Virus record (IMG/VR): IMGVR_UViG_3300025759_000073
Span: 1-64,000 of that record
DNA from: a virus
Strand: one strand, 5' to 3'
Length of the DNA stretch: 64,000 nucleotides
Shown here: one piece after another, positions 1 to 64,000 of the stretch
Position numbering within the stretch: the first letter of the stretch is position 1
Layout: each line of letters starts with the position of its first letter
Translations under genes and position numbers: made by a program
The notes under the pieces: generated by a model
Told to the model about the DNA's origin: nothing
The model's input: the letters and a program-made list of their open reading frames with translations, nothing else
Database searches by the model: none

Positions 1-121
1 TCCTAGCAGTCTGAGGCTCTTCTCCTTCTTCATACTCTTCTGGATCGTACCAATCTAGAAAGTAATTCATATTTTCGTCTGTAAACTCGAAACCGATTTT
101 GTGTACTGGATAGTATTCCAT
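1..121 (-). CDS. hypothetical protein, partial at window edge
   Basis: An open frame of 40 codons runs off the left edge of the window. It starts at ATG 121-119, with the ribosome site AGGAGAG a few bases upstream. The visible N-terminus is rich in Tyr, Asp and Glu (start MEYYPVHKIGFEF) and continues into an acidic EEYEEGEEPQ stretch. I do not recognise a family. It is the last gene of the downstream cluster that also holds the tRNAs and the small membrane protein. The real length is unknown. Confidence 0.6.
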   Translation of the reverse strand, partial: MEYYPVHKIGFEFTDENMNYFLDWYDPEEYEEGEEPQTAR

Positions 122-143
122 TTTTCTCTCCTATTGATAAATT

Positions 144-527
144 TTAATGACAAAGAATAATAATTGACAAACCTGACAACAAATGCCAGAAAGTGTGATA
201 AAGATCGTATCGATCATCATAACTTTCAATCTTCAAACAAAACATTCCCAAAGTGAAGACCCCCACGCCAACAAACAAATAAATCGGAGGAGGAGGATCA
301 ACCACAATAAAGCACCAAAGAGCATATCCAACTGTTGTGCAAGCCATCTTAACATCCAGTTTATGGAAATCTTGCTCTTTCGAGTAGTGATAAAGAAAAG
401 ACAAAGTCCAAGATATTAAAATCATTACAGACAAATAAGGAAAGTTGTCTACATATGCTGAGAAAGCAGAAAATAAATAAATATTGTTCGAAATAAGAAC
501 AGGGTCGTGTAAAGGTTTTCTTCTCAT
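144..527 (-). CDS. small multi-pass membrane protein, CREST/ceramidase-like
   Basis: A 127-residue, very hydrophobic protein with about four or five predicted membrane segments. It carries three elements in the order found in the CREST hydrolase superfamily (alkaline ceramidase, PAQR, Per1): S43-x3-H47 at the end of an early helix, D58 just before the next helix, and H111-x3-H115 in the last helix (YHTFWH). In that superfamily these residues bind a metal and cleave amide or ester bonds in lipids. The protein is about half the usual length, so the assignment rests on motif order alone. AAGGAAAG precedes ATG 527. It could instead be a holin-like or superinfection-exclusion membrane protein with chance His residues. 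Confidence 0.55.
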   Translation of the reverse strand: MRRKPLHDPVLISNNIYLFSAFSAYVDNFPYLSVMILISWTLSFLYHYSKEQDFHKLDVKMACTTVGYALWCFIVVDPPPPIYLFVGVGVFTLGMFCLKIESYDDRYDLYHTFWHLLSGLSIIILCH

Positions 528-552
528 TTGTCTTTCCTTTTGTGATATAAGC

Positions 553-565
553 GGGGCAAAGCCCC
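553..565 (-). other. GC-rich hairpin downstream of the tRNA pair
   Basis: On the minus strand GGGGC-TTT-GCCCC forms a tight five-pair hairpin. TGATAT and ATATCA on either side could extend it. It lies between tRNA-Leu and the small membrane protein gene. No T-run follows, so a processing or partial pausing site is more likely than a classical terminator. This is inference from base pairing only. Confidence 0.35.
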
Positions 566-608
566 AGTCGCATTAATGATATCACCTCACTTTCGGTTCC
601 GCGACTAG

Positions 609-693
609 TGGGGCTGGAGGGACTCGAACCCTCACGCTCTTACGAGCGCCGGATTTTAAATCCGGAGTGTCTACCAAATTCCACCACAGCCCC
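609..693 (-). tRNA. tRNA-Leu (anticodon UAA)
   Basis: The 85-nt minus-strand sequence folds as a class II tRNA. The acceptor stem is GGGGCTG with CAGCCCC, the anticodon stem CCGGA/TCCGG encloses loop TTTAAAA (anticodon TAA), and there is a variable arm CGCTC-GTAA-GAGCG and a T-arm with GGTTCGAGTCC. The discriminator base is A, as expected for Leu. CCA is not encoded and must be added by the host enzyme. It lies 5 nt after tRNA-Met and shares its promoter. Confidence 0.95.
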
Positions 694-698
694 CGAAA

Positions 699-771
699 TG
701 TGCCCGATAGGACTCGAACCTATATCTTACCGCTTATGAGGCGGTGGCATTAACCATTATGCTACAGGCAC
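699..771 (-). tRNA. tRNA-Met-type (anticodon CAU)
   Basis: A 73-nt cloverleaf on the minus strand. The acceptor stem is GTGCCTG with CGGGCAC, the anticodon stem ACCGC/GCGGT encloses loop CTCATAA (anticodon CAT), and the T-arm contains GGTTCGAGTCC. The acceptor stem is fully paired at its end, so it is an elongator type rather than an initiator. A tRNA-Ile with lysidine-modified CAU cannot be excluded by eye. CCA is not encoded. It is the first tRNA behind the promoter at 789-817. Confidence 0.92.
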
Positions 772-778
772 GATCAAA

Positions 779-1000
779 TTACTCATCTAGTATACCATAA
801 CCTGCAACAACTGTCAAGTCAATTGAGTTTCCATCAAAAGAAACCTTCCGTCTGTATATTTTTGCTTTTAGATTTGCAGCTTTGATATCTTTCTTGAGAA
901 ACTTAATGAACTTTTCTCTTTCTTCGTCAGAGTCATGGATGTGATGTGGAACGACTGCCGCCTCGACAAGATTGTTAACGTCTGCTTTCGACCTCGGCAT
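779..1000 (-). CDS. hypothetical small protein
   Basis: A 73-residue protein starting MPRSKADVNN, with AAGGAG seven bases before ATG 1000. The middle is charged (DSDEEREKFIKFLKKD) and the end is beta-like (SIDLTVVAGYGILDE). I do not recognise a family. Its 5' end overlaps the 3' end of the DUF3310 gene by 26 nt, so the two are translationally linked. Its own 3' end contains a perfect sigma-70-type promoter for the tRNAs. Confidence 0.75.
   Translation of the reverse strand: MPRSKADVNNLVEAAVVPHHIHDSDEEREKFIKFLKKDIKAANLKAKIYRRKVSFDGNSIDLTVVAGYGILDE
789..817 (-). promoter_or_regulatory. sigma-70-type promoter for the tRNA pair
   Basis: Read on the minus strand: TTGACA (817-812), a 17-nt spacer, then TATACT (794-789). 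Transcription would start about 10 nt before tRNA-Met. The promoter lies inside the 3' end of the 73-codon gene, so the tRNAs can be made apart from the upstream operon. Sequence and spacing are close to the RpoD consensus; activity is inferred. Confidence 0.8.
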
Positions 1001-1205
1001 CTAAGTTCTCCTTTTGCTTAATAGCATAATCCAAATACCACCTTGCTTTCTTAAGATCTGTTAAAGGATCTTTCTTGTGGTTGTGTCTTGCTATATATTT
1101 TACAACATTTCCTAGGCAAAAGTCAAGCTCCCAATCTTGAATTGCGTCAATAACTTCAATTTTGCCTACATTATAATGCTTTGGATGATTAACTTTTTCT
1201 TTCAT
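975..1205 (-). CDS. DUF3310 family protein
   Basis: A 76-residue protein matching the DUF3310 (SaV-like) phage family. The N-terminal VNHPKHY-x-VGKIEVIDAI is followed by DFCLGNVVKYIARHNHKKDP and LTDLKKARWYLDYAI. The conserved NHPxHY, E-x-I-D and Y-x-x-R-x-x-x-K positions are all present, and the length is typical. The family is often listed as nucleotide-kinase-like, but no firm activity is established. The start overlaps the stop of the upstream gene (ATGA), so translation is coupled. Confidence 0.85.
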   Translation of the reverse strand: MKEKVNHPKHYNVGKIEVIDAIQDWELDFCLGNVVKYIARHNHKKDPLTDLKKARWYLDYAIKQKENLDAEVESRR

Positions 1206-1576
1206 TTAAATCTACTCCCATCTTCAAGCCACACTTCACAATTAAGAGGATTCCCATTTAGCCAGTCGCATTCATATTTTTTTTGCCCATTATCCCACCA
1301 TGCTTCTATTTTGACAACCTCGCCGTGTAGATAGCTTACTCTCTCCTGAAGCATCAATGTCCCTTCTTTTCTGGAATAGAAACTATGTTCTCCATGAAAT
1401 TTCCCACCCACAGTTTGGTATACTACCCTATGGGGATGGTAGTGGGTCATATAATAGTCATTGTCTTCTTCGACGATTTTGATATCATTCTCTTTTAAAA
1501 GTTCTACTTCGGAGAGTAAAGATATTGGAAATTCACCCCCTTCTTTAAGCCACTTGTTAATTTCTTCGGTTCTCAT
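1202..1576 (-). CDS. MORN/YwqK-like repeat protein, hypothetical
   Basis: A 124-residue protein starting MRTEEINKWLKEGGE. I chose this ATG over upstream in-frame codons because it overlaps the stop of the preceding gene (ATGA), as elsewhere in this genome, and the upstream codons lie inside that gene. The second half has imperfect repeats of the type GEVVKIEAWWDNGQKKYE and GNPLNCEVWLEDGSRF, resembling the beta-hairpin MORN/YwqK repeats of antitoxin-like proteins. No function can be assigned. Confidence 0.65.
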   Translation of the reverse strand: MRTEEINKWLKEGGEFPISLLSEVELLKENDIKIVEEDNDYYMTHYHPHRVVYQTVGGKFHGEHSFYSRKEGTLMLQERVSYLHGEVVKIEAWWDNGQKKYECDWLNGNPLNCEVWLEDGSRFK

Positions 1577-1824
1577 CTTTTCTTCATCTTTCTCATTTCT
1601 TTGTTGGATGGTCTGGTTTTCTTTTTCTTTTTTTGACCTTCGAAAAGACCAACTCCGTGAACTCTGCAATATTCTTCAAAGAAGAGATGATTGTTCATGT
1701 CCTTTTCCAAACAAAGATCAGACAATTCCATCCAAACGATTTGCTTGTCTTCCTTGTCTCCATCAATATATTGCTTACAAAGTGAACTTAATTCAGGGTG
1801 TTCTGTGATTTTTATCTTTGACAT
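1573..1824 (-). CDS. hypothetical small protein with basic tail
   Basis: An 83-residue protein starting MSKIKITEHPELSSL, with a strong AAAGGAG before ATG 1824. The N-terminal two thirds is acidic and mixed. The C-terminus is strongly basic (GQKKKKKTRPSNKEMRKMKKR), which could bind nucleic acid. I recognise no family. It is first in the small cluster after tRNA-Glu and is coupled to the next gene by ATGA. Confidence 0.65.
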   Translation of the reverse strand: MSKIKITEHPELSSLCKQYIDGDKEDKQIVWMELSDLCLEKDMNNHLFFEEYCRVHGVGLFEGQKKKKKTRPSNKEMRKMKKR

Positions 1825-1852
1825 TCTATTCTCCTTTGCTGGGAATTAATTG

Positions 1853-1924
1853 TGACTCCTACGGGATTTGAACCCGTGTTACTGATGTGAAAGACCAGCG
1901 TCCTAACCACTAGACGAAGGAGCC
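1853..1924 (-). tRNA. tRNA-Glu (anticodon UUC)
   Basis: A 72-nt cloverleaf on the minus strand. The acceptor stem is GGCTCCT with AGGAGTC, the anticodon stem CTGGT/ATCAG encloses loop CTTTCAC (anticodon TTC), and the T-arm is CGGGTTCAAATCCCG. The discriminator is A and CCA is not encoded. It sits alone between a hairpin terminator and the next small gene, apart from the other two tRNAs. Confidence 0.95.
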
Positions 1925-1946
1925 AAAAGAAGCCCTTTCGGGCTTC
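1925..1946 (-). terminator. rho-independent terminator-like hairpin
   Basis: On the minus strand GAAGCCC-GAAA-GGGCTTC is followed by TTTT. The stem has seven perfect pairs and a stable GNRA-type loop. It lies 17 nt after the stop of the upstream gene and directly before tRNA-Glu. The T-run is short, so read-through into the tRNA is possible, and the hairpin may also help tRNA 5' processing. Confidence 0.6.
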
Positions 1947-1962
1947 AGGGTTGGAAGATATT

Positions 1963-2193
1963 TTAGTTATCTTCGCGCTCTTCTACGAAAGCTTTGATAC
2001 GATAAGCTTCGTTGAAGACTTCGTCCAAGGTGGGAAAGTCTGGACGGTTTGGAACATCGACCGAACGGCCTTCTTGAGAAAGGTTCCATGCTTGACGGTA
2101 GTCAGTCATACTTTCGTAATACTGGTCCATTTTCCTGCTCTGAGCAGCGTGAAAGATATCAAATCTCAATTCATAAGGGTTCTTGCTTCGCAT
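1963..2193 (-). CDS. hypothetical small protein
   Basis: A 76-residue protein starting MRSKNPYELRFDIFHAAQS, with AGGAGG before ATG 2193, 3 nt after the uvsX stop. Mostly helical and charged (DQYYESMTDYRQAWNL, EVFNEAYRIKAFVEER). Small proteins with this 'R-x-x-PYELRFDI' start occur beside replication genes in T4-like phages, but I know no function. It ends the replication operon, directly before the hairpin at 1925-1946. Confidence 0.7.
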   Translation of the reverse strand: MRSKNPYELRFDIFHAAQSRKMDQYYESMTDYRQAWNLSQEGRSVDVPNRPDFPTLDEVFNEAYRIKAFVEEREDN

Positions 2194-2195
2194 TT

Positions 2196-3278
2196 TTAAT
2201 CCTCCTGTGTTTGTAATGCGTCTTCGTTATCTTCGGCTGGTTTATAGATTACATGCTCATCCATAACGTCAAAGATAACTTGTCTAAACTCTGGGTCTTG
2301 AAGTTTCTCAACCCATTGCTTTCCTTGAAACTTAAACTCTCTTCCTTCTTTCGAGGTCAGAGTGTACCAAGCTCCTCCGGTTTTTAGCCTTTCAGAGCCT
2401 TTGATGGCATCAAGCCAACTTTCCTCGTCTTGAATTCCAACTTGTTGACCCCAAAGCAACTTAAAGTTGCAAGTCCTTCCGGCGGAACCAAAACGAGACT
2501 TTTCAAGTTTGACTTTCACTTCAGAACCAATCCTAACACCATTGGAATCCAAAATGTAAGCCGCCTTTGCTTTTCTGGCGGTAAGCCAGATTCTCAAAGA
2601 ATAAGTGTAATGAGCAGCTTTACCTCCCGGTGTGAAATAAGGAGTAGTCAAAGCTTCTGCAATATTACTGGTGATATTCGTTTTAAGCTGATTAACAATC
2701 AAGAAAGTTGATTGTGTGTTCGCCAAAGGAATTGTCACCTTCGAGAAGGCTTTGGAAAGAATCCTAGCTTTCATTGCCATAGAAGATTGAGGGTTGAAGT
2801 CACCTTCAACATCTTTCTCCGCAGGAGTGTGTGCTAGGGAATCCCAAATAAACAGCCATTTCTCTTCATCTGCCAAAAGAGTTTCGATCATTTCGAACAC
2901 TTTTTCAACAGACGCTGCTTGAACATAAAGCAAGTCATCAACATTGCAACCTGCTTTTGCCAAGAAAGTTGGGTCAATTGCCGACTCAGCGTCAAAATAA
3001 GCAACTCTAATGCCCATCTTTTGTGCGTTACCAGCAATTTGTGCAGCCATGAAGCTTTTCCCACTAGCTTCAAGTCCTGCAATCTCCGTGATTTTACCAA
3101 CAGGGATACCAGCCAATTGGCCTCTGCAAATAATAGAGTCCAACCAACGTGAGCCGGTTGCAATCCACTCTTTGACTTCTGTTGGATTTTCTTCATTAAG
3201 GTTGTGTGCAACCGTCATACCTACCTTTTTATTCAGCAGCTTGCGGTACACGTCCATGTCTACTTTACCAGCATTCAT
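2196..3278 (-). CDS. uvsX: UvsX/RecA-like recombinase
   Basis: A 360-residue RecA-superfamily ATPase that would coat single-stranded DNA and drive strand exchange in recombination-dependent replication. The Walker A motif is GLEASGKS (68-75), the aromatic/acidic segment AYFDAES follows near residue 95, the Walker B strand is LFIWDS (142-147), and the L2-region motif is NQLKTNI (196-202). Length is close to T4 UvsX (about 390). The C-terminus is acidic, as in RecA. GGAGG lies before ATG 3278, 3 nt after the gp32 stop, so both are likely made from one transcript. UvsX works with gp32, found next door. Confidence 0.95.
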   Translation of the reverse strand: MNAGKVDMDVYRKLLNKKVGMTVAHNLNEENPTEVKEWIATGSRWLDSIICRGQLAGIPVGKITEIAGLEASGKSFMAAQIAGNAQKMGIRVAYFDAESAIDPTFLAKAGCNVDDLLYVQAASVEKVFEMIETLLADEEKWLFIWDSLAHTPAEKDVEGDFNPQSSMAMKARILSKAFSKVTIPLANTQSTFLIVNQLKTNITSNIAEALTTPYFTPGGKAAHYTYSLRIWLTARKAKAAYILDSNGVRIGSEVKVKLEKSRFGSAGRTCNFKLLWGQQVGIQDEESWLDAIKGSERLKTGGAWYTLTSKEGREFKFQGKQWVEKLQDPEFRQVIFDVMDEHVIYKPAEDNEDALQTQED

Positions 3279-3281
3279 TTA

Positions 3282-4013
3282 TCAACCTCCGAGAAGTTCG
3301 TTAAAAGCCTTTCCAACTTTATCGTCAACATTGGAAGAGTATTTTTCTACATCTTCCTTGTCATCGCCAGCAAGGTATTTGTCAAGAAGTGCTTGAACAT
3401 CTTGCGTGGTTTTTCTTTCGAAAAGACCATCAAAGTCCGGAATGTTTTCCAGAAGTTTAGCACATTCCTCATCACCATCTTCGCATGCTTTCGAAGCTCG
3501 ACGCTTCGGAGTAAGAACGGTAGAGGGGAACATTGCTCCCGGTGCTTTACCATAGGCAAGAACCAAGTCGGTCCCAGTGTTAGTATCGGTAATATCACCG
3601 TAGTCGGGGTTCAAAACCAATTGCAGAAGTTGCTCATAAACAGTCTTGGAGTAACCCCAAATCTTCACACCTTCATCTTCTTTTCCTCGAACGAGGACAG
3701 GCGAGAAGAACCTTTGCTTTGGAAACAGCTTTTTAGCCATTTCAATAGACTCCGGAGTGCCTTCGCGATAAAGTTCGGAAGCAAAGTCCAAAACGGGACT
3801 TTCATCACCAAAGTTACGCTTCGGACAAAGAGTGGGTGCTTTGTCCAATCCGTAGTAGAACCAAAACTCTTTGAACGGATCGCCATCCGAAGTAGGAAGA
3901 ATACGGATCACTTGTTCTCCGTCTTCCGGCTTCCAGAAAAGATTGTCTTTACCGCCTCCTTTGTTTTTCAGACGGTTGTACTTTTCTTTCATCTTTTTCA
4001 TGTCAATAGCCAT
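3282..4013 (-). CDS. gp32: gp32-like single-stranded DNA-binding protein
   Basis: A 243-residue ssDNA-binding protein of the T4 gp32 type. I start it at the second of two close ATGs (MAIDMKKMKEKYNRL) because AAGGAG lies about 8 nt before it; the ATG six bases upstream is too close to the site. The order is a basic N-terminus, the conserved FWKPEDGEQVIRILP, an OB-fold core with WFYYGLD and RGKEDEGVKIWGYSKTVY, then an acidic tail (DGDEEC, DDKEDVEK). The zinc ligands of T4 gp32 are not clear: only one Cys is seen in the equivalent region. A consensus promoter lies 47-75 nt upstream. The partner uvsX follows. Confidence 0.9.
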   Translation of the reverse strand: MAIDMKKMKEKYNRLKNKGGGKDNLFWKPEDGEQVIRILPTSDGDPFKEFWFYYGLDKAPTLCPKRNFGDESPVLDFASELYREGTPESIEMAKKLFPKQRFFSPVLVRGKEDEGVKIWGYSKTVYEQLLQLVLNPDYGDITDTNTGTDLVLAYGKAPGAMFPSTVLTPKRRASKACEDGDEECAKLLENIPDFDGLFERKTTQDVQALLDKYLAGDDKEDVEKYSSNVDDKVGKAFNELLGG

Positions 4014-4059
4014 TGTCATTTCTCCTTTGTGTTGTTGACAGCCTTTGAGCTTGTGTAAT

Positions 4060-4088
4060 ATCATACCAAAACGAATTCAAAAAGTCAA
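4060..4088 (-). promoter_or_regulatory. sigma-70-type promoter for gp32-uvsX
   Basis: Read on the minus strand: TTGACT (4088-4083), a 17-nt spacer, then TATGAT (4065-4060). It lies in the 89-nt gap between the WYL_2-like gene and gp32, giving a leader of about 40 nt. This is the only sizeable gap in the replication cluster, which supports a real promoter. Confidence 0.8.
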
Positions 4089-4102
4089 GAACTTTTTTCA
4101 AA

Positions 4103-4354
4103 TTATTTCAAATTCAAAGTTCCAGACATATGATAAGAAACCAATTCACCAATCAAAGTGTTATGATTGATCACTCTGTACCCTTTATTTTCCATATCCC
4201 AAACCAACTCCATTCCTTCCTGAAGCTTTGCTTTCTTTCCACCTTTTCCTTCCGGAAGAGCTTCTTTTGGAATCTCGTCCAACCTTACAAATTGCATATT
4301 TCGAATTGTTCCGTCTTTCTTTTTGAAAGTGCCATGGTATACATTAAACTTCAT
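4103..4354 (-). CDS. WYL_2-like small SH3-fold protein
   Basis: An 83-residue protein resembling the DUF2693/WYL_2 family (Sm-like SH3 beta-barrel). It shows KKKDGTIRNMQFVRLDEIP near the N-terminus and ELVWDMENKGYRVINHNTLIG near the C-terminus; the family pattern is KxDGTxRxM then VWDxxxxGWRxxxxDxI. The Trp is replaced by Tyr at GYR. Such proteins are common in T4-like phages and bind ligands or nucleic acid; no activity is proven. ATG 4354 lies inside the end of the tubulin-like gene (11-nt overlap), with AGGAG before it. Confidence 0.65.
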   Translation of the reverse strand: MKFNVYHGTFKKKDGTIRNMQFVRLDEIPKEALPEGKGGKKAKLQEGMELVWDMENKGYRVINHNTLIGELVSYHMSGTLNLK

Positions 4355-5171
4355 CTTTTTCTCCTAGTTTTGTGCCTTGATGAAAGTGTGTTCTTTTCAC
4401 TACCAAACCAAAATTATAACCAGATTCATTCGGATAAATCTTATAACAAAAATTCTTCTTTTCTTTAAAGTTTCCCTTGATCAGAGGGATCAGATTAACA
4501 TCTTCTTCCAAGCGCTTTTTATCGATGGACATATAATACCAGAACTCATTTTGATTGTCAAGCAAAAAATAATCATTTTCAGAATTATTTTCAAAATCAT
4601 ATGATCCAATCGACAAGATCCTATTTCTCTCCATTGAAGAAAACTTCGTTGCTGTAATCGGCTTTGCATTCTCAAAGTAATTCAGCATATGAATTGAGTA
4701 GCTGATTACGTCGTTGATTTTATCAAACTTATTCATAAATGTCAAGCCTGAAATTGAACTTTCTAATTTCTCGTTTGAAATTAAGACGATATCTTTGAAC
4801 ATACCAGACCTCGCATAGTCTTGCAAGGCATTGAAAATCAATTTATGCTGCAAAGAATACTGATCATAAAGTTGATCTTCTTCCGGAATGATCAGGATCA
4901 CTCTGATCTTTGTTTCTTTGAATTGCTCCAAGATCCTCAAAGAGGCCCCAGCAGTTGTGCCGGAAGTTGAAACAAAAAAAAGAGTTTCAGAATGTTTTGG
5001 GCAAACTTGAACATTGAAATGATCTTCATATTCCTTGTGTGATCCTCTTTCTTCGATCAGAAAGCCCCCTTCCCTTTTTTCTGTATCGAAAAGATAAAGA
5101 TCGTATTGAGGATATTGTCTAAACTTTTCTGCAATATTGCAACCACAATTGCCCAAACCAATCACATTCAT
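4344..5171 (-). CDS. tubulin/FtsZ-superfamily-like protein
   Basis: A 275-residue protein whose N-terminal half follows the FtsZ/tubulin GTPase pattern. The phosphate loop is GLGNCGCN (5-12). A degenerate tubulin signature STSGTTAGAS (68-77) sits where FtsZ has GGGTGTG. VLIIPEED, then IVLISNEKLE (128-137), correspond to FtsZ IPNDKL, and FDKINDVISYSIHML (149-163) to FtsZ helix H7 (FGAANDVL), keeping the guanine-binding Asn position. The catalytic T7 loop (NxDxxD) is not recognisable, and the protein is shorter than PhuZ. I start at the ATG overlapping the upstream stop (ATGA), with AAGGAAG before it. It may be a non-polymerising or partner-dependent member. Confidence 0.65.
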   Translation of the reverse strand: MNVIGLGNCGCNIAEKFRQYPQYDLYLFDTEKREGGFLIEERGSHKEYEDHFNVQVCPKHSETLFFVSTSGTTAGASLRILEQFKETKIRVILIIPEEDQLYDQYSLQHKLIFNALQDYARSGMFKDIVLISNEKLESSISGLTFMNKFDKINDVISYSIHMLNYFENAKPITATKFSSMERNRILSIGSYDFENNSENDYFLLDNQNEFWYYMSIDKKRLEEDVNLIPLIKGNFKEKKNFCYKIYPNESGYNFGLVVKRTHFHQGTKLGEKDEV

Positions 5172-5842
5172 TCTTTTTCTTCCTTGCAAAGTTTTTTATG
5201 CCATTCCAAAACAGCAGCTTTTGGATCTTCGGAATTGTAAATGCTCCTTCCTAGAATAGGATAATCCGTGAATAAGTTTTCTTCACAACCTTGTGCTCCA
5301 AATCCCGGAGAATAGATGATCTTATCTTCTCCCAAGATATTTGAAACTTTGTTGTAAAATTCGTGTTTACTAGGAGGAAGCACAAACCTTTTCACTCCAA
5401 ACTCTGCTGCTTGCTTGTAAATCTTCAAAGAATCTTCATCAGAAAAAAAGCCCCCTTCTTCTTTTGAAAACCCTTGATGAGTCATTTTGCCGCCAACAAT
5501 CGTTTTAATGTTTCTTTTTCTCAACTCTTTCAACCAAAAATCCAAAGAGTCAGGGCCGGCAAAAGGAAACAAGATCGCTTCATCAACGCCTGCCATCTTC
5601 ATCGCAGAAGCAAAGTTCATTCCCATTTGTGGGATGTCGTTTCCTGCTTTTTGATGATCGTAGATCACCTTTTTATTTGGTGCTCTAAACTTTACTTCAT
5701 TCACGCAGCGAATCAAACCAAATGTAAAAACAAGATGAAATCCAATCTTATAACCATAAACCTCTTCCATATCCCCTGTTTGCTTCATAATCTTGACCGC
5801 TTTTTGCATAGGGCAGTCTAGAGAGATAATAATCTTTTTCAT
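5168..5842 (-). CDS. pyrF: orotidine 5'-phosphate decarboxylase-like protein
   Basis: A 224-residue TIM-barrel protein of the OMP decarboxylase family, which makes UMP from OMP. The active-site set can be followed in order: SLD (D9), YGYKIG (K32), YDHQKAGNDIP (D62, K65, D69), PGFGAQG phosphate loop (179-185) and LGRSIY (R199). The DHQK version of the DxKxxD motif has one extra residue per gap, a variant I recall from some archaeal and bacterial members. Length is normal. It sits between the DNA polymerase and tubulin-like genes with 4-nt overlaps on both sides, so it belongs to the replication operon. Related TIM-barrel activities (hexulose-phosphate synthase type) cannot be excluded. Confidence 0.8.
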   Translation of the reverse strand: MKKIIISLDCPMQKAVKIMKQTGDMEEVYGYKIGFHLVFTFGLIRCVNEVKFRAPNKKVIYDHQKAGNDIPQMGMNFASAMKMAGVDEAILFPFAGPDSLDFWLKELRKRNIKTIVGGKMTHQGFSKEEGGFFSDEDSLKIYKQAAEFGVKRFVLPPSKHEFYNKVSNILGEDKIIYSPGFGAQGCEENLFTDYPILGRSIYNSEDPKAAVLEWHKKLCKEEKE

Positions 5843-6984
5843 ATATTCATTTCCTTCATTTGTCCGAAGTTTCTTCCTCCGGCAATATTTGTTTTGAATT
5901 TCCCAAACCTTGTTTCTTCAAACCTTCCAAGTATGCTTTTGATAATCTCCATATCTTCCAAGTCGAAATCAATAACCAAAGAATCGTGAATAGTAAAAGC
6001 CACATTAGATCTCCTCCCTTCCAGCATTTTGTCAACTTTCATTGCTTGCTCCAAGAAAAGATCAGAAGTTGTAGATTGAATAAGATAATTTAAAGCGTGA
6101 TGATCATCTGCTTCTATTTTCCTTCCAAATGGAGTTGTTATTATACCATCTTTATACCATCTTTGCAAGATCTTTTTTCTGTTGAAGATCTTTTCCAAAG
6201 CTTTGTTTTCTTTTTCAGGGTTGTAAAACCAAGCAAATGTTTTTTGTTTTGACTTTTCTCTAGTGTATTTGCCTTCGAACACTTCCTCAGCAATCCAAGA
6301 GTGAAGATCTCCTTCCGGCTGTTCTTGTTCGGCCAAAGCCAAGAACGTTCTTAGTTCAGCAGCGTTGAAATCCAACTCCACGAAACAAGCCCTATGAGGC
6401 TCAACAAGCCCCCTCAATTCCTTTTTGAGGGTCAGTATAGGGAAAGAGCCTTTACGTGTCGTTAAGCGCCCTGTAACGCTCTTGAAAGGGTTGTATTTGA
6501 CCTTTGTTGGAACGTCTTTGAACTTTTTTCTCAAATGAAAGGGAATATTCGAAAGATTGATTTTGATTTCTTGCCCTGAGATCTTTGAACAGAAAGAATA
6601 AATCTGGTTCAGAAAATCAGAATTCTCTTTTTCTTCATATGTTTCGAACACATGTTGACAAATCTGATTTTTTAGTGTAAAATATTGATTGATCAAATCA
6701 AAAGGAAAAACTGTATGAACATTCATTCTTGCTGGATCGCATCCAACGTGTTGGAAAGACTTCACAAAAGCCTTCATCTTTTTTTGACAGTTTTCCCATT
6801 CTTTGGAGATTGTGGCGGGGCAGACATCGGAAAGACCTTGTCCTTCGGTCAGAACAATTCCGTATTTTGTGCCGCTTGTTGGGAACTTAGGGTTGAACTC
6901 CCACGTTTTGGTTGCGGATTTGGGGATGTAGTCAATAACTTGACCTTGAAGAAATACCTTGTTTTGAAGTGTTTGAAAGTACAT
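5839..6984 (-). CDS. compact family A DNA polymerase (polymerase domain only)
   Basis: A 381-residue protein with the palm and fingers motifs of family A DNA polymerases: TGRL (171-174), motif A VELDFNAAELR (203-212, catalytic D205), a reduced motif B around KSKQKTFAWFYN (244-255), NYLIQSTTSDL (299-309) and motif C FTIHDSLVIDF (330-340, H333-D334). No 3'-5' or 5'-3' exonuclease motifs are present in the short N-terminus. I chose ATG 6984 because GGAGG sits five bases before it; an upstream in-frame start would lie deeper in the previous gene. The start overlaps the end of the preceding gene by 53 nt and is served by its own promoter (7028-7056). Confidence 0.88.
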   Translation of the reverse strand: MYFQTLQNKVFLQGQVIDYIPKSATKTWEFNPKFPTSGTKYGIVLTEGQGLSDVCPATISKEWENCQKKMKAFVKSFQHVGCDPARMNVHTVFPFDLINQYFTLKNQICQHVFETYEEKENSDFLNQIYSFCSKISGQEIKINLSNIPFHLRKKFKDVPTKVKYNPFKSVTGRLTTRKGSFPILTLKKELRGLVEPHRACFVELDFNAAELRTFLALAEQEQPEGDLHSWIAEEVFEGKYTREKSKQKTFAWFYNPEKENKALEKIFNRKKILQRWYKDGIITTPFGRKIEADDHHALNYLIQSTTSDLFLEQAMKVDKMLEGRRSNVAFTIHDSLVIDFDLEDMEIIKSILGRFEETRFGKFKTNIAGGRNFGQMKEMNI

Positions 6985-8242
6985 TTGTCCTCCGTGTCTG
7001 TTTGGAACAATTTTTGAGCGTGTTGTAAGTATACTCGATGACTGACCTTCTGTCAACATCTTTTTTCAAAATTCTTTCTATATTAAATTTTAATTTATTT
7101 ATATTCTTATTACTTTTAAAAATAAAACTTAAAAGATCTGAATAATAATAAATTAAATTATTGTTTTTTAAATAATTTTCAATATAATAATCTTTGTATT
7201 CATTTTCTGTTAAGATCTTTCTTTGAATAGAATAAGATCTATTAATTTTAGTATTTGATTTAGAACAAGATTTAACAATTTGTTCAGATTTAAAGATCAA
7301 AGAATTTTCTTTTAAAACTTTCAAATAAGCTTTAAAAAAAGAATAATACAAAAGTTCAAATTCTTTATAACTACCTTCGACAACTTCGAAGTTTTCTTTA
7401 AAGTAATCTTTCAAAGTTTTATTTTTCAATTGACTTTTTGTTGAAGGTAAGTTAAAATCCATAAAAAACCGCCAAGGAACATTTTTGTCATATCTCATAC
7501 CAGAAAGATAACAAAGACAAGCCAATCCACCATACTGCGGGATTCTATAAAAGTTATCAAACTTAAATTCATTGTTATCGTAAGGTGCATTAGCATCTTG
7601 GATTTCAAACCCAAGTCCTGAATTCAACATTGAATTTCGAAAAGAAAGAATGTAATTTGAATATAAGATTTCAGGACCTATTCTTTGCTCTTTGAAAAGT
7701 GAATAGATTGTTTTTATAAAAAGATCAAAGTTGGAAGCTTGATCTAAGGGTGTTCCTAAGATAAAATCTTCAAACTTATCCAAGATCAGATCAGAAGCAA
7801 AATCCAAGTATTCTTCTTCTACTTCTTCTGGAAGTTGTGCCCCCTTTTGAATAAGAAAAACTTCAGAGAATAAATCAATTTGGTTTTTGCCTATTGCAAA
7901 GTCATATTTTCTTATATCATAAAAGTTTTGATATATGTTATAAAGGTCTTTGTTAAGGTAAACCTCTTCATCATCTGTGAATTTTGGATCAACCAATTGA
8001 AAGGAAGATCTTTTTGGGATTATAGCTTGTCCTTTTTCGTTTACTTTTCCAAAGTAAAATCCTGTTTTAACAAAGTCAAAACCATCAGGAAGAAGGATTG
8101 GAGAACCTCCTTTGATAAACTTCAACCTTTCAACAAATGCTTCTTTTAAAGAAGATTGGTTGGACTGATTTGAAGGAATAACATCGTTTGTATAATTTTC
8201 GCTAAGATCTAAACTGATCTTATCAAGATCAAACTTTTCCAT
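6932..8242 (-). CDS. hypothetical protein, probable virion protein
   Basis: A 436-residue protein starting MEKFDLDKISLDLSENY, following the baseplate hub gene by 11 nt. It is rich in Phe, Tyr, Asn and Lys. A segment with CLCYLSGMRYDKNVPWRFFMDF lies mid-protein, and the last 110 residues are extremely Asn/Lys/Tyr-rich because the DNA there (about 7060-7350) is unusually AT-rich. I recognise no family. Position at the end of the tail operon suggests a baseplate or tail component. The 3' end contains the polymerase promoter and overlaps the polymerase start. Confidence 0.6.
   Translation of the reverse strand: MEKFDLDKISLDLSENYTNDVIPSNQSNQSSLKEAFVERLKFIKGGSPILLPDGFDFVKTGFYFGKVNEKGQAIIPKRSSFQLVDPKFTDDEEVYLNKDLYNIYQNFYDIRKYDFAIGKNQIDLFSEVFLIQKGAQLPEEVEEEYLDFASDLILDKFEDFILGTPLDQASNFDLFIKTIYSLFKEQRIGPEILYSNYILSFRNSMLNSGLGFEIQDANAPYDNNEFKFDNFYRIPQYGGLACLCYLSGMRYDKNVPWRFFMDFNLPSTKSQLKNKTLKDYFKENFEVVEGSYKEFELLYYSFFKAYLKVLKENSLIFKSEQIVKSCSKSNTKINRSYSIQRKILTENEYKDYYIENYLKNNNLIYYYSDLLSFIFKSNKNINKLKFNIERILKKDVDRRSVIEYTYNTLKNCSKQTRRTNVLSNTSKQGISSRSSY
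7028..7056 (-). promoter_or_regulatory. sigma-70-type promoter for the polymerase operon
   Basis: Read on the minus strand: TTGACA (7056-7051), a 17-nt spacer, then TATACT (7033-7028). It is embedded in the 3' end of the preceding structural gene, 44-72 nt before the polymerase start. It marks the switch from late structural genes to replication genes. Near-perfect consensus; activity inferred. Confidence 0.8.
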
Positions 8243-8253
8243 TTATTAATTCC

Positions 8254-11200
8254 TTACTTGTTGAATACATCTGCAAAAAGTTCTCTGAATTTTTTCATCA
8301 ACTCTCGTCTTGTAGCATCTTTATCAGGAACTTGTCTTGTCTTAGTTACATTTTTGTATTGAAGAGTGCGAGCGTAGGGGCTAGTAGGTGTAACAGTCTG
8401 CACCTCCGTATATTTCTCCTTTCTAGTTAAGAGCTTCCCTTTCAAAATGTTATTAACTTGCTGATCAATACTATCCAAGTTTTGGAACTTGTTTAATTTA
8501 TTGCCGGCATTTTCTATAGCGCCTGAGCCGAATTTAACCCTAGGGCCTACCCCAAAGCCAACCCAAATAGCTTTAAAAGAGGTATTATAAGCGCCTCCCT
8601 CAAAAGAATTTGAAACTTCTGTGATCACATAATAACCACCCAAACCCAAACTCAAAGCAGTAGATGAATTCTTTGAAATAGAGTCCGCGTTAACATAAAC
8701 CATTTGGCCGGGGACAAAAGCAGAGTTGCCAAATAATTCAACTTGAATATTATAGATTCTTCTAAACAATTCTAATTTTGTATTTGGATTAGATTTAGTT
8801 AAGTTTACTTCTTCAAGATACTTTTGATCTGCTTTGGAAAAGTTGATAGTTTTTACCAAGCCATTGTCGCGACCCAAGAAAAGATGAAAGATGCCAGCTT
8901 TTGTGTCCCTTACGATATTTGACCGCCTATCCCCCAAGAAAGAATTTCTGGCACTTATAAAAAGATAGTTATAGATACTAGCATTTGAATTAAATTCACC
9001 CCTATCTCTATCAAAGTTTGCCAACACTTGCATATCCGGCTTTCCTCTAAGATCTGAATAGGGTCTTGTTGCGAGCTTTACCCCTCCAAACTGCCGAACT
9101 ATCGGGTCAAGTTCACTATTCAAATTTTGATAGTTAGTCCTTAGTTGTGGTTTAGGAAAACTTTTAAAGGATGCGTCTTGTCTTCTAAAGCAGTTTGTGC
9201 CAACAGAAGAAACAATCAATTCTGACACAAAGCGATTGAATAATCTTAGTAAACTTATTGAAGAAGCCCCGGTGTCTATCATATTTCTTAAAAACCAAGC
9301 ATTAAAGTATTTTAAAGAAACAGGTAAGTCATTTAAACTAACTGTAGTTGTCCTAGAGGAGCCGTTTCTAAGATAAGACAACAGCTTTATATTTCCAAAA
9401 GCAATTCTAGAATAAGAGAGAAAAGCATCAATCTCATCTTTTCTAGCAATCATTGACTTTGACTCCGTACAAGCATCGATAATAGCATCAAAAATATCTC
9501 CAATTGTGGTATATTGTATGATATATGTGGTTTCTTTTCCAATGCTTGTTGTGGCTGTTTTGTTTATAATTTTTTGTATTTCTTTTTTTAAATTCTTTGT
9601 TCTTAAATTTATATTCCCTGTTCTTAAATTCTTTGCCAAATCGCCTAAGCTAGCTATCAATTCTTTAATCAGTGATTCATCCGAGGGAGAAGGTTTAAAA
9701 AAAGCTTCATACTTTTTTTCTTTCTTGGGTTTGCTTAAAAAAGATTTGTAAGATTCTGATGTGATTAATTTTTTAATATCTTCTTTTTCAAAAAACTGTT
9801 TAAGATTTGTTAAGCCAGTAATATGAGCTAGCTCTTGTATATCGACTGTCACTTCCCTGATGGAGTTGAGATATTTTTCACCCCCGTTATCAAACATGGT
9901 TGCCCTAGGGCCATCGTAACCTTCGACTTTTTTTCCTCTTGCTAATATCTGATTGATCAGTTGTAAGGTTGTTGTTTTGGAAGCTATTTTTTTCAAACTA
10001 TCAGCATCCAAAGTCTTTCTCATCATTCTAAGTTTTTGTTGGTGGTTGTCATATTTGATCTGTGTGCTATAGCTGTTAGCCACGTTTTGATCGTTTGTGG
10101 CGGTGTTTCTATCAATTTTAATCCCGTCTCTACCAAGACTACCAAAAATACCATCTAAAAACGAAGAAGAAGATGACGGCTTAGGTGGTGTCAATTTCTC
10201 ATATGCTTTCAATATTTTATTACCGGTAGATTTTAGCCTTTGTATATATTGCTTCCTATCGTTCTCTTTTACAAATTCTTTTTGCACCTCTCTGTAGGCT
10301 GATGGGCCTAAGTCATTATAAAGCATAATTTTTGACATTCTTTCTTCAAAATAACCAACATATCTGATTGTCATATAAATCATACCAGTCTGATCAAATT
10401 CAATATCCTGAGAGGTAAACTTCAAATTCAAGATTTTGTTGCTTCTTTCAATTGCTCTTGTTATTTTTTTATATCTTTCTTCGTTTCTAACAATTGTTTT
10501 GAAGTTTTTATCTGGGACTTCATAACCAACTGACAAAACAATGTTGTATGAAGTGTCCACTTCTCTCTTGAAATCTGGAATTAGATCGATGTATGGCGGG
10601 GCAATCGTTCCCGGAGCGCCGTTAGAAAGAAGTGTTTCAATCGAAGAAAAGAAAAACTTGATCTGGACATCTACCAACCTTTCTGCTTCCGCGGGGTTTT
10701 TTCCCATCAAGTTCCAATTGCAACTAACAATTCCTGCTTCTTGGACGCGGTCTCTCCTACCAGTTATGATAGCTTCTATATCTGCATTGTCTTGAAAATT
10801 TTCAAATTTAAATTCTAGAATTTCTTGTTTAGTTTTTACTTTTTTAAGTCTTTTTTCTAATTTGTCACGCTGATCATATGTTTTCTTCATTCTTGTGAGG
10901 TCTGCAAAGCGTCCTTTCTTCTCTTCTCTTGTTAGAGACGCATTTTTTGATTTAATCTTCTTTTGTAACTTTTTAACTATCTGCTCACCATCAAAAACGC
11001 GAAATAGCCTAATTTTTGGAGCTAAATAAGATATTTCTTCTTCGTCCAAGTCCATAAAGGTTTGCATTTCAGAACCAACAAAAACAGTTCCTATAACTTC
11101 TTCTAAAATATCTTCGTCTGTTCCAAGTGATATATGATGTTTGTTTAAGCACTTGTAAAGCGTGTGTTCATCGCCTTTTGTCTCTCTGGTCGCATTAGAA

Positions 11201-11298
11201 TCAACTAAAGTTGCTACATTTCCAACCAAGAGGCATTGCTCTGCTCTGTGGATTCTGGAAGAAAGTTTGTTTTTGTTAATTTTTTTATCGTCTGCCAT
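8254..11298 (-). CDS. large putative baseplate hub protein
   Basis: A 1014-residue protein. The N-terminal third contains long charged helices (KKLQKKIKSKNASL, KRLKKVKTKQEILEFKF). The last 170 residues contain VPGQMVYVNA, then GLGGYYVITEVSNSFEGGAYNTSFKAIWVGFG, the pattern seen at the end of gp27/gpD-like tail hub proteins (G-Y-Y-V-x-x-V-x-H/N-S-x-x-x-G-x-Y-x-T). I infer a hub or hub-adjacent role, supported by position after tape measure and gp53-like genes. It is far longer than T4 gp27 (391), so it may combine several hub parts. The ribosome site is weak; translation may be coupled to the gene ending 3 nt upstream. Confidence 0.6.
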   Translation of the reverse strand: MADDKKINKNKLSSRIHRAEQCLLVGNVATLVDSNATRETKGDEHTLYKCLNKHHISLGTDEDILEEVIGTVFVGSEMQTFMDLDEEEISYLAPKIRLFRVFDGEQIVKKLQKKIKSKNASLTREEKKGRFADLTRMKKTYDQRDKLEKRLKKVKTKQEILEFKFENFQDNADIEAIITGRRDRVQEAGIVSCNWNLMGKNPAEAERLVDVQIKFFFSSIETLLSNGAPGTIAPPYIDLIPDFKREVDTSYNIVLSVGYEVPDKNFKTIVRNEERYKKITRAIERSNKILNLKFTSQDIEFDQTGMIYMTIRYVGYFEERMSKIMLYNDLGPSAYREVQKEFVKENDRKQYIQRLKSTGNKILKAYEKLTPPKPSSSSSFLDGIFGSLGRDGIKIDRNTATNDQNVANSYSTQIKYDNHQQKLRMMRKTLDADSLKKIASKTTTLQLINQILARGKKVEGYDGPRATMFDNGGEKYLNSIREVTVDIQELAHITGLTNLKQFFEKEDIKKLITSESYKSFLSKPKKEKKYEAFFKPSPSDESLIKELIASLGDLAKNLRTGNINLRTKNLKKEIQKIINKTATTSIGKETTYIIQYTTIGDIFDAIIDACTESKSMIARKDEIDAFLSYSRIAFGNIKLLSYLRNGSSRTTTVSLNDLPVSLKYFNAWFLRNMIDTGASSISLLRLFNRFVSELIVSSVGTNCFRRQDASFKSFPKPQLRTNYQNLNSELDPIVRQFGGVKLATRPYSDLRGKPDMQVLANFDRDRGEFNSNASIYNYLFISARNSFLGDRRSNIVRDTKAGIFHLFLGRDNGLVKTINFSKADQKYLEEVNLTKSNPNTKLELFRRIYNIQVELFGNSAFVPGQMVYVNADSISKNSSTALSLGLGGYYVITEVSNSFEGGAYNTSFKAIWVGFGVGPRVKFGSGAIENAGNKLNKFQNLDSIDQQVNNILKGKLLTRKEKYTEVQTVTPTSPYARTLQYKNVTKTRQVPDKDATRRELMKKFRELFADVFNK

Positions 11299-11300
11299 TT

Positions 11301-11645
11301 TTAAAACCCGTACTGTTCAATTAAAAAGTCAATTTCAACTGGAACTAATATTTTATCACCTGCTTTAAAATGAAATTCGGTTGGTTTATTATTGAAGAGT
11401 GGGATGATCCACCAATAATCAACATTTCCATAATAAAGATCTGCCAATTTATAAAACTTGTCCCCTCTTTTCCATTCGTGTTCATAATAAGAAAGAAGAC
11501 TTTCAACACTTTCTGGGATGGGATTAAAGCGCAGGTTTGAAGAAAACTGAATTGCTTCCATATTCCTTCTTTCGCTGATTTGTTTAAACATATCAAACTT
11601 TGTTACAAAAAGGCTACCTCTTGCTTCTTCTTTATTCCTAGGCAT
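11301..11645 (-). CDS. gp53: gp53-like baseplate wedge protein with LysM-like fold
   Basis: A 114-residue protein. Its core HEWKRGDKFYKLADLYYGNVDYWWIIPLFN followed by FHFKAGDKILVP is the LysM-like pattern found in T4 gp53 and tail protein X families, which join baseplate wedges around the hub. The length fits the domain alone; T4 gp53 is longer (196). ATG 11645 overlaps the upstream stop (TAATG). It stands between a tail-tube/baseplate protein and the large hub protein. Confidence 0.75.
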   Translation of the reverse strand: MPRNKEEARGSLFVTKFDMFKQISERRNMEAIQFSSNLRFNPIPESVESLLSYYEHEWKRGDKFYKLADLYYGNVDYWWIIPLFNNKPTEFHFKAGDKILVPVEIDFLIEQYGF

Positions 11646-12580
11646 TATTTTTTCAACCTCTTGATATTTCTTTGGGCTCCATATGGGAAATGTTGGAACC
11701 TTCTACTTTTGTTTTTAAATTTTCTGTTTATCTTCTTTGCATCTGTTTTAACCGAATACCTATCAGATTCCCCTAGATCGTGGTTGTGAATTACTGTATA
11801 GGTGGTTGCCAGTGAAATTTTTGTTGGCAAAACGGCAACACCACAATTTATAGAGCGAATAAGAGAACCTTCATCGTGAATGTGATTATCAACAGTCAAA
11901 GAGCCCGGAGCAACAATAATACCGTGTGTTTTTGCCGTTCCGTGAGTGTATCCAAACTTTATAAGGTTGGATTTTTTTGGAGCTTTGTCCGCACCAAGAT
12001 ACAAATTGGATAACCTCACTTCTCTCAAGTCGAACTCTTTTATCCCAAGACCTCCAAATGGAGTTCTACCCTCTTTCTTTCTAGATGGTCCAACTCCAAT
12101 AGAGTTTAAATCACGATCGGTGTCCGCTTCTTCTTCTACTTTTTGGAAAGCAGATCTGGAAGAGTCTGCAATAAGGTTGATAAACTTCATTTTCAAAAGC
12201 GGAGGTGCGCCAACAACTGAAACAGAGTAGCTTGTTCTTCCACTTCCGTACACATATTCGTTGTAACGAGGGTACATCATTTGAATGTATTTTTGAACTC
12301 TTTGAAGGTTTGTGTATGCTTCTGCTTCTGTTTCTGCCACGACATCCCACCCCAAGGAGATTGTTCTTTTAGTTCCTTTGTAAATTGTAATTGGGTCTAG
12401 TCGTCCATACACATCAACAGGATCAAAAGAAGTGTCATAAGTTTCATTATAGTTTGTTATATATGCTTTAAACTTGATTGATTTATTTGTTGGAATGTGA
12501 TAAAACTCTAAGTATATTCCATTGTTAGAGAAGATATCTGTTCCACCTATTTTTAAACCATCTTTAAATTCTTTTGCCAC
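11645..12580 (-). CDS. tail tube-baseplate junction protein, putative
   Basis: A 311-residue protein with GTG start 12580 preceded by AAGGA. The first 120 residues form a beta-rich domain (FKAYITNYNETYDTSF, DVYGRLDPITIYKGTKRTIS) ending in a segment with AYTNLQRVQKYIQMMYP. This looks like the tube-like fold of gp48/gp54 tail-tube initiators, and similar genes follow the tape measure in other myoviruses. The C-terminus is very basic (KINRKFKNKSRRFQHF, AQRNIKRLKK). No catalytic motif is visible. Assignment rests mainly on position. Confidence 0.5.
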   Translation of the reverse strand: MAKEFKDGLKIGGTDIFSNNGIYLEFYHIPTNKSIKFKAYITNYNETYDTSFDPVDVYGRLDPITIYKGTKRTISLGWDVVAETEAEAYTNLQRVQKYIQMMYPRYNEYVYGSGRTSYSVSVVGAPPLLKMKFINLIADSSRSAFQKVEEEADTDRDLNSIGVGPSRKKEGRTPFGGLGIKEFDLREVRLSNLYLGADKAPKKSNLIKFGYTHGTAKTHGIIVAPGSLTVDNHIHDEGSLIRSINCGVAVLPTKISLATTYTVIHNHDLGESDRYSVKTDAKKINRKFKNKSRRFQHFPYGAQRNIKRLKK

Positions 12581-12598
12581 TTCTCTGTTCCTTTATGC

Positions 12599-14713
12599 TT
12601 ATGAAGAAAAACCACCAGCAAGAGTCATTTTTACACTATTCAATTTTGCAATTTCATTGCCTAATTTCTTAATTGTTTTTTCCAAATCTTCTTTGCTTTT
12701 GTCTAAGTTTGCAAAGTCAATAGTTACCTTGTAATCTAAGTCGCCAACAACTCTAATTTCATTTAGATTGACGGTTAGCTTTTCTGCTTCTGCGTTTTTC
12801 AACTTTTTCACCGTGTTTACTAACTTTGTTGCTTTTTCTAGTCGACCACCAGCGCCAAACATTCCGCCGATTGCTGAAACTGCCCCCCCTGCCAATGTCA
12901 AAATCCCAGACATAGTTGTCAGGCCAGCAATACCAGCAAAAAGAATTCCTAATTCCTTAACAACATTAAATGCTCCACCCGCTTTTGATAAAGCTTCCAT
13001 CAAGGGAGTTAGACCTTCACTAAGTTTTTTAAAGCCAATACCCAAAGCAGGCATAACTACAGCGCCTAAGAAGTATAAAGCAGTTCCAGCAACTGCCAAC
13101 CCTAAAGCAACAATTCCTAACCCTTTAAGAGCCGCTAGCCCGCCTGCGGCTGCTGCACCGCCTGCGGCTGCACCACCTGCGGCACCGGCAAATCCCAGAG
13201 AACCAAGTAACGCACCAATACCGGTCAAAGCTAGTTTGATGGCCACCAAAGATCCGAGCAGTATCCCCAAGCCAACAGCCAAAGCACGACCTGATTGATC
13301 TGCTTTTTTAAACCCTTCCATTAATCCTGCTAAAAACTTTGCAACTTTTGCAAGAAAATCAATAACAGGCTTGAAGGCGAATGCCAAGTTTTGCATTGCC
13401 ATTTTAAATTGTTCTGAAACTTTTTGTGTTGCTGTTATTCTTTCTTTCATTTCTTCTGCCGAAAGACCAAACTTCTCACCTTGCTTTGTTAGCCTTTCTA
13501 ATTCTTCTGCTTCTTTTTCCTGTTCTGTTCTCAAAAGCTTTTGTGCTTCTGCGACAGAAGAAAGCCCAAGCGACTGTGCGACAAACTTTTTCTCAAAACG
13601 AGAAAGATCTTGGAACCTTTTGCCTGAAAGTGCAATACCTTGACGGATAATATCAACCCTTTCGGACTCCGATGCTCTCAAAAGCTCCAAGGAGTTGAAA
13701 TAGTTGCCACCCAAAGCAGCATTCAACTTTCCAACAGCAGAAGCAGCGCCTTCAAATGTATCAAACTGTTCTGCGAATGCTCTTAGTTTTGACAATTCCA
13801 AGCCTGTTTTCTTTGATTGAATTGCCAATTCTTTGAAAACTTGAATTGCCTTGCCTTTTGTGTGAGCAGCCAAAGATTCCATTGCTGGTCCGAAATCAGA
13901 GTCAATCATTTTTTTGAACCTAGGCCCCAATGCAGAACCCAACCCAAGCAGTTCCTTTTGGGCCTCCATTGCTTGGTCTTGGGTCATTCCCAAGCCTTGA
14001 ACTCCCATCTCCAAGTTCTTTATGAAATTATCCATACCAAGCCGGCTCATTTGACTAGCTAGAGTGCCAATTTCTTTTCTTGTGCTAGCACTTAATGATC
14101 CAAAGGAAGTAAGCTCTCCGGCGGCTGCGTTGAATGATTCTCCAAACTCTTTCATTGTCACACCGGAAAGAGATGCCTGATTCATTCCGTCTGCTAGTTC
14201 TTGATTGTATCTAGACAAGCCACCAGTTAACTTTGCAAGGGCTGCTCTTTGCTCATCATAAGTTTTTGTCGCTGCGATGCTTAGATTAATAAGGTAATTT
14301 AAACCTTTTCCTAGTGCCTCATATGGATTTTTAAGGGCTCCCATTGCCTTTTCTAGCTTTTTATAAACATCTATCTGATTTAAAGTTGTTTTAAAGTTTC
14401 TTTCTTTTGATTCCTGTAAAGCTTCTTCTGATTTTTTAAGTTTTTCGTTGGCTTTTTCTAGTTTTTCATCAAGTTCAAGAATTTCTTTAAGTTTTTTTGT
14501 TCTTTCTTCGTCGTTTTCTGCTGTTTTAGCATCTAGTTTAAGAATTTGTATTTGATTTTCTATTTGTTTAACTTGATTATCCAGTAATTTTTTCTGCACC
14601 TCTGCGGTTTGCTTGGCATTTTTAAGCTTTTCTTCCCGCAGTTCCAAAAGTTTTTTTTCTTCTGCGGCCGCTCTTTTTAGATCTTCTATTTCTTTTATAT
14701 AATCTTCAGCCAT
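12599..14713 (-). CDS. tail tape measure protein
   Basis: A 704-residue protein that would set tail length and pass down the tube. The first 120 residues are a continuous coiled coil (KKLLELREEKLKNAKQTAEV and onward), residues about 125-460 are helical, and residues about 470-620 hold Gly/Ala-rich hydrophobic segments (GILLGSLVAIKLALTGIGAL and a GAAGGAAAGG stretch). This is the usual tape measure pattern. At roughly 1.5 angstrom per residue the length predicts a tail near 100 nm. It lies just after the tail chaperone pair, the standard position, with a CTATTTAT motif 43 nt upstream. Confidence 0.85.
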   Translation of the reverse strand: MAEDYIKEIEDLKRAAAEEKKLLELREEKLKNAKQTAEVQKKLLDNQVKQIENQIQILKLDAKTAENDEERTKKLKEILELDEKLEKANEKLKKSEEALQESKERNFKTTLNQIDVYKKLEKAMGALKNPYEALGKGLNYLINLSIAATKTYDEQRAALAKLTGGLSRYNQELADGMNQASLSGVTMKEFGESFNAAAGELTSFGSLSASTRKEIGTLASQMSRLGMDNFIKNLEMGVQGLGMTQDQAMEAQKELLGLGSALGPRFKKMIDSDFGPAMESLAAHTKGKAIQVFKELAIQSKKTGLELSKLRAFAEQFDTFEGAASAVGKLNAALGGNYFNSLELLRASESERVDIIRQGIALSGKRFQDLSRFEKKFVAQSLGLSSVAEAQKLLRTEQEKEAEELERLTKQGEKFGLSAEEMKERITATQKVSEQFKMAMQNLAFAFKPVIDFLAKVAKFLAGLMEGFKKADQSGRALAVGLGILLGSLVAIKLALTGIGALLGSLGFAGAAGGAAAGGAAAAGGLAALKGLGIVALGLAVAGTALYFLGAVVMPALGIGFKKLSEGLTPLMEALSKAGGAFNVVKELGILFAGIAGLTTMSGILTLAGGAVSAIGGMFGAGGRLEKATKLVNTVKKLKNAEAEKLTVNLNEIRVVGDLDYKVTIDFANLDKSKEDLEKTIKKLGNEIAKLNSVKMTLAGGFSS

Positions 14714-14755
14714 CTGACAAAGTTCCTTAAATTAATCATTCCTATAGAACACACA

Positions 14756-14763
14756 ATAAATAG
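14756..14763 (-). promoter_or_regulatory. CTATTTAT late-promoter-like motif before the tape measure
   Basis: The minus strand reads CTATTTAT followed by TGTG, 43 nt before the tape measure start and within the only gap in this stretch. One of eight copies of a motif placed before late genes in this window. Its role as a late promoter is inferred from recurrence and position. Confidence 0.5.
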
Positions 14764-14776
14764 ATGAGAAGTAAGA

Positions 14777-14969
14777 TTATTTAGATTTGTAGGATTTTTC
14801 GATTTGTTCGTTCTGGCGTTCGATCTCTTCATTCAATCTTTGAAGAAACCATCTTCTGAGGGTGATAGGCAGGTTGTAAAGTTCAAAAAGGGACCATCCA
14901 CCGTGATACTTCAAGAGGAACATCTCTTCGTATACGTGTTGGATGTATTCGTCACTTAGGCCAAAAAAA
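14777..14969 (-). CDS. tail assembly chaperone extension, probably made by frameshift
   Basis: An open frame of about 61-64 codons overlapping the end of the gp26-like gene. It has no ATG near its 5' end (only TTG at 14974, without a good ribosome site). It encodes GLSDEYIQHVYEEMF, then WSLFELYNLPITLRRWFLQR, a pattern seen in small proteins beside gp26-like genes. The frame is entered naturally if ribosomes slip +1 or -2 on TTTTTTT (14969-14963) nine bases before the gp26 stop. A short G-like product plus a longer GT-like product just before the tape measure is the classic tail chaperone layout. Confidence 0.65.
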
Positions 14970-15791
14970 GTCAACGGTGAGAGGTACCTCGATGACCTCT
15001 AGATGCTCGCACTCCCTACATTCAAACTCTGTAACCATTTGAACATCTGGTGCTAATTTATCATAAACCTTTCTTAAGAACCTTGCATCCGAAGCTGGCA
15101 TATGATCAACAAAGAACTCAATCTTTTTCTTGTCTTCGTCACCGTTGAGAGCAACGATTGTTTCTTTTAATTGATCTGTCAAGGTTGTGTTTTTCTTTTT
15201 CTTTGAATTAAAATCAAAGTTTTTCAAGATCTTCTTTTCTTCCTTGCCTGTCAAAAGCTTCACTTCACAAGTATACTTAACCAAGGGAAGTTGAACAAGA
15301 AAAGTGCCTCTTTCTGTTTTTTGGATCTCTTCCAACTCTTGGCTTTCTTTTGTTTGAAGACATTCTTCAATGTCGTACTCTTTCTTTTCTTTTGCGCCGC
15401 AATTGGGACAAGTTATCTCAACTGTATAGTCCGCTCCATATCCTGCAACTCTGGCATTCAAAAGAATAGCATTTTTGTCTCCAACAAGAAGGTCGTCAAC
15501 CCTCAATCTTTTATCAACCAAAAGAGATTGAATCAAACGATCCAAAACCACTTTCTTTTTGATCAAATCAGGGTTCGTCAAAAGGTCTTCATCTTTAGCT
15601 GTCATCATTCTGATTTCAACTGCGTCAAGACCGTGGAGAGGGTGCCCTTCCAAATAAAACTCTCCCTTGGAAGGAAGTTCAACAAACATTGTAGGAAGGA
15701 CAAAGGAAAATTGATTTTCTGCAAAGGCAGGAGCCGGCGCTTCACTGGTAGGGTGAGCGCCAAGCCGTTCTGAATTGTTTCTTAAAGACAT
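14952..15791 (-). CDS. gp26: gp26-like baseplate/tail assembly chaperone
   Basis: A 279-residue protein of the T4 baseplate gp26 family (T4_baseplate). The conserved N-terminal run LPSKGEFYLEGHPLHGLDAV is followed by EIRMMTAKDEDLLTNPDL, then VGDKNAILLNARVAGYG. It has a zinc-ribbon-like pair CPNC (near residue 130) and CREC (near 262). Longer than T4 gp26 (208). In related phages it acts in baseplate hub and tail assembly and precedes the tape measure. The 3' end carries the T7 slip site. GAGGTGA precedes ATG 15791. Confidence 0.88.
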   Translation of the reverse strand: MSLRNNSERLGAHPTSEAPAPAFAENQFSFVLPTMFVELPSKGEFYLEGHPLHGLDAVEIRMMTAKDEDLLTNPDLIKKKVVLDRLIQSLLVDKRLRVDDLLVGDKNAILLNARVAGYGADYTVEITCPNCGAKEKKEYDIEECLQTKESQELEEIQKTERGTFLVQLPLVKYTCEVKLLTGKEEKKILKNFDFNSKKKKNTTLTDQLKETIVALNGDEDKKKIEFFVDHMPASDARFLRKVYDKLAPDVQMVTEFECRECEHLEVIEVPLTVDFFWPK

Positions 15792-15817
15792 TAATCACCT
15801 CATAAGTCTATTTTATT

Positions 15818-16474
15818 TTAAGTGTCCGAGGGAAGGTCACCGCTCATAGTTCTTGCGCGGCTTACTTGTCGGTCTGCATCGGAAGTGAGACCTCCGTAAG
15901 ATTGGTCAAGAGAGCCTCGAAGTCCCGGCTGAATTTCCGCCCAATCATAACGAATGTCGATATTGGGCATAACAAACTCTTCTACATTGTAATCAAAATC
16001 CCCACCAAAGTTAACTTTCGTGATAAAAGGATTGTGGAATGTGTAAGTTTCCAAAACGCGATTCTCTGCATCCAATTGGAAGACCTCCAAGTTGCTCATA
16101 GCGACCACTGCCTTCCCTTTTGTAATTCCGATGGTTGCATCGGGCAAGCTTTTTGGGTAAATATAACCAGCAGCATAAACTGCATTTTGAAGAAACAAAG
16201 CAGCGTTTTGAACATCTCCTTCGTCTGCATAATCTCTTGCGATATCCATAAATTCAATGTTAACAACATTCCATTGCTGAGTTCCAACGGGAAAATGAAA
16301 CTCATGACCCAAGATCTTGTGCTGTTTGTCCGCCATTGTAAGTTCGGGTCGGGTAACTTTCCTTAACAGGTAGGGATAAAGAACCCTACCATTCCCAACC
16401 TCTGCGACAAACTTGAATTGACGCTTTGGCTGAATTGTGCTTTGGTGCCAAAATCTATTCTTTGCTCTAGCCAT
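15818..16474 (-). CDS. gp19: tail tube protein (gp19-like)
   Basis: A 218-residue tail tube subunit. The conserved start FWHQSTIQPKRQFKFVAEV is followed by YLLRKVTRPELTM, GHEFHFPVGTQQWNVVNIEF and a C-terminal FHNPFITKVNFG with DIRYDWAE. These match T4 gp19-type tubes, whose rings stack inside the sheath. Length is slightly above T4 gp19 (163), with an extra flexible tail (QVSRARTMSGDLPSDT). It follows the sheath gene, the normal order. Confidence 0.92.
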   Translation of the reverse strand: MARAKNRFWHQSTIQPKRQFKFVAEVGNGRVLYPYLLRKVTRPELTMADKQHKILGHEFHFPVGTQQWNVVNIEFMDIARDYADEGDVQNAALFLQNAVYAAGYIYPKSLPDATIGITKGKAVVAMSNLEVFQLDAENRVLETYTFHNPFITKVNFGGDFDYNVEEFVMPNIDIRYDWAEIQPGLRGSLDQSYGGLTSDADRQVSRARTMSGDLPSDT

Positions 16475-16518
16475 TTATTCATATTCTCCTACTTTTATTA
16501 TTAACTAGTTCTTTTATA

Positions 16519-19491
16519 TTATTCTGGAAACTCTGCACCGGTGTTCGTCAGGATGAAGTCCAGAGCAATAAACTCAATTGCTCTTGCCGGCTTAATGAAA
16601 AGTTTCGCATAAAGAATGTTTTGGTCAACAAGGTCAGGAGTAGTAGTTTTGTTGTCCAGAACAAATCTGTAATCTACCAGACCTAATCCGTCCTTCACTT
16701 CTTCCAGAACTTCGTTTGCTCTTCTAGAGAAATCCGACCACGTTGCTTGAACGTTCTGTTCGAAAAGTACAGTTTTTGCGATTGCCGAAATTCTTCTTCT
16801 CAGGAAGATAAGCAGTCGTCGAACATTGATTCTATCCAGCGCCGATCTTTCTAATTGAAGAGTCTTCTGCCCAAAGACCACGATACCTTCCGAGGGGAAA
16901 TTAGCAATTGGGTTAACTCCATTGTCGTAAAGGTCGTCTCTTTCAGAAGAGGTCAATCTATCTTTCACATTGACAACAGTCACGCCGGCCAGACCGGAAG
17001 AAAGACCGCCCCGATTGAAGCCAGCCGGAGCAAACCAAACATCGGAAGTTTGCTTAACTCGTCCAAACACACCAAGCATTGGGACAGAGGGAGGAACAGC
17101 AACAGTCGCATCATTTCTTGTATCAACAATGTCAACCCAAGGATAGAAAGTACAAGCGTAAGAGTGATTGACTTGTGCCAAGTCACCTCGCCTATGATTG
17201 ATGGCACCAGAGACGGTTCCTCTTTTGGCATCTGTGCCAACTTCAGAGGGTTTGAGAACTTCAAGCGGACGGTATTGTGAATCCAAATCAAGAACTGCTA
17301 GCATATCACCTCTTTCGCGAGCATAGTCAGCCAGTTGAACGTTCAAGTTGGGCTCCATAAGACCGGGAACTGCTGCAACATCTGCATCCAAGAATTCCGG
17401 ATCTTTGAACATTTTGATAGCCGTGAGAACCGAGTACCAAGCATAGTTTCCACGTCCATCAGTAGAAGCGCCGCCATCCAACTCATCAATCGAGAAAGGA
17501 TCTTTTTGTTTGATATCAACACCATCCAAGCCGCCGTGCAGAGGCATTGTGAATTTATTATAACCAGCATCCAAAACAGTTTTCCAACCTTCGGAAGTGT
17601 TGCTGTAGAGTCTCACCAACTCAGCAGGGGCTTTACCAGCGCCTTCTGCTTTATAATAAATACCGGTAGCAGAAAGGGAACTTCCGCCAGTTCGGTTTGT
17701 GCTAGCATAGACTGCATCATCTTGCCACCCTTTTGTAGAGGAAGAAGCTTGTCGAACATCATCCAAAGAGAACGCGAAGGTATGAACAGTGCCGGTTCCT
17801 TTTTCCCAAGAATCGCGAGCAGCGCCCGAACCATCACCTTCCAGAGGGTAAGTAAGGTCTGAATAAGCTCTAGAATAAAAGCGACCGGTATCTTCGCGTG
17901 TCGTTCGAACGCCAAAATAAGCCCCTCTTGCCAATCCACGGGTAGCGTTTGAAGCAGTCACCCGAAGAAGATAGTCTGGCCATTCCAAAGAGCCAGTGAA
18001 AACAGTGCCATTAGAAGTAATACACTTAGCAACCCCAGTAGTATCTTGACTGTATGCTACCGAGGAGGATGCGTAAGAGCCAGACCAGTTAAGATATCCA
18101 GTAGCGGGATCAAGTGCGCCAGAGCAAATCTGAAACTTTTGTCGTCGCGCTGGTCCCAAGAAGCCAAACGGAACCAGTTCCGGATTTGCGTTACCTGCCT
18201 TGACAGTTGGGTGCATTTCAACTCGAATATAACGAGATTGGTTTGGAAACTCTCCAACAACATCAAACTTGTCAGTTGTTTGATCCAATTTAAGATACTG
18301 ATCTCCAATCCTTCTAGCGACATAATCAGAAGAGCGTGGATTAAGGTTCAAATCATCAAATGCTTCCAAGATTTCCGGAGCATCATCTCTATCACCAACC
18401 CCTCGGACTTGAACACTGAAAGTAGGATAAGGATCGGCAGCAGAGTCCACCTTTGTATAGCGAATATTTGAAATGGAAACTTTAAGGTTTTTCGAAGCCC
18501 AGCTTCCTTCCGTAAGACCAACCAAGCGGAAAAGTCTCTGAGGAGGGTTATCAATCGGGTCAAAAGAACCTGACGCTCCCAGATCTTGCGAAAATACATA
18601 TCCAGTCTTTGCAGCTTGTGCTGGGTATTGATAGTCCGATTTGTTGTTCTCGGTTTCTTTATCCAAGGCTGTAATGAAAGCTAACGTATTTGAATTTGCA
18701 TCTGCATCTGCTAATTTTTTAATATTATCTTCAAAAGTCTCACCAACCCAGAAAAGTTCTCTTTTATCATTCAAGGCAGAGTTACAAGCAACAGGGCTTG
18801 TGTTCATTGCTTTGCGAATAAAGTTTGCCTTATCAGGGTTCAAAGAGACTTTATATTGCTTAGTTTGGATCTCATCATATCCAGCGGCAATAGAAGATGC
18901 AAAGTAAATATCGATGTCTGCCGTGTTCATCTTTTCAGAGAATGGAAACAATTTATGAGTTTTGGCGTTTGACGCGGTGCCGACAGAGAGAGAAGCTTTT
19001 TCATCAACGTAGAAAACTGCCGCAAGGGAGCCGGTTCCGTGATTGCCACTAGAAGCCGAAGGCAGCAGCCAAAGACCATAAGCACCACCGTTAGCCGCTA
19101 AAGCATCCGAAGGTGCGATCACGGTCGTTTTCCAACCAGCATAGCCATCAGCAGTTGGTGTTGGGTGTTGATATCCACCCAGTCGGATAAAAGTGACAGG
19201 AGCAGCATTTCTCAGATAAGCAACAGCGGCGTGTGCTCCATAGTGGGGGGAAGTTGTGTTTTCATCTCGCCATCCATCACCTGCCGAAAGACCACCAGCA
19301 GCAGGAACTCCAAAAACTCGAACAAATTCATCAACAGAACTGACAACGACCGGCTTCATAATTGGACCTTGCTGAGAACGACCAACGATCACAGGGCCAA
19401 CCTCTGAAAGAACTGGGTTATCGATCACACTTTGATCGATTTCTTCAATTCGAATTCCGGGGGATCTAAATCTAAAATTTTTAGCGGACAT
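16519..19491 (-). CDS. gp18: contractile tail sheath protein (gp18-like), enlarged
   Basis: A 990-residue sheath subunit. The N-terminus SPGIRIEEIDQSVI, then VGPVIVGRSQQGP and EFVRVFG, is the sheath signature. The C-terminal core (ALDRINVRRLLIFLRRRISA, then the last 60 residues with YRFVLDNKTTTPDLV and PARAIEFIALDFI) forms the inner contractile domain. T4 gp18 has 659 residues, so the middle carries about 300 extra, probably as outer protrusion domains. A CTATTTAT motif lies 40 nt before ATG 19491, with AGGAG before the start. Confidence 0.95.
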   Translation of the reverse strand: MSAKNFRFRSPGIRIEEIDQSVIDNPVLSEVGPVIVGRSQQGPIMKPVVVSSVDEFVRVFGVPAAGGLSAGDGWRDENTTSPHYGAHAAVAYLRNAAPVTFIRLGGYQHPTPTADGYAGWKTTVIAPSDALAANGGAYGLWLLPSASSGNHGTGSLAAVFYVDEKASLSVGTASNAKTHKLFPFSEKMNTADIDIYFASSIAAGYDEIQTKQYKVSLNPDKANFIRKAMNTSPVACNSALNDKRELFWVGETFEDNIKKLADADANSNTLAFITALDKETENNKSDYQYPAQAAKTGYVFSQDLGASGSFDPIDNPPQRLFRLVGLTEGSWASKNLKVSISNIRYTKVDSAADPYPTFSVQVRGVGDRDDAPEILEAFDDLNLNPRSSDYVARRIGDQYLKLDQTTDKFDVVGEFPNQSRYIRVEMHPTVKAGNANPELVPFGFLGPARRQKFQICSGALDPATGYLNWSGSYASSSVAYSQDTTGVAKCITSNGTVFTGSLEWPDYLLRVTASNATRGLARGAYFGVRTTREDTGRFYSRAYSDLTYPLEGDGSGAARDSWEKGTGTVHTFAFSLDDVRQASSSTKGWQDDAVYASTNRTGGSSLSATGIYYKAEGAGKAPAELVRLYSNTSEGWKTVLDAGYNKFTMPLHGGLDGVDIKQKDPFSIDELDGGASTDGRGNYAWYSVLTAIKMFKDPEFLDADVAAVPGLMEPNLNVQLADYARERGDMLAVLDLDSQYRPLEVLKPSEVGTDAKRGTVSGAINHRRGDLAQVNHSYACTFYPWVDIVDTRNDATVAVPPSVPMLGVFGRVKQTSDVWFAPAGFNRGGLSSGLAGVTVVNVKDRLTSSERDDLYDNGVNPIANFPSEGIVVFGQKTLQLERSALDRINVRRLLIFLRRRISAIAKTVLFEQNVQATWSDFSRRANEVLEEVKDGLGLVDYRFVLDNKTTTPDLVDQNILYAKLFIKPARAIEFIALDFILTNTGAEFPE

Positions 19492-19530
19492 TCAATAATC
19501 TCCTATACATCAAATATCATTTTTCTTATA

Positions 19531-19538
19531 ATAAATAG
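19531..19538 (-). promoter_or_regulatory. CTATTTAT late-promoter-like motif before tail sheath
   Basis: The minus strand reads CTATTTATTATAA in the 68-nt gap between the gp15-like and sheath genes, 40 nt before the sheath start. Sheath and tube are needed in high copy, which fits a dedicated late start here. Function inferred from recurrence. Confidence 0.55.
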
Positions 19539-19559
19539 GTTGATTAGGTTCAAAAAGAA

Positions 19560-20441
19560 TTATTCTCCAAAGTTTCTATAATCTTTTACAGGATCAGTTC
19601 GATCATTCTTTTCGCCTAAACTAGACTTTTCTCTCATAAACCTAACTTGAACTGGGTTTTCTCTTTCGACCAAGAAAGGCTTCGCTTGGTTATCACCTTC
19701 GCCGACAAGATAAGCAAAGACATTTATATTTACTTTTGCTTCGTATGTTCTTTCTTCGGAGCCCATATTCTCAACGTTGTTTGCAATTCCAAAATCATCT
19801 TGGATGAAGGCTTCATAAAAATGACCATTTCTAGAAAGGGGGAAATAGTTAATCCCACCAACATTAGAAATAAATGGATTGATCATTTGGTTCATTTGCT
19901 GCTGGAACTGGGCCTTGATACTGATCTGATAGTTTGCTTCAATGTAAACCGGAAGTGGAATAGAAATTGTTTTAAAAACCTCTTTCTTTTCTCTTTTCTT
20001 TGGAAGAACAAAGTTGATTTGTCTTATTCCGGGGTTTTTGAAAGCATCAGCGTTTGCAAAGTTTGCTGTTTTGTTTTGATTTAATTTCTTTGTGATTTTT
20101 ACTGCCCCGCCTCTATAGTCATTGATTTCCGGCATTGGAGCAAAAAAGACACCGCGCTTGTCTCTTGGCTTTGTGACGCTTGTTCTTGCAATTGTCATAA
20201 TAGGATAGATCAAGCCGCCTTCAGAGTCTCGAAGCTCTTTGTCGTTTTTAGACTGAAAGGATCTTTCAGCCGAAGTCCAAATAACTGGAACCTTTTCAAA
20301 GCCTTTGTTTGTTTCTATAGAAATATTAAGATGCTCATCAACCCATTCAAAAACAGAGAAATCAATGTTTTCCAAGTTTGAAGGTTGAAGATAAACAACT
20401 TCCGCATTTTCTAGCTTTTCATCTCTTTTTTTATTGTGCAT
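19560..20441 (-). CDS. gp15: tail sheath stabiliser (gp15-like)
   Basis: A 293-residue protein with the two landmarks of T4 gp15, the tail terminator and sheath stabiliser: KVPVIWTSAERSFQSKND (T4 has VPITYASKEH) and PLPVYIEANYQISIKAQF (T4 has PIKMIYELSIFTRYED), then QMNQMINPFI. Length is close to T4 gp15 (272). It follows the gp13- and gp14-like neck genes, in T4 order, and overlaps the preceding gene by 11 nt. It would cap the tail and join it to the neck. Confidence 0.75.
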   Translation of the reverse strand: MHNKKRDEKLENAEVVYLQPSNLENIDFSVFEWVDEHLNISIETNKGFEKVPVIWTSAERSFQSKNDKELRDSEGGLIYPIMTIARTSVTKPRDKRGVFFAPMPEINDYRGGAVKITKKLNQNKTANFANADAFKNPGIRQINFVLPKKREKKEVFKTISIPLPVYIEANYQISIKAQFQQQMNQMINPFISNVGGINYFPLSRNGHFYEAFIQDDFGIANNVENMGSEERTYEAKVNINVFAYLVGEGDNQAKPFLVERENPVQVRFMREKSSLGEKNDRTDPVKDYRNFGE

Positions 20442-20922
20442 TGAAAGTTCCTTCTCTTGCTCGGATACATTCTGCCATTATCTCAAAAGACTTGTCCCCT
20501 CGCCCAAATAGTTGACGAGGTTCAGTCAAGGTGACAATCTCATAAAAGAAATCAGCATAAAGAACAAAGTCGCCCTCTCTAACAAAAAGGTCTTGGTCTT
20601 CTGTCAACCTTCTTTTGTGAAAGTTGATTGAGATCTTCCTTAAGCGATCAATCCCATACCCTGTATTATTTGTTTCGTGGGAATCCCACTTAACCATTGC
20701 GTGAACCCTGACCGGAGGAAGAAAGGTCTTTTCTATAGACTCTCCATAAAGAGGATGGAAGTTTGTCAACTCCAAATCAATAGGGTAATAAAGGATAGTT
20801 TGTCCAATAACACGCTCGATCAGTTCATCGTTGACTTGCTTAACCAGATCTCTTTCTTTCTGGTTCAAAAACATTGGAGGAGGTGGAGCGTCCGGCTGTG
20901 ACCATTTATTGTTTGTTGACAT
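20431..20922 (-). CDS. gp14: neck protein (gp14-like), putative
   Basis: A 163-residue protein between gp13-like and gp15-like genes. It contains IDLELTNFHPLYGESIEKTF, resembling the gp14 region where a D-x-LYGE segment precedes the beta core, then RKISINFHKRRLTEDQDLF and VREGDFVLYADFFYEI. It is shorter than T4 gp14 (256). The role as a neck or head-tail connector component is inferred from gene order plus the partial motif. Confidence 0.6.
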   Translation of the reverse strand: MSTNNKWSQPDAPPPPMFLNQKERDLVKQVNDELIERVIGQTILYYPIDLELTNFHPLYGESIEKTFLPPVRVHAMVKWDSHETNNTGYGIDRLRKISINFHKRRLTEDQDLFVREGDFVLYADFFYEIVTLTEPRQLFGRGDKSFEIMAECIRAREGTFNAQ

Positions 20923-20933
20923 TGATTACTTCC

Positions 20934-22208
20934 TTATCCCATCAAGATATAATTTGGAGCAGATGTGAAAACCTTTTGTGCATTCTCTGTCATTTGAGCA
21001 TCTGTTTCAATTAGCTTTGGATAAGTCATTTCATCCAAGATTGTTTTTAGTTCTTCTCTTAGTTTATCTTGCTCTTCTTTACCTTGTGAAAGCAATTCAG
21101 AGTGGTTAAGAGTAACAGACTCGCCGGGAATTGGAAGGGTGCTGAATTTCCCTCGAATTTGTCCCAGCATTTCTTTTGAAAGGGCCAAGGCAAACCTTCT
21201 AATCCATTGCTTTCCGATTGAGTTGATACTTTCAAATGGAATATTTGCAAATGGAAGAGTGTTCATATTGTTGACACCATCAACACCGGAGGGTCGATCT
21301 GCGTCATCCTCCCAAGGATCTCCATCTACAGTGAACTCAAACCACATCTTTTTGTTGTTCAAGAGAGAAGGCGGAATAGGAAAGATCCTAATCTTGTTAT
21401 TTCTAATCTCATAAGAATAGTTGGACGTTCTGGTTCTGATTGCATCTTCATACTCGGCTGCTTGGGCCTTGTTCTGCCAAACTGGAACCAATTGGAAAGT
21501 AGAATCGTCTGCAAACTGACCATATGTACTCAAGTTGCCTGTTGCGCCCAGACCGCCATAATACCCATAAAACCTCCAGATTGCTCTAGGAGAAAGATAA
21601 TAAACTCTTCTGATCATAATTCTTTTGTTTTGATAATCAATTGTTGCTGGTAGGGAACCAGATCCAACAGAAGAAGAAATTGCTGAGATCAGATCATAAT
21701 CTTGCACGTCATCTTTCAAAGTAAACGAAGAAGAATAGAAGTTTTGAGTACCTCCAACAGTCGCTTCTGTGGCCGCTGCATCTCCAAACCTCCTAGCATA
21801 ACCATAAGAAAATTTTGTATACTTTAAAGCCACGTTTCCGCCGCTTAAAGACGAAGAAAGGGTTCCAGCCTTGTACTCCCCTAAATGATCAAAAGAAGCT
21901 GTTGTAGCCCCCAAAGAATCGCCCAGAGAGTTCTTTGCTTGGTGGATGTTTACAAGATAAGAGTATTCAAGTGTTGCTTCTTCATAAGCAGTGTAAACTT
22001 GCTTTTCTGATAATTCAATTTCAAGAAGATCTCCACCCAACTTTCGGTAGGTATAATCCACCTGATCTGCCGCTCCTGATAAGAAGTCGGTGGAATTAAG
22101 GTAAATCCCAAAAGGAACTGCTGTGCTTGTTACATTTGCAACAGACCCAGTTTCAGGTAAGATATTTTTGCTTGTTTGACTAACAGGTGTTAATGTGGGG
22201 ATAGCCAT
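20934..22208 (-). CDS. gp13: neck/head completion protein (gp13-like)
   Basis: A 424-residue protein. The segment YRKLGGDLLEIELSEKQVYT and the C-terminal part with SINSIGKQWIRRFALALSKE, then LGQIRGKFSTLPIPGESV, follow the gp13 family pattern (conserved W-I-x-R-Y/F and a KF-x-x-x-P-x-PG segment). T4 gp13 has 309 residues; the additional part is a Ser/Gly-rich middle (about 110-220). gp13 sits at the portal and joins head and tail. It is the first gene after the capsid terminator and has a CTATTTAT motif 33 nt upstream. Confidence 0.75.
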   Translation of the reverse strand: MAIPTLTPVSQTSKNILPETGSVANVTSTAVPFGIYLNSTDFLSGAADQVDYTYRKLGGDLLEIELSEKQVYTAYEEATLEYSYLVNIHQAKNSLGDSLGATTASFDHLGEYKAGTLSSSLSGGNVALKYTKFSYGYARRFGDAAATEATVGGTQNFYSSSFTLKDDVQDYDLISAISSSVGSGSLPATIDYQNKRIMIRRVYYLSPRAIWRFYGYYGGLGATGNLSTYGQFADDSTFQLVPVWQNKAQAAEYEDAIRTRTSNYSYEIRNNKIRIFPIPPSLLNNKKMWFEFTVDGDPWEDDADRPSGVDGVNNMNTLPFANIPFESINSIGKQWIRRFALALSKEMLGQIRGKFSTLPIPGESVTLNHSELLSQGKEEQDKLREELKTILDEMTYPKLIETDAQMTENAQKVFTSAPNYILMG

Positions 22209-22240
22209 TCATTAGATCTCCCGATTCATAAGGTTTTCTA

Positions 22241-22248
22241 ATAAATAG
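22241..22248 (-). promoter_or_regulatory. CTATTTAT late-promoter-like motif before the neck-tail operon
   Basis: The minus strand reads CTATTTATTAGAA, 33 nt before the gp13-like start. It lies just downstream of the hairpin/T-run terminator behind the capsid gene, the best contextual evidence that this motif is a promoter: transcription stops and must restart here. Confidence 0.6.
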
Positions 22249-22254
22249 TTGAAG

Positions 22255-22291
22255 ACAAAAGAAAACCCCCAACCAACAAAGGAAGGGGGTT
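22255..22291 (-). terminator. rho-independent terminator after the major capsid gene
   Basis: On the minus strand AACCCCC (22291-22285) pairs with GGGGGTT (22270-22264) across a 14-nt loop, followed by TTCTTTT. It lies 42 nt after the capsid stop codon. It would isolate the highly expressed scaffold-capsid transcript from the neck and tail operon. Confidence 0.75.
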
Positions 22292-22332
22292 AACTCAAAG
22301 GAGGAGAACCATATGCTAAACTAAGTTAGCAA

Positions 22333-24099
22333 TTAAGCTCCGCTTTCGCCGTTAAGTCCACGACAAACAACCAGACCGTACATATCGGGTCGGACCATTT
22401 TCTTGGCGTAACGAGTCATGACACCCTTTCGGGGCACGAAATCTTCGACACCAAAGATGGTCGGGGTCACTTGCAGGGGCACATAAGGTGCGTACACATA
22501 ACCGCTTTCAAGGAAGCTAGAGCCTTTACGACCAACAAGAATCACGTTCTTGAGGAAGTAGGGATCAACGTAAACGTCAAACTTCTTGGAAAGGCTACCG
22601 GTCTTGACAGCACCGATGTCGCCTTTGGCAACATCAGCAGTGACGGAAGCACGGAAACCAGAGGTAAACTCAAGAATGTTTGCAATCTGCGGCGAACAAA
22701 CAATGAAGTTTGCACCACCACGGAGAGTTTTGGTGTGGATCTCTGCGGACACATCGTTGATGGTCTCGACCAGAGTTTCATACCACTCGGAAACAGTACC
22801 GGTGAAGTCTGGAGCAGCGGTATTTGCGCCAACTTCTGCACCGGTGGTTCGGTCCACGAAAAGACCGGGCGAACGCGACCAGTAGCGGGTAGCAGCAGTA
22901 GCACCGTTCACGAGGTCGTTCAGAAGCTCGCGGTCGATTTCAAGAGCAATCTGCTCGGAAAGGATCGAGGTAAGTTCAACTTCTGCATCCAAGTTGTGGT
23001 ATGCGTTGAGGTCTTGGCCAAGTTCCGGAGACCATTTTGCTTTGAGCTTTTTGGTCTGTGCCGTAACAGCAATCGAGTCCACTTTGATGTCGATCTCGGG
23101 GATTTCATCTTTGTTGACACTAGAGCCAACATTACCAGTTGACGGAGTAGGCTCTTCCAGACCCCAAGGATCAGCACCAACAACAGAACCAATAGAACCA
23201 CCTGCGTTGAAGTTATCGCGAATTGGCTGATCAATTTCAAGAACACCACTGCTGGTCTTCTTGGTAGCAGCGGCAGAGTTAGTAGTGACAAAGAAAAGTC
23301 TAAGATCGGTGCCGCTTTTGGCGGTCAAGCGACGAATAAGTTTAGTGTTTGCGTTGGTAAACGCATCCGTTGAAGAGGTCACAACTTGGTTCACGCTGGC
23401 ACCGGTGGTTGAAAGAGCAGACAGATTGTCATAATCCAAATCAGCGTTAAGCTCTGCTTGGGGGATATCCAACCGAAGGACATAATGTGTGCTATCAAGG
23501 TCAAAAAGATCCGGGTCATAATCCACAAGTTTCTTGTTTGCATCAGTAGCGCTAGAAGTGATTTGCCACTGAGTGACAACGGTCAAACTACCAGTTCCAA
23601 GTTCGGCAACAATTCGAGGGCTAGAATAAGCACCACCCATCAGGTAAGGTCCGCCATTAGACTCTCCACGAGAGCCAACAATGTTCACACCGGACTGGAT
23701 GCCTTTTGCCACTTTGTCAGTACCATAAATAGAGCGAGCAGCGGTATTACCAAATCGGCTAGCTTCATAGGTAAAGTCCAAGAAGAAGATCAGACCAGAG
23801 GGAAGGCTCATGGGCTGAACCGAAACGATATCGTTAGCAACGAGACCGCCAAAGACACGACGAACAATCGGGAAAGCAACAGCAGAGAAGCCTTCCACAT
23901 CACCAGCAGCCATCGAGGATGCTTCTTTCAAGAGTTGTTTTGCTTGGTTTTCAAGCAGACGAGACATTGACTGACGCTGATAGTCAGAAGTGAGACCTTC
24001 GAGAAGACCAGTTCTTTCCCATTTGGAAAGAAGTGCTTTGCCTTCTTGTGCAAGGTCGCGCTCAACAATGCCTTCTGTCAAAGTTTTCAATACAGACAT
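22333..24099 (-). CDS. gp23: major capsid protein (gp23-like)
   Basis: A 588-residue HK97-fold capsid protein of the T4 gp23 family. The N-terminal helix-rich propeptide ends at GDVE-GFSA, a fitting gp21 protease site after E69 (T4 cuts gp23 after E65). Then come the conserved FPIVRRVFGGLVANDIVSVQ and PSGLIFFLDFTYEASRFG, and near the C-terminus VYVDPYFLKNVILVGRKGSS and FLESGYVYAPYVPL. The length is slightly above T4 gp23 (521). Strong AAGGAG before ATG 24099. It follows the gp22-like scaffold gene, as in T4, and ends at a terminator. Confidence 0.96.
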   Translation of the reverse strand: MSVLKTLTEGIVERDLAQEGKALLSKWERTGLLEGLTSDYQRQSMSRLLENQAKQLLKEASSMAAGDVEGFSAVAFPIVRRVFGGLVANDIVSVQPMSLPSGLIFFLDFTYEASRFGNTAARSIYGTDKVAKGIQSGVNIVGSRGESNGGPYLMGGAYSSPRIVAELGTGSLTVVTQWQITSSATDANKKLVDYDPDLFDLDSTHYVLRLDIPQAELNADLDYDNLSALSTTGASVNQVVTSSTDAFTNANTKLIRRLTAKSGTDLRLFFVTTNSAAATKKTSSGVLEIDQPIRDNFNAGGSIGSVVGADPWGLEEPTPSTGNVGSSVNKDEIPEIDIKVDSIAVTAQTKKLKAKWSPELGQDLNAYHNLDAEVELTSILSEQIALEIDRELLNDLVNGATAATRYWSRSPGLFVDRTTGAEVGANTAAPDFTGTVSEWYETLVETINDVSAEIHTKTLRGGANFIVCSPQIANILEFTSGFRASVTADVAKGDIGAVKTGSLSKKFDVYVDPYFLKNVILVGRKGSSFLESGYVYAPYVPLQVTPTIFGVEDFVPRKGVMTRYAKKMVRPDMYGLVVCRGLNGESGA

Positions 24100-24122
24100 T
24101 TGTTTTCTCCTTAATTATAATT

Positions 24123-25199
24123 TTAATTTTTAATTCCTGCCAATCTCTTCCAACGACTAGAGATGGCTTCTTCAATGGTCTCCTGAGTTTCTTTTCTCTT
24201 AGGAGCCACTGTCAACAGACTTCGTTTCTCGACTGCTTCACTCAGTGATTTTGGAGCAGACTTGCCGCTTCCCACTGCGTTTTGTGATAATGTCTCAAAA
24301 ATTATCTTAGCCTGTTCTTCATTCTTGGCGCTTGACAAACTTTCGGCAATCTTTTGTTTTTGCCGCTCATTAAGGGAGTCGTTCATCAGGGCCTTGTTGG
24401 TATACATCAATTTTGTGTTATCTAATTTAACTTTTGCAAAACTTTCTTTCAGTTTCTTAAAGTAATTCTCATATTTTTTGTTTTTGGCTTCAAGATCTTC
24501 AATGATCTCGACTGCTTCTTGCATAATGCCTTGTTGGTGTTCAATCTTATCTTCATATTTTTCTTTGATTGCTTCAAGATCCATTGCCAATTCCATTTCA
24601 GAATCGGTGAAAGCACCAACATGACCTGTGGGTTGAGTTTTATAATCCAAGTGGAACGCTTCTTCTAGGAAAAGATCATCATCCAATTCAATTTCTTCTT
24701 CGAGTCTTTCTTTACACTTTTCACACTTACAGTCTGAAGGGCATTTGCCTTCTTCAAGTTTTTCTTCTTCGTCTTCTTCCATATAGACTGCATCTTCGTC
24801 TTCTTCCATATAGACTGCATCTTCGTCTTCTTTGTGAGGTCCGCCACAACTGGCTTCTTCCAGAACTTCTGGCTCTGCAATCAGAAAAGATTTTCTTTCT
24901 TCGAGCACACCTTCAAATCTTTTGTTGATTTCTTCTTCCAGTTGTTGAAGGTCAATGGAAACCATTTGAGGCTCAATATCAGAAGTCCTATGGGCAAAAG
25001 GAATTTCCTCTTCCAATGCCGGTTCCAAGTCGCCATTACCAACTTCTTCGCCAGCAGGCTCTTCTTGTTCCAGAAGTTGATCCAAAGTAGAACGAACTTC
25101 GTCGGAATACTTTTCAATGATTGCTCTTTCAGCGTTTTGAATTGCAACTTCTTTTAATGCTTTTGCATCTACGATTGCTTGCTCTAACAAAGAAGACAT
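24123..25199 (-). CDS. gp22: prohead core scaffold protein (gp22-like)
   Basis: A 358-residue, strongly acidic, coiled-coil protein directly before the capsid gene, matching T4 gp22 in position and character (T4: 269). The C-terminal part with LMNDSLNERQKQKIAESLSS, then NEEQAKIIFETL, is the conserved scaffold region. Unusual here is a Cys cluster CPSDCKCEKCKE (near residue 155) and an exact tandem duplication of a nine-residue acidic unit (EDAVYMEED). Several V/L-x-E sites would allow gp21 to cut it up during head maturation. CTATTTAT lies 34 nt upstream. Confidence 0.85.
   Translation of the reverse strand: MSSLLEQAIVDAKALKEVAIQNAERAIIEKYSDEVRSTLDQLLEQEEPAGEEVGNGDLEPALEEEIPFAHRTSDIEPQMVSIDLQQLEEEINKRFEGVLEERKSFLIAEPEVLEEASCGGPHKEDEDAVYMEEDEDAVYMEEDEEEKLEEGKCPSDCKCEKCKERLEEEIELDDDLFLEEAFHLDYKTQPTGHVGAFTDSEMELAMDLEAIKEKYEDKIEHQQGIMQEAVEIIEDLEAKNKKYENYFKKLKESFAKVKLDNTKLMYTNKALMNDSLNERQKQKIAESLSSAKNEEQAKIIFETLSQNAVGSGKSAPKSLSEAVEKRSLLTVAPKRKETQETIEEAISSRWKRLAGIKN
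24771..24824 (-). repeat. tandem 27-bp duplication inside the scaffold gene
   Basis: Two exact 27-bp copies (24771-24797 and 24798-24824) followed by the start of a third. Each encodes the acidic unit EDAVYMEED. Identity at the DNA level points to a recent duplication by slippage or recombination, in frame, within the acidic linker before the Cys cluster. Confidence 0.9.
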
Positions 25200-25232
25200 G
25201 TTTTATACTCCTAGTAAACTTAAATTTTATAA

Positions 25233-25240
25233 ATAAATAG
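25233..25240 (-). promoter_or_regulatory. CTATTTAT late-promoter-like motif before scaffold-capsid
   Basis: The minus strand reads CTATTTATTTATAAA, 34 nt before the gp22-like start, in a 71-nt gap. It would drive the scaffold-capsid pair that ends at the terminator near 22270. Confidence 0.55.
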
Positions 25241-25270
25241 TTGTTATTTCTAATAAACACTTTATTTTGA

Positions 25271-25492
25271 TCAAGAAGAGCCTGTCGGGGCAGTCCATGC
25301 TGCCGTTGACATTATTGTTTGTGCTTCTTCTTGTGTTAAAACTGATGCTGAAAGGTTTACAACCCACTGAGGGTCTAAGCCTTCCCACTCTACAACAGCT
25401 AATGTTTCATCCAAAGACTTTCTTACACTGCCCAAATAAGAGAAGTCATAAGATGATAGGTCTGAAGATGAAATAATTGCATACTTTGACAT
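25271..25492 (-). CDS. hypothetical small protein
   Basis: A 73-residue protein starting MSKYAIISSSDLSSYDFSYL, with AGAGGAA before ATG 25492, 2 nt after the LamG-domain gene. The middle (KSLDETLAVVEWEGLDPQWV) and end (LTQEEAQTIMSTAAWTA) are unremarkable. Small proteins with this layout often lie after fibre genes and may assist or decorate them. No family recognised. Confidence 0.6.
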   Translation of the reverse strand: MSKYAIISSSDLSSYDFSYLGSVRKSLDETLAVVEWEGLDPQWVVNLSASVLTQEEAQTIMSTAAWTAPTGSS

Positions 25493-25494
25493 TT

Positions 25495-26301
25495 TTATTC
25501 CTCTAACGCGGTGTTGTTATCAATAACTTCACCTGAGTTATAGAGAGTTGTTACCTGATCTGCTGTTAAAACTTGACCCCAAAGTGCAAGCTCATCAACA
25601 AAGAAATCTTGGTTTGCTGTTGAAGTGTTATTTCTGGCTATTTCGAACTTAGCACTAGTTGGTATCAAAGGATCGCCAGATGCAGGGTTTCCGGAACGAA
25701 GTAGGGTGCCATTTCCATATTGCTTATGTGTGTCTGTTGTTGGATCATAAGTCCAAACAACGTGAAACCAAGATGTTGCAGCGCTCCATCCAGCGCCGTA
25801 TGAAAAATCAATACCACCAAAACCAACACTAACACCACTAAACCCAGCGGTACCCCTGTGCATACCGGACACACCCCAGCCATACGTTGGGCTGCTGTGA
25901 CCGTATAAACTACCATCTGCAACGTTTCTGTAGTTAGCATTTCCGTTGCCACTGTCGTATATATTCCAAAATGGCACACTCGTATTGCCAAACTGAGTTG
26001 GAGAAAGGTTGATCCAAGCTGAGACCGAGTATCCCCCATCTATAGCAGAGCCAATTGTAGCATTGTCAGAGGTAGAGCCGTAATCATTAACGCCGTCGAT
26101 AACAAGAGAGTAGGAGCCGCCACCTGTGGGGACAGAACCGGTAAAGGCCGGGGAGCCGTTTAGAGTAAAGTCAAAAGAATTACCAGCATCAGAAGTATCT
26201 GAGCCGTCCTGACTTTCAAACTTATAGTAAACAACTGGGAGAATATAACTTGCTCCGCCACCACTAGCTCTACCATATATTCCCATTGGCATAGTAAACA
26301 T
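25495..26301 (-). CDS. LamG/concanavalin-like jellyroll surface protein
   Basis: A 268-residue protein that is almost entirely one LamG-type (laminin G-like/concanavalin A-like) domain. It contains YYKFESQDGSDTSDAGNSFD, SLVIDGVNDYGST, GGYSVSAWINLSP, FHVVWTYDPTTDTHKQYG, and the typical end FVDELALWGQVLTADQVTTL. Such domains bind glycans and decorate phage fibres or capsids. It lies with three other surface-type genes between gp21 and gp22, so a capsid or neck fibre is as likely as a tail fibre. Confidence 0.82.
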   Translation of the reverse strand: MFTMPMGIYGRASGGGASYILPVVYYKFESQDGSDTSDAGNSFDFTLNGSPAFTGSVPTGGGSYSLVIDGVNDYGSTSDNATIGSAIDGGYSVSAWINLSPTQFGNTSVPFWNIYDSGNGNANYRNVADGSLYGHSSPTYGWGVSGMHRGTAGFSGVSVGFGGIDFSYGAGWSAATSWFHVVWTYDPTTDTHKQYGNGTLLRSGNPASGDPLIPTSAKFEIARNNTSTANQDFFVDELALWGQVLTADQVTTLYNSGEVIDNNTALEE

Positions 26302-26312
26302 GATATCTTACC

Positions 26313-27146
26313 TTATGCGCTTGAAGAGAAGTTGTTAACAGCGGAGCAAAGAAGTGAGCCGCCATCAACATCTCCTGTATAAATGCAAGAAACAACGTCA
26401 ACAGCATTTGCGGCTTCTGTCAAGGTAGGGAGCGTACCTCCCGGAAACAAATACTTTGAACCAAATGTTAACGCCCTAGAGCCTGTTTCGTCTTGTTTGA
26501 AAATAAAGTTGTATACTCCACCGTCTTGGCCGTTGGTTGGGTTTGACATTGTTACATTAGTGGCATTAACAAAGAAAATTTGACTTGTTCCGTTGTTTAA
26601 GTTAACAGAAACTGAGCCGGAGTTTTCAATTGTTGTTCCATACATCACTGCATATGCCTGACCTGACTCGACAGAAAGATTGCCCTGCACGGAAGTTGTT
26701 CCCAAGTTTGTTGCACCTAAAGTGGTAGCGCCATCGACACCCAAAGATCCAGTGATTTGAGTCCCAGAGGACGCACTTAGCTGAACCGAGCCTAACTCTG
26801 AATGTAGAGCGATAGACGCGGAGCCTGAAAGTCCGACAGACTCTGCTGCCAATTCAGCAATCGTAGATCCGTTAAGATAGGCTGCGGCGGCGGCGTTGAT
26901 CTGAAGCTGGTTGGCATCTGCTTGGATGTTGTTTCCACCTTCAACGCCGGAATAAAGATAAAGAGTTGCCGGAGTTTCAAATTCCCCAACAGCACCAGTC
27001 AAAGAAAGGTGTTTGTTTTCCACAGCAACAGAAGATTCTGATACTTTAAAATTTTGACTTCCTGATAAGGTGGTGCCGGTTGAAACATGTTGCACCGCTC
27101 CTGCGCCACCAACACCATCTACCTCTGCACCCTGTTTATAAGCCAT
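26313..27146 (-). CDS. fibre-like surface protein
   Basis: A 277-residue Ala/Gly/Ser/Thr-rich protein starting MAYKQGAEVDGVGGAGAVQH. Its middle is repetitive beta-type sequence (LGVDGATTLGATNLGTTSVQ), as in trimeric fibre shafts. The end FGSKYLFPGGTLPTLTEAAN and VVSCIYTGDVDGG resembles the globular tips of phage fibres. No enzyme motif. It belongs to the fibre/LamG group and probably forms a trimeric spike or head fibre (inference). Confidence 0.7.
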   Translation of the reverse strand: MAYKQGAEVDGVGGAGAVQHVSTGTTLSGSQNFKVSESSVAVENKHLSLTGAVGEFETPATLYLYSGVEGGNNIQADANQLQINAAAAAYLNGSTIAELAAESVGLSGSASIALHSELGSVQLSASSGTQITGSLGVDGATTLGATNLGTTSVQGNLSVESGQAYAVMYGTTIENSGSVSVNLNNGTSQIFFVNATNVTMSNPTNGQDGGVYNFIFKQDETGSRALTFGSKYLFPGGTLPTLTEAANAVDVVSCIYTGDVDGGSLLCSAVNNFSSSA

Positions 27147-27162
27147 TTTCTATATCCTTTTA

Positions 27163-27657
27163 TTAATAAACAAACCAGTTGGAGCCGTTTGTAACAAAGT
27201 TGATAGCAGCATAGTTTTTAGTAATCGTGAAGGTTGCTCCGCCATCAATTGTTTCAGAGCCATATGCATCTACAACAATGTTATAATCTGCTGCACTTCC
27301 TTCGGTGTCTTTAACAATAAGCGCAAATCCGTTCCTAACAGTCGCAGCAGCGGGAAGATTGATTGTAACAGAAGCCTCAGCAGTGGTTGTTTTAACACCA
27401 ATCACACGGTCATTTGCAGTGACCGTTGTACTTTCTGTAATTTCTCTAAAATTAAAATTCATATTTTCAACCTCAAATAAAAAATCTTTTGGGCTTTCTC
27501 TCTCTGAAACAATATAAGCATTGTTTCTTTGATGCAACCCTGCTGCTGTTAGCGGCCCAATTGAAAAAGGAACCTGATCAATCGTCTTATCTCTTTGACT
27601 AGAAAGCTCTGCCAAAGTTTGAATAACAAAAGAAGAATCAGTATACCTTCTAGCCAT
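27163..27657 (-). CDS. fibre-like surface protein
   Basis: A 164-residue protein. The first half (AGLHQRNNAYIVSERESPKD) looks like an attachment region. The second half (TVTANDRVIGVKTTTAEASV, TINLPAAATVRNGF, then YGSETIDGGATFTITKNYAA and FVTNGSNWFVY) is the beta-helix-like unit found at the end of many fibre proteins. ATG overlaps the upstream stop (TAATG). Probable small fibre or decoration protein. Confidence 0.7.
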   Translation of the reverse strand: MARRYTDSSFVIQTLAELSSQRDKTIDQVPFSIGPLTAAGLHQRNNAYIVSERESPKDFLFEVENMNFNFREITESTTVTANDRVIGVKTTTAEASVTINLPAAATVRNGFALIVKDTEGSAADYNIVVDAYGSETIDGGATFTITKNYAAINFVTNGSNWFVY

Positions 27658-28046
27658 TACTCGTCAATTCCTGAGCCTGTTAGGGCAAACATTCTAGCGT
27701 CATCAATCCTTGTCAATTCTGCAAAAACTTCGTAGGAACCAGCAGCCAAGTTTGGCTCTGTAATGTACATTTTGTCACATTTAACTTCGAAGCGATATCC
27801 TTGCGGCAAAGAACCAGTGTTCTTGACCGTGACATAATGATCTGCTTTTGCGTTAGTGTTGTTTAAAAAATGAACACGAAGATCATTAGCACCTTTGTTA
27901 ATCACAGTAAATGCCTTTGTGACAAAGGGAAAAGAAATCTCAACAGTTGTATTTTGAGTTAATGCAGAGCCAGTAACCCACGGGTGTCCACTCACTTGAT
28001 AAGACGCGGTGTTTCCAATTCCAGCATCGTAATATTTCCAAGTCAT
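27657..28046 (-). CDS. small beta-rich virion protein, paralogue of the gene at 39023-39433
   Basis: A 129-residue protein starting MTWKYYDAGIGNTASYQVSG. The start pattern MTW-x2-YD-x-G-x-G-x3-SYQVS-x2-P recurs in the 136-residue protein at 39023-39433, and both have a similar beta-sandwich-like body with a FEV/FEAEFKV strand. Such proteins probably decorate the head or anchor fibres; each copy lies beside a larger surface protein gene. AAGGAA precedes ATG 28046. Confidence 0.65.
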   Translation of the reverse strand: MTWKYYDAGIGNTASYQVSGHPWVTGSALTQNTTVEISFPFVTKAFTVINKGANDLRVHFLNNTNAKADHYVTVKNTGSLPQGYRFEVKCDKMYITEPNLAAGSYEVFAELTRIDDARMFALTGSGIDE

Positions 28047-28291
28047 TTTGATTTATTCCTTTTTCTTGCCTTGAACTTTTCGAACTGCTTTGCAGCCTTT
28101 CGAGCATCTCTTTCTCTTTGTCTTTGCGCTCTTTCGCGCTTTCTTCTCTTTCTTACAGAAGGTTTAAGATATTCTTTTCTTTCCCTTGCTTCTTCAACGA
28201 TCCTTTCTTTTTTGCACTTTTTGATGAATCGCCTAACAAGGTTTTCTTCTGTTTCATTTTTTCTTTTAAAGATTTTTACATTTGTAGCCAT
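28043..28291 (-). CDS. rpsU: ribosomal protein bS21 homologue
   Basis: An 82-residue, very basic protein matching bS21 along its length: NVKIFKRKNETEENLVRRFI, KKCKKERIVEEARERKEYLK, PSVRKRRKRERAQRQR, then a lysine/arginine-rich tail. bS21 sits at the small subunit near the anti-Shine-Dalgarno helix. Phage copies are known and are thought to enter host ribosomes and favour phage mRNA (inference here). AAGGGA precedes ATG 28291. It lies among late head genes, coupled by overlap to the next gene, so it is probably made late. Confidence 0.9.
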   Translation of the reverse strand: MATNVKIFKRKNETEENLVRRFIKKCKKERIVEEARERKEYLKPSVRKRRKRERAQRQRERDARKAAKQFEKFKARKRNKSK

Positions 28292-28300
28292 TTTATTCCC

Positions 28301-28696
28301 TTAAATTAGTTTAGACCAGTTTCCCATTCCCGGGAGTGCTGTAATATCAATACCAGCATCATTTGGATCTTGATTTGCCAAAGGGGAACGGCTGCTTTCC
28401 TGAGCAGTCATTGGCTTTGTGTTTTCAAAAACATTCACACCATTGAACCTTTGGCTCCCAATCGAATCCAAAAGCTTTTTTCTTGCTTCTTGATTTTTTC
28501 TATTTTGTTCTTCCACTCTAATCTTTTGAGATTGATTGGTTTTCTTTTCTTCGACAATAACTTGTGCCTTAGCCAAGCCAATTGCTGTCTCTTGAATAAT
28601 AGAAGCTAAAAGGCCGTCTTTTGTCAAAGATTCTTCAATAACTTCTTTAACAATGGGTCTGATAATGTTTTTTAGCTTTTCGAGATTGATCTTCAT
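28301..28696 (-). CDS. hypothetical head-associated protein
   Basis: A 131-residue protein starting MKINLEKLKNIIRPIVKEVI, an amphipathic helix like those on other proteins in this window that may be capsid-targeting segments. A charged helix (KKTNQSQKIRVEEQNRKNQE) follows, then a Pro/Asn-rich end with GIDITALPGMGNWSKLI. It lies 1 nt before the gp21-like stop region in the head gene block, so it may be an internal or scaffold-associated protein. No family recognised. Confidence 0.65.
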   Translation of the reverse strand: MKINLEKLKNIIRPIVKEVIEESLTKDGLLASIIQETAIGLAKAQVIVEEKKTNQSQKIRVEEQNRKNQEARKKLLDSIGSQRFNGVNVFENTKPMTAQESSRSPLANQDPNDAGIDITALPGMGNWSKLI

Positions 28697-28697
28697 A

Positions 28698-29297
28698 TTA
28701 TCCCTTTAAAATATCGTCTAAAAGTGAATTGATTTTTACATTTTTGTTTTCGTGAAGCCTTTGTTTTTCTTCTTGGAAAAGAAAAGCACCAGAAGTAGAA
28801 GGTTCTTGTACAATGTCAAAGCAAATAAGTTGGAAGTCATCTTCTACTAATGTTCTGCCGGCAGACTCAACAACAGAGCCTAATCCACGCGATGAGATCC
28901 CAATCTTAACTCCACCTTCAACCAAAGCGCGAAGAGTTTGACCAGAAGGTGTATTCAGCACTTGCAATTTTCCATAAACGTTATTACCATCCCACCAGCA
29001 ATCAGTAACTTTGTGGGAAACATTGCGAAGGTTAACAACAGAAGAGTCTGGGTGATCTAATTCACCAACTGCTCTTCCTTCTTCGATCAGTCTGCGGTAA
29101 GTGTCCATTTCTCTTTGCAGGATAGGTCGGGGATAAACTCTGCCATTACCATTCAAATGCTCTGCTCTTTGGATCACACCAGAAAGAAAAAGAGCACCGT
29201 TTTCCCTAACCATTCTTTTTTCCGATTCCGTTAATATATCTTCGCAAACCCCATTGGGGCATAATTCATAAAACTCTGTTAATAACTTCTTTGACAT
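28698..29297 (-). CDS. gp21: prohead protease (gp21-like)
   Basis: A 199-residue serine protease of the T4 gp21 (herpesvirus assemblin-like) type, which cleaves scaffold and capsid proteins inside the prohead. It has the N-terminal SGVIQRAEHLNGNGRVYPRP, the catalytic His in GELDHPDSS (H82), a DCWWDGNNVYGKLQVL strand and the catalytic Ser in VKIGISSRGLGSV (S135/S136). The end FQLICFDIVQEPSTSGAFL is also typical. Length matches T4 gp21 (212). Targets in this window include the capsid site GDVE-GF and probably the scaffold. Confidence 0.93.
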   Translation of the reverse strand: MSKKLLTEFYELCPNGVCEDILTESEKRMVRENGALFLSGVIQRAEHLNGNGRVYPRPILQREMDTYRRLIEEGRAVGELDHPDSSVVNLRNVSHKVTDCWWDGNNVYGKLQVLNTPSGQTLRALVEGGVKIGISSRGLGSVVESAGRTLVEDDFQLICFDIVQEPSTSGAFLFQEEKQRLHENKNVKINSLLDDILKG

Positions 29298-29344
29298 TAT
29301 ACAAGTCCCTTTTACTTTTTGAACGCCGCCGCTAGCGGCACGAG

Positions 29345-29401
29345 CTACTTACCTTTACAACAGCGTCGAACTGGTTGCAATTTCCATTTTTCGTTCCACA
29401 T
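29345..29401 (-). CDS. possible 18-residue microprotein
   Basis: ATG 29401-29399 has an ideal ribosome site (AAGGAG, six bases spacing) and opens a frame of 18 codons, MWNEKWKLQPVRRCCKGK. It lies between the DUF1360-like gene and gp21. The well-placed AAGGAG may simply overlap the end of the upstream gene. A palindrome GCCGCTAGCGGC follows shortly. It may be a real tiny basic protein or a leader peptide. Confidence 0.35.
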   Translation of the reverse strand: MWNEKWKLQPVRRCCKGK

Positions 29402-29403
29402 AG

Positions 29404-29688
29404 TTAGCTCCTTTCCACTCTTATTCCAGAGTCTCCAAAAAGATTACACAAAACATATGCTGTGCCTGAATTTAAACAACCCAAACAAAAGCAATTTGCT
29501 ATTGTGACATCAAAATTAAATAGTGATACAAAGGGATTTATTGTACACAAAAAAACCCCAACCCAAAAACCGACGCACATCGGACAATGAAAAAAATGAT
29601 GCTTTGGACGAATGTTATCAAAAATAAAACCATAAACCAAAATCTGTGTCATTCCAAAACCAACTAGCAAAAAATAAAATAAATCCAT
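29404..29688 (-). CDS. DUF1360-like small membrane protein
   Basis: A 94-residue membrane protein with about three hydrophobic segments. The motif FFHCPMCVGFWVGVFLC is the CPxCxGFW signature of DUF1360-type proteins, seen in bacteria (sporulation-associated YjcA-like) and in T4-like phages. More Cys follow (NCFCLGCLN). I start at ATG 29688, which overlaps the upstream stop (TGATG). Function unknown; location in the membrane is inferred from hydrophobicity. Confidence 0.7.
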   Translation of the reverse strand: MDLFYFLLVGFGMTQILVYGFIFDNIRPKHHFFHCPMCVGFWVGVFLCTINPFVSLFNFDVTIANCFCLGCLNSGTAYVLCNLFGDSGIRVERS

Positions 29689-30239
29689 CAATTATCCTTC
29701 TCAATGCCCTCATAGACATAGGGCCTGTATCCATAACCATATCCATAATATTTATTAGGAGGAACTGATCCTTGTCTTTCTTTGTGTGGAACTTCGCCAA
29801 GCTCCGTGGACTCTTCCGGTGTTGGATTGGTTAGATCTTCTTCATATTGATCTTCAAAAGTTTCAATAAAATTAATATACTTTTCGTTTTCTTTTAGATA
29901 CTTGTGGATTAGAAAAATAACAACATCGAAAGAATTTAAGTCATCATCTTTTGGCTCTAACAGTTTCGCACCCAAAGAGTTTGGAACATAGCCGGCTTTA
30001 ATGGACGTGTAATCTGTTGCACCTTTTTGACATAGATAATTTAAAAACTCATCTTGAATCGGATAAGCGTCTGCACCGTGCTCCTGCTTTGCAACGGTGA
30101 TAACCTTTTTGTTTTTCACATCCAAATGTATATCGAATTCAGGATGACTATTAAACATTAGATCGCCATTCAAGGTCTTGACGCATTCAATTTCAATCTC
30201 TTTATGATAGCCCGGAGGTTGAATTTTAATCTTAAACAT
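29688..30239 (-). CDS. hypothetical protein
   Basis: A 183-residue acidic protein starting MFKIKIQPPGYHKEIEIECV. It has a helical segment DVVIFLIHKYLKENEKYINF and a low-complexity end rich in Tyr and Gly (PPNKYYGYGYGYRPYVYEG), which suggests a flexible binding tail. It lies between a head-region gene and the DUF1360-like gene with short overlaps. I recognise no family; a head-associated role is suggested by neighbours only. Confidence 0.6.
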   Translation of the reverse strand: MFKIKIQPPGYHKEIEIECVKTLNGDLMFNSHPEFDIHLDVKNKKVITVAKQEHGADAYPIQDEFLNYLCQKGATDYTSIKAGYVPNSLGAKLLEPKDDDLNSFDVVIFLIHKYLKENEKYINFIETFEDQYEEDLTNPTPEESTELGEVPHKERQGSVPPNKYYGYGYGYRPYVYEGIEKDN

Positions 30240-31044
30240 TCTTGAACTCTCTTATAAGCTGCTGGATTTTAAGAATTTTAAGGACCATTTTGTCGTCAAT
30301 CTGCTCCGCCTCTTTGAGGGTCTGTTTTACTTTGGAAATCTTATCTTTAACTTGTGGGTTGATCTCTTTTGTTTCGATCAAACGAAGATCAGCTTCAATT
30401 TTTTCCATTTCCTGCTCCAAGAAGAGAACAACCTCAGAATTGGAGCCATCTAGGGAGAAAAGATATCTTTTGATCAGATCTTTTTGTTCTTCGAAGAGAT
30501 CTTCTCCGTATTTCTCGTTGAACTTTTTCATAAAAACATCAAAAACAAGATTGTCTGTAACAACTTCTTTCTTTTCTTGGATTGGTTTCAACATTCCTTT
30601 AACAACTTCATTCTCCAACAGAACGCGGTTTTTAACACTCGTATCCCTATTGAAGATCTGTGAAATAGAAGCGATTGTTTTGTAATTGGGAAGAAAGTAA
30701 TTGAAAATACCAGAACCCAACTCTTTGTTCATAAAATTGATCAATCTTGTTTGCTCGTTGAAAAGCTCTTTTTCATCAATCTTGTAATTTTTATCTTTCG
30801 CTTCGTGAAGAAGACGATGAGCATTGTTCAAAGAACAATTGGTGGTATTGTAAAGAGTCTTATAGGTATCCAATTGCCTATTCAGACTTGTACCTTTTTT
30901 GAAAAACTCTTTAAGACAATCTTTAATCTTTGCAGCCTTCTCTTTATCTTTGTTTAATACTGAGATTGTCATTTCCCTGACTAAACACTCATAAAGAAAA
31001 GCAGTGTTTCTTTTCTTATTATGCTTGAGCTTTTTAGTTTTCAT
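30232..31044 (-). CDS. hypothetical head-region protein
   Basis: A 270-residue helical, lysine/glutamate-rich protein starting MKTKKLKHNKKRNTAFLYEC, with a long run of charged helices (KDKEKAAKIKDCLKEFFKKG and later LVFDVFMKKFNEKYGEDLF). Genes of this size and character follow the portal in several divergent T4-like phages. Its start overlaps the portal end by 11 nt, with GGAGAA before ATG. No catalytic motif; possibly a core or assembly factor (inference). Confidence 0.6.
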   Translation of the reverse strand: MKTKKLKHNKKRNTAFLYECLVREMTISVLNKDKEKAAKIKDCLKEFFKKGTSLNRQLDTYKTLYNTTNCSLNNAHRLLHEAKDKNYKIDEKELFNEQTRLINFMNKELGSGIFNYFLPNYKTIASISQIFNRDTSVKNRVLLENEVVKGMLKPIQEKKEVVTDNLVFDVFMKKFNEKYGEDLFEEQKDLIKRYLFSLDGSNSEVVLFLEQEMEKIEADLRLIETKEINPQVKDKISKVKQTLKEAEQIDDKMVLKILKIQQLIREFKNV

Positions 31045-33001
31045 CTTTATTCTCCAATTCTTTCAAGAGCTTATCCACTTCTCTTGTGTTGTTTATAACA
31101 TCTGAATAATTAGATCCTTTTCCCTCATACATCCCCCTGCTCGATCTTACAAATGAATTAAAATCTGGAAAGATATTCTCTTTAGATCTACTAGCGGAAC
31201 GATCTGAATACTTTGCTTTGTAGTTTTTCTTTTTTGGAGCCAGTGATGTTCTTTTATCACTGGTGACTGGTTTATACCACTTTCCTTTTGATTTGGAAGT
31301 TGTTGTCATTCCATCTTTTTCGTATTTATATTCTTCGTCATCTCTCTTACCCGGGGTAGCTAGCAGCATAGGCTCTTCTCCACCTCCGCCGGCATCACCG
31401 CCTAAATCTAAACCGGTGTCTTCACCACCGCCGGCTTCGCCACCAAGATCTAAATCTAAACCGGTGTCTAATTCTCCAGCATCTGTTCCGGCAGCATCTC
31501 CGCCTAGGTCATCTCCAGCGCCGCCAATTCCACCTCTTTCATTTTCTGCCACTTCTGCTACTTTTTCCAATTCTGCAATAAACACGCGGTCGTAGAACTG
31601 CTCTCTTTCGTTTCTTAGTTGATCTGCCTCGGAAAGGTTGAAAATATTCTCACCAATCCAACGACGAGAGAAGTAAGTTTCAGTTGCAGATGCAGCAATA
31701 TCAAACTTGGTTCGCCAGTATTCCAACTCTTGGAGTTCTGCAATTCTGGACGGGTTGCTCAAACGCAGCTTGAAAGAAACCAGATCTTTGTTTTTGTAGC
31801 CTAAAGTGTGAAGGTGAATGATCCCGATCTTTTCCAATTCAGAGATCACCGATCTTTGCAACCTTTGAATTGTTCTTGCAAAGCGAACGTCTTTTTGCGC
31901 CAGAGCGCCTTTTTCGACTTCACCACCAGCCTCTCCGCCGGCAAGGTAAGACTCTGGAACTTTCAAAGCAGCAAACAACTTAGCACGAAGATACTTTACA
32001 TCATCAATATCACCGGTAAACTGACCACCGGCCAAAGAAGAAATGTCAGAGCCAACTCCGTTTCGCACAGGAAGGAAGTAATCTTCTTCAACAGAAAGAG
32101 GGTTATAGCGAAGGTCAACGCGACCGGTGTCAGGGTCAATAACCTGATTTCTTTTCATTTGGGTCATAACCCTTTGGACATACTGCTCCACTTCCTGCGG
32201 AGGAATGTTACCAACTTCAATCTTGAAGATCCTTCTTTCCGGAGAGCGAACAATGCGATAAGCCATCATTGCATCTTCAATAAGAGTTAATTGTCGCCAA
32301 ATCCTTCTCGCTGGCTCCAAAACAGAAGTCCCATAGGGAGAATATTTATCATTTCCTAAGATGCGGAAGTGAGCAACTTGCCAGTTTTCAAAAGTTAAAC
32401 CACCCGAGTTCCACTGGTATTGAATATAATTTGGATTTGTTTTATCCAAACCTTCCAACCTTTCAAGCTCGTGCGTTGGAAGCCCAATGGCATTTGTGAT
32501 ACCTTTTCCTTCTTCGATATCCAAGTAAAGAAAGAAGTCTCCGAACTTACACATCGAACGACACCATCCAAAAAGATTAAACTCAACATTCAAAATGTCC
32601 ATATAAAGCTCTTCTAGAATATATTTAATCTCTTGATTTCTGGTGTCAATTGTTAAAAGATTGTTGATGAAAGTAGAGGTTGTCATTTCATCTGCGTAAA
32701 TATCAATGGCTGACGCAATCTCTGGCATATACTCCATTTGCTCGAAGTCTGCGTATCTTTCTGCTCGCCCTTGGGATGCAACATAATTGTAGGTTGTATT
32801 GGCGAATGGATCGTGAATAGATTTTTTGAATTGCTTACCAGAAGCAGACGTAAAGTTGTACTTATCCATCTGCCTTCTTCGCTCTTTTCGATAGGTTTGA
32901 GAGCGATAATTAACAATCGGACCAGAGAAAAGCCTAGTCAATCTTTGGAAAAGATTAGAATTAGGGTTTCTGTTACCTTTATCATTTTTCGGAGCAGCCA
33001 T
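31034..33001 (-). CDS. gp20: portal protein (gp20-like)
   Basis: A 655-residue portal subunit. The conserved YADFEQMEYMPEIASAIDIY, then ADEMTTSTF, a mid-region with SPERRIFKIEVGNIPP and EVEQYVQRVMTQMKRNQVID, and VPESYLAGGEAGGEVEKGAL belong to the gp20 family. The C-terminal 130 residues are unusual: a Gly/Asp/Glu-rich tract with repeated LDxGGxAGGGE units (about 500-545), then a charged tail. T4 gp20 has 524 residues, so the excess is mostly this tail. The ring is the head vertex through which the adjacent terminase packs DNA. Confidence 0.95.
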   Translation of the reverse strand: MAAPKNDKGNRNPNSNLFQRLTRLFSGPIVNYRSQTYRKERRRQMDKYNFTSASGKQFKKSIHDPFANTTYNYVASQGRAERYADFEQMEYMPEIASAIDIYADEMTTSTFINNLLTIDTRNQEIKYILEELYMDILNVEFNLFGWCRSMCKFGDFFLYLDIEEGKGITNAIGLPTHELERLEGLDKTNPNYIQYQWNSGGLTFENWQVAHFRILGNDKYSPYGTSVLEPARRIWRQLTLIEDAMMAYRIVRSPERRIFKIEVGNIPPQEVEQYVQRVMTQMKRNQVIDPDTGRVDLRYNPLSVEEDYFLPVRNGVGSDISSLAGGQFTGDIDDVKYLRAKLFAALKVPESYLAGGEAGGEVEKGALAQKDVRFARTIQRLQRSVISELEKIGIIHLHTLGYKNKDLVSFKLRLSNPSRIAELQELEYWRTKFDIAASATETYFSRRWIGENIFNLSEADQLRNEREQFYDRVFIAELEKVAEVAENERGGIGGAGDDLGGDAAGTDAGELDTGLDLDLGGEAGGGEDTGLDLGGDAGGGGEEPMLLATPGKRDDEEYKYEKDGMTTTSKSKGKWYKPVTSDKRTSLAPKKKNYKAKYSDRSASRSKENIFPDFNSFVRSSRGMYEGKGSNYSDVINNTREVDKLLKELENKDEN

Positions 33002-33004
33002 TTT

Positions 33005-34603
33005 TTATCCTTTGTATACCCAGCTAAATTGTTCTTGTTGTTTCGCAGCTTGTCTTGCTTTTCTTTGCAGATCTGCACTTCTATTATAGTCTTTTTGGCC
33101 CGGAACTCTAACATCTAATCCGGATCTTGTTGACATAATCCCACCAATCAAGGCTCTTTTAAAGTCATCGTTTCTTCTTCCTTGCACAATGGCAGTGTCC
33201 CTAACCCAACAGGCAATTGCCAAAGACATTGTAAGGTCATCGTTGTAACCTTTCATCGCCTCTGGGCGACCATTGTTCCAAACAAACGTTCTTAGCTCTT
33301 GTATAAGGCGGTTTGACTTGATATTAAGTAGTTTATTTCTTATGAATTCTTCCAACTTTGCAATGATCAGGGGTCTGGTCTTATGAGAAGTTGAAAAACC
33401 GGGAACAGACCCAGTTCTCGTTTCAGCGGTGAAAGAATCAATATATTCACCTGAACCTTTAATAGAAAAATAAAGATTTGGATATCCTGCTTCAATCAAT
33501 TTTTCTAAAACCGCGTATCCAATGTTGTTATTTTCGACAACCAAAAGAGGATTTCCATATTCCCTTGCAACATCTTGCAAAAAGGTCGCAAAAAGATCAA
33601 TTGAAGGCTTCCCGCAGTATTCTGCTACGATGTCCATCTCTTCAACGTCAATAACATGGAAAGCAGAGTGGTCTCTTCCGTCGCCCCTAGCAACATCTGC
33701 CGAGATAAGGTAGTTTTTACCTTTTTCGGCCTCTTTCCAGATCCAATAGTTCCTGTCAAACCCTGACTTGTACTTTGGAACTGCCACTTTCTTCTCATAA
33801 TAAGTAAGATCGTCGGCGTGAACAACGGTTTCACCGGAAGCATTGAAAGAGCAAAGGTATTCCTGTGCAATTTTTCTTTGCGGAAGGTTATTTGTCTCTT
33901 TTTTGAACCAATTATCATCTCTTTCAGGGTGGACATCCCATGGCAAAGTGGTCAAAAAGAAGTCGTTTTCGCTGTTTTCTGCTCCAACACACATTTTGTG
34001 GAACCAGTTCCCAACACCCATTGGAGAAGAAAGTGCAATAACGCGACCACCGGTTGAAATTGTAGGATAAAGACCAGCCCAAAGCTCATCCATATTCTCA
34101 ATGTGAGCGGCCTCATCAATAACCAAAAGAGAAAGAGCTTCTGAACGACCTGCATCAGCAGAAGTCGCAGATGCTTTGATTTGTGAGCCGTTTGAAAGTT
34201 CAAAAGAAGTTCGGTTGTCAATCTTGATTGATGCAATCCTCATCCAGCTAGGGAGAGAGTTCATCATTTGCTTAACTTTTCTAACCAAGTTTCCTGCTGT
34301 TTGAAGCTTTGTTGCAATAACAAGAATGTTTTTGTTTTGAGAAAACAACATCATCCAAAGAATATAGGATGCACTCAAAGTAGAGATGCCCAACTGCCTT
34401 GCTTTAAGGATAATGTTGTAGCGATTGTTTTGAAATTCTTTTAAAAGCTCTGTCTGGAAGGGGTAAGTTTTGAAAGGGACTGCGCCACGAACTGGGTGGA
34501 CAGTTTTTACATAATTGTTGATAAAATAAACCGGGTCTCTACCTGATTTGAGAATTTCCGCTTTAATTTGTTTCTTTGAGATTCTTGCAGCATTTTTAGA
34601 CAT
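33005..34603 (-). CDS. gp17: large terminase subunit (gp17-like)
   Basis: A 532-residue packaging motor. The ATPase domain has the Walker A-like ARQLGIST (68-75), IATKLQTAGNLVRKV, Walker B LLVIDEAAH (159-167, D163/E164) and the coupling motif ALSSP. The nuclease domain has YLISADVARGDGRDHS (D303) and a later VVENNNIGYAVLEKL acidic site. Length is near T4 gp17 (610). It cuts concatemers and pumps DNA through the portal encoded 3 nt downstream. A small subunit is not recognised; the gene just upstream is a candidate. Confidence 0.95.
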   Translation of the reverse strand: MSKNAARISKKQIKAEILKSGRDPVYFINNYVKTVHPVRGAVPFKTYPFQTELLKEFQNNRYNIILKARQLGISTLSASYILWMMLFSQNKNILVIATKLQTAGNLVRKVKQMMNSLPSWMRIASIKIDNRTSFELSNGSQIKASATSADAGRSEALSLLVIDEAAHIENMDELWAGLYPTISTGGRVIALSSPMGVGNWFHKMCVGAENSENDFFLTTLPWDVHPERDDNWFKKETNNLPQRKIAQEYLCSFNASGETVVHADDLTYYEKKVAVPKYKSGFDRNYWIWKEAEKGKNYLISADVARGDGRDHSAFHVIDVEEMDIVAEYCGKPSIDLFATFLQDVAREYGNPLLVVENNNIGYAVLEKLIEAGYPNLYFSIKGSGEYIDSFTAETRTGSVPGFSTSHKTRPLIIAKLEEFIRNKLLNIKSNRLIQELRTFVWNNGRPEAMKGYNDDLTMSLAIACWVRDTAIVQGRRNDDFKRALIGGIMSTRSGLDVRVPGQKDYNRSADLQRKARQAAKQQEQFSWVYKG

Positions 34604-34611
34604 TTCAATCC

Positions 34612-35124
34612 TTAAAATGGAGTGTTGTTCTTACCCAAGGCGATAAATCTTTTGGTTGCATCTCTTACGAGGTCTTCACCATCATCGTAGGGGTTAGGCT
34701 CTCCCTTGATATTGTTAATCTTGTAATGCTTGACACATTGAACAAAGTTTCTTTTTCTAGAGACCGACTGCATAAGAATGTCACACTCACCTTCTTCGGT
34801 CAAACGAAGGGAACGACCGGTGTGTTTTTTGTATTCTGTTTGAAGATATTTGACAATATTAGCATAAATCTCTTCTACTTCTTGTTCGTAGTCACAACTA
34901 TGAATATGCTTCAGATCGACATCAGCTTGATAAGTGATAACCATTTTATTTCCGTGAAAACGAACTTTAAAGCCGTCCAAAAGTTGATGCTCTGTATGGG
35001 GAACTTCTTGATCTCGTTTCAAGCCCACTTTAATTTTCTCACCAGTTCTAGGATCGTAAGCGCCGTGATAGGTATTTGCCAATACTTGGGAAATTCCTCT
35101 AACTACTGCTAACATTTCTGACAT
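34612..35124 (-). CDS. hypothetical protein upstream of terminase
   Basis: A 170-residue protein starting MSEMLAVVRGISQVLANTYH. It contains PHTEHQLLDGFKVRFHGNKM, then DYEQEVEEIYANIVKYLQTE and LTEEGECDILMQSVSRKRNF, suggesting a mixed alpha/beta virion or assembly protein. It is first in the terminase-portal operon, with a CTATTTAT motif 33 nt upstream and TTGGAG before ATG. The place is that of a small terminase, but I see no helix-turn-helix, so I do not assign that function. Confidence 0.6.
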   Translation of the reverse strand: MSEMLAVVRGISQVLANTYHGAYDPRTGEKIKVGLKRDQEVPHTEHQLLDGFKVRFHGNKMVITYQADVDLKHIHSCDYEQEVEEIYANIVKYLQTEYKKHTGRSLRLTEEGECDILMQSVSRKRNFVQCVKHYKINNIKGEPNPYDDGEDLVRDATKRFIALGKNNTPF

Positions 35125-35156
35125 ATTTAAATCTCCAATAAAACAATTTGTTTGTA

Positions 35157-35164
35157 ATAAATAG
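35157..35164 (-). promoter_or_regulatory. CTATTTAT late-promoter-like motif before the packaging-head operon
   Basis: The minus strand reads ACTATTTATTACAAA, 33 nt before the gene at 34612-35124, in a 59-nt gap. It would start the terminase, portal, protease and following head genes. Confidence 0.55.
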
Positions 35165-35183
35165 TAATTAGAAGGTTAAAAGA

Positions 35184-35525
35184 CTATTTTTTGTCTGGTC
35201 TCCAACCTTCCTTCCATCTTTGTTCTCTGCCTTCAATCCACTGTACATAGCAATCAAAACAGCAGGAAAACTTTGTGAAATAAACATCGTGTCTTGAGCC
35301 AATCTTTGTTTGTTCACAAGTTGAACAAACTCTTGCTACTTTTGAGAGGTTTTGTTTTGCTTTCTTCTCTAAATCTCTCTTTCTTTTTTCCTTTTCTTTC
35401 AATTGTTCAAGATATTCTTTTTCTTTTTCTTGATCCCAGCCTGCTTTTGGGTTTTGAACTGCCTCTGCACCCCATTTTTCGGAGATTGCTTTCTCCATTT
35501 TCACAACGTAGTTTTGGTCTTTCAT
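35184..35525 (-). CDS. zinc-ribbon-like small protein
   Basis: A 113-residue protein. A lysine/glutamate helix (EKEKEYLEQLKEKEKRKRDL) precedes a compact Cys pattern CSTC-x15-18-CCFDC and a Trp-rich end (YVQWIEGREQRWKEGWRP). The Cys spacing suggests one bound zinc. The CxDCYxxWIEGRxxRW ending recurs in T4-like aquatic phages next to terminase (recollection), but I know no function. AAGGAGG lies before ATG 35525. Confidence 0.65.
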   Translation of the reverse strand: MKDQNYVVKMEKAISEKWGAEAVQNPKAGWDQEKEKEYLEQLKEKEKRKRDLEKKAKQNLSKVARVCSTCEQTKIGSRHDVYFTKFSCCFDCYVQWIEGREQRWKEGWRPDKK

Positions 35526-36313
35526 TAAACCTCCTTAAGTTTCTTTTGAATCAATGGCCACAATTTTTTGTAAAGATGTTTTAAATAAGGTTGCTTATCT
35601 CTCATTGTATGTTGCAGTGTTTTATTATTTATAAATCTGGGATCGTCTCCCAATTTCGCCTCTTTAAACGCTCGACTAACTCCTAATAAGAGTTTAAATA
35701 GATTTAACTGCGTAACCTGCCCTTCCTTGTAAAAATTAAACAAACTGTTTAAGTATTCTTTATCTTGTTCGTCTTCTGAATTTAAAAAGTCAACAACCTC
35801 TTTGTATATTTCGCTAGAGTGTGCTAAGATTTCTCTTTTTTGGGAAAGATAACCTTTTTTAAAATCTGATTTTTTAAAATATTTTGAATCTATCAGGTGA
35901 ATCAACTCGTGATCAAGCATCCTACTTATGGCAAAGTCAATAGTTTCTTTGTCGAAATCTTCCTTGTATGCTACAACTATTTTTAAATGATAATAACCTT
36001 TATCGCTTTCTTCCGAAAGAAATGCCAGAGAGTCTTCTTCTCCCTTTAGGGGCCGACCAACTGAAAGAATTAAGTCAACAACCTGCTCCTCTCCGGCAAC
36101 ATTTTTAAACTTAAAGCCTTCGGCTTGATCATAAATTTCCTCTTCTTTATCGGAAGTTAAATATATATTTAAAAGCTCACGAAACTTGTCTTCAATCAAT
36201 TTTAAATTTTCATTTGAAATATGATTTTGAATTTTTAAAACACCTTCTTTCAAAAGTTCTCTTTCGATCTCTTCTTTGATGATTTTGAGAATGGTTTCTT
36301 TCTTGATCTTCAC
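35525..36313 (-). CDS. HExxH metalloprotease-like protein with amphipathic N-terminus
   Basis: A 262-residue protein with a likely GTG start at 36313: AAGGA lies seven bases before it and it overlaps the upstream stop (GTGA). The N-terminus VKIKKETILKIIKEEIEREL resembles capsid-targeting helices. Residues 135-139 are HELIH in RMLDHELIHLID, the zincin HExxH motif, with several downstream His/Glu that could be the third ligand. It follows the lysis-like genes, so it could be a wall- or membrane-acting enzyme, or a protease carried in the head. No family recognised beyond the motif. Confidence 0.6.
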   Translation of the reverse strand: MKIKKETILKIIKEEIERELLKEGVLKIQNHISNENLKLIEDKFRELLNIYLTSDKEEEIYDQAEGFKFKNVAGEEQVVDLILSVGRPLKGEEDSLAFLSEESDKGYYHLKIVVAYKEDFDKETIDFAISRMLDHELIHLIDSKYFKKSDFKKGYLSQKREILAHSSEIYKEVVDFLNSEDEQDKEYLNSLFNFYKEGQVTQLNLFKLLLGVSRAFKEAKLGDDPRFINNKTLQHTMRDKQPYLKHLYKKLWPLIQKKLKEV

Positions 36314-36750
36314 TTTTGAATTCCTTGTATTCCGTAAAGAATTAAAATTGTTGTTCCTGCTCCGGCAACAAAGCCAATTGTGATCCAAAGAGGTGTCCAA
36401 TTGTTTTGCGGCTTTGCAATCTTTCTTAATCTTGTAATCTCTTCTTGATCAATCTTTCTTAAGTTTTTTCTCAATTCTTTTTCAATCTTGAAGTCTACTT
36501 TGCACTGATCAATCTTCAATTGAAGCTTTGCTTTTTCTTTTTGTTTCTGATAAGAACAATCCAGCTTCAAGCTTTTTTTCAAGTAATCTTGTTTTGCTAA
36601 AATCTTTGCCACCGCTTCATCATCCAAGAGCGTTCCAGAGAAGGGCGCTTTTGCCCCTTTTTGGAGTCTTGTGGACTTATTGGCATAGCAGGGCGAAATT
36701 GTGATGAAAGTGGCTAGAATGGTGCTTAAAATGCGTTTAAAGGTGATCAT
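36310..36750 (-). CDS. signal-peptide membrane protein of the lysis cassette, putative
   Basis: A 146-residue protein with an N-terminal signal peptide (ITFKRILSTILATFITISPC then YA-NK as a likely cleavage point), then KGAKAPFSGTLLDDEAVAKI, a pattern that recurs in phage lysis-region proteins, a helical middle with two Cys, and a C-terminal membrane segment (LWITIGFVAGAGTTILILYG). It probably spans the periplasm. With the coiled-coil membrane protein before it, a spanin-type role is plausible (inference). Confidence 0.55.
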   Translation of the reverse strand: MITFKRILSTILATFITISPCYANKSTRLQKGAKAPFSGTLLDDEAVAKILAKQDYLKKSLKLDCSYQKQKEKAKLQLKIDQCKVDFKIEKELRKNLRKIDQEEITRLRKIAKPQNNWTPLWITIGFVAGAGTTILILYGIQGIQK

Positions 36751-37151
36751 TCTCCCTCCTTATAATCAAGACCAAATTCGTCTGCCAATCTTTTGGACAA
36801 TTGGGAAGGATCTTTCTTTGTTTGTTTCAAGATCTTTTTAACTTTCTTGTCGTATTCTTTCTTGGCGTTTTCTTTTCCAATCTTGTATTCTTTTCCAATT
36901 TCTTCCAAGATCTTTTCGTGTTTCTTTTCTAGATCTTTCTTTTCTTTTTGTTTTTGATCTTGCTTTTGCTGGATCTCGTACAATTCATCTTCTCTTCTTT
37001 TCTGCAAAGATCTTATAATTTGTCTTAGTCTTTTTTGACCGTCACTGGATACTAAAAGAAAAAGAGCAACTGTCACAAAGACAAAGACAATTGCTATAAA
37101 ATATTTGGATTCTGTCCACTTTCTTTTAATCTCTGCCCAAATCTCATTCAT
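36747..37151 (-). CDS. spanin-like protein (one membrane segment plus coiled coil)
   Basis: A 134-residue protein with one N-terminal membrane helix (YFIAIVFVFVTVALFLLV, about 17-34) and then a long charged coiled coil (EIQQKQDQKQKEKKDLEKKH). This is the usual form of an inner-membrane spanin (Rz-like), which links to the outer membrane in the last lysis step; it implies a Gram-negative host if correct. It lies between the holin-like and signal-peptide genes with 4-nt overlaps. Confidence 0.55.
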   Translation of the reverse strand: MNEIWAEIKRKWTESKYFIAIVFVFVTVALFLLVSSDGQKRLRQIIRSLQKRREDELYEIQQKQDQKQKEKKDLEKKHEKILEEIGKEYKIGKENAKKEYDKKVKKILKQTKKDPSQLSKRLADEFGLDYKEGE

Positions 37152-37459
37152 TTTGTCACCGTATCACCTGTTGTATCGGAAAGGGGAACTTTTCCTTTCT
37201 CATCTTTCTTGTCTTTGTCGGACATGATTGTTTTCACTGCTGTTTCAACTTTCGTTGTAACATTGGTCGAACCTTTCATTGCTTTCACTGCATCAATAAC
37301 AGATTGTCCACCAATATAAATAGCAGAGATCACAAGCCAGTCTCCTGATTTAAGATTGCCGGTTGTTAAAAATACGATTGTTGCGACAATCCAAACCAAT
37401 AACTTTTTTGAAATAAATGATGATAAATATTTATCAACAAATGCTTTTTTTCTAGCCAT
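37148..37459 (-). CDS. holin-like small membrane protein
   Basis: A 103-residue protein with two hydrophobic segments (KLLVWIVATIVFLTTG and WLVISAIYIGGQSVID), short basic N-terminus and a polar, lysine-rich tail. Size, two-helix layout and place before spanin-like genes fit a phage holin of the pinhole/T7-like layout. Not a family match by motif, so the call is structural. TAGGAG lies before ATG 37459. Confidence 0.55.
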   Translation of the reverse strand: MARKKAFVDKYLSSFISKKLLVWIVATIVFLTTGNLKSGDWLVISAIYIGGQSVIDAVKAMKGSTNVTTKVETAVKTIMSDKDKKDEKGKVPLSDTTGDTVTK

Positions 37460-37486
37460 TTTAAACTCCTATTTAAATTTAATTTG

Positions 37487-39022
37487 TTATTGCTGTTCAA
37501 ACCAGTTAACCAAAACTTGACCTGCAACGTTTCCGGTGGTTTTTACAGCAATTAGAATATCCTGACCTAATCCAAAAGCAAATTGCAATTCTGTAATGTC
37601 CTTTTGGACACCTTGTCCAGCGCCAACGATAAAGGTATAAAAAGGATCAATATCAGCCAAATTTGAAATTGCATTCGTAGATGGGCTTAATTGAGCATAA
37701 GAAACTACACTGTTATTTTCGTCAACATATTCGAAACTAACGTCCCCGGAGATTTTTGCTTTTTTAAACAATCCAACAACCAATGTTTTTGGAGAAGCAG
37801 CAGCAGACTCATTGGAAGCACCAATCTCCAAGAGATCAAATTCTCCATAGCAACTCTGATCTCTATAGACTCTATTAACTTTTAAAAGCGCCACGGGCTT
37901 ATAGGTTGCACTGTTGACAGTTGGGAACGTAAATGATTTACCAAACTTTGGATCTAATTTTTGAATTTGCCCTTCAACAAACCCAGCCATCGAAGCGGTT
38001 TTCAAAGTTTTGCCAGTTGTTCCGCCAATGTTTGCAGATGTTACTAAGACTGATGTGTTTGGATTTTTCAAAACCGGCGTGGTTCTAGCGTTTGCGTTTT
38101 TGATCATATGAAAAGGAGCCAACACTCCGGTTTCAGGATTTTCAACAGAAAATGATGCGTTTCCAAACCCAAGATATTGATATTGAATTTCATATACATT
38201 TCCTTTTGTAAGATCAATTGTCATGCCGGATGGCCCTTTTCCATCTAATCGATCAATATTAAAAGAAGATGCTGTAATGAATGTTGTTGTTTGCGCGGTG
38301 CTATCCTGTATTTGTGAAAATGAACCAACAATAGAACCACCAGAAGAAACAGAGTAAGAACCATCAAAAGCAGCGGCGGCGCGAGCAGAGATAAAATAAA
38401 CAGAGGAAGAAACTGCATCTGCTAACCAACCTCCGGGTGCCAATTGTGAATAGTCCCCCAAAGCAATCTGATAGGCTGTTTGGGTTACATCTGCTCCGCC
38501 GGTGACAGGCACAACAATAGAATTGCCATCCAAAGTAATTGTAACATCCTCTGTACCAGCGCCAGTCGTAATCTCTAGCTTTCTTATTTCTCTATCGCCG
38601 TCCTCTGCGTGTAAAATACCAAAAGAAGTTCCAAAGTATCCAATAAAATACCCATTCTCTGCGTTGCCAACTCCAATAAACTGTGCGTTTCCTGCATCTG
38701 GGGTGTCGTACAAGGCTGTTGCTTTCATTGAAGCGCCTTGTCCGGGGCGATATTTAAGACTCCTCCTCAACTGAACTGTAGCAGAACCTGATGCGTTTGT
38801 GCCACTTTGGAGAGAGCATATTCCATTTGTTGATGAAACTGTCGCGCCCATCAAAGACGATGTGGTAAAGTTTTGATCATTAATTCCATAGACAAAATCA
38901 CCTTGGGCAACTGGAAAAAAACTTTCTACCATCACTTGCCCAAACGTAGAAATAGGAGAAGCAATATTAACATTGTCCGCTCCAAGAGTTTTTTTAGGTT
39001 TATTTAAATCTGAAAATCCCAT
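37487..39022 (-). CDS. large surface/decoration protein
   Basis: A 511-residue, beta-rich, Cys-poor protein. It contains LRRSLKYRPGQGASMKATAL, NAENGYFIGYFGTSFGILHA, REIRKLEIT, VTITLDGNSIVVPV and KGNVYEIQYQYLGFGNASFS. This pattern (YRPGQG, FIGY-x-G-x-x-FG, GN-x-Y-x-I-x-x-QYLGFG) is familiar from virion surface proteins in diverse aquatic phages, but I know no function. It is next to the smaller MTW-type protein gene (39023-39433), like the fibre group near 27 kb. Confidence 0.65.
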   Translation of the reverse strand: MGFSDLNKPKKTLGADNVNIASPISTFGQVMVESFFPVAQGDFVYGINDQNFTTSSLMGATVSSTNGICSLQSGTNASGSATVQLRRSLKYRPGQGASMKATALYDTPDAGNAQFIGVGNAENGYFIGYFGTSFGILHAEDGDREIRKLEITTGAGTEDVTITLDGNSIVVPVTGGADVTQTAYQIALGDYSQLAPGGWLADAVSSSVYFISARAAAAFDGSYSVSSGGSIVGSFSQIQDSTAQTTTFITASSFNIDRLDGKGPSGMTIDLTKGNVYEIQYQYLGFGNASFSVENPETGVLAPFHMIKNANARTTPVLKNPNTSVLVTSANIGGTTGKTLKTASMAGFVEGQIQKLDPKFGKSFTFPTVNSATYKPVALLKVNRVYRDQSCYGEFDLLEIGASNESAAASPKTLVVGLFKKAKISGDVSFEYVDENNSVVSYAQLSPSTNAISNLADIDPFYTFIVGAGQGVQKDITELQFAFGLGQDILIAVKTTGNVAGQVLVNWFEQQ

Positions 39023-39433
39023 TTATCCTACCCCCACTGAGCCTGACCAGTTGTTAGCCAATCTTTGCTTTGGTATACCTGTCAACCCTGCAATGACAGA
39101 AGCCGAGCATTCATTTAAAGTATCCGACATTAAATAAAGATCTGTTACTTTAAACTCTGCTTCAAAGCTTTCTCCATTGTTCAATGTAAAATAATTGTTA
39201 TCAACCAAACCTTTCACTCCATTTTCAGATATTCCTACCCGAAGAGGCACGTTTGTTGCGCTCCCGTCTAGCGTGTTGGTAATTACAACAAATCTAGTGA
39301 CAGACTCAAAAGAAATGTTCTTTGGTGTCGATCCGGACGCTGGTACCGTTAAAGAAGAAGTCAGATAAGGTCTGGAACTGACTTGGTACGAACCAACGTG
39401 ACCCAAACCAACATCATATTTTGTCCAAGTCAT
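39023..39433 (-). CDS. small beta-rich virion protein, paralogue of the gene at 27657-28046
   Basis: A 136-residue protein starting MTWTKYDVGLGHVGSYQVSS. It shares its first 25-30 residues and overall beta-type body with the 129-residue protein at 27657-28046, but has diverged in the rest. TAGGAG lies before ATG 39433. It immediately precedes a 511-residue surface protein gene, so it may be the base or adaptor for it (inference). Confidence 0.65.
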   Translation of the reverse strand: MTWTKYDVGLGHVGSYQVSSRPYLTSSLTVPASGSTPKNISFESVTRFVVITNTLDGSATNVPLRVGISENGVKGLVDNNYFTLNNGESFEAEFKVTDLYLMSDTLNECSASVIAGLTGIPKQRLANNWSGSVGVG

Positions 39434-39443
39434 TTATAAACTC

Positions 39444-40160
39444 CTATTTTTGAACCAATCTTGAAACAAAGAACTTTCTTTTAAAACCATTCTTTGTTAC
39501 GTTTAGACGATAATAATCAAAGCCGTTCCCTGTTGAATAAGGATTTTCAACACCTTTTTCTTTCATCCAAGTTTTATCATAATAAGTAGTTGAGGAATAA
39601 ACGTTGACAACGTCGTTGCCTTTGTATTTGTCCAATCCCAATCCAACTGTAGCGTGACCAGATGAATAATCTTCTGCGAACTGCATTGAAACCCAATCTC
39701 CAAATTGGATCTGATAAGGATCGTGCGTTGTGAAAGTTTCAAACCAATCAAAGCGTTCCGGTCTATTTGCTAGCCACTTAAACCAACCCATTGCTCCAAG
39801 TTCGTCTGTTCGCATTCCATCAATCTCTTCGTCTTTATAAGCAAAGAAAAAGGCCCTTGCAACCTCCCAAGCTTCTCTGCCTGTAAAGTTGCCTTCTGGT
39901 GTTTCAAGATAATCCCCTGTGAACTCCTTCCACGCACGGAAAAAGATTTCCGAAGTGCATCCAACACAATAAGTTCCTTCGCCTTTTCTCAAAATCCTTC
40001 TTTTGTCATAATAGATATCTTCAGTTGAACCACCCCAGCTACCCCTTTTGTAAGGCATTGCTTTGGCATGAATATCAATGATTGCTTTTTTAATGCACCA
40101 TTGCCAATCTGAAATCTCTTCATCGTGTGGTAGAAGAGGGTACTTTTCGTCCATCTTCAT
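39444..40160 (-). CDS. NlpC/P60-like cysteine peptidase, candidate endolysin
   Basis: A 238-residue protein with GEGTYCVGCTSEIFFRAWKE (Cys near residue 65-68) and, about 100 residues later, IQFGDWVSMQF then SSGHATVGLGLDKY (His near 173). The Cys-helix, then GDW-V, then GHATVG pattern is that of NlpC/P60 or CHAP peptidoglycan peptidases. There is no signal peptide. It lies upstream of the lysis-like cassette, so it may be the endolysin. An alternative is a virion-carried peptidase, given its neighbours. Coupled to the upstream gene by an ATGA overlap. Confidence 0.6.
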   Translation of the reverse strand: MKMDEKYPLLPHDEEISDWQWCIKKAIIDIHAKAMPYKRGSWGGSTEDIYYDKRRILRKGEGTYCVGCTSEIFFRAWKEFTGDYLETPEGNFTGREAWEVARAFFFAYKDEEIDGMRTDELGAMGWFKWLANRPERFDWFETFTTHDPYQIQFGDWVSMQFAEDYSSGHATVGLGLDKYKGNDVVNVYSSTTYYDKTWMKEKGVENPYSTGNGFDYYRLNVTKNGFKRKFFVSRLVQK

Positions 40161-41974
40161 GATTTCAAAATCCTTACAACAAATCTTCTTTTGCTTTCTT
40201 TGATGAAGTAGTCCTTGGAGGCTTTTGCTTCAGAATCAAATCTGCCCAGAATGTAATCAACAGCCTTTTCTTTAGAGAAGTCATCACTCAAGTACAAAAG
40301 AATTGAGTCGTGAAGGTTATTGAACTTTCCGGTTCGCATCTGAATGACTTCATTCATAACATAAAATGTTTTAAGTTCTCCGTATTTTTCTGCGTCTTGA
40401 TATCTTGTGTCCTTTGGCTTCTTCTTCTTCTCTTTCTTTTCTTTCTTATCTTTCTTTGGTTTAAACTCTGGGCGAACAGGATTAAAGCGATCTGGTTCTT
40501 TCCCTTTCTTACCAGAGGCTGTGATAGAGCGCACACCGGGAACAACCGTTTTGTCTCCTTTTTTAATTCCCAAGATATAATCAGCAGCCTCATCAAAACC
40601 TTCTGTTTCAATCTTATCCAAAATAACTTTAAGCCAGCTTTGATCTCCAAACTGTTCTGTATATTCTTTGTCCATATCCAACTCTTTAAGGTATGGGCCG
40701 ACCAACTTCTTATTAATCCTTTCCTCTTCGCTGAATTGTTGTTTAATCTTTTCTAGGTTGACGATAGATTGTTTAATTTGATTGATTGCAAATTCAGTAG
40801 TAACACCAAGACCTTTCTCTCCAGTCTTTCTGATTTGAGAAGCAACCCACACAATAGCTTGAAGCTCGTGAGGTAAGAGGCCTAGTTTTTTCGCTTCTTC
40901 AGCAACCAGTCCTGCCATATACCGATAAGTAACAACGTTACCCATCATCTTGCCTTTGATCTTTTCCCACTCTTTTGCCGTTGTAACACCTCTGACATTT
41001 GGATAAAAAGCGTCAATCATCCAAGTGTCAATTGTGGAGTTCCACATATAAAGCTCATCGTAGCTAATTTTCCCTTCTTTATCTCGCCCACCAGACAAAT
41101 CTGGGGCGATCAAATTCAGGGTGAAGTTTGGAACTTTGTGCGCATTTGTAAACCCTCGAAATTCTCCCTGATTTTTCTTTTTACCACCGGGAAAGATATT
41201 AATATATTCTCTCAAAAGCTCTTTGTTGTCTTTTGCATCCATTTCAACTGCCTTGAACATAAAGGCCGCTTCAGCCAAGTTCAAAGCAAACTTGGCTCTG
41301 GGGCTGTACGTTGCAATAAGAAGACCTAGCAAAGTAGCGTCTTGATCGTTTCCGGTTTCTTCATCGAGGAGATCTCTAATTTTATGATACCAATCTCTAG
41401 CTTTTTCAAAGAGACTATCAACTTCACCACCCTCTTTTAACTCATTAACCATGGCCTGAAAATCTTCCAGAACCCCTGCGGAAACGGGGAGGACATACCC
41501 CCCTTTTTCGAATTCCTCTGGACTCATACGGCCCAGACCTTTTTTCAAACCACTAACGGCCCCAATGTTCTGCTTCATTTGACCGGACGGGGTGAAAAGC
41601 TCCAACCTTCTCATCACAAGTTCTTTGTCTTCTTCGGGCAATTCGCTCCATGAATCGTATCCAAAATGGCGTAGAGCAATATAATCCTTTTCCTCTTCGG
41701 TGGGCTCCACACCTTGCTCTGCCGACTCATTCAAAGCGGTCGCAACAGGCTCTAGATCTTCTACTTCGATTCTGGGAATATCTTCCGCAGTTCCTCCGGT
41801 TCTTTCTTCAAATGCTTTGTAGATCTTTTCGATTGCTTGGTTGATTTTTGACAAGTCTTCTTTTGAAACAACAAAACCACCCAAAGAAGAATCATAAGAC
41901 ATTGTTTTGCCTTCTCTCTCTTTGAATTCTTTCATTGTTTTTCGAAAGCTTTCCATGATTAATTTCATCTTCAT
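40157..41974 (-). CDS. large unknown protein with capsid-targeting-like N-terminus
   Basis: A 605-residue protein starting MKMKLIMESFRKTMKEFKER, an amphipathic start like T4 internal proteins. The central domain contains ARDWYHKIRDLLDEETG and LLIATYSPRAKFALNLAEAA, then NAHKVPNFTLNLIAPD and STIDTWMIDAFYP; the WY-x-x-I...YSP...N...K-x-x-F...D order recalls a phage domain listed as DUF7178 (from memory, unverified). A lysine-rich linker (KKDKKEKKEKKKKPKD) and a small C-terminal domain follow. I cannot assign a function; it may be an enzyme packed in the head. Confidence 0.55.
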   Translation of the reverse strand: MKMKLIMESFRKTMKEFKEREGKTMSYDSSLGGFVVSKEDLSKINQAIEKIYKAFEERTGGTAEDIPRIEVEDLEPVATALNESAEQGVEPTEEEKDYIALRHFGYDSWSELPEEDKELVMRRLELFTPSGQMKQNIGAVSGLKKGLGRMSPEEFEKGGYVLPVSAGVLEDFQAMVNELKEGGEVDSLFEKARDWYHKIRDLLDEETGNDQDATLLGLLIATYSPRAKFALNLAEAAFMFKAVEMDAKDNKELLREYINIFPGGKKKNQGEFRGFTNAHKVPNFTLNLIAPDLSGGRDKEGKISYDELYMWNSTIDTWMIDAFYPNVRGVTTAKEWEKIKGKMMGNVVTYRYMAGLVAEEAKKLGLLPHELQAIVWVASQIRKTGEKGLGVTTEFAINQIKQSIVNLEKIKQQFSEEERINKKLVGPYLKELDMDKEYTEQFGDQSWLKVILDKIETEGFDEAADYILGIKKGDKTVVPGVRSITASGKKGKEPDRFNPVRPEFKPKKDKKEKKEKKKKPKDTRYQDAEKYGELKTFYVMNEVIQMRTGKFNNLHDSILLYLSDDFSKEKAVDYILGRFDSEAKASKDYFIKESKRRFVVRILKS

Positions 41975-42249
41975 TTAACTTCTTCCTTTTTTATTTTAAC
42001 AATAAGGTCGCCACTGCCTTTGATTACTCTGTGATAAACAAAAGCAGGAATATAATAAGTTTTTCCTTCTTCAAGGGTTTTTGGAATTTCATTGTCCATT
42101 TGAAGTTGCCAGTCAGAAGATTGCAAAATTGTAACTTCTCTATTTTCTTTGTCTCTATGCCAGATAAGCTCTTCGGAGTCAACGTTCTCTTTGAACTCTC
42201 TGATTACAATATTATTTTCTAGTTTCTTCTCTTTAAAAGGGAATTCCAT
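41971..42249 (-). CDS. cupin-like small protein
   Basis: A 92-residue protein whose sequence follows a small phage cupin: EELIWHRDKENREVTILQSS, WQLQMDNEIPKTLEEGKTYY and IPAFVYHRVIKGSGDLIVKI. WHxDxExR and YHRxxKG supply the His residues that bind a metal in cupins. Enzyme or binding role unknown. It lies in the group of large late proteins between the 605- and 281-residue genes, coupled to both. Confidence 0.7.
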   Translation of the reverse strand: MEFPFKEKKLENNIVIREFKENVDSEELIWHRDKENREVTILQSSDWQLQMDNEIPKTLEEGKTYYIPAFVYHRVIKGSGDLIVKIKKEEVK

Positions 42250-42250
42250 A

Positions 42251-43096
42251 TTACCACCAAGTAAACCTTTTCTTTGAACCGGTTAAATGCGGATAGCGAC
42301 CAACACGACAAGCCCAATATCCTGCTTTTGTTTTGTCTTTCTTTTGTTTGCATTTGTGTCGTGCTGCAAAAGACTTTCTTCTTTCTGGGCTGGCGACTTT
42401 GACCGACATTCCTTTGGAGCCAAACGAAACTTTGCGAATGTTTTTGGTTTTTGGGTCTCTGACATAAACATAAAACTTCTTGGAACCACCCCTTTGGGGT
42501 TTATTAAGCTTAACGTCCTTTCCTTTGTACTTTGCCTCCAAAAGAGACTCTTCCACCATTGGAAAGTCCAATGGAACTCTTTCGCCCTCAAAGATGCCGA
42601 ATTCTCCAATTTCAGTTTCAGAGATATAATATCTTTCAGCTTCTGTTAAACTAACCAAGCCTTTTTTCCAAAGGTTTCTTGCTTCTTTGAAAAGAGAAAA
42701 GAAGTTGTCAGAGTGAATACGATAAATGTTTTTATCAATGGTAATATTGTTGTCCATATGATACTTCATCCCTTCGGAAAGTCTTTCTTCAAGCATTCCC
42801 TGATCTCTGGCAATCTCACCGGCCAGATAATGTTTAACAGAAGAAAGATAATCGGATGCTTTTGTGATCTTTGCATCAACCCACTCCGGAAGATCATCTT
42901 CGTCTCTGATCATGGAGAGTAGCTTTTCACAATATCTTTGCGCTTTAGCAAGATTTGTCCTAGCCATTGAACCTTCGTGATCGTGCTTATCAAAGTCGCG
43001 ACCGTGTTCGCTCCTGCAATAAGAGCACCCGGAATGTGGACATCTTTCATAAACACCAATACATCCTTTCATCTCTTTCAAAATCTTTATTTTCAT
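42251..43096 (-). CDS. multi-domain late protein with basic Cys-containing C-terminus
   Basis: A 281-residue protein. N-terminal MKIKILKEMKG is followed by CPHSGCSYC and a His/Asp-rich stretch, then DDLPEWVDAKITKASDYLSS and VKHYLAGEI, a module recurring in T4-like and giant phages (recollection). The C-terminal 90 residues form a second recurring module: LNKPQRGGSKKFYVYVRDP, KVSFGSKGMSVKVASPERRK, SFAARHKCKQKKDKTKAGYW, ACRVGRYPHL. It is strongly basic and may bind DNA inside the head (inference). Function unknown. Confidence 0.6.
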   Translation of the reverse strand: MKIKILKEMKGCIGVYERCPHSGCSYCRSEHGRDFDKHDHEGSMARTNLAKAQRYCEKLLSMIRDEDDLPEWVDAKITKASDYLSSVKHYLAGEIARDQGMLEERLSEGMKYHMDNNITIDKNIYRIHSDNFFSLFKEARNLWKKGLVSLTEAERYYISETEIGEFGIFEGERVPLDFPMVEESLLEAKYKGKDVKLNKPQRGGSKKFYVYVRDPKTKNIRKVSFGSKGMSVKVASPERRKSFAARHKCKQKKDKTKAGYWACRVGRYPHLTGSKKRFTWW

Positions 43097-45078
43097 TTCT
43101 TTTTTCCTTTTTTAGAACTTAAAATGTTTATTTTAAATCTCTTTCTTTCAAACATCAACCGGCCTGTTGAAGATTCTCCTCTGGCGTAACCTTGAATTGC
43201 ATTCATAATATTTTTATTGTCTTTGTACTTAGATGACAACTTATTGAGAAGGGAGCGGAATCCAGCTTGATCTTTAGACATGTACGTAATTGCTTCCTTG
43301 CTTTCCATTACGCTAATTAAATGTTCATTATTCTTTGGCAAACTCAACAGCATACTTACATAATCCACCAGCAGACTAGGTGAAATTCCATATTTCTTAA
43401 AGTTTTTCTCGGCAAAGCCGTAATACTCTATTACTTCTCCAATATAATCATACCCTTTCTCAAAGTCTTTTTTACCATATTTTAACACAATTTCCTTTTT
43501 TATATCTTCTGGTGTTTGTTTATTTGCTAACAAATATTTCCTCATCAACATTCTTTGTTCTGTGTAGGGTTTCTCGTACTCTTTGACTTTTTCACGATAA
43601 TAGCGTTTTATTTGATTTGCATTGAGCTTTTTTATGACTCTCGAAAGATAGCTACTAACGTCTTCTCTATCTTTGGTGCTAGCCCCTTTGCCAACGTAAT
43701 CTTCAGTAGATTTCTGGTCCTTGTCGAGTGAACCCTCAAAATAAGGATTTTTGAAAATATCTACTATTTCAAAGCCAGTTTTACTTAAGACAACAAACTC
43801 ATCAGGGTGTTTACCTCGGCTCTCTTGGGCTCGGGCATCTCCTGTTTGACCGGTACCTCTTTGGAATTTTTGATATATCCTTCTTCTTACGTTGAAACCC
43901 ATTCTTGCTAGGTAGAATCCGGCGTTGAAGTCAAGGCCATATTTTCTAAGCTTATGTTCCACATCTAAAACCACTTGATATAATTGGGTTAAAGCACCGC
44001 CTTCTTCCCAGTCTCGAATCCCAGCCCACCCACGATGGCCAAACTCTTTTTCTCTTCTTCCTGTTTTTGCAAAATCGTCAACTTTTGTGATCAATCTTTC
44101 CATATCATTTTTTAATGTACCATTGTCGATGACTTGATTTACTTGTCTGCCGATGGTATGCCTCTCTTTGTTGATATCATTTTTAAATCTGGAAACAAAA
44201 TCATCAAAATTAAAATATTTCCCCATATACCCTTTATAATGGTTTAACACTTCTTGTTGTTTGAAGGCTTTTTTGAATAAAATGGGAAGAAATTCTTCAT
44301 AAACTTTAGCAATATCGATAGACGAATGACTAGTCTGTCTATTCGTCTTAAATATATCAAAAAAATCGGTGTTATGATCAATTGTTTTTCCAACTGCACT
44401 TATCCACAAAGATTTTGTCATAGGATTATTCCGCTCGAAATCGTTCGCTGCTCTGCGGGCCTTCTTTTGATCTTCTTCACCTAAGCCTTCGATAGCGTCC
44501 TCAAGCATATATACTTTCGCCATAATTATCCAACTATCCATAATAGAAGCTATCACCTCAACCTGATCTTTTTGTGCTTTTTTGATTGCAACCTTTGAGT
44601 GTTTTGTGGCCATTTTTTTTAAGATTTTGGCTTTTTCAGCTATTTCCTCTTCAGAGATATTCTCATTACCATCGACCAGATCAAGAACTTCATCTGGTCC
44701 TGATTTAAATTTAATCAAGAAAATAAAAGGAAGCCCTGCTGCGTATACTGGTGCGCCAACATTTCTATAGTATTCCAAACTTTCCTCACTAAGGCCCCAC
44801 CCATATAATCCGGGAGTGTTTGTTTTATAATCTCTGCCATGGAATGCCGGTCTTTCAGATCTAGCATTGAAGTGAAGCATGTGGTCCTCCTCTCCAACGG
44901 GCTTGGCATACTTTTCTAGATGTTTAAAAAGCTTTTCAAGATCCGGTTCTTGAACCTCTTCTGCTGAAACTTCACCTTTTACCGTTTTAAACGCGGTTTT
45001 TCCTTTTTCAACTTCTTTGTCTAATCTAGTTTTCTCTTTTAAAAGGAACTTCCGCCAGCTTTCCATTGTCAACTTCAC
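43093..45078 (-). CDS. large unknown protein with capsid-targeting-like N-terminus
   Basis: A 661-residue protein. The GTG at 45078 overlaps the upstream stop (GTGA); an ATG four codons later is also possible. The N-terminus VKLTMESWRKFLLKEKTR resembles a T4 capsid-targeting sequence with an L-x-E cut site. Next comes HMLHFNARSERPAFHGRDYK and TPGLYGWGLSEESLEYYRN, vaguely like the Arg/Ser/Tyr order of ADP-ribosyltransferase-type domains; this is weak. The rest is helical with no motif I recognise. It may be an internal head protein injected with DNA (hypothesis). Confidence 0.5.
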   Translation of the reverse strand: MKLTMESWRKFLLKEKTRLDKEVEKGKTAFKTVKGEVSAEEVQEPDLEKLFKHLEKYAKPVGEEDHMLHFNARSERPAFHGRDYKTNTPGLYGWGLSEESLEYYRNVGAPVYAAGLPFIFLIKFKSGPDEVLDLVDGNENISEEEIAEKAKILKKMATKHSKVAIKKAQKDQVEVIASIMDSWIIMAKVYMLEDAIEGLGEEDQKKARRAANDFERNNPMTKSLWISAVGKTIDHNTDFFDIFKTNRQTSHSSIDIAKVYEEFLPILFKKAFKQQEVLNHYKGYMGKYFNFDDFVSRFKNDINKERHTIGRQVNQVIDNGTLKNDMERLITKVDDFAKTGRREKEFGHRGWAGIRDWEEGGALTQLYQVVLDVEHKLRKYGLDFNAGFYLARMGFNVRRRIYQKFQRGTGQTGDARAQESRGKHPDEFVVLSKTGFEIVDIFKNPYFEGSLDKDQKSTEDYVGKGASTKDREDVSSYLSRVIKKLNANQIKRYYREKVKEYEKPYTEQRMLMRKYLLANKQTPEDIKKEIVLKYGKKDFEKGYDYIGEVIEYYGFAEKNFKKYGISPSLLVDYVSMLLSLPKNNEHLISVMESKEAITYMSKDQAGFRSLLNKLSSKYKDNKNIMNAIQGYARGESSTGRLMFERKRFKINILSSKKGKKK

Positions 45079-46841
45079 TTCTTTTTTCCCTTTTTGGCAG
45101 ATTTTTTACCCCAAGACTTCCCTTTACCTTTGCTTCCACAAGCAGCCGGCGTTGGACGGCAAGAGGGGTATTTTGCTCTTTTCTCACCTTTCTGACGACC
45201 ACAAGACTTGCAGGTTTTCTTTCCTGTTTTCTTGTCTGTTCGGCAAGTATTGCAATCAACCCAGCCTTTGCTTTTTCCTTTACCACCTTGCCTTTCAAAC
45301 CAACCGTGAAGACCTTTATCTTTTTCTTTGGAAAAGTCAGTCTTTACTTTTTTTTTAGCCTTCTTTTTTTTCTTCTTTTTTCTTTCTTGGATCATTTTCT
45401 CTAATTTATCTGCTTGGCTAGAATGAGCCTCTGAACCTTTTTCAAGTTTTGCTGCGCCATCTTCTAAGTCTTTTGCCATTTGAGCGTGAGACTCTGATGC
45501 TGCTCTTAGCTTTGTTACAATGTCAGCAATTGTTTCCTTGTCTTCTGGAGTGATTTCCCTCTCTTCTGTCAGACCTTTCCAGATATTTCTCCTTCGCCTT
45601 CTTTCTTGCAAAGTATCCACTTTCTCGCAGCCATTCTGCGTTCCGTATAGTTGTTTGCCAAACTCAGCACAATTGATCCTATCATCTAAATATTGATATT
45701 GCTCAGTTCTATTGTGTCTTTTTAATACCTCTCTTGCTTTTTTCTGAATGTCTATGTCTTTATCCATGTGTTGGACGATTATGTGAAAATGGTCCCAATT
45801 TTGGTCAGAAAAGTTATTATAATCTGCATCAGACATCATATTGAATAATTTTTTAAATTCTTCTTGTCTAGAGTGATCACCAAACAAATCTTCCTTATCA
45901 GTTCCATGTTCTTTTGCAAATTCATCAACTAGTTCTTCCGACCATCCACCTGCCGCCTTCAACCGAATCGCCCAAATTTGTCTTAATTCCTGATCGCCTT
46001 TTGCTAGTTGCGATAGTTTTTGTTTAATGTCGCCCTCACCTGCCGCCTCGTTTAGCTCTTCTGTTAGACCTTTCCAGATCTTTCCCCTGCGACACTGAAC
46101 AACTGCGCCGCTAGCGTAGGCTGAAGGCCACACATCATATTTTCTTTTTGCAATGCGAGTGCAACGATCGTCTTTGCCTTTCTTCTTTTTGGATTTTTTC
46201 TTCTTTTTTTTCTTTTTGGCCTCTTCCAGTGCTAATCTAACCTCCTCTAGAATGATCGCACTTAATTCTTCAATATTCATATTTTTGCTTTCCTTATAAA
46301 GAACATAATCCATTTCATCAATATGTTCAGGGGCGTTTCTTAACATTTGAGTTGCTTCTTCAAAAGGCACAATCCTAACATCGTATATGGGAAGCCTTTC
46401 AACATCCCACTTCACCTCTTCAACGTAACCATACTTTGGAGGGACATCAGTCTTGAAAATGATTGCTACGATGTCCTCATCGCCTAGGTGAGTAGTTTGC
46501 ACTCCGGGTACAAAATCTCCCCAAATCAATGAAACCGCGTCAATCGTATCTGTTCCAAACTTCTTTATACCTTCGGGCTGTCGAAGTAGTACTCCCATCT
46601 CTCTAATCTTGTAAGCTCTATCTCGCAGGGTGAAGTGCAGAAATACATCATCTTCTACGTTTTTGTACAAAGTGTCTTCCAAGATCAGATCCTCGTTAAC
46701 TTCTGCTGCATAAAGCGCTTTTTTGTAATCCTCCGGATCGTCTGTGCATCCGACACGCTTTCCGCTTTTTTTGTAGACAACGTGCGTTCCGGAAGAGCCA
46801 TCTGATTTTTTACACTTTGTTTTTCTAATCTTATAAGGCAT
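45075..46841 (-). CDS. modular late protein with Cys-rich basic end
   Basis: A 588-residue mosaic. Module 1: KIRKTKCKKSDGSSGTHVVY, GKRVGCTDDPEDYKKAL. Module 2: a beta domain from about 55 to 185. Then a targeting-like helix MNIEELSAIILEEVRLALEE and a poly-lysine run. Module 3: RCTRIAKRKYDVWPSAYASG, AVVQCRRGKIWKGLTEE. Module 4: helical, ending NIWKGLTEE again. Last: GLHGWFERQGG, GWVDCNTCRTDKKTGKKTCK, SCGRQKGEKRAKYPSCRPTP, a Cys-rich basic end of the DUF5872-like kind (recollection). The repeated junction (45561 and 46056) suggests domain shuffling. No activity assigned. Confidence 0.55.
   Translation of the reverse strand: MPYKIRKTKCKKSDGSSGTHVVYKKSGKRVGCTDDPEDYKKALYAAEVNEDLILEDTLYKNVEDDVFLHFTLRDRAYKIREMGVLLRQPEGIKKFGTDTIDAVSLIWGDFVPGVQTTHLGDEDIVAIIFKTDVPPKYGYVEEVKWDVERLPIYDVRIVPFEEATQMLRNAPEHIDEMDYVLYKESKNMNIEELSAIILEEVRLALEEAKKKKKKKKSKKKKGKDDRCTRIAKRKYDVWPSAYASGAVVQCRRGKIWKGLTEELNEAAGEGDIKQKLSQLAKGDQELRQIWAIRLKAAGGWSEELVDEFAKEHGTDKEDLFGDHSRQEEFKKLFNMMSDADYNNFSDQNWDHFHIIVQHMDKDIDIQKKAREVLKRHNRTEQYQYLDDRINCAEFGKQLYGTQNGCEKVDTLQERRRRRNIWKGLTEEREITPEDKETIADIVTKLRAASESHAQMAKDLEDGAAKLEKGSEAHSSQADKLEKMIQERKKKKKKKAKKKVKTDFSKEKDKGLHGWFERQGGKGKSKGWVDCNTCRTDKKTGKKTCKSCGRQKGEKRAKYPSCRPTPAACGSKGKGKSWGKKSAKKGKKK
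45561..45592 (-). repeat. junction repeat copy A in the modular late protein gene
   Basis: About 31 bp that differ at three positions from copy B at 46056-46086. Both encode IWKGLTEE after an arginine-rich run and mark module borders. The likeness at the DNA level suggests past recombination between modules. Confidence 0.75.
46056..46086 (-). repeat. junction repeat copy B in the modular late protein gene
   Basis: Partner of copy A (45561-45592). The shared core encodes KGLTEE preceded by an IW pair. It lies at the border between the YDVWPSAYASG module and the following helical module. Confidence 0.75.
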
Positions 46842-47260
46842 TATTTTTCACCTTTTTCTTGCCATTCGTAAGAAACTTTATCTTCTTTAATTGGCCCGCC
46901 TGCTGCCCAAGTGTAGCAAGTTCTTGCGCTGTGGCATTTGAAGTGGTGCATCCAGCAATAGCCCAATCGACCATCTTCATCAGAGACAGGGCCGGGCATA
47001 CAATCGTCCATTCTGGGTGAAATATCAAAAGCAACACAATTGCCGCATTTGGACTTTTTAGCCACGTCGGGGGTAGTGTTCCAATGCTCTGCGGCTCTTT
47101 CCCAGTAAGCCTCGTCAGAGAGGTTCAAAGGGCCGTATTGGATGTGTTTTGCCTTGATTGAAGCGTTTCTGTTTTTGGTGTTTAGCTCTAGATCTTGTGT
47201 GGCAGGAGGGCATTTACCTCCTGAAATGGGGAGTTTTTTGAGGAATTTAATTTTGATCAT
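46841..47260 (-). CDS. Cys-rich small protein, HiPIP-like pattern
   Basis: A 139-residue protein with Cys pairs in order: CGNC (near 86-89), DDC, GYCWMHHFKC and RTC-x-TW. The pattern CxxC...C...GxCxxHxFxC...RTCxxW is common in T4-like aquatic phages and is sometimes called a high-potential iron-sulphur-like domain; metal or cluster binding is an inference. It opens the late group of large unknown proteins and has a CTATTTAT motif 28 nt upstream of ATG 47260. Confidence 0.65.
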   Translation of the reverse strand: MIKIKFLKKLPISGGKCPPATQDLELNTKNRNASIKAKHIQYGPLNLSDEAYWERAAEHWNTTPDVAKKSKCGNCVAFDISPRMDDCMPGPVSDEDGRLGYCWMHHFKCHSARTCYTWAAGGPIKEDKVSYEWQEKGEK

Positions 47261-47287
47261 TGTTGAGCGCCTTTTATATATTTATAT

Positions 47288-47295
47288 ATAAATAG
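47288..47295 (-). promoter_or_regulatory. CTATTTAT late-promoter-like motif before the putative cargo operon
   Basis: The minus strand reads CCTATTTATATATAA, 28 nt before the Cys-rich gene at 46841-47260 and just after the end of the Mre11-Rad50 fusion gene. It would drive the group of large unknown proteins separately from the nuclease gene. Confidence 0.55.
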
Positions 47296-47302
47296 GTGCT
47301 TT

Positions 47303-50300
47303 TTATTGATTTACTCTCGCAAATCCATCAACTCTATCAATATCAATTGTTGAATCAACAATGTCCTTGAGAGAATCCATATGACTTATGATCAAAACCG
47401 TTTTAAAGTAGTTTTTAATCATTTGAAGTATTCTAGTGAAGCCTTCCAAGTTATTTTCATCCAAAGCTGTTCCCGGCTCATCTAAGATGAAAATATCGCT
47501 TTTTGGAAGAGAAGAGACATTCAACAGGGCCAGTCTTATAGCCATAGCAGCAATGGACTTTTCGGCTCCAGAACCTAATTCTAGAGGTCTAGGATCGTGC
47601 CCTTGATGTTGGATAAGAATGTTCAATTTCTTTTCTTCTGTTTCAAAGAAAACTTCAAAATCAACAACCCCTGTCAAGATCTTTTGAACCTCTTCGTTGA
47701 TCTTTGGGAGTCTTTTTTTGATAATCTCGTATGAGATGCCAGAGTTGTGATAGCAAGTCATGAACAAATGATATGCTGCAAACTTCTTTTTATTTTCTTC
47801 ATACTCTTCGGCTTCTTTTTTGACAGTTTCCAGTTTTTGCTCAATCTGACCCTTAACGGTGTGAAGATGAATATACTCTGCTTCGCAGGTGTTATATTCG
47901 TTTTCTTTTTGTTTGAGGTCTTTTTTAAGCTGCTTCTCTTCTTTTATCAAAGCTTCGAGATTTTCAATCGCTTCCTTGTTATCTTCGTATTCTTTAATAT
48001 CAGACCTCAATTCAGAAATAATGCTTTCAGTAGATGAAATCTTGGTTTCACCTTGAAGCACTTTGTTCTTCAATTTAAGCAGTTCAGAGCTAACTTTGTC
48101 CTTTTTCTCAACTAACTTCTCATAGTTTTGAACATACTCTTCTGCTTTCTTATATTCGTCACCATCAATGTAATCCTGTGCTTCTTCTTTTTCTTTTTGA
48201 AGTCCTTTCAAGGCCAACTCCAACTCTGAAACTGTTGTTTTTGCAACAAAAGCATCTTTGATAAATTTGCAAGTTTTAAACTGATCTCCACAGGGAACCT
48301 GATCGAGAAGAGAGATCTTTTTCTCTTCCATTTTCTTCTTGATTTCCTCTTGTTTTACCTCATTTAAGATCAATTTAACTTGCTTTGCTTTCTCTTTACC
48401 AACCTCGTAAGATTGGTAGTATTCTTCCGGATCAAAAGTGGAAAGGAACTCTTTGATTTTGTTCAAATAAGCACTTTTTTCTTCTTTTTGCCCTTCCAAA
48501 TTAGCTTGGCTTGCTCTCAAGGTTTCCAAGATTTGATTAGAGTTTTTCAACTCTTTTCTGCACTTCTCAACATTGATGATTTTTGCTGGAACTGACTTGA
48601 TTTTGTGCTCTAAAAGAGAAAGCTCTTTTTCCATTCCTTTCTTCTCATTTTTCAGTATATCGCAGCATTCCTTTTTCTCATCTAGATCTAATTGGTTGTA
48701 GATTAGTGCGCTTTGTTGTTCAAAAATCTCATCTTTGAAGTTTCTTTCTTCTTCTTTTTTGATCAAAGCTTTAAGGTCTCTGGAATCTTCCTTTGCCGCT
48801 TTGAATTTTTCTTCAAAAAACACCAAATCTAGGAATTTTGCCAAGATTTCCTTGCGTTTGGTAGAGCCTTCATTTACAAACTGCAATGCTCCGTGTTGTG
48901 CTGACATTGATGTAATCAGAAAATCTTCAATTGAGCCAATATATTTGCGAATATTCCTATCTGTCTCCGCCCTTGTATTTCCATTCAATTCTACAACTTT
49001 TTTCGCAGCAGGGTCAAAACAAGAAAAATCAACATTCACTTTTGCTTCATCTGTTGTCTTTCCTTTGAGCTTTTTTACATACTTTTCAATGCTTCTGGAA
49101 ATAGTGTACTCTTCCCCTCCAATGTCAAATTTAAGTTCAATGTTTGCATCTGTCTTATTTTGGTTGATAAAGGAAATATTCTTCTTTGCCGGCTTTGAAG
49201 TGGTGTTAAACGCACCCAAGAGGAAAGAGTCAATAATACTGGACTTTCCAGAGTAGTTCTTCCCAAAGATTCCAATGATTCCTTTCATTTTTTCAAAGTC
49301 TAGAGAGTTATCACCCCCATAGTTGAAAAGGTTTTCCCATTCCATAGACTTCATCTTCCAGTTCAAATTGCGAAGTTGATCATCACTACCTTCAACTAAT
49401 GAATTATATTTTGCATTAAGCTCTACGACCTTGTCCATAATATCATCTTCAACTTCAAACTCTTCAAGGTACTCTTTCATAAGCTTTTTCTGGACTTCTA
49501 CATCGCGAAGGTTTTCAATCTCGCCGTCCTTTAGATCAACATTTTTTTTAGCCAACTCTGCTTTGCTCAAGTGGGTGACAGACTCTGCTTTAAAGTTGAT
49601 TTTAGCGTCTTCAATAGCTTTTTTAAGAACGTCAAGTGTGATGTTGCTTTCAGACACCAATCGAATCCTAGCTCCGGCCTTTGGATTGGCTGATTTTGGA
49701 ATCTTTCCTTTCTTAGTCAACTTGATCGTAACAAAAGGCTTTGGATTCTCCAGAAGAATGTGTCGAACAGAAAACTTGTCTTTGTCTTCGATCTCCCAAA
49801 CCAAAAAACCTTTGTCGTCTGTTTCGCCAAAGTTTTGTTGCACGGTTGACCCGGCATACCTGATCTTTCCTTTGCGATCGATCTTCTGATTTGTCTTGTG
49901 GATGTCTCCCAGAAAGCCATAATCGAACTTTTTAAGGTCTTCAATCTCAACATCGCCGTGTTCGATCACATATCCAACATCTGTTACCGACCCTTTGACC
50001 GCTCCATGGTAAAGAGCAATGTTGATCCGATCAGGATCTTGTGTTAGATCCCAATTGTCTTCGTCAAAGATGCTCAACACATTCAGCGTAAAGGGCTCTG
50101 TAAGCCTTATTTTAGCCGCCTTCTTGATCAAATGGAGGTTAGCTATACCTAGGGCATCTACAATGGGAGAAATGGCATCCTGACGGCTTTTATTGCGCAG
50201 GTTTCCATCGTGGTTCCCCAAGATGATATAAGTTGGCGCAATTGCTGCCAAGTTCTTGAAGAAATCGGAGCAGATTTCAACAAATTCTGGTGAGATTTGG

Positions 50301-50452
50301 GTTTTGGTGTGAGCAATATCACCACAATGAATAATATAATCTGGCCTTTCTCTTTTCAACTCTTTATAAAGTTGCTTGAAAACTAGATCATACTCGTAGT
50401 GATATTTAAGGTTTTTAATGTGGGTGTCTGCAATATGGGCAAACTTAGTCAT
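47303..50452 (-). CDS. gp47-gp46: single-chain Mre11-Rad50-type nuclease/ATPase (gp47-gp46 fusion)
   Basis: A 1049-residue fusion. Residues 1-330 are a metallophosphatase: HIADTH (D9, H11), CGDIAH near 45, GNHD (79-82) and a later GSTVQQNFGE. Residues 340-1049 are an SMC-type ATPase: Walker A GKNYSGKSS (about 395-403), two coiled-coil arms, a hook-like PCGDQFKTC (about 720), signature ELGSGAEKSIAAMAIRLAL (about 960) and Walker B IFILDEPGTALD (about 985-995). T4 makes these as gp47 and gp46. The complex resects DNA ends for UvsX. I start at ATG 50452, since GGAGG lies five bases before it. Confidence 0.93.
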   Translation of the reverse strand: MTKFAHIADTHIKNLKYHYEYDLVFKQLYKELKRERPDYIIHCGDIAHTKTQISPEFVEICSDFFKNLAAIAPTYIILGNHDGNLRNKSRQDAISPIVDALGIANLHLIKKAAKIRLTEPFTLNVLSIFDEDNWDLTQDPDRINIALYHGAVKGSVTDVGYVIEHGDVEIEDLKKFDYGFLGDIHKTNQKIDRKGKIRYAGSTVQQNFGETDDKGFLVWEIEDKDKFSVRHILLENPKPFVTIKLTKKGKIPKSANPKAGARIRLVSESNITLDVLKKAIEDAKINFKAESVTHLSKAELAKKNVDLKDGEIENLRDVEVQKKLMKEYLEEFEVEDDIMDKVVELNAKYNSLVEGSDDQLRNLNWKMKSMEWENLFNYGGDNSLDFEKMKGIIGIFGKNYSGKSSIIDSFLLGAFNTTSKPAKKNISFINQNKTDANIELKFDIGGEEYTISRSIEKYVKKLKGKTTDEAKVNVDFSCFDPAAKKVVELNGNTRAETDRNIRKYIGSIEDFLITSMSAQHGALQFVNEGSTKRKEILAKFLDLVFFEEKFKAAKEDSRDLKALIKKEEERNFKDEIFEQQSALIYNQLDLDEKKECCDILKNEKKGMEKELSLLEHKIKSVPAKIINVEKCRKELKNSNQILETLRASQANLEGQKEEKSAYLNKIKEFLSTFDPEEYYQSYEVGKEKAKQVKLILNEVKQEEIKKKMEEKKISLLDQVPCGDQFKTCKFIKDAFVAKTTVSELELALKGLQKEKEEAQDYIDGDEYKKAEEYVQNYEKLVEKKDKVSSELLKLKNKVLQGETKISSTESIISELRSDIKEYEDNKEAIENLEALIKEEKQLKKDLKQKENEYNTCEAEYIHLHTVKGQIEQKLETVKKEAEEYEENKKKFAAYHLFMTCYHNSGISYEIIKKRLPKINEEVQKILTGVVDFEVFFETEEKKLNILIQHQGHDPRPLELGSGAEKSIAAMAIRLALLNVSSLPKSDIFILDEPGTALDENNLEGFTRILQMIKNYFKTVLIISHMDSLKDIVDSTIDIDRVDGFARVNQ

Positions 50453-50840
50453 TGAAGCCTCCATTTTTAACTTTTTCTATTGTTTCGCTGATTTCACTTC
50501 TGACAACATTAAATATTGCCGGTGACAGGTTGTACAACTCTTTAAATGCTTCGTCTCGCCAAAGATCAACATCTTTCTCCCTTTTATCAAATTCTTTTTC
50601 CAAAGCATAATCTGTATAATCTGGATTTACTCTTTTGAAGCTTTCTTTTTGCTCTTGTATCTCCCTTCTAGTATCGACATAAACTTGCAAAAGAAAAGAA
50701 AGAGATAAATACATTGCAGATTTCATAATTTTATACGCTTGTGCCACACCCACGACAAATTGTAGGCTCATGTAGGCCAGAATACCACCTAAAAACCAGA
50801 CCAACTCATAAACACCTTGTTGTTTCAAAAATTCAATCAT
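50445..50840 (-). CDS. membrane-anchored helical protein, hypothetical
   Basis: A 131-residue protein with one or two hydrophobic segments at the start (YELVWFLGGILAYMSLQFVV and MYLSLSFLLQVYV) and then charged helices (EKEFDKREKDVDLWRDEAFK). TAGGAG lies before ATG 50840. It sits between primase and the gp47-gp46 fusion, so it might tether replication or repair proteins at the membrane, but there is no direct evidence. No family recognised. Confidence 0.6.
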   Translation of the reverse strand: MIEFLKQQGVYELVWFLGGILAYMSLQFVVGVAQAYKIMKSAMYLSLSFLLQVYVDTRREIQEQKESFKRVNPDYTDYALEKEFDKREKDVDLWRDEAFKELYNLSPAIFNVVRSEISETIEKVKNGGFND

Positions 50841-50849
50841 TTGTGTCTC

Positions 50850-51773
50850 CTATATGTTAATCATTGAAAATAAAGTATCAAATCTAACTTCAACTGCTGT
50901 CATTTTTAGCCTTTGATATTCATATTTTGAAATGTCGTTCAAATCTTTTCCTTCTGGGACTTCTATTTTCCAAACGTCTACTCCATATTTGATCAAGCTT
51001 GAAATAATGTCAAGCTCTTTTTTGTAAGCATCTGGATCTAAAGCAATAAAAACCTTTTTGGCTTTTTCGACAATCTTTTGAAAAAGGTCTGACCTTTCTG
51101 AAAGGGTTGATCCTAAGATTGGGATCATATTCTTTTCGTGAATTGCATCAAAAACACCCTCGACCAAGATGATTGGCTTTTCCCAATCAATTAAAAGGTC
51201 ATTAAAAACAATATCTTTTGATGCTTTTGGGTTTTTGTACTTTTTCCAATCTTTTTCATATGTTCTTGAAACAAAATAACTAACATCCCCTTCATCATCA
51301 AAAGAAGGAATGATTATTCTTCCTTTGTATTCTCCCGATGGGCAATACCCAACCTTCCATTCTAAGATCTTTTCTTGTGAAAAGCCTCTTGATTTAAGAT
51401 AATTCAAAGGCTTTTGAGAATAAAGGTCAATTGACCCTGTGAAAAGCGGCTTGTACTCTTTTGGCAGATCGATCTTTTGCTTGATCTTCTCTTGTACCGT
51501 TGAGCCAGTGATCATCAGTTCAAAATCACGAACATCGATCTGATTTGTGATCTTAAGCCATTCTTGCTGGTTATCAAATGATCCAAATCTTTTTAGAAGG
51601 TAATAGACGTTTTTACCACTTGTGTCACAAACCCAACATTTGAATACGTTCTTAGAGATGTTCACAGACATTTTTGGCTTATGGTGCTTGCAGAAAGGAC
51701 AATAGAAAAGATGCTCGCTCCCTTTGGAGTAAGCATAATCTAATGTGTTTTTAAGGATGGATAGTTCTTTCAT
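50850..51773 (-). CDS. DnaG-type primase (CHC2 zinc finger plus Toprim)
   Basis: A 307-residue primase that makes RNA primers for lagging-strand synthesis. The N-terminal zinc finger is CPFCKHHK (C25, C28, H30/H31) with CWVC (C46, C49). The Toprim part has LVEGVFDAI (E205) and FIALDPDAY (D246, D248), preceded by GRIIIPSFDD and YFVSRTY. It is shorter than DnaG because the helicase-binding end is missing; close in size to T4 gp61 (342). AAAGGAAG precedes ATG 51773 and a perfect consensus promoter lies 30-58 nt upstream. Confidence 0.92.
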   Translation of the reverse strand: MKELSILKNTLDYAYSKGSEHLFYCPFCKHHKPKMSVNISKNVFKCWVCDTSGKNVYYLLKRFGSFDNQQEWLKITNQIDVRDFELMITGSTVQEKIKQKIDLPKEYKPLFTGSIDLYSQKPLNYLKSRGFSQEKILEWKVGYCPSGEYKGRIIIPSFDDEGDVSYFVSRTYEKDWKKYKNPKASKDIVFNDLLIDWEKPIILVEGVFDAIHEKNMIPILGSTLSERSDLFQKIVEKAKKVFIALDPDAYKKELDIISSLIKYGVDVWKIEVPEGKDLNDISKYEYQRLKMTAVEVRFDTLFSMINI

Positions 51774-51802
51774 GTGTGGCTTCCTTTGAAAAAGTTACAC
51801 AC

Positions 51803-51831
51803 ATTATATCAAGGATGGGGGGTGTTGTCAA
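51803..51831 (-). promoter_or_regulatory. perfect sigma-70 consensus promoter for primase
   Basis: Read on the minus strand: TTGACA (51831-51826), a 17-nt spacer containing CCCCCC, then TATAAT (51808-51803). Both hexamers are exact consensus. It lies in the 71-nt gap before the primase gene, so primase and the nuclease fusion can be made early despite lying inside the late region. Confidence 0.88.
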
Positions 51832-51844
51832 GAGGTTTATTTTC

Positions 51845-52303
51845 TCATCCCATAGGATAATCTTCCATATTCCCACTGTCTTCGTAAATAATAGCGCCAC
51901 CACCGGGAGAATACACATATCTTTTCCATGTTCCTTCACTAACATTAGTCGAATCTGAGAAGAACGAGGACTTCTTCTTAAGGTTAAATTTAATAACTTG
52001 TGTATAGTAACCTGTTTCTTCTCTTAACTCTCCACTTAAGATATCTTCTCTTGTCGCAGGAGGAAGAGGAGGGACATCTTCCGGCGCGAGTTCCACCGAA
52101 TACTGCTTGTTGCGTCCGACCTGCTTGGCTAAACTGTGATGGTCATATTTCTTAAGTTTTTCTAGATGTTGCTTATAGGCTTTCTGATCGGGTCGGCCCT
52201 TCCTATCTACAAAGTTACTCTGATCATAATCCCGCACTTCTCTTTCTTCCCTAAGTAACTCCTCCTTGATGATCTTCATTAGAAACTTCTTGGTGATTTT
52301 CAT
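51845..52303 (-). CDS. hypothetical protein with capsid-targeting-like N-terminus
   Basis: A 152-residue protein starting MKITKKFLMKIIKEELLREE, the clearest case here of the short amphipathic segment with I-K-E and L-R-E sites that gp21-type protease could cut. The remainder is polar (YDQSNFVDRKGRPDQKAYKQ, then a Tyr/Gly-rich end). A CTATTTAT copy lies 63 nt before its start, inside the RuvC-like gene, so it may have a late promoter of its own. Function unknown; possible internal head protein. Confidence 0.6.
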   Translation of the reverse strand: MKITKKFLMKIIKEELLREEREVRDYDQSNFVDRKGRPDQKAYKQHLEKLKKYDHHSLAKQVGRNKQYSVELAPEDVPPLPPATREDILSGELREETGYYTQVIKFNLKKKSSFFSDSTNVSEGTWKRYVYSPGGGAIIYEDSGNMEDYPMG

Positions 52304-52818
52304 TTATTTGCTCTCCTTTTTAAAAATCCTGATTTTGCAATGACAATTGCGTCTGACATATCGTAATAAATAGGTTTTGGATTTCCTTTTTTCGTATATT
52401 CCGGATTGATTAACCCTTCTTTCACCAAAACCCCTAGAACAAAGGGCTTTGCCTTTTGGCCTTTTGGAACTTTGATACCGCAATCTTTTCTTGCGGAGGA
52501 AGCCGAAATGTATTCTGGGGGCATTCCATAGACCTCATAACAGAACCAAGATACAATCCCATTGAAAGCAGACAATGTTGAAAGAACTTTTGCAGAGGAG
52601 AAGCCTGATCTAAAAGATTGTAAAGACTTTTCAATATAAATGTTATTAATATCATATTCTTTTTTTAATTCTTCAAGTTTTTCTTTTACTTTTTCTGCTT
52701 TTTCATACATATTTTTGTATTTTCTTGTGTCAACAGCAGCATTGTACACAATATTTTCTTCTTTGTCAAGTACACAAATTCCAGTTATGCTTGTGCTAAC
52801 ATCCAAACCTAATATCAT
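52300..52818 (-). CDS. RuvC-like resolvase / RNase H-fold nuclease
   Basis: A 172-residue protein with the four acidic residues of RuvC-type nucleases in order: GLDVSTSITGICVLD (D6), IYIEKSL (E63), and MSDAIVIA (D153/D156). It would cut Holliday or Y junctions before packaging, the job of T4 endonuclease VII, which I do not see here. The middle helix-rich part (GFSSAKVLSTLSAFNGIVSW) also fits RuvC. TTTGGAGG precedes ATG 52818. It is first in the nucleic-acid block. Confidence 0.82.
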   Translation of the reverse strand: MILGLDVSTSITGICVLDKEENIVYNAAVDTRKYKNMYEKAEKVKEKLEELKKEYDINNIYIEKSLQSFRSGFSSAKVLSTLSAFNGIVSWFCYEVYGMPPEYISASSARKDCGIKVPKGQKAKPFVLGVLVKEGLINPEYTKKGNPKPIYYDMSDAIVIAKSGFLKRRANK

Positions 52819-52836
52819 TTAAACCTCCAAAGATAT

Positions 52837-52842
52837 ATTATA
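52837..52842 (-). promoter_or_regulatory. extended -10 promoter element before the RuvC-like gene
   Basis: The minus strand reads TGGTATAAT: an exact TATAAT with the TGn extension that can replace a strong -35 box. No good TTGACA lies 17 nt upstream. It ends about 19 nt before ATG 52818. Proposed early start for the nucleic-acid block. Confidence 0.55.
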
Positions 52843-52847
52843 CCACA

Positions 52848-54038
52848 TTATAAGTCCATTTTTAACTTAAATGTGAATGAATCTTTTTCTCTTTTTCTAA
52901 CAGGATTTGCCAAGTTAGCAACTGCGATCAAGTTCTTGTATTCGTCATAAATGCCAATTTTGGTGATATAAGTGATCTTTTCAAACGAACCGGTGGTCTG
53001 TGTAAAAGAAGAAGACACGATATTCTTGATTGCTCTTTCTGGATTTTCTTTGTAATAAAGAGAGCCCGTTGTAATTGTCGGTAATGTTGAGCTAGAAGAG
53101 ATAAAAGTTGGATTATTTGAGTAATTCAATTCTCCTCTGTTGGCGTGAGCTAGCATAGTTAAGTTTGGAATCTTCTCTGTTGCTTGAAAGTCCAAAGTAT
53201 AGCTGGAAGAAGGCGTTGAGATACCTGTAAAAGTCTCTGATAAGGCACTTCCGTAGTAAATCCACTTGGGATTGTCGTTTCCATCGCCGGTGTAATCTTC
53301 TTGGTGGCTGGCATCCAAGGCCCAAGCCCCTGTGAGAAGGATAAACCCTTCATTATAAAGAACCAGTCCTGCTACTTTACCATCATTTGCTGCGATTGTT
53401 CCGGAAACTTGAACCAATTCGCCTCTTTCGTTTTTATAATCTGTCAATTCCGCAACCATTGTGCCAGAGACATAATATTTTAAAGAAACAGAGCCCTTTT
53501 TAATGTTATTTCCAGTAATAATTGCAGGAATATTGATCAAATTAACGTTTTCTTCGTCCAAATTCCTTGTTCTATAGGCCGAACCAGCAGGGATCTGACC
53601 TGAATAATTGAAATGAGGGCTCATCGGGCGATAATGATTGATTGTATTCTTCAAAGAGCGCAGCTTGTGTTTTACAGAAGTGTCGCCACTTTCAAAATAA
53701 AACAAACTGATCGACGAAGAAAGTGGATAAGACCCTGTAATGGAGCCCGTAATCTGCTGAACCTGAGAAGCTGTCGGCAAAGTGGATAAAGCAAATGTCT
53801 GATCATACCTAGGATAAACAAAAGGATAGATCAAATTGCCAGAAGCTCGGTTGACGTTTAGTTCGTAAAGGTTGACATAGCCCGGTGGAACATTTGTAAC
53901 GCTAGACGAGTAAGTTCCAGACATTGGCTCATGTTCATTAAGGTAGAGATCATTCTGATAAATGAAAAAATTATAGGAAGGTCTCGCTACCAAAGTATTA
54001 AGCAGGGTGTCGCCCTTGTTAAATTTATACAAAGACAC
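52848..54038 (-). CDS. virion protein, paralogue of the gene at 54058-55188
   Basis: A 396-residue Ser/Tyr/Thr-rich beta protein with GTG start 54038 and an ideal AAGGAGG. The last 40 residues (ITYITKIGIYDEYKNLIAVA, NLANPVRKREKDSFTFKLKM) align with the last 40 of the next upstream gene (ITTVGLYNGADQLLAVAKLS, KPIENNPAQALKIKVRLDY), so the two are paralogues. The place among large late genes suggests a baseplate edge or fibre-connecting protein. No T4 counterpart recognised. Confidence 0.65.
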   Translation of the reverse strand: MSLYKFNKGDTLLNTLVARPSYNFFIYQNDLYLNEHEPMSGTYSSSVTNVPPGYVNLYELNVNRASGNLIYPFVYPRYDQTFALSTLPTASQVQQITGSITGSYPLSSSISLFYFESGDTSVKHKLRSLKNTINHYRPMSPHFNYSGQIPAGSAYRTRNLDEENVNLINIPAIITGNNIKKGSVSLKYYVSGTMVAELTDYKNERGELVQVSGTIAANDGKVAGLVLYNEGFILLTGAWALDASHQEDYTGDGNDNPKWIYYGSALSETFTGISTPSSSYTLDFQATEKIPNLTMLAHANRGELNYSNNPTFISSSSTLPTITTGSLYYKENPERAIKNIVSSSFTQTTGSFEKITYITKIGIYDEYKNLIAVANLANPVRKREKDSFTFKLKMDL

Positions 54039-54057
54039 TTTTTACCTCCTTAATAGT

Positions 54058-55188
54058 TTAGTAGTCAAGGCGCACTTTGATTTTCAAGGCTTGTGCGGGG
54101 TTGTTTTCAATTGGCTTGGAAAGCTTTGCAACTGCAAGAAGCTGATCCGCCCCATTGTAAAGGCCGACAGTAGTGATATATGCCTTGGGAGGAGATTGTG
54201 GGTCGTTTCCTTTAACTCTAATCTTGCTTCCGGTCAGATAAGTTGGGTTAGCACTGAAGTTGAAATCTTCCGGCTCAATATCGCAAAAGTACATTGTCGA
54301 AACCAAGTTCGTAGTGTTGTTGAATGTCATATTGTACATTCTTCTGCGAAGTCCAGTTGCAACCTCTTCGATCGAACCCGAAGTCAAAATCTCGTGAATA
54401 TCTTCTTGTCTAGACGAAGAAGAAAGCCAAAGCAGGTTATTGGTAGACGCACTCATAATCCCGCCATTGGCAGATGGCATAAACATCGAAGCAGAAAGAA
54501 CTGCAACACCTGCTTGGTAGTAAATCAAACCACAAGGAGCAGTTTTATCTGTCGGATCAATACCAACGCCGTCCAAAGGAGTTCCTGTGGAGTTGTTTGC
54601 ATAAAGAATGCCATACTCTCCCTTGGGGGAGTTTACTTTGTAAGAAGAAGTTCCGTTAAGGTCTTTGATCTTGATTCTTTGTTCAAACGGAGCACTATAT
54701 CCAGCATCTGATCCGGAAACGCCAAGCTCCAACTCAAACGTTCCTTTTTGAATTCCGTCTTTTGCCAAAAGACGAGCAACGTTGATTGTGATGACTTCAT
54801 CAAACTTTGCACCACCGGTAAGGTCGCCGTCTTTGTCGAAACGATGAATGTTATTGTTAATGTCAAAACCAACAAGAACTTGTGCCATTTCATTATAAAT
54901 GTTGTTCTTCTTGGAGCCGGACACTTCCCCAGTAACACCATCCAAGTCGGAGTTTGTTCCATACCCAGCAGTCAAATCAAAAAGATGGTTTGCCGAGGAG
55001 GAAGCATAAGGATAGTCGTAAACAGATTGGAACATCTCGTGAGTATACTCTTTAATGTTCGAGGTTGTTCCTGCGCCGTTCGGTTCTGCGTATGTCCCAG
55101 ACACAATTGAGCCAGTAATAGGGATGGATTCCCTTAGTTTGGTTGTAATTGGTTGAGTTTTGGTAATTTTTTTAGTCGTACCAGCCAT
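54058..55188 (-). CDS. virion protein, paralogue of the gene at 52848-54038
   Basis: A 376-residue beta-rich protein starting MAGTTKKITKTQPITTKLRE. The C-terminal domain, with METHOD-free motif evidence only, shares ITTVGLYNGADQLLAVAKLS with its downstream paralogue; the N-termini differ, which suggests a shared docking domain with different outer parts. It also has a middle pattern GLIYYQAGVAVLSASMF shared in spirit with VLYNEGFILLTGAW of the other copy. Probable baseplate or fibre component (inference from place). Confidence 0.65.
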   Translation of the reverse strand: MAGTTKKITKTQPITTKLRESIPITGSIVSGTYAEPNGAGTTSNIKEYTHEMFQSVYDYPYASSSANHLFDLTAGYGTNSDLDGVTGEVSGSKKNNIYNEMAQVLVGFDINNNIHRFDKDGDLTGGAKFDEVITINVARLLAKDGIQKGTFELELGVSGSDAGYSAPFEQRIKIKDLNGTSSYKVNSPKGEYGILYANNSTGTPLDGVGIDPTDKTAPCGLIYYQAGVAVLSASMFMPSANGGIMSASTNNLLWLSSSSRQEDIHEILTSGSIEEVATGLRRRMYNMTFNNTTNLVSTMYFCDIEPEDFNFSANPTYLTGSKIRVKGNDPQSPPKAYITTVGLYNGADQLLAVAKLSKPIENNPAQALKIKVRLDY

Positions 55189-55204
55189 TTTTTATCCCTT
55201 TGAA

Positions 55205-56131
55205 TTAAATTTCTTTGATAAATCTTAATGGAATATCCAATTGATATCCTGTAACTTTTGCTCGAACTCGAATGATAGCATCAATAAAGTAAAGATCGTC
55301 TGACCCGGATGCCCCAAAGGTTGTTGAACTCATTGTTCCGCCAAGCTCCGTAAAGATTGTAGTGGAAGTAGTGAGAAGTTCGGAAGCTTTAATCTTGAAT
55401 TGCAGGAAAGTTCCTCTTGGCCCCAAGATTGTCATAAATTTTGAATCAGTGTCGTTGCTGATTGGCTGAACGAAAACTGTTTCCCCACCATCAGACTCCA
55501 AAGACATATCATAAAATGCAACGTTGTCGTCGTCAATGAAAGTCAAAGGAGCATTAACAGCAGTAGTCCCAACTGAGACCACAGATCCAAAGCGGTTGTC
55601 CAGTTCGGCAACATATCCAGTTTCAAAAAACTCTGGACTCAAAGATTGCTTTGGCGAGATAAGGTCTGTGTCCAAACCTTGGTGCAAAAGAACAAAAGTG
55701 TCTTGCTCAGTCGGGTTTGCACCGGCGAGAACACCCTGAACTGTGGTGTTATTGGTGAAGATTAAATCTTCTGTGTTTTTGTCAACACAAACCGCAAAAT
55801 ACCCACCAGATGCTTTTTGAGTATTTCTTTGAAGCTCATTCAACTTCACAATTGGCATAAATAAAGTATTGTTGTTTGTCATTGAGACCAAACGATACTT
55901 CAAGCCAATTGAGCTTTCAGTAGATGCTTCAAAAACAGGCAACTGACGTAAAGAAGTAGACTCGGTTCCAGTGCTAGCAGTAGCATCATAAAGGCTGTAA
56001 TCAATCTCGTCATCGCCCAAAGCAAAATGCGTAATCTTATAACTTCCATCTGCTCTTGAAAGCAGGTCTCTTCCTAGGTCTGTAAGGACTGCATCTAAAA
56101 TAATGTCCCCACTGTTGTCAATAAAACCCAT
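55205..56131 (-). CDS. virion protein with LTDLGRxLL start
   Basis: A 308-residue protein. The start ILDAVLTDLGRDLLSRADGS, then YKITHFALGDDEIDYSLYD, is a pattern (L-T-x-x-GR-x-LL ... F-x-x-x-DD-x-I-x-Y) seen again in the gene at 61994-63046 (LTSYGRQLLSKG, FFDDGIMYD). It recurs in structural proteins of several divergent T4-like phages. The rest is beta-rich with a predicted compact C-terminus (ITHF, RVRAKVTGYQLDIPLRFI). CTATTTAT lies 30 nt upstream. Confidence 0.65.
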   Translation of the reverse strand: MGFIDNSGDIILDAVLTDLGRDLLSRADGSYKITHFALGDDEIDYSLYDATASTGTESTSLRQLPVFEASTESSIGLKYRLVSMTNNNTLFMPIVKLNELQRNTQKASGGYFAVCVDKNTEDLIFTNNTTVQGVLAGANPTEQDTFVLLHQGLDTDLISPKQSLSPEFFETGYVAELDNRFGSVVSVGTTAVNAPLTFIDDDNVAFYDMSLESDGGETVFVQPISNDTDSKFMTILGPRGTFLQFKIKASELLTTSTTIFTELGGTMSSTTFGASGSDDLYFIDAIIRVRAKVTGYQLDIPLRFIKEI

Positions 56132-56160
56132 TTTTAGTCTCCTAATTTATAAAACTTAAA

Positions 56161-56168
56161 ATAAATAG
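56161..56168 (-). promoter_or_regulatory. CTATTTAT late-promoter-like motif
   Basis: The minus strand reads ACTATTTATTTTAAG, 30 nt before the start of the 308-residue virion protein and just after the end of the 1108-residue gene. Confidence 0.55.
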
Positions 56169-56172
56169 TCTT

Positions 56173-59100
56173 TTATTCTTCTTTTCGTTTAAAGAAGTCA
56201 CTATCTTCTAGGATTGGTGTTGATTGTCCTAACTCTTGTGTTGGTCTTTCGCTTTCTGGTAGGGTTGCCATATTTGTCCTGTCTTCTTCGCTTATAACGC
56301 CATAGCCTGCCACGTCTGATGCGGTAACTACATCTCCAACATATTTTTTTGTAAAATCAAAGTTAATATCTACTTTTTTGCCGGACGATTTTGATGTAAT
56401 CCTAACTTTAAACTTTTTACCCCAAGCGTTATCCACTCCTGAACCCAAAGGCGCAACACCTCCAAGCCCCAATCCATATGCTGATTTAAAATTATCAGTT
56501 ATATCTGTATCTATAATTGTGTTTTCAAAACTTGGTTTGATTTCCAAGTATTTTCTGAACGATTGTGTATATTGATAATAATCTTTATCTTCCAATTGAA
56601 TTACTTTGAACTCTGGGAATATAAACCCAGCCTGATCGTTAACAACAACTTCATAAACCGGCGATGGGTTTGAAAGGTTGTCGTGGACATCCATCGATCT
56701 AAAAGTGTAATAATACTTTTTATTTGGCAGCAAGCGGTCTCTATAGGTTGCTCCGGCATATTTTCCTTGAAGGTCGATCTCTCTTCTTATTTGTTGATCA
56801 AAGTCTTTGTACGACTTTGGCCTCTCTTCCAATCGGAATATTTGAAACTTTCTATTTTCATCGTCTGTTTTGAAAAGCAACCTTCCGTTCCGATCAGTTC
56901 CCTTGCTTTTGATCAGATTATTAAAATAATCTTCTTCAATGTCGTTAAAAGGAATTGGCTTTTCATACATTCTTGTAGTTTGCGTTTTCAAACTAATAAA
57001 GATTTGATTGTTCTTGCCTTTCACGCCGGAAAAATGAACTTCCGGATAGATTGGAGGATTTTCCAAAACTTTCCCTTCGATAGAGAATAGCGGCACCTCC
57101 ATAAGAACAATATAATCAGATGTACTAATTTTTATCTTATCAAAATCCGTTGTGAATAAATTTCTTCCCTGTGCTATTTCAAAGTTTCTTATTGCGGTAT
57201 TGAAATATTCATTTGTAGTTGCTGTGATTTCTTTTCGCAAATCAGATGTAGTTGTGAGCCCCTCTGTTATAAGAAGACCGGTTGTAAACAAAAGAACAAA
57301 ATTAACCATAGCGTCTCTATAGCCCGCAATTGGGAAGCCCAATTGTTGCTGCGCCTGTGGGTTGGAAAAGATACTTTTTGTTGTCCCCCCTCCAGAGTTA
57401 ATATAGAAATCATAAACGACCGTGTCAATTTGCTTAAACAACTGATCATAATAGCCGCGCCTACCACTGGCGGAAGTAAATCCTGTAAAATACTTCTGAA
57501 AGTCAAGCTGTGCATTTTGTAAATTTCTAAAAAGATTTTGGAAATCTAAAAGTATTGCCAAGATAGTGAGATTGAATGCTTGTTTCTGTCCTGAACTTTT
57601 ATAGTTTGAGGTATTTGTTTTTTCCCATTGCCTAATGTATGTCAAAATACGATTTTCAAAAGTGTCTAAACCTTTTCCAAGATTTGCGGCTAGTTTAATT
57701 TTGGGGCTGTTTATAAAAAATTCCGTTCTCAAATCTCTCATCAAGTTCATGAACGTCTTCCATCTAAAAGCATTTTTATCGTCTGCATAAAACGGAGAGT
57801 AATAATATTTCTTTGCTAATACAAGAGGATAAGCGCTAATCTCGTACTCGTATTGCTTATCATACTTAACTTGTGCATCAAAAAAGTTCAACAATTTTCT
57901 TCTTGTTTTGCTTTCTTCTGCCGGTGATGGTAATATAAATGTTTGAAGTTGATTACCATTTCGATCTTTTTTAACGATCTTGTAAAACAAAATTTCGTGA
58001 GGGGTCTCACTTGAATCAATAAAACACTGCTTTGCTGTTAAACTATTTTTATTGACCAAATTTTTGAAACCTATATTAGCTGCCTCCAGCATAAGGTCTT
58101 GAAAAAACTTATAAGTTGTATTATTTTGATATTTTTGTATTGCTTCGCTGGATTCTCCCAGAACGGTCACATTTTTATTGTTGGCTATGTTTAAAATATT
58201 TTTAAGAACTGTTTGTGATTGCTTTTTATAATCTAAAAAGAAATCTGTCAGATCCCAAGTCTTATAGCCCACCTTGTCTAGAGAAAAATCCAAAGGCAAT
58301 TTTGCTTTCCCTACATTTCCAAACTCAACAAAAGAAAGTTGAGAAATGTATTCAAGACTATCAAACTTTGATATACTGCTAGCGGTCAAGTTATTGACAC
58401 TTTCTTGTGTTAATTGCCCACCTACTCGCTGTGTAGTGTTTCCTTCTGACCGGATCACCAAGTCATACAAATTTAAATCAGTATTTGTTTTTTTGAAAAG
58501 GTTTTTGAAGTCATCCAGATCATCTTCTTTCCCAGTAAGAGTTGGGGGCTCGTATGGAAACTCCAAATAAAAACCAAAGTTTGCACCACCTCTATATTGT
58601 TCTGCTAATTGATTATATTCAATAACATCATCTTGGGTTACAACATAGTTTTTTGCTTTATTCTTTGTAGTTTGTGGCGCATTTTTAAAGTAATCTTCTT
58701 TTGCCGGAAGATAGCCATTTTGATATTCTTGAAAACTAAAATTAATAGTATTCATTCTATTTTTTAGCTTTACCTCATCTCCGCCATACGACATAAGTTC
58801 CAAATATTCTTTATCAAAGTTTTTAACATCTTGATCTGTCAAACTTTCCTTCAAGAAAGAAAACATATGTGCATTTGGGATAATCCACTCTTCTTGATTT
58901 GTTCTTTCGATTAGTTTTTCATAATCTCTCAAATAAAAGTTGTAAACAAATTCAGATTGAAAAGTAGAAATCCTAGGATCATTATCAACAAATCCGGATT
59001 GATGATCTGGCCTTCCAGAGGAGACTTGGTTTTGCCTTACTTCCTCTTGAGAGAAAGGTATGTCTAAGACAAAGTTCAAATAAACAAATTCTTTTCCTTT

Positions 59101-59499
59101 AACGTACTTTTCAAAATCTGATAATGCTTTCGTCTCTTTACTTGAAGGTACGTCAAAAGAAATGGTATCTTTATTGACTTCTGTCGTGCTAGACTTAACT
59201 TGCCCACTAGCGACATCTTTGATCAGAGAGCTAACATCTCCTGTCTGGGAAGTTATGAAGCTATCAAAACCATAGCCGTCCACCGAAGAGCGAAAGATAT
59301 CAACACTACTGCCCAAAGAACCAAAATAAATGTCTTTGGAAATAATTCTCAAATGTTTTGAACGAAGGTTCTTGCCTTTTATAATATTCGGTTGTGATTT
59401 AACCGGTGTAAATGGCAAGCCAGTGCTCGGGCCGGTTGGCTTACTCTTTTTAGCAGCAGACTCTTCTTGGCAAATATTAGTAATTTTTGTATTAGCCAT
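56173..59499 (-). CDS. large virion protein, unknown
   Basis: A 1108-residue protein starting MANTKITNICQEESAAKKSK. The N-terminal part has SKHLRIISKDIYFGSLGSSV; the middle is rich in Phe, Asn, Lys and Tyr; near residues 940-990 the sequence FRLEERPKSYKDFDQQIRRE then NKKYYYTFRSMDVHDNLSNP looks like a fibronectin-type beta domain. No enzyme motif. Its size and place in the row of very large late genes suggest a baseplate wedge or peripheral component such as the T4 gp6/gp7/gp10 set, but I find no direct likeness. Confidence 0.6.
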   Translation of the reverse strand: MANTKITNICQEESAAKKSKPTGPSTGLPFTPVKSQPNIIKGKNLRSKHLRIISKDIYFGSLGSSVDIFRSSVDGYGFDSFITSQTGDVSSLIKDVASGQVKSSTTEVNKDTISFDVPSSKETKALSDFEKYVKGKEFVYLNFVLDIPFSQEEVRQNQVSSGRPDHQSGFVDNDPRISTFQSEFVYNFYLRDYEKLIERTNQEEWIIPNAHMFSFLKESLTDQDVKNFDKEYLELMSYGGDEVKLKNRMNTINFSFQEYQNGYLPAKEDYFKNAPQTTKNKAKNYVVTQDDVIEYNQLAEQYRGGANFGFYLEFPYEPPTLTGKEDDLDDFKNLFKKTNTDLNLYDLVIRSEGNTTQRVGGQLTQESVNNLTASSISKFDSLEYISQLSFVEFGNVGKAKLPLDFSLDKVGYKTWDLTDFFLDYKKQSQTVLKNILNIANNKNVTVLGESSEAIQKYQNNTTYKFFQDLMLEAANIGFKNLVNKNSLTAKQCFIDSSETPHEILFYKIVKKDRNGNQLQTFILPSPAEESKTRRKLLNFFDAQVKYDKQYEYEISAYPLVLAKKYYYSPFYADDKNAFRWKTFMNLMRDLRTEFFINSPKIKLAANLGKGLDTFENRILTYIRQWEKTNTSNYKSSGQKQAFNLTILAILLDFQNLFRNLQNAQLDFQKYFTGFTSASGRRGYYDQLFKQIDTVVYDFYINSGGGTTKSIFSNPQAQQQLGFPIAGYRDAMVNFVLLFTTGLLITEGLTTTSDLRKEITATTNEYFNTAIRNFEIAQGRNLFTTDFDKIKISTSDYIVLMEVPLFSIEGKVLENPPIYPEVHFSGVKGKNNQIFISLKTQTTRMYEKPIPFNDIEEDYFNNLIKSKGTDRNGRLLFKTDDENRKFQIFRLEERPKSYKDFDQQIRREIDLQGKYAGATYRDRLLPNKKYYYTFRSMDVHDNLSNPSPVYEVVVNDQAGFIFPEFKVIQLEDKDYYQYTQSFRKYLEIKPSFENTIIDTDITDNFKSAYGLGLGGVAPLGSGVDNAWGKKFKVRITSKSSGKKVDINFDFTKKYVGDVVTASDVAGYGVISEEDRTNMATLPESERPTQELGQSTPILEDSDFFKRKEE

Positions 59500-59501
59500 T
59501 T

Positions 59502-61994
59502 TTATTCTCTAGACCTCTCTTCTCTAATGAAGTATTCATTATAAATAGCAAATTGAGAATCTTTTTGAACTGGCTTGGCTCTAAATAAATAAGTCTTTCC
59601 TTCTTCCAAAGGCTCACTGTATTCTAGGAATATAGGCGATCTCATAATATTTTCTTTGTTTGGGTTCTTTTGATATCCTGAAAGGTATTCCAGCCGGACT
59701 GTGGCGGTCGGAACTTCTGCGTCAACCTTGGAAAGCGCATCGTTAAAGGCAGCATTCTCAAAAGACATTCCTAAATTATCAGAGAAAATAAACTTTTTAT
59801 CACCTTCATCTAGTCTTTCTAACTGTTTTAGTTTTTTATCTGGCTGTTCACCGGTGGTTGCCGATGGAATAAAGTTGTAAACAATGCCTTGAGGAAAAGT
59901 CAATACTTCTTCTTTTTCTATTGTCTCTTGTTCGCCAGAGAAAAGAACTTCTTCATTATATTCAAACGCTTCATTATAGCTAGCAGGAACAAAAATGTTT
60001 TTAAATACAAATTTAATTGGTTCTAACCTAACTTGTCTAGTTTTGTTTTGGTTTGATTGGTTTTTCACATTTTTAGTTTCTAAATCTTTTGCGTTTGTCA
60101 ACTGCTGCAAAGAAACAACAAAATCTTCAATATTCTTTTGAAGATTTTTAAACTGCTCAACATCTGTATTGCTCAGATTGTAGCTTTGCATAAACTCTTC
60201 CCTAGTATAAGAAAGATTTGGGCTGTAAGTGACTTCTTCAAAAGAGAACATTTGTATTTCGCCGGCTGAAATAACATCTGTAAAAAGAGTTATGGGCGTG
60301 GTATAGCTTAAAACAACATCTTCACCGGTGAATTGGTCTTCTTCTTTTTTGAAGATCTCTTCTTTTACTCTTTTTCTTTTCAAAGTAAGAGCGCCAATTG
60401 CAAAATCAGCTAAAAAGTTGGTAGTTAAAGCATCGTAAACTTCATTTGCGACTTGATCAATGTCCTTTTGCATGCCATTTCCGCCAGTTTCAGCGAAACT
60501 TCTAGAAAACTCTCTTGTTACTTTATCGTAATTTTCTTCTTTTTTGGCCTCTTCGAATGCGTTATTCAACAACCTTTGAGAGTCTGTCAGTCTTTTGATC
60601 AAAGTTTCCACATTCTGCTTGAATGTTTCTGAAATTTTGACTTCCAATGAGTATTGATGGCGACCAGAGACCACTGTCGCGGCTCCTCTGTCGTATATTT
60701 CAAATGTTTTTACTGTATCCCCTGTTAACCCTTTTTGAACAAAATCTAAAAGGCTTTCTGGAAGTTCTGAATGTTGTTTAATAAGCTCAAACAGATCCAA
60801 AGAAAACAAAACCTTTACATCTCCGCTCTTTTCCTTTGATAAATAAATATCAGAATTTGGAGTTGGGATTTGAACTGTTTGTATCTTCTTATTCAAGCCA
60901 ATATCCAACTTTTTATCTACTGTTTTTAAATTACTTACAACCGGCTTCAACAGATCATCAGAGAGATCTTGCTTTGAGAACAAAACATCCATAAAGAAAA
61001 GCTGTCTGGGTATAAACGTGAAGTCTGCCCTCAGATTATCCGCTGCATAATATTTCTGATTTTCAAAGAAAAAGGAAAACGCACCGTTCCAAAACTCTTG
61101 GGAGCCTTTATCAAAGTAGTAAGCTCTAATTCTCTTATAAGAAACAACTTCGGAATTAGATGTTTTCTCAATCTTTATTGCGTCCCACAGCCCATTGTTC
61201 TGATTATTCAACATATCTAATACTTGATTTTTCGTATTGTTCAAAAAATCTCTGGAAAAGTCAGGCTGACTGAAAAAAGTGCGAACTACGACATAATGCT
61301 CGTATTGGCCTGTTAAAAACTTCTCTGGTATTTCAATCTGCGCTTCAAAGAAATACTTATTTTCTAATTTATTGCTTTTATTTTCAAGATCAGTTATGCT
61401 TAAAAATGATTTCTTCTCTCTTTTAAAGTCAATTTGATTTGTATAGCCGACATAATCATCAAAAAGAGAAGTTCTTGTAATGCTTTCATTCTCTATTTCG
61501 TCTGTGTTCGGCACCAAATAAGCCTTGAATTTAAAATATTCTAGAAAATCTTCCCAAAACCACTCATCTGACAAGAAATCTCCAGAAACTTTAACTTTGA
61601 TTGACAAAACTTTGTTCAAAAGAGGACCACGGTCATTCAACTTAAGATCAATAATCTCTGGCATAGGGAAAGAAGCGTGAATAGTCTTCAAAAAAGGGTG
61701 TATGTCTCCGCCACCACTTAAAGAATTCAGAGCATTGGATAAGGCTGTTGGGTCTACAGTGGGCGCAACAGAGACAGTTTGCACTCCAGTTCCGTCTTCG
61801 GGCTGCTGCGAGGTTACAGACAAGGCAGACTGCAAATCTGTTGGTGCCCCTGCCGCTTGGCTCAGAATGTCGCCCGGATCTGGGAGTGGACTTTCTCCAA
61901 GCCCCGGCTCGGTCACTAATTGATTGCCGGCTTGGTTTCCCATTCCCGGATCAGCTAACCCCCCTATGAAATCATCATAGCCAAAATCTGACAT
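59502..61994 (-). CDS. large virion protein, unknown
   Basis: An 830-residue protein starting MSDFGYDDFIGGLADPGMGN. The first 100 residues are a flexible Gly/Pro/Ser/Thr-rich region (LGESPLPDPGDILSQAAGAP), the rest is beta-rich and aromatic (SGDFLSDEWFWEDFLEYFKF, YEHYVVVRTFFSQPDFSRDF). The end EPLEEGKTYLFRAKPVQKDS resembles the beta domain of the next large protein, so the two may interact. ATG overlaps the upstream stop (TAATG). Function unknown; likely baseplate periphery. Confidence 0.6.
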   Translation of the reverse strand: MSDFGYDDFIGGLADPGMGNQAGNQLVTEPGLGESPLPDPGDILSQAAGAPTDLQSALSVTSQQPEDGTGVQTVSVAPTVDPTALSNALNSLSGGGDIHPFLKTIHASFPMPEIIDLKLNDRGPLLNKVLSIKVKVSGDFLSDEWFWEDFLEYFKFKAYLVPNTDEIENESITRTSLFDDYVGYTNQIDFKREKKSFLSITDLENKSNKLENKYFFEAQIEIPEKFLTGQYEHYVVVRTFFSQPDFSRDFLNNTKNQVLDMLNNQNNGLWDAIKIEKTSNSEVVSYKRIRAYYFDKGSQEFWNGAFSFFFENQKYYAADNLRADFTFIPRQLFFMDVLFSKQDLSDDLLKPVVSNLKTVDKKLDIGLNKKIQTVQIPTPNSDIYLSKEKSGDVKVLFSLDLFELIKQHSELPESLLDFVQKGLTGDTVKTFEIYDRGAATVVSGRHQYSLEVKISETFKQNVETLIKRLTDSQRLLNNAFEEAKKEENYDKVTREFSRSFAETGGNGMQKDIDQVANEVYDALTTNFLADFAIGALTLKRKRVKEEIFKKEEDQFTGEDVVLSYTTPITLFTDVISAGEIQMFSFEEVTYSPNLSYTREEFMQSYNLSNTDVEQFKNLQKNIEDFVVSLQQLTNAKDLETKNVKNQSNQNKTRQVRLEPIKFVFKNIFVPASYNEAFEYNEEVLFSGEQETIEKEEVLTFPQGIVYNFIPSATTGEQPDKKLKQLERLDEGDKKFIFSDNLGMSFENAAFNDALSKVDAEVPTATVRLEYLSGYQKNPNKENIMRSPIFLEYSEPLEEGKTYLFRAKPVQKDSQFAIYNEYFIREERSRE
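59541..59548 (-). promoter_or_regulatory. CTATTTAT late-promoter-like motif inside the 830-codon gene
   Basis: The minus strand reads GCTATTTATAATG, 42 nt before the start of the 1108-residue protein. It is inside the coding sequence of the preceding gene (AIYNEYF), so chance is more possible than for the intergenic copies. Confidence 0.35.
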
Positions 61995-63046
61995 TATTCA
62001 CACTCCTCGTCCAACGTTGAAATAAACAAATCAATCCCACCTTCGCTTAAATTATTGTCATAAACAGATGTGGCTCTCTGCTCTGCCAACACTTCGTCAC
62101 AATTGATTGGATTTTTAAAGAAAAGAGTTGTGTCGTCTTTTTCTTCGTTTCTACAAACTAAAACCTGATCAACGTCCGCATCGTATGATATATCTAAATA
62201 ATAAGATACAAATCCATTGTTAACTTTGTCCAGTGAATCTAAAATTTCCGTATCAGGTTCGACCAAAAGATTATTTTGAATTTGTTTTTCTTCTTTCAAA
62301 AACTTCAATGGTACTAAAAATTCAGTATTCGTCGCAGATACAGGAGTTTCTTTTAAATCAACAACCTCAAACACTTCAATTTCAAAGTTATCTTTCAAAG
62401 AAAGTGTGTTTTTCTCCTCCACCTTTAATAAGATCTTGCCTTCTTTGATTTCCAAAGTTGTTCCATCTCCAAAAACAACTTCTGAATTGAAAAAAGCACT
62501 TTCTTCTCTTTCACAAGGCTCTAGATCATTGAATTGATCAACGTTTTCAGAGCTTGGTCGCACTTCGTATTGAATACTTTCTTGATCGATATTAATTTGC
62601 GGGATTGGAATATCTCTGCTCTCCGCCGATGCTGTTAAAAAGTTATTAGAACCTGTGATCTCTGCTGAGAAGCAAGAAATAGCCCAAGCAGGGGCGTTGT
62701 TATTTGTATTCCTAGAAGCTCCAAGTTGGTTTTCAAACGTTGAGTTAAAATCCATAAGCGGCAAAACATTCTTTTCAAACTCATCTGGAATAAGAATGGG
62801 ATTTTTTGCAAAACGATCTGCTTGTTCATAATCGTCAACATCTTTCATAAAGATTGTTTCGTTTTTAACACGATATTGAACATCGTTTTGAACTTCTGTT
62901 AAGCCACCTTTTGCGCCATCATACATAATTCCATCATCAAAAAAAGCATAATAAGCCGGCTTCATCATTCCCTTGGAAAGCAATTGGCGACCATAGGAAG
63001 TTAATTGAATTTCCATAACTTCTTCTTTTTTATCAAAAAATTCCAT
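61994..63046 (-). CDS. virion protein with LTxxGRxLL start
   Basis: A 350-residue acidic protein. The start IQLTSYGRQLLSKGMMKPAY, then YAFFDDGIMYDGA, shares the pattern of the 308-residue protein at 55205-56131. The remainder (NSTFENQLGASRNTNNNAPA, then AWAISCFSAEITGSNNFLTA) recurs in structural proteins of far T4-like phages (recollection). It is coupled to both neighbours by TAATG overlaps, and so is made together with the 830-residue protein. Confidence 0.65.
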   Translation of the reverse strand: MEFFDKKEEVMEIQLTSYGRQLLSKGMMKPAYYAFFDDGIMYDGAKGGLTEVQNDVQYRVKNETIFMKDVDDYEQADRFAKNPILIPDEFEKNVLPLMDFNSTFENQLGASRNTNNNAPAWAISCFSAEITGSNNFLTASAESRDIPIPQINIDQESIQYEVRPSSENVDQFNDLEPCEREESAFFNSEVVFGDGTTLEIKEGKILLKVEEKNTLSLKDNFEIEVFEVVDLKETPVSATNTEFLVPLKFLKEEKQIQNNLLVEPDTEILDSLDKVNNGFVSYYLDISYDADVDQVLVCRNEEKDDTTLFFKNPINCDEVLAEQRATSVYDNNLSEGGIDLFISTLDEECE

Positions 63047-64000
63047 TATTCTTCACCTTCCAAAATCTTTCCAAGCTTGATACCCGCTTCTTCTGCTGTA
63101 TCTTTTGGCACAATTTTAAGAGTTGCTTCCACCTTTGCCATCTCAACAATGGAGCAGTAGTCGTATGGCCAGTTATAACCATAGTCATCAATTGCCGTCT
63201 CTCTCAAGTTAACTACATCTAAATAATCTTTTCTTGCTTTTTGTTTAACTTTAAAGATCAGCCAACGAACATCTGATGGAATCTCTTTTCCGTGGAAGAA
63301 TTCATCTTTTCCAGTCATATGCTTGATTGTAACTTCGTCAAACTCTTCATTTCCGGTCAAGGACGCGTCTGGCATAACACCTTGCCACATGTAGGCTAGG
63401 TCTTGCTGATCAAACTCTACATCGAATTCAAAAAGATACATAACAAAAGGATTGATATCCCTATACTTAACAAAGTTATAGTTAGGCGGGATAACATAGT
63501 TTTGCATTCTTCTGTACATTCTTGTCAACGTAGTGTCTTTATTGTCTTTTATCTGCTGCTCCAAGATCTCACGGTCAACAGAGAAGAAGTTTTGTTTTTC
63601 AATAACAGTCAAATCCGCTTCTTCTTGTGAAATATTCTCCCTCTCCAAGAAAGGAATGGCAACAATTGCTTCTTTAATAACAGTTTTTTCTGCGATTGCT
63701 CCAATTCTTTTCTTTTCTGGTTTAAAGCCCAACTGATCCGCCAAAGAGCCGGTATTGTTCGTTGTAAAGTAAGAGCCGGAAAAACTTGGCAAGACCGAAA
63801 GGAAAATGCCTTCTTTTTCATTGGTTGGCAATTCACCCAAGCCACTCCACATCCCGCGAGAATGGAAAACAACCGCCTCCTGTTCGTAAAAGTTCAAGAC
63901 AGGGCATTCGTATTTAGTAGAAATTCTCCAAGATGCCTTGTTTGTATTCAAAGGCTCACCAAGCTCAATTGATACATCTGCTTGTGGTTGAAATACGTTA
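63046..64000 (-). CDS. virion protein, partial at window edge
   Basis: The frame is open to the right edge. A TTG at 63951 could be taken as a start, but the codons before it (NVFQPQADVSIELGEPLNTN) read on without a stop and no ribosome site precedes it, so the gene very probably begins outside the window. The visible 318 residues contain PVLNFYEQEAVVFHSRGMWS, YRRMQNYVIPPNYNFVKYRD, NPFVMYLFEFDVEFDQQDLA and YMWQGVMPD. Proteins like this occur with the neighbouring structural set in far T4-like phages (recollection). No function known. Confidence 0.65.
   Translation of the reverse strand, partial: NVFQPQADVSIELGEPLNTNKASWRISTKYECPVLNFYEQEAVVFHSRGMWSGLGELPTNEKEGIFLSVLPSFSGSYFTTNNTGSLADQLGFKPEKKRIGAIAEKTVIKEAIVAIPFLERENISQEEADLTVIEKQNFFSVDREILEQQIKDNKDTTLTRMYRRMQNYVIPPNYNFVKYRDINPFVMYLFEFDVEFDQQDLAYMWQGVMPDASLTGNEEFDEVTIKHMTGKDEFFHGKEIPSDVRWLIFKVKQKARKDYLDVVNLRETAIDDYGYNWPYDYCSIVEMAKVEATLKIVPKDTAEEAGIKLGKILEGEE

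Follow-up and report, generated by a model that had tools for sequence, protein, structure and literature searches.

We found that a gene present in every genome tested of a large group of uncultured aquatic T4-like viruses of bacteria encodes a predicted, cut-down relative of tubulin. The protein seems to keep its guanine-binding pocket but has lost the parts needed to split GTP and build filaments in the canonical way, and its gene sits among the virus's DNA-replication genes, which suggests that a cytoskeletal fold has been reused for replication. While the fold is near certain, the function is inferred, and we place the probability of a role as a replication adaptor at about 0.4.

A predicted tubulin fold in a replication gene cluster

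We analyzed a 64,000-nucleotide stretch of viral DNA (IMG/VR record IMGVR_UViG_3300025759_000073, positions 1 to 64,000; hereafter the window). The initial annotation had proposed that positions 4344-5171 encode a divergent tubulin/FtsZ-like protein of 275 residues, which may be reduced and possibly non-polymerising, between OMP decarboxylase-like and WYL_2-like genes. The open reading frame exists, but it lies on the minus strand (ATG at 5171-5169, stop at 4346-4344, 275 aa); the plus strand of the same interval is full of stops. All four of the motifs on which the proposal rested are present, namely GLGNCGCN (residues 5-12), STSGTTAGAS (68-77), ISNEKLE (131-137), and FDKINDVI (149-156). The gene and its neighbors are arranged as follows:

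2196..3278 (-), UvsX/RecA recombinase
3282..4064 (-), gp32-like single-strand DNA-binding protein (SSB)
4103..4354 (-), WYL_2 Sm-like small protein (PF10902, 2e-7), overlapping the 3' end of the tubulin gene by 11 nt
4344..5171 (-), tubulin-fold protein gene, 275 aa
5179..5185 (-), AAGGAAG, a ribosome-binding-site-like stretch before the ATG
5168..5842 (-), OMP decarboxylase/HUMPS-family gene (PF00215, 6e-12), overlapping the ATG by 4 nt (ATGA) and found only in the closest relatives
5839..7059 (-), family A DNA polymerase (PolA) without exonuclease domains, the general upstream neighbor of the family
6932..8242 (-), 436-aa protein with no Pfam match that precedes polA in most members of the clade (31 loci)

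The polymerase is about 380-406 aa long in the clade and carries HDS in place of the usual HDE of motif C. Elsewhere in the window, three tRNA genes (Leu-taa, Met-cat, Glu-ttc) lie downstream of uvsX (608-1924, minus strand), and a 1053-aa open reading frame (47303-50464, minus strand) joins a metallophosphatase domain to an SMC-like ATPase domain, as if T4 gp47 and gp46 were fused into one protein.

To determine the fold of the protein, we built an AlphaFold2 model without templates from a 40-member alignment (pLDDT 92.4, pTM 0.90) and compared it with the PDB using Foldseek. FtsZ, TubZ, and CetZ occupied all of the 50 best places, with matches spanning both domains (best E 5.8e-13, probability 1.00, TM about 0.6-0.7 over about 310 alignment columns, 12-15% identity). 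A second model, for one of the most divergent members of the family, gave a pLDDT of 92.0, the same elements, and a top-50 list consisting of tubulin-superfamily structures only; the TubZ structures 4ei7 and 2xka were among the matches in the two searches. In the viral structure library BFVD, the best matches are annotated as FtsZ or cell division proteins where they carry a name, but only at 11-13% identity, so that library holds no close relative. Weak TrkA_N and dehydrogenase sequence hits raised the possibility of an unrelated Rossmann or oxidoreductase fold, but this was rejected by the structure search, and a match to the DnaB N-terminal domain (PF00772, E 0.047) was rejected as chance. 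Thus, the predicted fold has the tubulin nucleotide-binding domain and also the C-terminal domain.

In contrast with the structure searches, standard sequence models do not name the family in Pfam, PHROGs, or NCBIfam. Ten of 40 members matched Pfam PF00091 weakly (best E 0.003) and 3 of 40 matched the FtsZ equivalog TIGR00065 (best E 0.02), in both cases below the cut-offs, and a PDB sequence search found no relative. Single-sequence profile comparisons with one PhuZ, one FtsZ, or beta-tubulin were likewise not significant. We compared family profiles. The family aligned with seven FtsZs collinearly over 238 columns (residues 3-255; E 0.0026), scoring 30.95 against a maximum of 25.4 in 150 column shuffles. 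It aligned with ten PhuZs over the N-terminal third only (residues 3-93; E 1.8e-5, probability 78%), scoring 44.6 against a maximum of 35.7 in 100 shuffles. PhuZ against FtsZ scores 63.4 on the same scale, so the family is a distant relative that is nearer to PhuZ than to FtsZ among those tested. Although H7 gave the impression of resembling eukaryotic tubulin (YGDLNHLVSATM), this was not upheld, as beta-tubulin scored no better than shuffles.

Pocket residues and missing catalytic parts

We next asked which parts of the tubulin fold are kept in 93 dereplicated members of the family. The features of the window's gene, with conservation across these members, are:

5136..5159 (-), T1 loop, residues 5-12 GLGNCGCN; G5, G7, G10, and C11 conserved in at least 89/93
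5103..5114 (-), family-specific YPQY motif, residues 20-23 between H1 and S2; Y23 invariant
5079..5087 (-), end of S2 and T2, residues 29-31 DTE; D29 in 84/93, resembling the IDTS of PhuZ rather than the NTD of FtsZ
5025..5030 (-), Y48-E49, at least 90/93, on the one short helix left where FtsZ has H2-S3-T3-H3
4941..4970 (-), degenerate T4 loop, residues 68-77 STSGTTAGAS (family GGSGxISGAS; G71 in 87/93)
4806..4823 (-), QxYARS at the end of H5, residues 117-122; Q117, R121, and S122 invariant; not an FtsZ motif
4773..4775 (-), N133 of T6, aligned with FtsZ N165; 90/93
4668..4730 (-), helix H7, residues 148-168, with aromatic F149 (aligned with FtsZ F182), N153 (FtsZ N186; 91/93), and invariant H161
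4620..4673 (-), region where T7 and H8 would be, residues 167-184; no conserved catalytic acid and no helix in either model
4377..4619 (-), C-terminal domain, residues 185-265

The T1 glycines, C11, N133, and N153 are among the most conserved residues in the family, and position 149 is aromatic or His in most members. Since the equivalent T6 and H7 residues of FtsZ contact guanine, we infer that the protein binds a guanine nucleotide through the T1 glycines, Asn133, and Asn153 with the aromatic at 149, although this rests on conservation rather than on direct evidence of binding. However, the T4 loop lacks the GGGTG(S/T)G signature, with only G71 strongly conserved, and N12 of T1 is not conserved, so the phosphate site may be weak or empty. 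Together with the missing T3 loop, these observations could mean that the protein has lost nucleotide binding altogether and is a structural scaffold that merely keeps the fold. We consider this unlikely, because N133 and N153 rank 17 and 12 of 275 positions in conservation, which is hard to explain without a base to bind.

The proposal that the protein is reduced was confirmed. The stretch from S2 to T4 is about 17-20 residues shorter than in FtsZ, with no S3-T3-H3, and between H7 and the next core strand there is no conserved catalytic acid and no H8. Relative to FtsZ, the family also lacks GGGTGTG, the T3 GAGANP, the T7 NxDxxD, and the C-terminal FtsA/ZipA-binding tail. With PhuZ, the phage tubulin of phiKZ-like, nucleus-forming Chimalliviridae, it shares a similar T1 (GGAG.. 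/ GQAG..), S2 end (YIDT), and T4-H4 (GGASGSTIGPSL / GGS-GxISGASL), but it lacks the full T3 segment, catalytic T7 Asp, H8, H11, and acidic tail of PhuZ (PMC3678025). Compared with TubZ, the protein is shorter and has no T7; no centromere-like repeats or iteron array were found near the gene, and its small neighbor is WYL_2, which is not annotated as TubR.

T3, T7, and the base of H8 make up the canonical protofilament contact (PMC3678025), so canonical GTP hydrolysis and protofilaments are not expected, consistent with the suggestion that the protein may be non-polymerising. Nevertheless, T7-loop mutants of PhuZ lose GTPase activity yet form static filaments (PMC7950403), so loss of hydrolysis does not by itself exclude filaments, and subunits lacking H8 and T3 could still polymerise by another interface. 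The family's own invariant residues could form such an interface, and the best profile match is PhuZ. It therefore remains possible that the protein assembles by a non-canonical interface, or as very stable filaments, and organizes or positions phage DNA or capsids as PhuZ does. We regard this as unlikely, since the H11/tail that stabilizes PhuZ filaments is missing along with the canonical interface. Moreover, PhuZ is dispensable and missing from 24% of nucleus-forming phages (PMC11724907), whereas this gene was never missing from the loci examined below.

Distribution among Far-T4 phages

The family has at least 587 hits in IMG/VR. None was found in isolate-phage records with two queries or in 84,980 prokaryote genomes by pattern scan, although these searches find fairly close relatives only. 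Divergent FtsZ-like genes were seen on marine plasmids, one next to a PcfJ-domain gene (Marinomonas) and one between a WYL-domain gene and an integrase (Pseudoalteromonas), at L072:311-1273 and L071:134-1228 (locus labels used here). A TAG inside one member of the family looked like recoding, but the frames around it do not support that.

To test presence without circularity, we gathered loci with polA and SSB queries rather than with the gene itself. All 115 loci holding polA followed by SSB have the gene between them, and all 100 polA genes with more than 3 kb downstream have it within 3 kb. Because the loci returned are the nearest relatives of the queries, this describes the clade and not all Far-T4 phages. 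Nine contigs of 147-204 kb each hold exactly one copy and no PF00091 match at E 1. The general position of the gene is between polA and the gp32-like SSB/UvsX; the adjacency to pyrF noted in the initial annotation is a peculiarity of the closest relatives.

The gp23, terminase, tail sheath, UvsX, and gp32 genes make this phage a T4-like myovirus. For gp23 the best records are LR756508, Mel-JY01, RM378, and immuto, and for terminase Mel-JY01, immuto, and LR756508, and these best matches place it in the Far-T4 group (PMC4360716). Notably, these four records (three of them isolates) lack the gene by a profile search that detects it in 9/9 clade contigs, although three have the polA and SSB genes in the same order. 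In immuto and LR756508, a different small conserved protein lies in the polA-SSB interval (L317:1346-1801 and L318:4285-4674). The gene thus looks like an addition, or a retained ancestral gene, specific to an uncultured Far-T4 subclade, in the absence of a rooted tree.

A possible role in phage DNA replication

The gene is under strong purifying selection (dN/dS 0.04-0.15), and many copies begin within the polA stop codon (gap -4 or -1). In 26 loci, pairwise divergence of the family tracks polA (r 0.86) more closely than polA tracks SSB (r 0.69). We therefore favor, at a probability of about 0.4, a GTPase-deficient, guanine-nucleotide-binding adaptor or scaffold of the phage replication machinery. 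It would most likely work with the exonuclease-less PolA encoded next to it, through the family's own invariant surface residues (YPQY, YE, QxYARS, H161). This reading is inferred without direct evidence of any partner; conserved order can reflect co-regulation alone, and co-divergence partly reflects shared genome history. Related Far-T4 phages replicate with a similar polA-SSB-UvsX module and no tubulin, so the protein is not needed by that module in general. No T4-type or bacterial-type clamp was found in seven contigs of the clade, but the relatives lacking the tubulin show no clamp either, so the missing clamp is not specific evidence for a processivity role.

We also considered whether the protein could be a dominant-negative mimic that binds host FtsZ, caps its filaments, and blocks host division. 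A complete FtsZ-like fold with an altered subunit interface would be expected of a capping subunit, and phages appear to inhibit FtsZ with other small proteins. However, this seems improbable given that the sequence is closer to PhuZ than to FtsZ, that the gene sits in the replication module and evolves slowly, and that no FtsZ-like T3 or T7 surface is kept; host-targeting proteins are usually variable and dispensable. Alternatively, retention of a guanine pocket without catalysis, and the OMP decarboxylase-family gene before it in the closest relatives, could point to a nucleotide sensor or a regulator of nucleotide metabolism or translation rather than of DNA synthesis. This too is doubtful, since that gene is absent next to most members and the stable neighbors are replication proteins.

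Phage tubulins are known from nucleus-forming jumbo phages and a few partition systems, where they are filaments and, for PhuZ, dispensable. The family reported here was not described in the papers searched, which were open-access and did not include preprints, and is a third lineage, with hundreds of members that standard family models miss, that was never missing from the loci examined and has no catalytic parts. It may separate the tubulin fold from filament formation and give a natural test of which parts of the fold are needed for nucleotide binding alone. It also provides an invariant marker gene and a replication-factor candidate for Far-T4 phages, which are reported as widespread in water and linked to Flavobacteriales (PMC13037479, PMC7198788). 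If the tentative reading of a guanine-nucleotide-loaded, probably non-filamentous replisome subunit is correct, it would be the first tubulin-fold protein known to act directly in DNA replication.

What the first reader, a model, noticed from the sequence alone, without database searches (positions are those of the whole stretch)
14952..14974. Probable programmed +1 or -2 frameshift in the tail assembly chaperone
The gp26-like frame ends GAC TTT TTT TGG CCT AAG TGA. A run of seven T (14969-14963) lies nine bases before the stop. The next open frame has no ATG at its start and joins naturally by +1 (or -2) slippage; the -1 frame stops at once (TAA). The downstream part carries the NLPITLRRWF pattern and the tape measure follows. 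Conserved frameshifts before the tape measure are known for tail chaperones, mostly -1, and -2 in Mu. The fusion would have about 337 residues.
Basis: partly seen in the sequence, partly recalled or inferred. Interest (0 to 1): 0.75.

Follow-up and report, generated by a model that had tools for sequence, protein, structure and literature searches.

The report
Conserved +1 frameshift in tail chaperone
A phage gene for a tail-building helper protein ends at a run of seven T's where some ribosomes appear to skip one base, so the same gene makes a short and a long version; the site is unchanged in dozens of distant relatives, and it adds a forward-shift variant to a trick already known in T4-like phages.

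Summary
The gp26-like ORF (15791-14952, minus strand) ends GAC TTT TTT TGG CCT AAG TGA. The +1 frame carries a conserved 63-residue domain just before the tape measure gene. T7GG(C/T)CT lies at the same place and phase in all 81 relatives examined, 49 of them non-redundant. On a tree, the two Phe codons show no codon change, whereas other conserved columns average 14. Ten lineages lack any ATG/GTG/TTG in the second frame; in one it is closed by TAG two codons before the site. The -1 frame is shut. Relatives reach the same fusion at different sites: CTT TGG and TTT C (+1), or T TTT TTC (-1, 80/80 cyanophage loci). This favours ribosomal +1 over -2 or transcriptional slippage. The short protein is T4_baseplate/gp26 family; AlphaFold models of it and of its cyanophage homologue best match HK97 gp13 and similar tail assembly chaperones. 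The fusion aligns end to end with cyanophage fusions, and those with T4 gp51. So this is a TAC-N/TAC-NC pair. That gp26/gp51 are the T4-like chaperones, some by frameshift, was published in 2022. New here are the +1 direction in this large clade and a conserved GGAGG 17 nt upstream. No expression data exist.

The parts
14952..15791 (-). Short product, TAC-N (gp26-like), 279 aa, ends ...VDFFWPK*
   Evidence: PF12322 T4_baseplate E=2e-10 (27/27 clade members match); phrog_150 E=1e-16; AF2 pLDDT 84.5, top VIA-align matches 3klu Z 5.8 and HK97 gp13 2ob9 Z 5.3, next 3.5
14958..14969 (-). Slip site TTTTTTTGGCCT, read TTT TTT TGG CCT in frame 0 and TTT TTT GGC CT in the +1 frame
   Evidence: 81/81 relatives have T7; zero codon changes on tree at both TTT codons
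14952..14954 (-). TGA stop of the short product; begins 15 nt (65 loci) or 18 nt (16 loci) after the first T of T7
14777..14968 (-). +1-frame extension (TAC-C domain, 63 aa, FFGLSDEY...NLPITLRRWF...), no usable conserved start
   Evidence: DUF6760 E=1e-4 below cutoff
14987..14990 (-). Upstream SD-like element (cGAGG here; GGAGG in 40/49 lineages), 17 nt before T7; possible stimulator
   Evidence: Glu codon is GAG in 43/43, zero changes on tree; GGAGG elsewhere 16 in 38,430 nt
12599..14713 (-). Tape measure protein, 704 aa, directly downstream
   Evidence: phrog_4704 E=4e-4
15818..16474 (-). Tail tube protein, directly upstream (context)
   Evidence: phrog_4542 E=2e-13

Best explanation
The gene is a T4-type tail assembly chaperone expressed by programmed +1 ribosomal frameshifting. 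Most ribosomes finish the gp26-like short form (TAC-N, 279 aa). A fraction, paused with tRNA-Phe on the second UUU in the P site and the uncommon UGG codon in the A site, move forward one base, re-pair perfectly on UUU, and continue to make a 337-aa long form (TAC-NC) carrying a small C-terminal domain. As in lambda gpG/gpGT, the short form would coat the tape measure protein and the long form recruit tail tube subunits. Shown here: conserved site, phase, frame, absence of a start codon, and homology of both parts to known TAC proteins. Inferred: actual slippage, its efficiency, the P-site mechanism and the chaperone role.
For: (1) T7GG(C/T)CT at the same place in 81/81 relatives, 49 non-redundant at <93% nt. 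(2) Of 73 conserved degenerate codon columns, only four show zero codon changes on a tree: both TTT codons, the CCT after TGG, and the upstream GAG; the average is 14.4 changes (lowest other two-fold column 5). (3) No conserved start: 10/49 lineages have no ATG/GTG/TTG from the upstream stop to codon 8 of ORF2; L035 has TAG two codons before the site. (4) The base before T7 is never T (0/48; background GAT:GAC 604:277), which avoids the -1 heptamer U_UUU_UUU; cyanophages, which use -1, always have T there (80/80). (5) Same fusion at other sites: Microcystis phage Mel-JY01 T7GG, Flavobacterium immuto clade TTT CTT TGG 24/24, GXN1 and LR756508 TTT C. (6) Fused window clade vs fused cyanophage: hhalign E=8e-10, collinear across the junction; fused cyanophage vs T4 gp51 E=5e-15. 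(7) Two independent AF2 models place HK97 gp13 and YqbN or RBSTP2171 top; PMC9603447 calls these three tail assembly chaperones. (8) TGG is rarer than GGC in the tail genes, 25 vs 74.
Against: No protein or reporter data. No conserved RNA structure around the site, and UGG is not a stop, so the pause is unexplained. The GGAGG lies 17 nt from T7, farther than the SD elements of RF2 (about 3 nt) or dnaX (about 10 nt) (spacings from general knowledge). UUU_U slips less than CUU_U in E. coli tests (PMC5009743). -2 at T7 is not excluded by sequence alone. TAC fold matches have Z 5-7, and Foldseek alone gave no significant PDB match.
Confidence: 0.8

Rival explanations
1. Programmed -2 ribosomal frameshift at the same T7, as in phage Mu's chaperone: P-site tRNA-Phe moves back two bases, giving one extra Phe.
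For: T7 allows perfect -2 re-pairing from the second UUU; -2 is used by Mu (PMC5009743).
Against: Related phages in the +1/-2 clades use TTT CTA and TTC TTT CGT, where -2 would put tRNA-Phe on ACU or UCU, while +1 gives UUC. At CTT TGG, +1 is the well-known RF2-type shift, although -2 pairing is not much worse there.
Confidence: 0.09
2. Transcriptional slippage on T7: RNA polymerase drops one U (or adds two), and normal translation of altered mRNA gives the fusion.
For: Run of exactly seven T, never eight; such slippage is used by other genes (PMC5009743).
Against: Sister clades have no homopolymer at the site (TTTCTTTGG, TTCTTTC, CTTTC), yet make the same join. Strict codon phase and opposite constraint on the preceding base in -1 and +1 clades fit ribosomes. 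No conserved upstream hairpin.
Confidence: 0.06
3. The small ORF is a separate gene translated from its own start (TTG at 14974 or an internal codon), perhaps using the GGAGG as its ribosome site.
For: A TTG exists at 14974 in this window and its close kin; conserved GGAGG upstream; some distant relatives (S-SCSM1, Cygsa01) do have an ATG near the start.
Against: No start codon is conserved; 10/49 lineages have none, and the frame is closed just upstream in several. The conserved residues FFGLSDEY start exactly at T7. Independent initiation would not explain invariant TTT TTT.
Confidence: 0.03
4. Sequencing error or decayed gene.
For: None found.
Against: Same junction in 81 contigs, and the C-terminal domain stays conserved.
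Confidence: 0.005

Closest known systems
T4-like TAC-N/TAC-NC (T4 gp26 and gp51; frameshifted versions in several T4-like groups; Vladimirov, Gautam & Davidson, Virology 2022, cited in PMC12846349 and PMC10885494)
   Same: Same family (PF12322, phrog_150); short form plus long form with C-terminal domain; position near the tape measure gene; fusion collinear with cyanophage fusions and those with T4 gp51.
   Different: T4 encodes the two forms as separate genes; cyanophages use -1 at U_UUU_UUC. This clade uses the +1 frame at UUU_UUU_UGG. The 2022 paper could not be read here, so whether it lists +1 cases is unknown.
Lambda gpG/gpGT and HK97 gp13/gp14 type chaperones
   Same: Short/long pair by frameshift before the tape measure gene; N-terminal domain of the predicted structure best matches HK97 gp13 and YqbN.
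   Different: -1 shift; no recognisable sequence similarity; gp26-like protein is much longer, with two CxxC pairs.
Haloarchaeal myovirus HSTV-2 tail chaperone
   Same: Tail chaperone very likely made by +1 frameshift (review PMC5009743).
   Different: Different phage group; slip site not compared here.
Phage Mu gp41/gp42
   Same: Net +1 frame reached near the end of a tail chaperone gene of a contractile-tail phage.
   Different: Shift is -2; slip site is G-rich (from memory).
E. coli release factor 2 (prfB)
   Same: P-site +1 slip on CUU_U; immuto clade uses CUU_UGG, this clade UUU_UGG; SD-like element upstream.
   Different: RF2 pauses at a UGA stop with the SD about 3 nt away; here the A-site codon is UGG and the GGAGG is 17 nt away.

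Membership tests
T4-type tail assembly chaperone (gp26/gp51, PF12322/phrog_150) | Sequence match to the family | tested here: met
   PF12322 41.1 bits vs cutoff 24.5; 27/27 clade members; phrog_150 E=1e-16
T4-type tail assembly chaperone (gp26/gp51, PF12322/phrog_150) | Short and long form sharing the N-terminal part, long form with TAC-C domain | tested here: met
   Coding potential only: fused frame collinear with cyanophage fusion (E=8e-10), weak direct match to gp51
T4-type tail assembly chaperone (gp26/gp51, PF12322/phrog_150) | Gene next to tape measure gene | tested here: met
   Tail tube upstream, tape measure downstream
Phage tail assembly chaperone fold | N-terminal domain like HK97 gp13 | tested here: met
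   Top matches 3klu Z 5.8 and 2ob9 Z 5.3, next 3.5; cyanophage homologue 2ob9 Z 7.1 and 3fgx Z 6.2, next 2.4. Z below 8, so supportive, not proof
Phage tail assembly chaperone fold | Binds tape measure protein, absent from mature virion | not testable with these tools
   Needs biochemistry
Programmed ribosomal +1 frameshift | Conserved slip site at conserved phase beyond amino-acid constraint | tested here: met
Programmed ribosomal +1 frameshift | Second frame open, conserved, without its own conserved start | tested here: met
Programmed ribosomal +1 frameshift | Shift is +1 rather than -2 | tested here: inconclusive
   Relatives favour +1; window site alone allows both
Programmed ribosomal +1 frameshift | Stimulatory element | tested here: inconclusive
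   GGAGG conserved 17 nt upstream, role unknown; no conserved RNA structure
Programmed ribosomal +1 frameshift | Fusion protein detected | not testable with these tools
   No proteome available
DUF6760 (PF20546) | Score over curated cut-off | tested here: not met
   22.7 bits vs 27; at most a distant relative

The most novel reading that the evidence does not exclude
T4-type tail chaperones have switched the direction of programmed frameshifting (-1 to +1, or the reverse) while keeping the same fusion, and the +1 clade uses a new kind of signal: a P-site UUU_U slip before a sense UGG codon, helped by a GGAGG element at an unusually long distance (17 nt).
Probability: 0.4. Interest if true: 0.6.

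Novelty: new variant of a known kind. Interest (0 to 1): 0.45.

Why it matters
It shows that one chaperone family reaches the same short/long pair by at least three routes (+1 shift, -1 shift, separate genes in T4), with the base before the slip run constrained in opposite ways in the two shift directions. That makes a natural test of what sets frameshift direction. It also corrects annotation: current records call the second part a separate hypothetical or 'baseplate hub assembly catalyst' gene, often from an internal ATG, and so miss the long chaperone.

Tried and rejected
RNA structure up- or downstream of the site: none conserved. An alternative reading of the upstream element as a terminator-like hairpin for transcriptional slippage, suggested by single sequences, was not supported by alignment folding. 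Independent start for ORF2: rejected. DUF6760 membership: below cut-off. Solved-structure sequence search: nothing convincing. Foldseek on the PDB without the second aligner: no significant match, HK97 gp13 at rank 11. Genome-collection scan for hosts: three MAG contigs with the same site, probably phage contigs, so no host assigned. The immuto CTT site was first taken as proof against -2; on checking the pairing it is not decisive, and the argument now rests on the TTT C sites. Literature: open-access searches did not find T4 gp26 frameshifting directly; the 2022 paper was found only as a citation.

Full report
What is in the sequence. On the minus strand, the gp26-like ORF runs from 15791 to 14952 and ends GTT GAC TTT TTT TGG CCT AAG TGA. 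Seven T's lie at 14969-14963, and the stop begins 8 bases later. The +1 frame is open for 63 codons after the T-run and ends at 14777; the tape measure gene starts at 14713. The -1 frame stops after three codons. In-frame TTTTTTT occurs once in 4,237 codons of the window's tail genes, here.

What the proteins are. The first ORF matches PF12322 T4_baseplate (E=2e-10) and phrog_150 baseplate hub (E=1e-16). The neighbours are a tail sheath, a tail tube and a tape measure protein. The small domain has a sub-threshold match to DUF6760.

Conservation. A search of viral contigs with the small domain gave 202 relatives, of which the best 80 were fetched. In all 81 loci examined (these plus Mel-JY01), seven T's followed by GG(C/T)CT stand at the same place. 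The frame relation is the same, and ORF1 stops 15 or 18 nt after the first T. The search pattern used degenerate Phe codons, so it did not impose T's. After removing near-copies, 49 lineages remain. Among 73 well-conserved degenerate codon columns of ORF1, parsimony on a tree gives on average 14.4 codon changes. Only four columns have none: the two TTT codons, the CCT after TGG (its last base lies in an ORF2 Leu codon), and a GAG codon seven codons upstream. The base before T7 is never T, although Asp is usually GAT in these genes. That would avoid U_UUU_UUU, a canonical -1 heptamer that leads to an immediate stop.

No separate start. Ten of 49 lineages have no ATG, GTG or TTG in the ORF2 frame between the upstream stop and codon 8; 37 have no ATG there. 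In L035 the ORF2 frame is closed by TAG two codons before the T-run. The window's TTG at 14974 is found only in its closest kin.

Other members of the family. Microcystis phage Mel-JY01 has AAC TTT TTT TGG CCT. Flavobacterium immuto-type phages have TTT CTT TGG CCT in 24 of 24 loci. Phage GXN1 has TTC TTT CGT CCC C, and the large phage LR756508 has TTT CTA. All open the +1 frame into the same domain. Cyanophages instead have U_UUU_UUC in 80 of 80 loci, with GAGGG or GAAGG-type sequence 9 nt upstream and a -1 extension that matches phrog_634, the family of the C-terminal part of T4 gp51. Vibrio phage Bakedbeans, Agrobacterium phage Atu_ph07, Stenotrophomonas phage RAS14 and LR756511 also fit -1. 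T4 itself has gp26 (short) and gp51 (long) as separate genes. Profile comparison aligns the window-clade fusion to the cyanophage fusion along its whole length (E=8e-10), and the cyanophage fusion to T4 gp51 across the junction (E=5e-15); window clade to gp51 directly is weak. A tree of the gp26 domain puts T4 gp26 and gp51 together (93/89) near the cyanophages; +1 and -1 members need a few switches, with several long branches.

Function. AlphaFold models of the window's short protein (pLDDT 84.5) and of the cyanophage homologue (84.0) were compared with solved structures. The best matches were YqbN 3klu (Z 5.8) and HK97 gp13 2ob9 (Z 5.3) for the first, and 2ob9 (Z 7.1) and RBSTP2171 3fgx (Z 6.2) for the second. 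Unrelated chains score 3.5 and 2.4 at most. All three are described as phage tail assembly chaperones in PMC9603447. The N-terminal part therefore likely has the tail assembly chaperone fold.

Mechanism. I favour +1 slippage of P-site tRNA-Phe from UUU to UUU with UGG waiting in the A site. -2 at T7 would pair as well, but the related sites TTT CTA and TTC TTT CGT pair well only with +1. Transcriptional slippage is unlikely because sister clades have no T-run. A GGAGG element 17 nt upstream is present in 40 of 49 lineages against 16 occurrences in 38,430 nt elsewhere. Its position is too far for the known RF2-type effect, so its role is open. No RNA structure was found.

Novelty. A 2016 review states that the frameshift is conserved in long-tailed phages except T4, and that +1 is very likely used by the halovirus HSTV-2 (PMC5009743). 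Vladimirov, Gautam and Davidson (Virology 2022) identified the tail assembly chaperones of T4-like phages; citing papers report separate short and long genes in some, and poly-T -1 sites in others. I could not read that paper; from memory its abstract names genes 26 and 51. The chaperone family and its frameshift are therefore known. The +1 direction in this large, mostly uncultured clade, the opposite constraint on the preceding base, and the distant GGAGG are the new points, subject to what that paper already lists.

Noticed in passing
L105-L184; e.g. L101:3232-3369 (S-RIM8 AOO10825.1): Cyanophage 'baseplate hub assembly catalyst' genes can be annotated from an internal ATG; the conserved frame starts at the U_UUU_UUC site within gp26, so the annotated N-terminus is probably wrong.
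   Followed up: yes
L100 (Synechococcus phage S-SCSM1) and L103 (Pseudomonas phage Cygsa01): The small domain has its own ATG close to the gp26 stop and no fitting -1 site; these may have lost the frameshift, or in S-SCSM1 shifted frame by an indel.
   Followed up: partly
window 14987-14990, and the related loci at -22 to -18 of T7: GGAGG conserved at nucleotide level 17 nt before the slip site, beyond codon needs, with unknown role.
   Followed up: partly
window 16519-19491: The tail sheath ORF is 990 aa, long for a sheath protein; the conserved Pfam sheath domains lie in its C-terminal part.
   Followed up: no
L216 (CP070664.1, candidate division WOR-3 MAG): A phage tail locus with the same slip site appears joined through runs of N into a bacterial MAG chromosome, probably a scaffolding or binning error.
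   Followed up: partly
window 608-1924: Three phage tRNA genes (Leu-TAA, Met-CAT, Glu-TTC); none for Phe or Trp.
   Followed up: no
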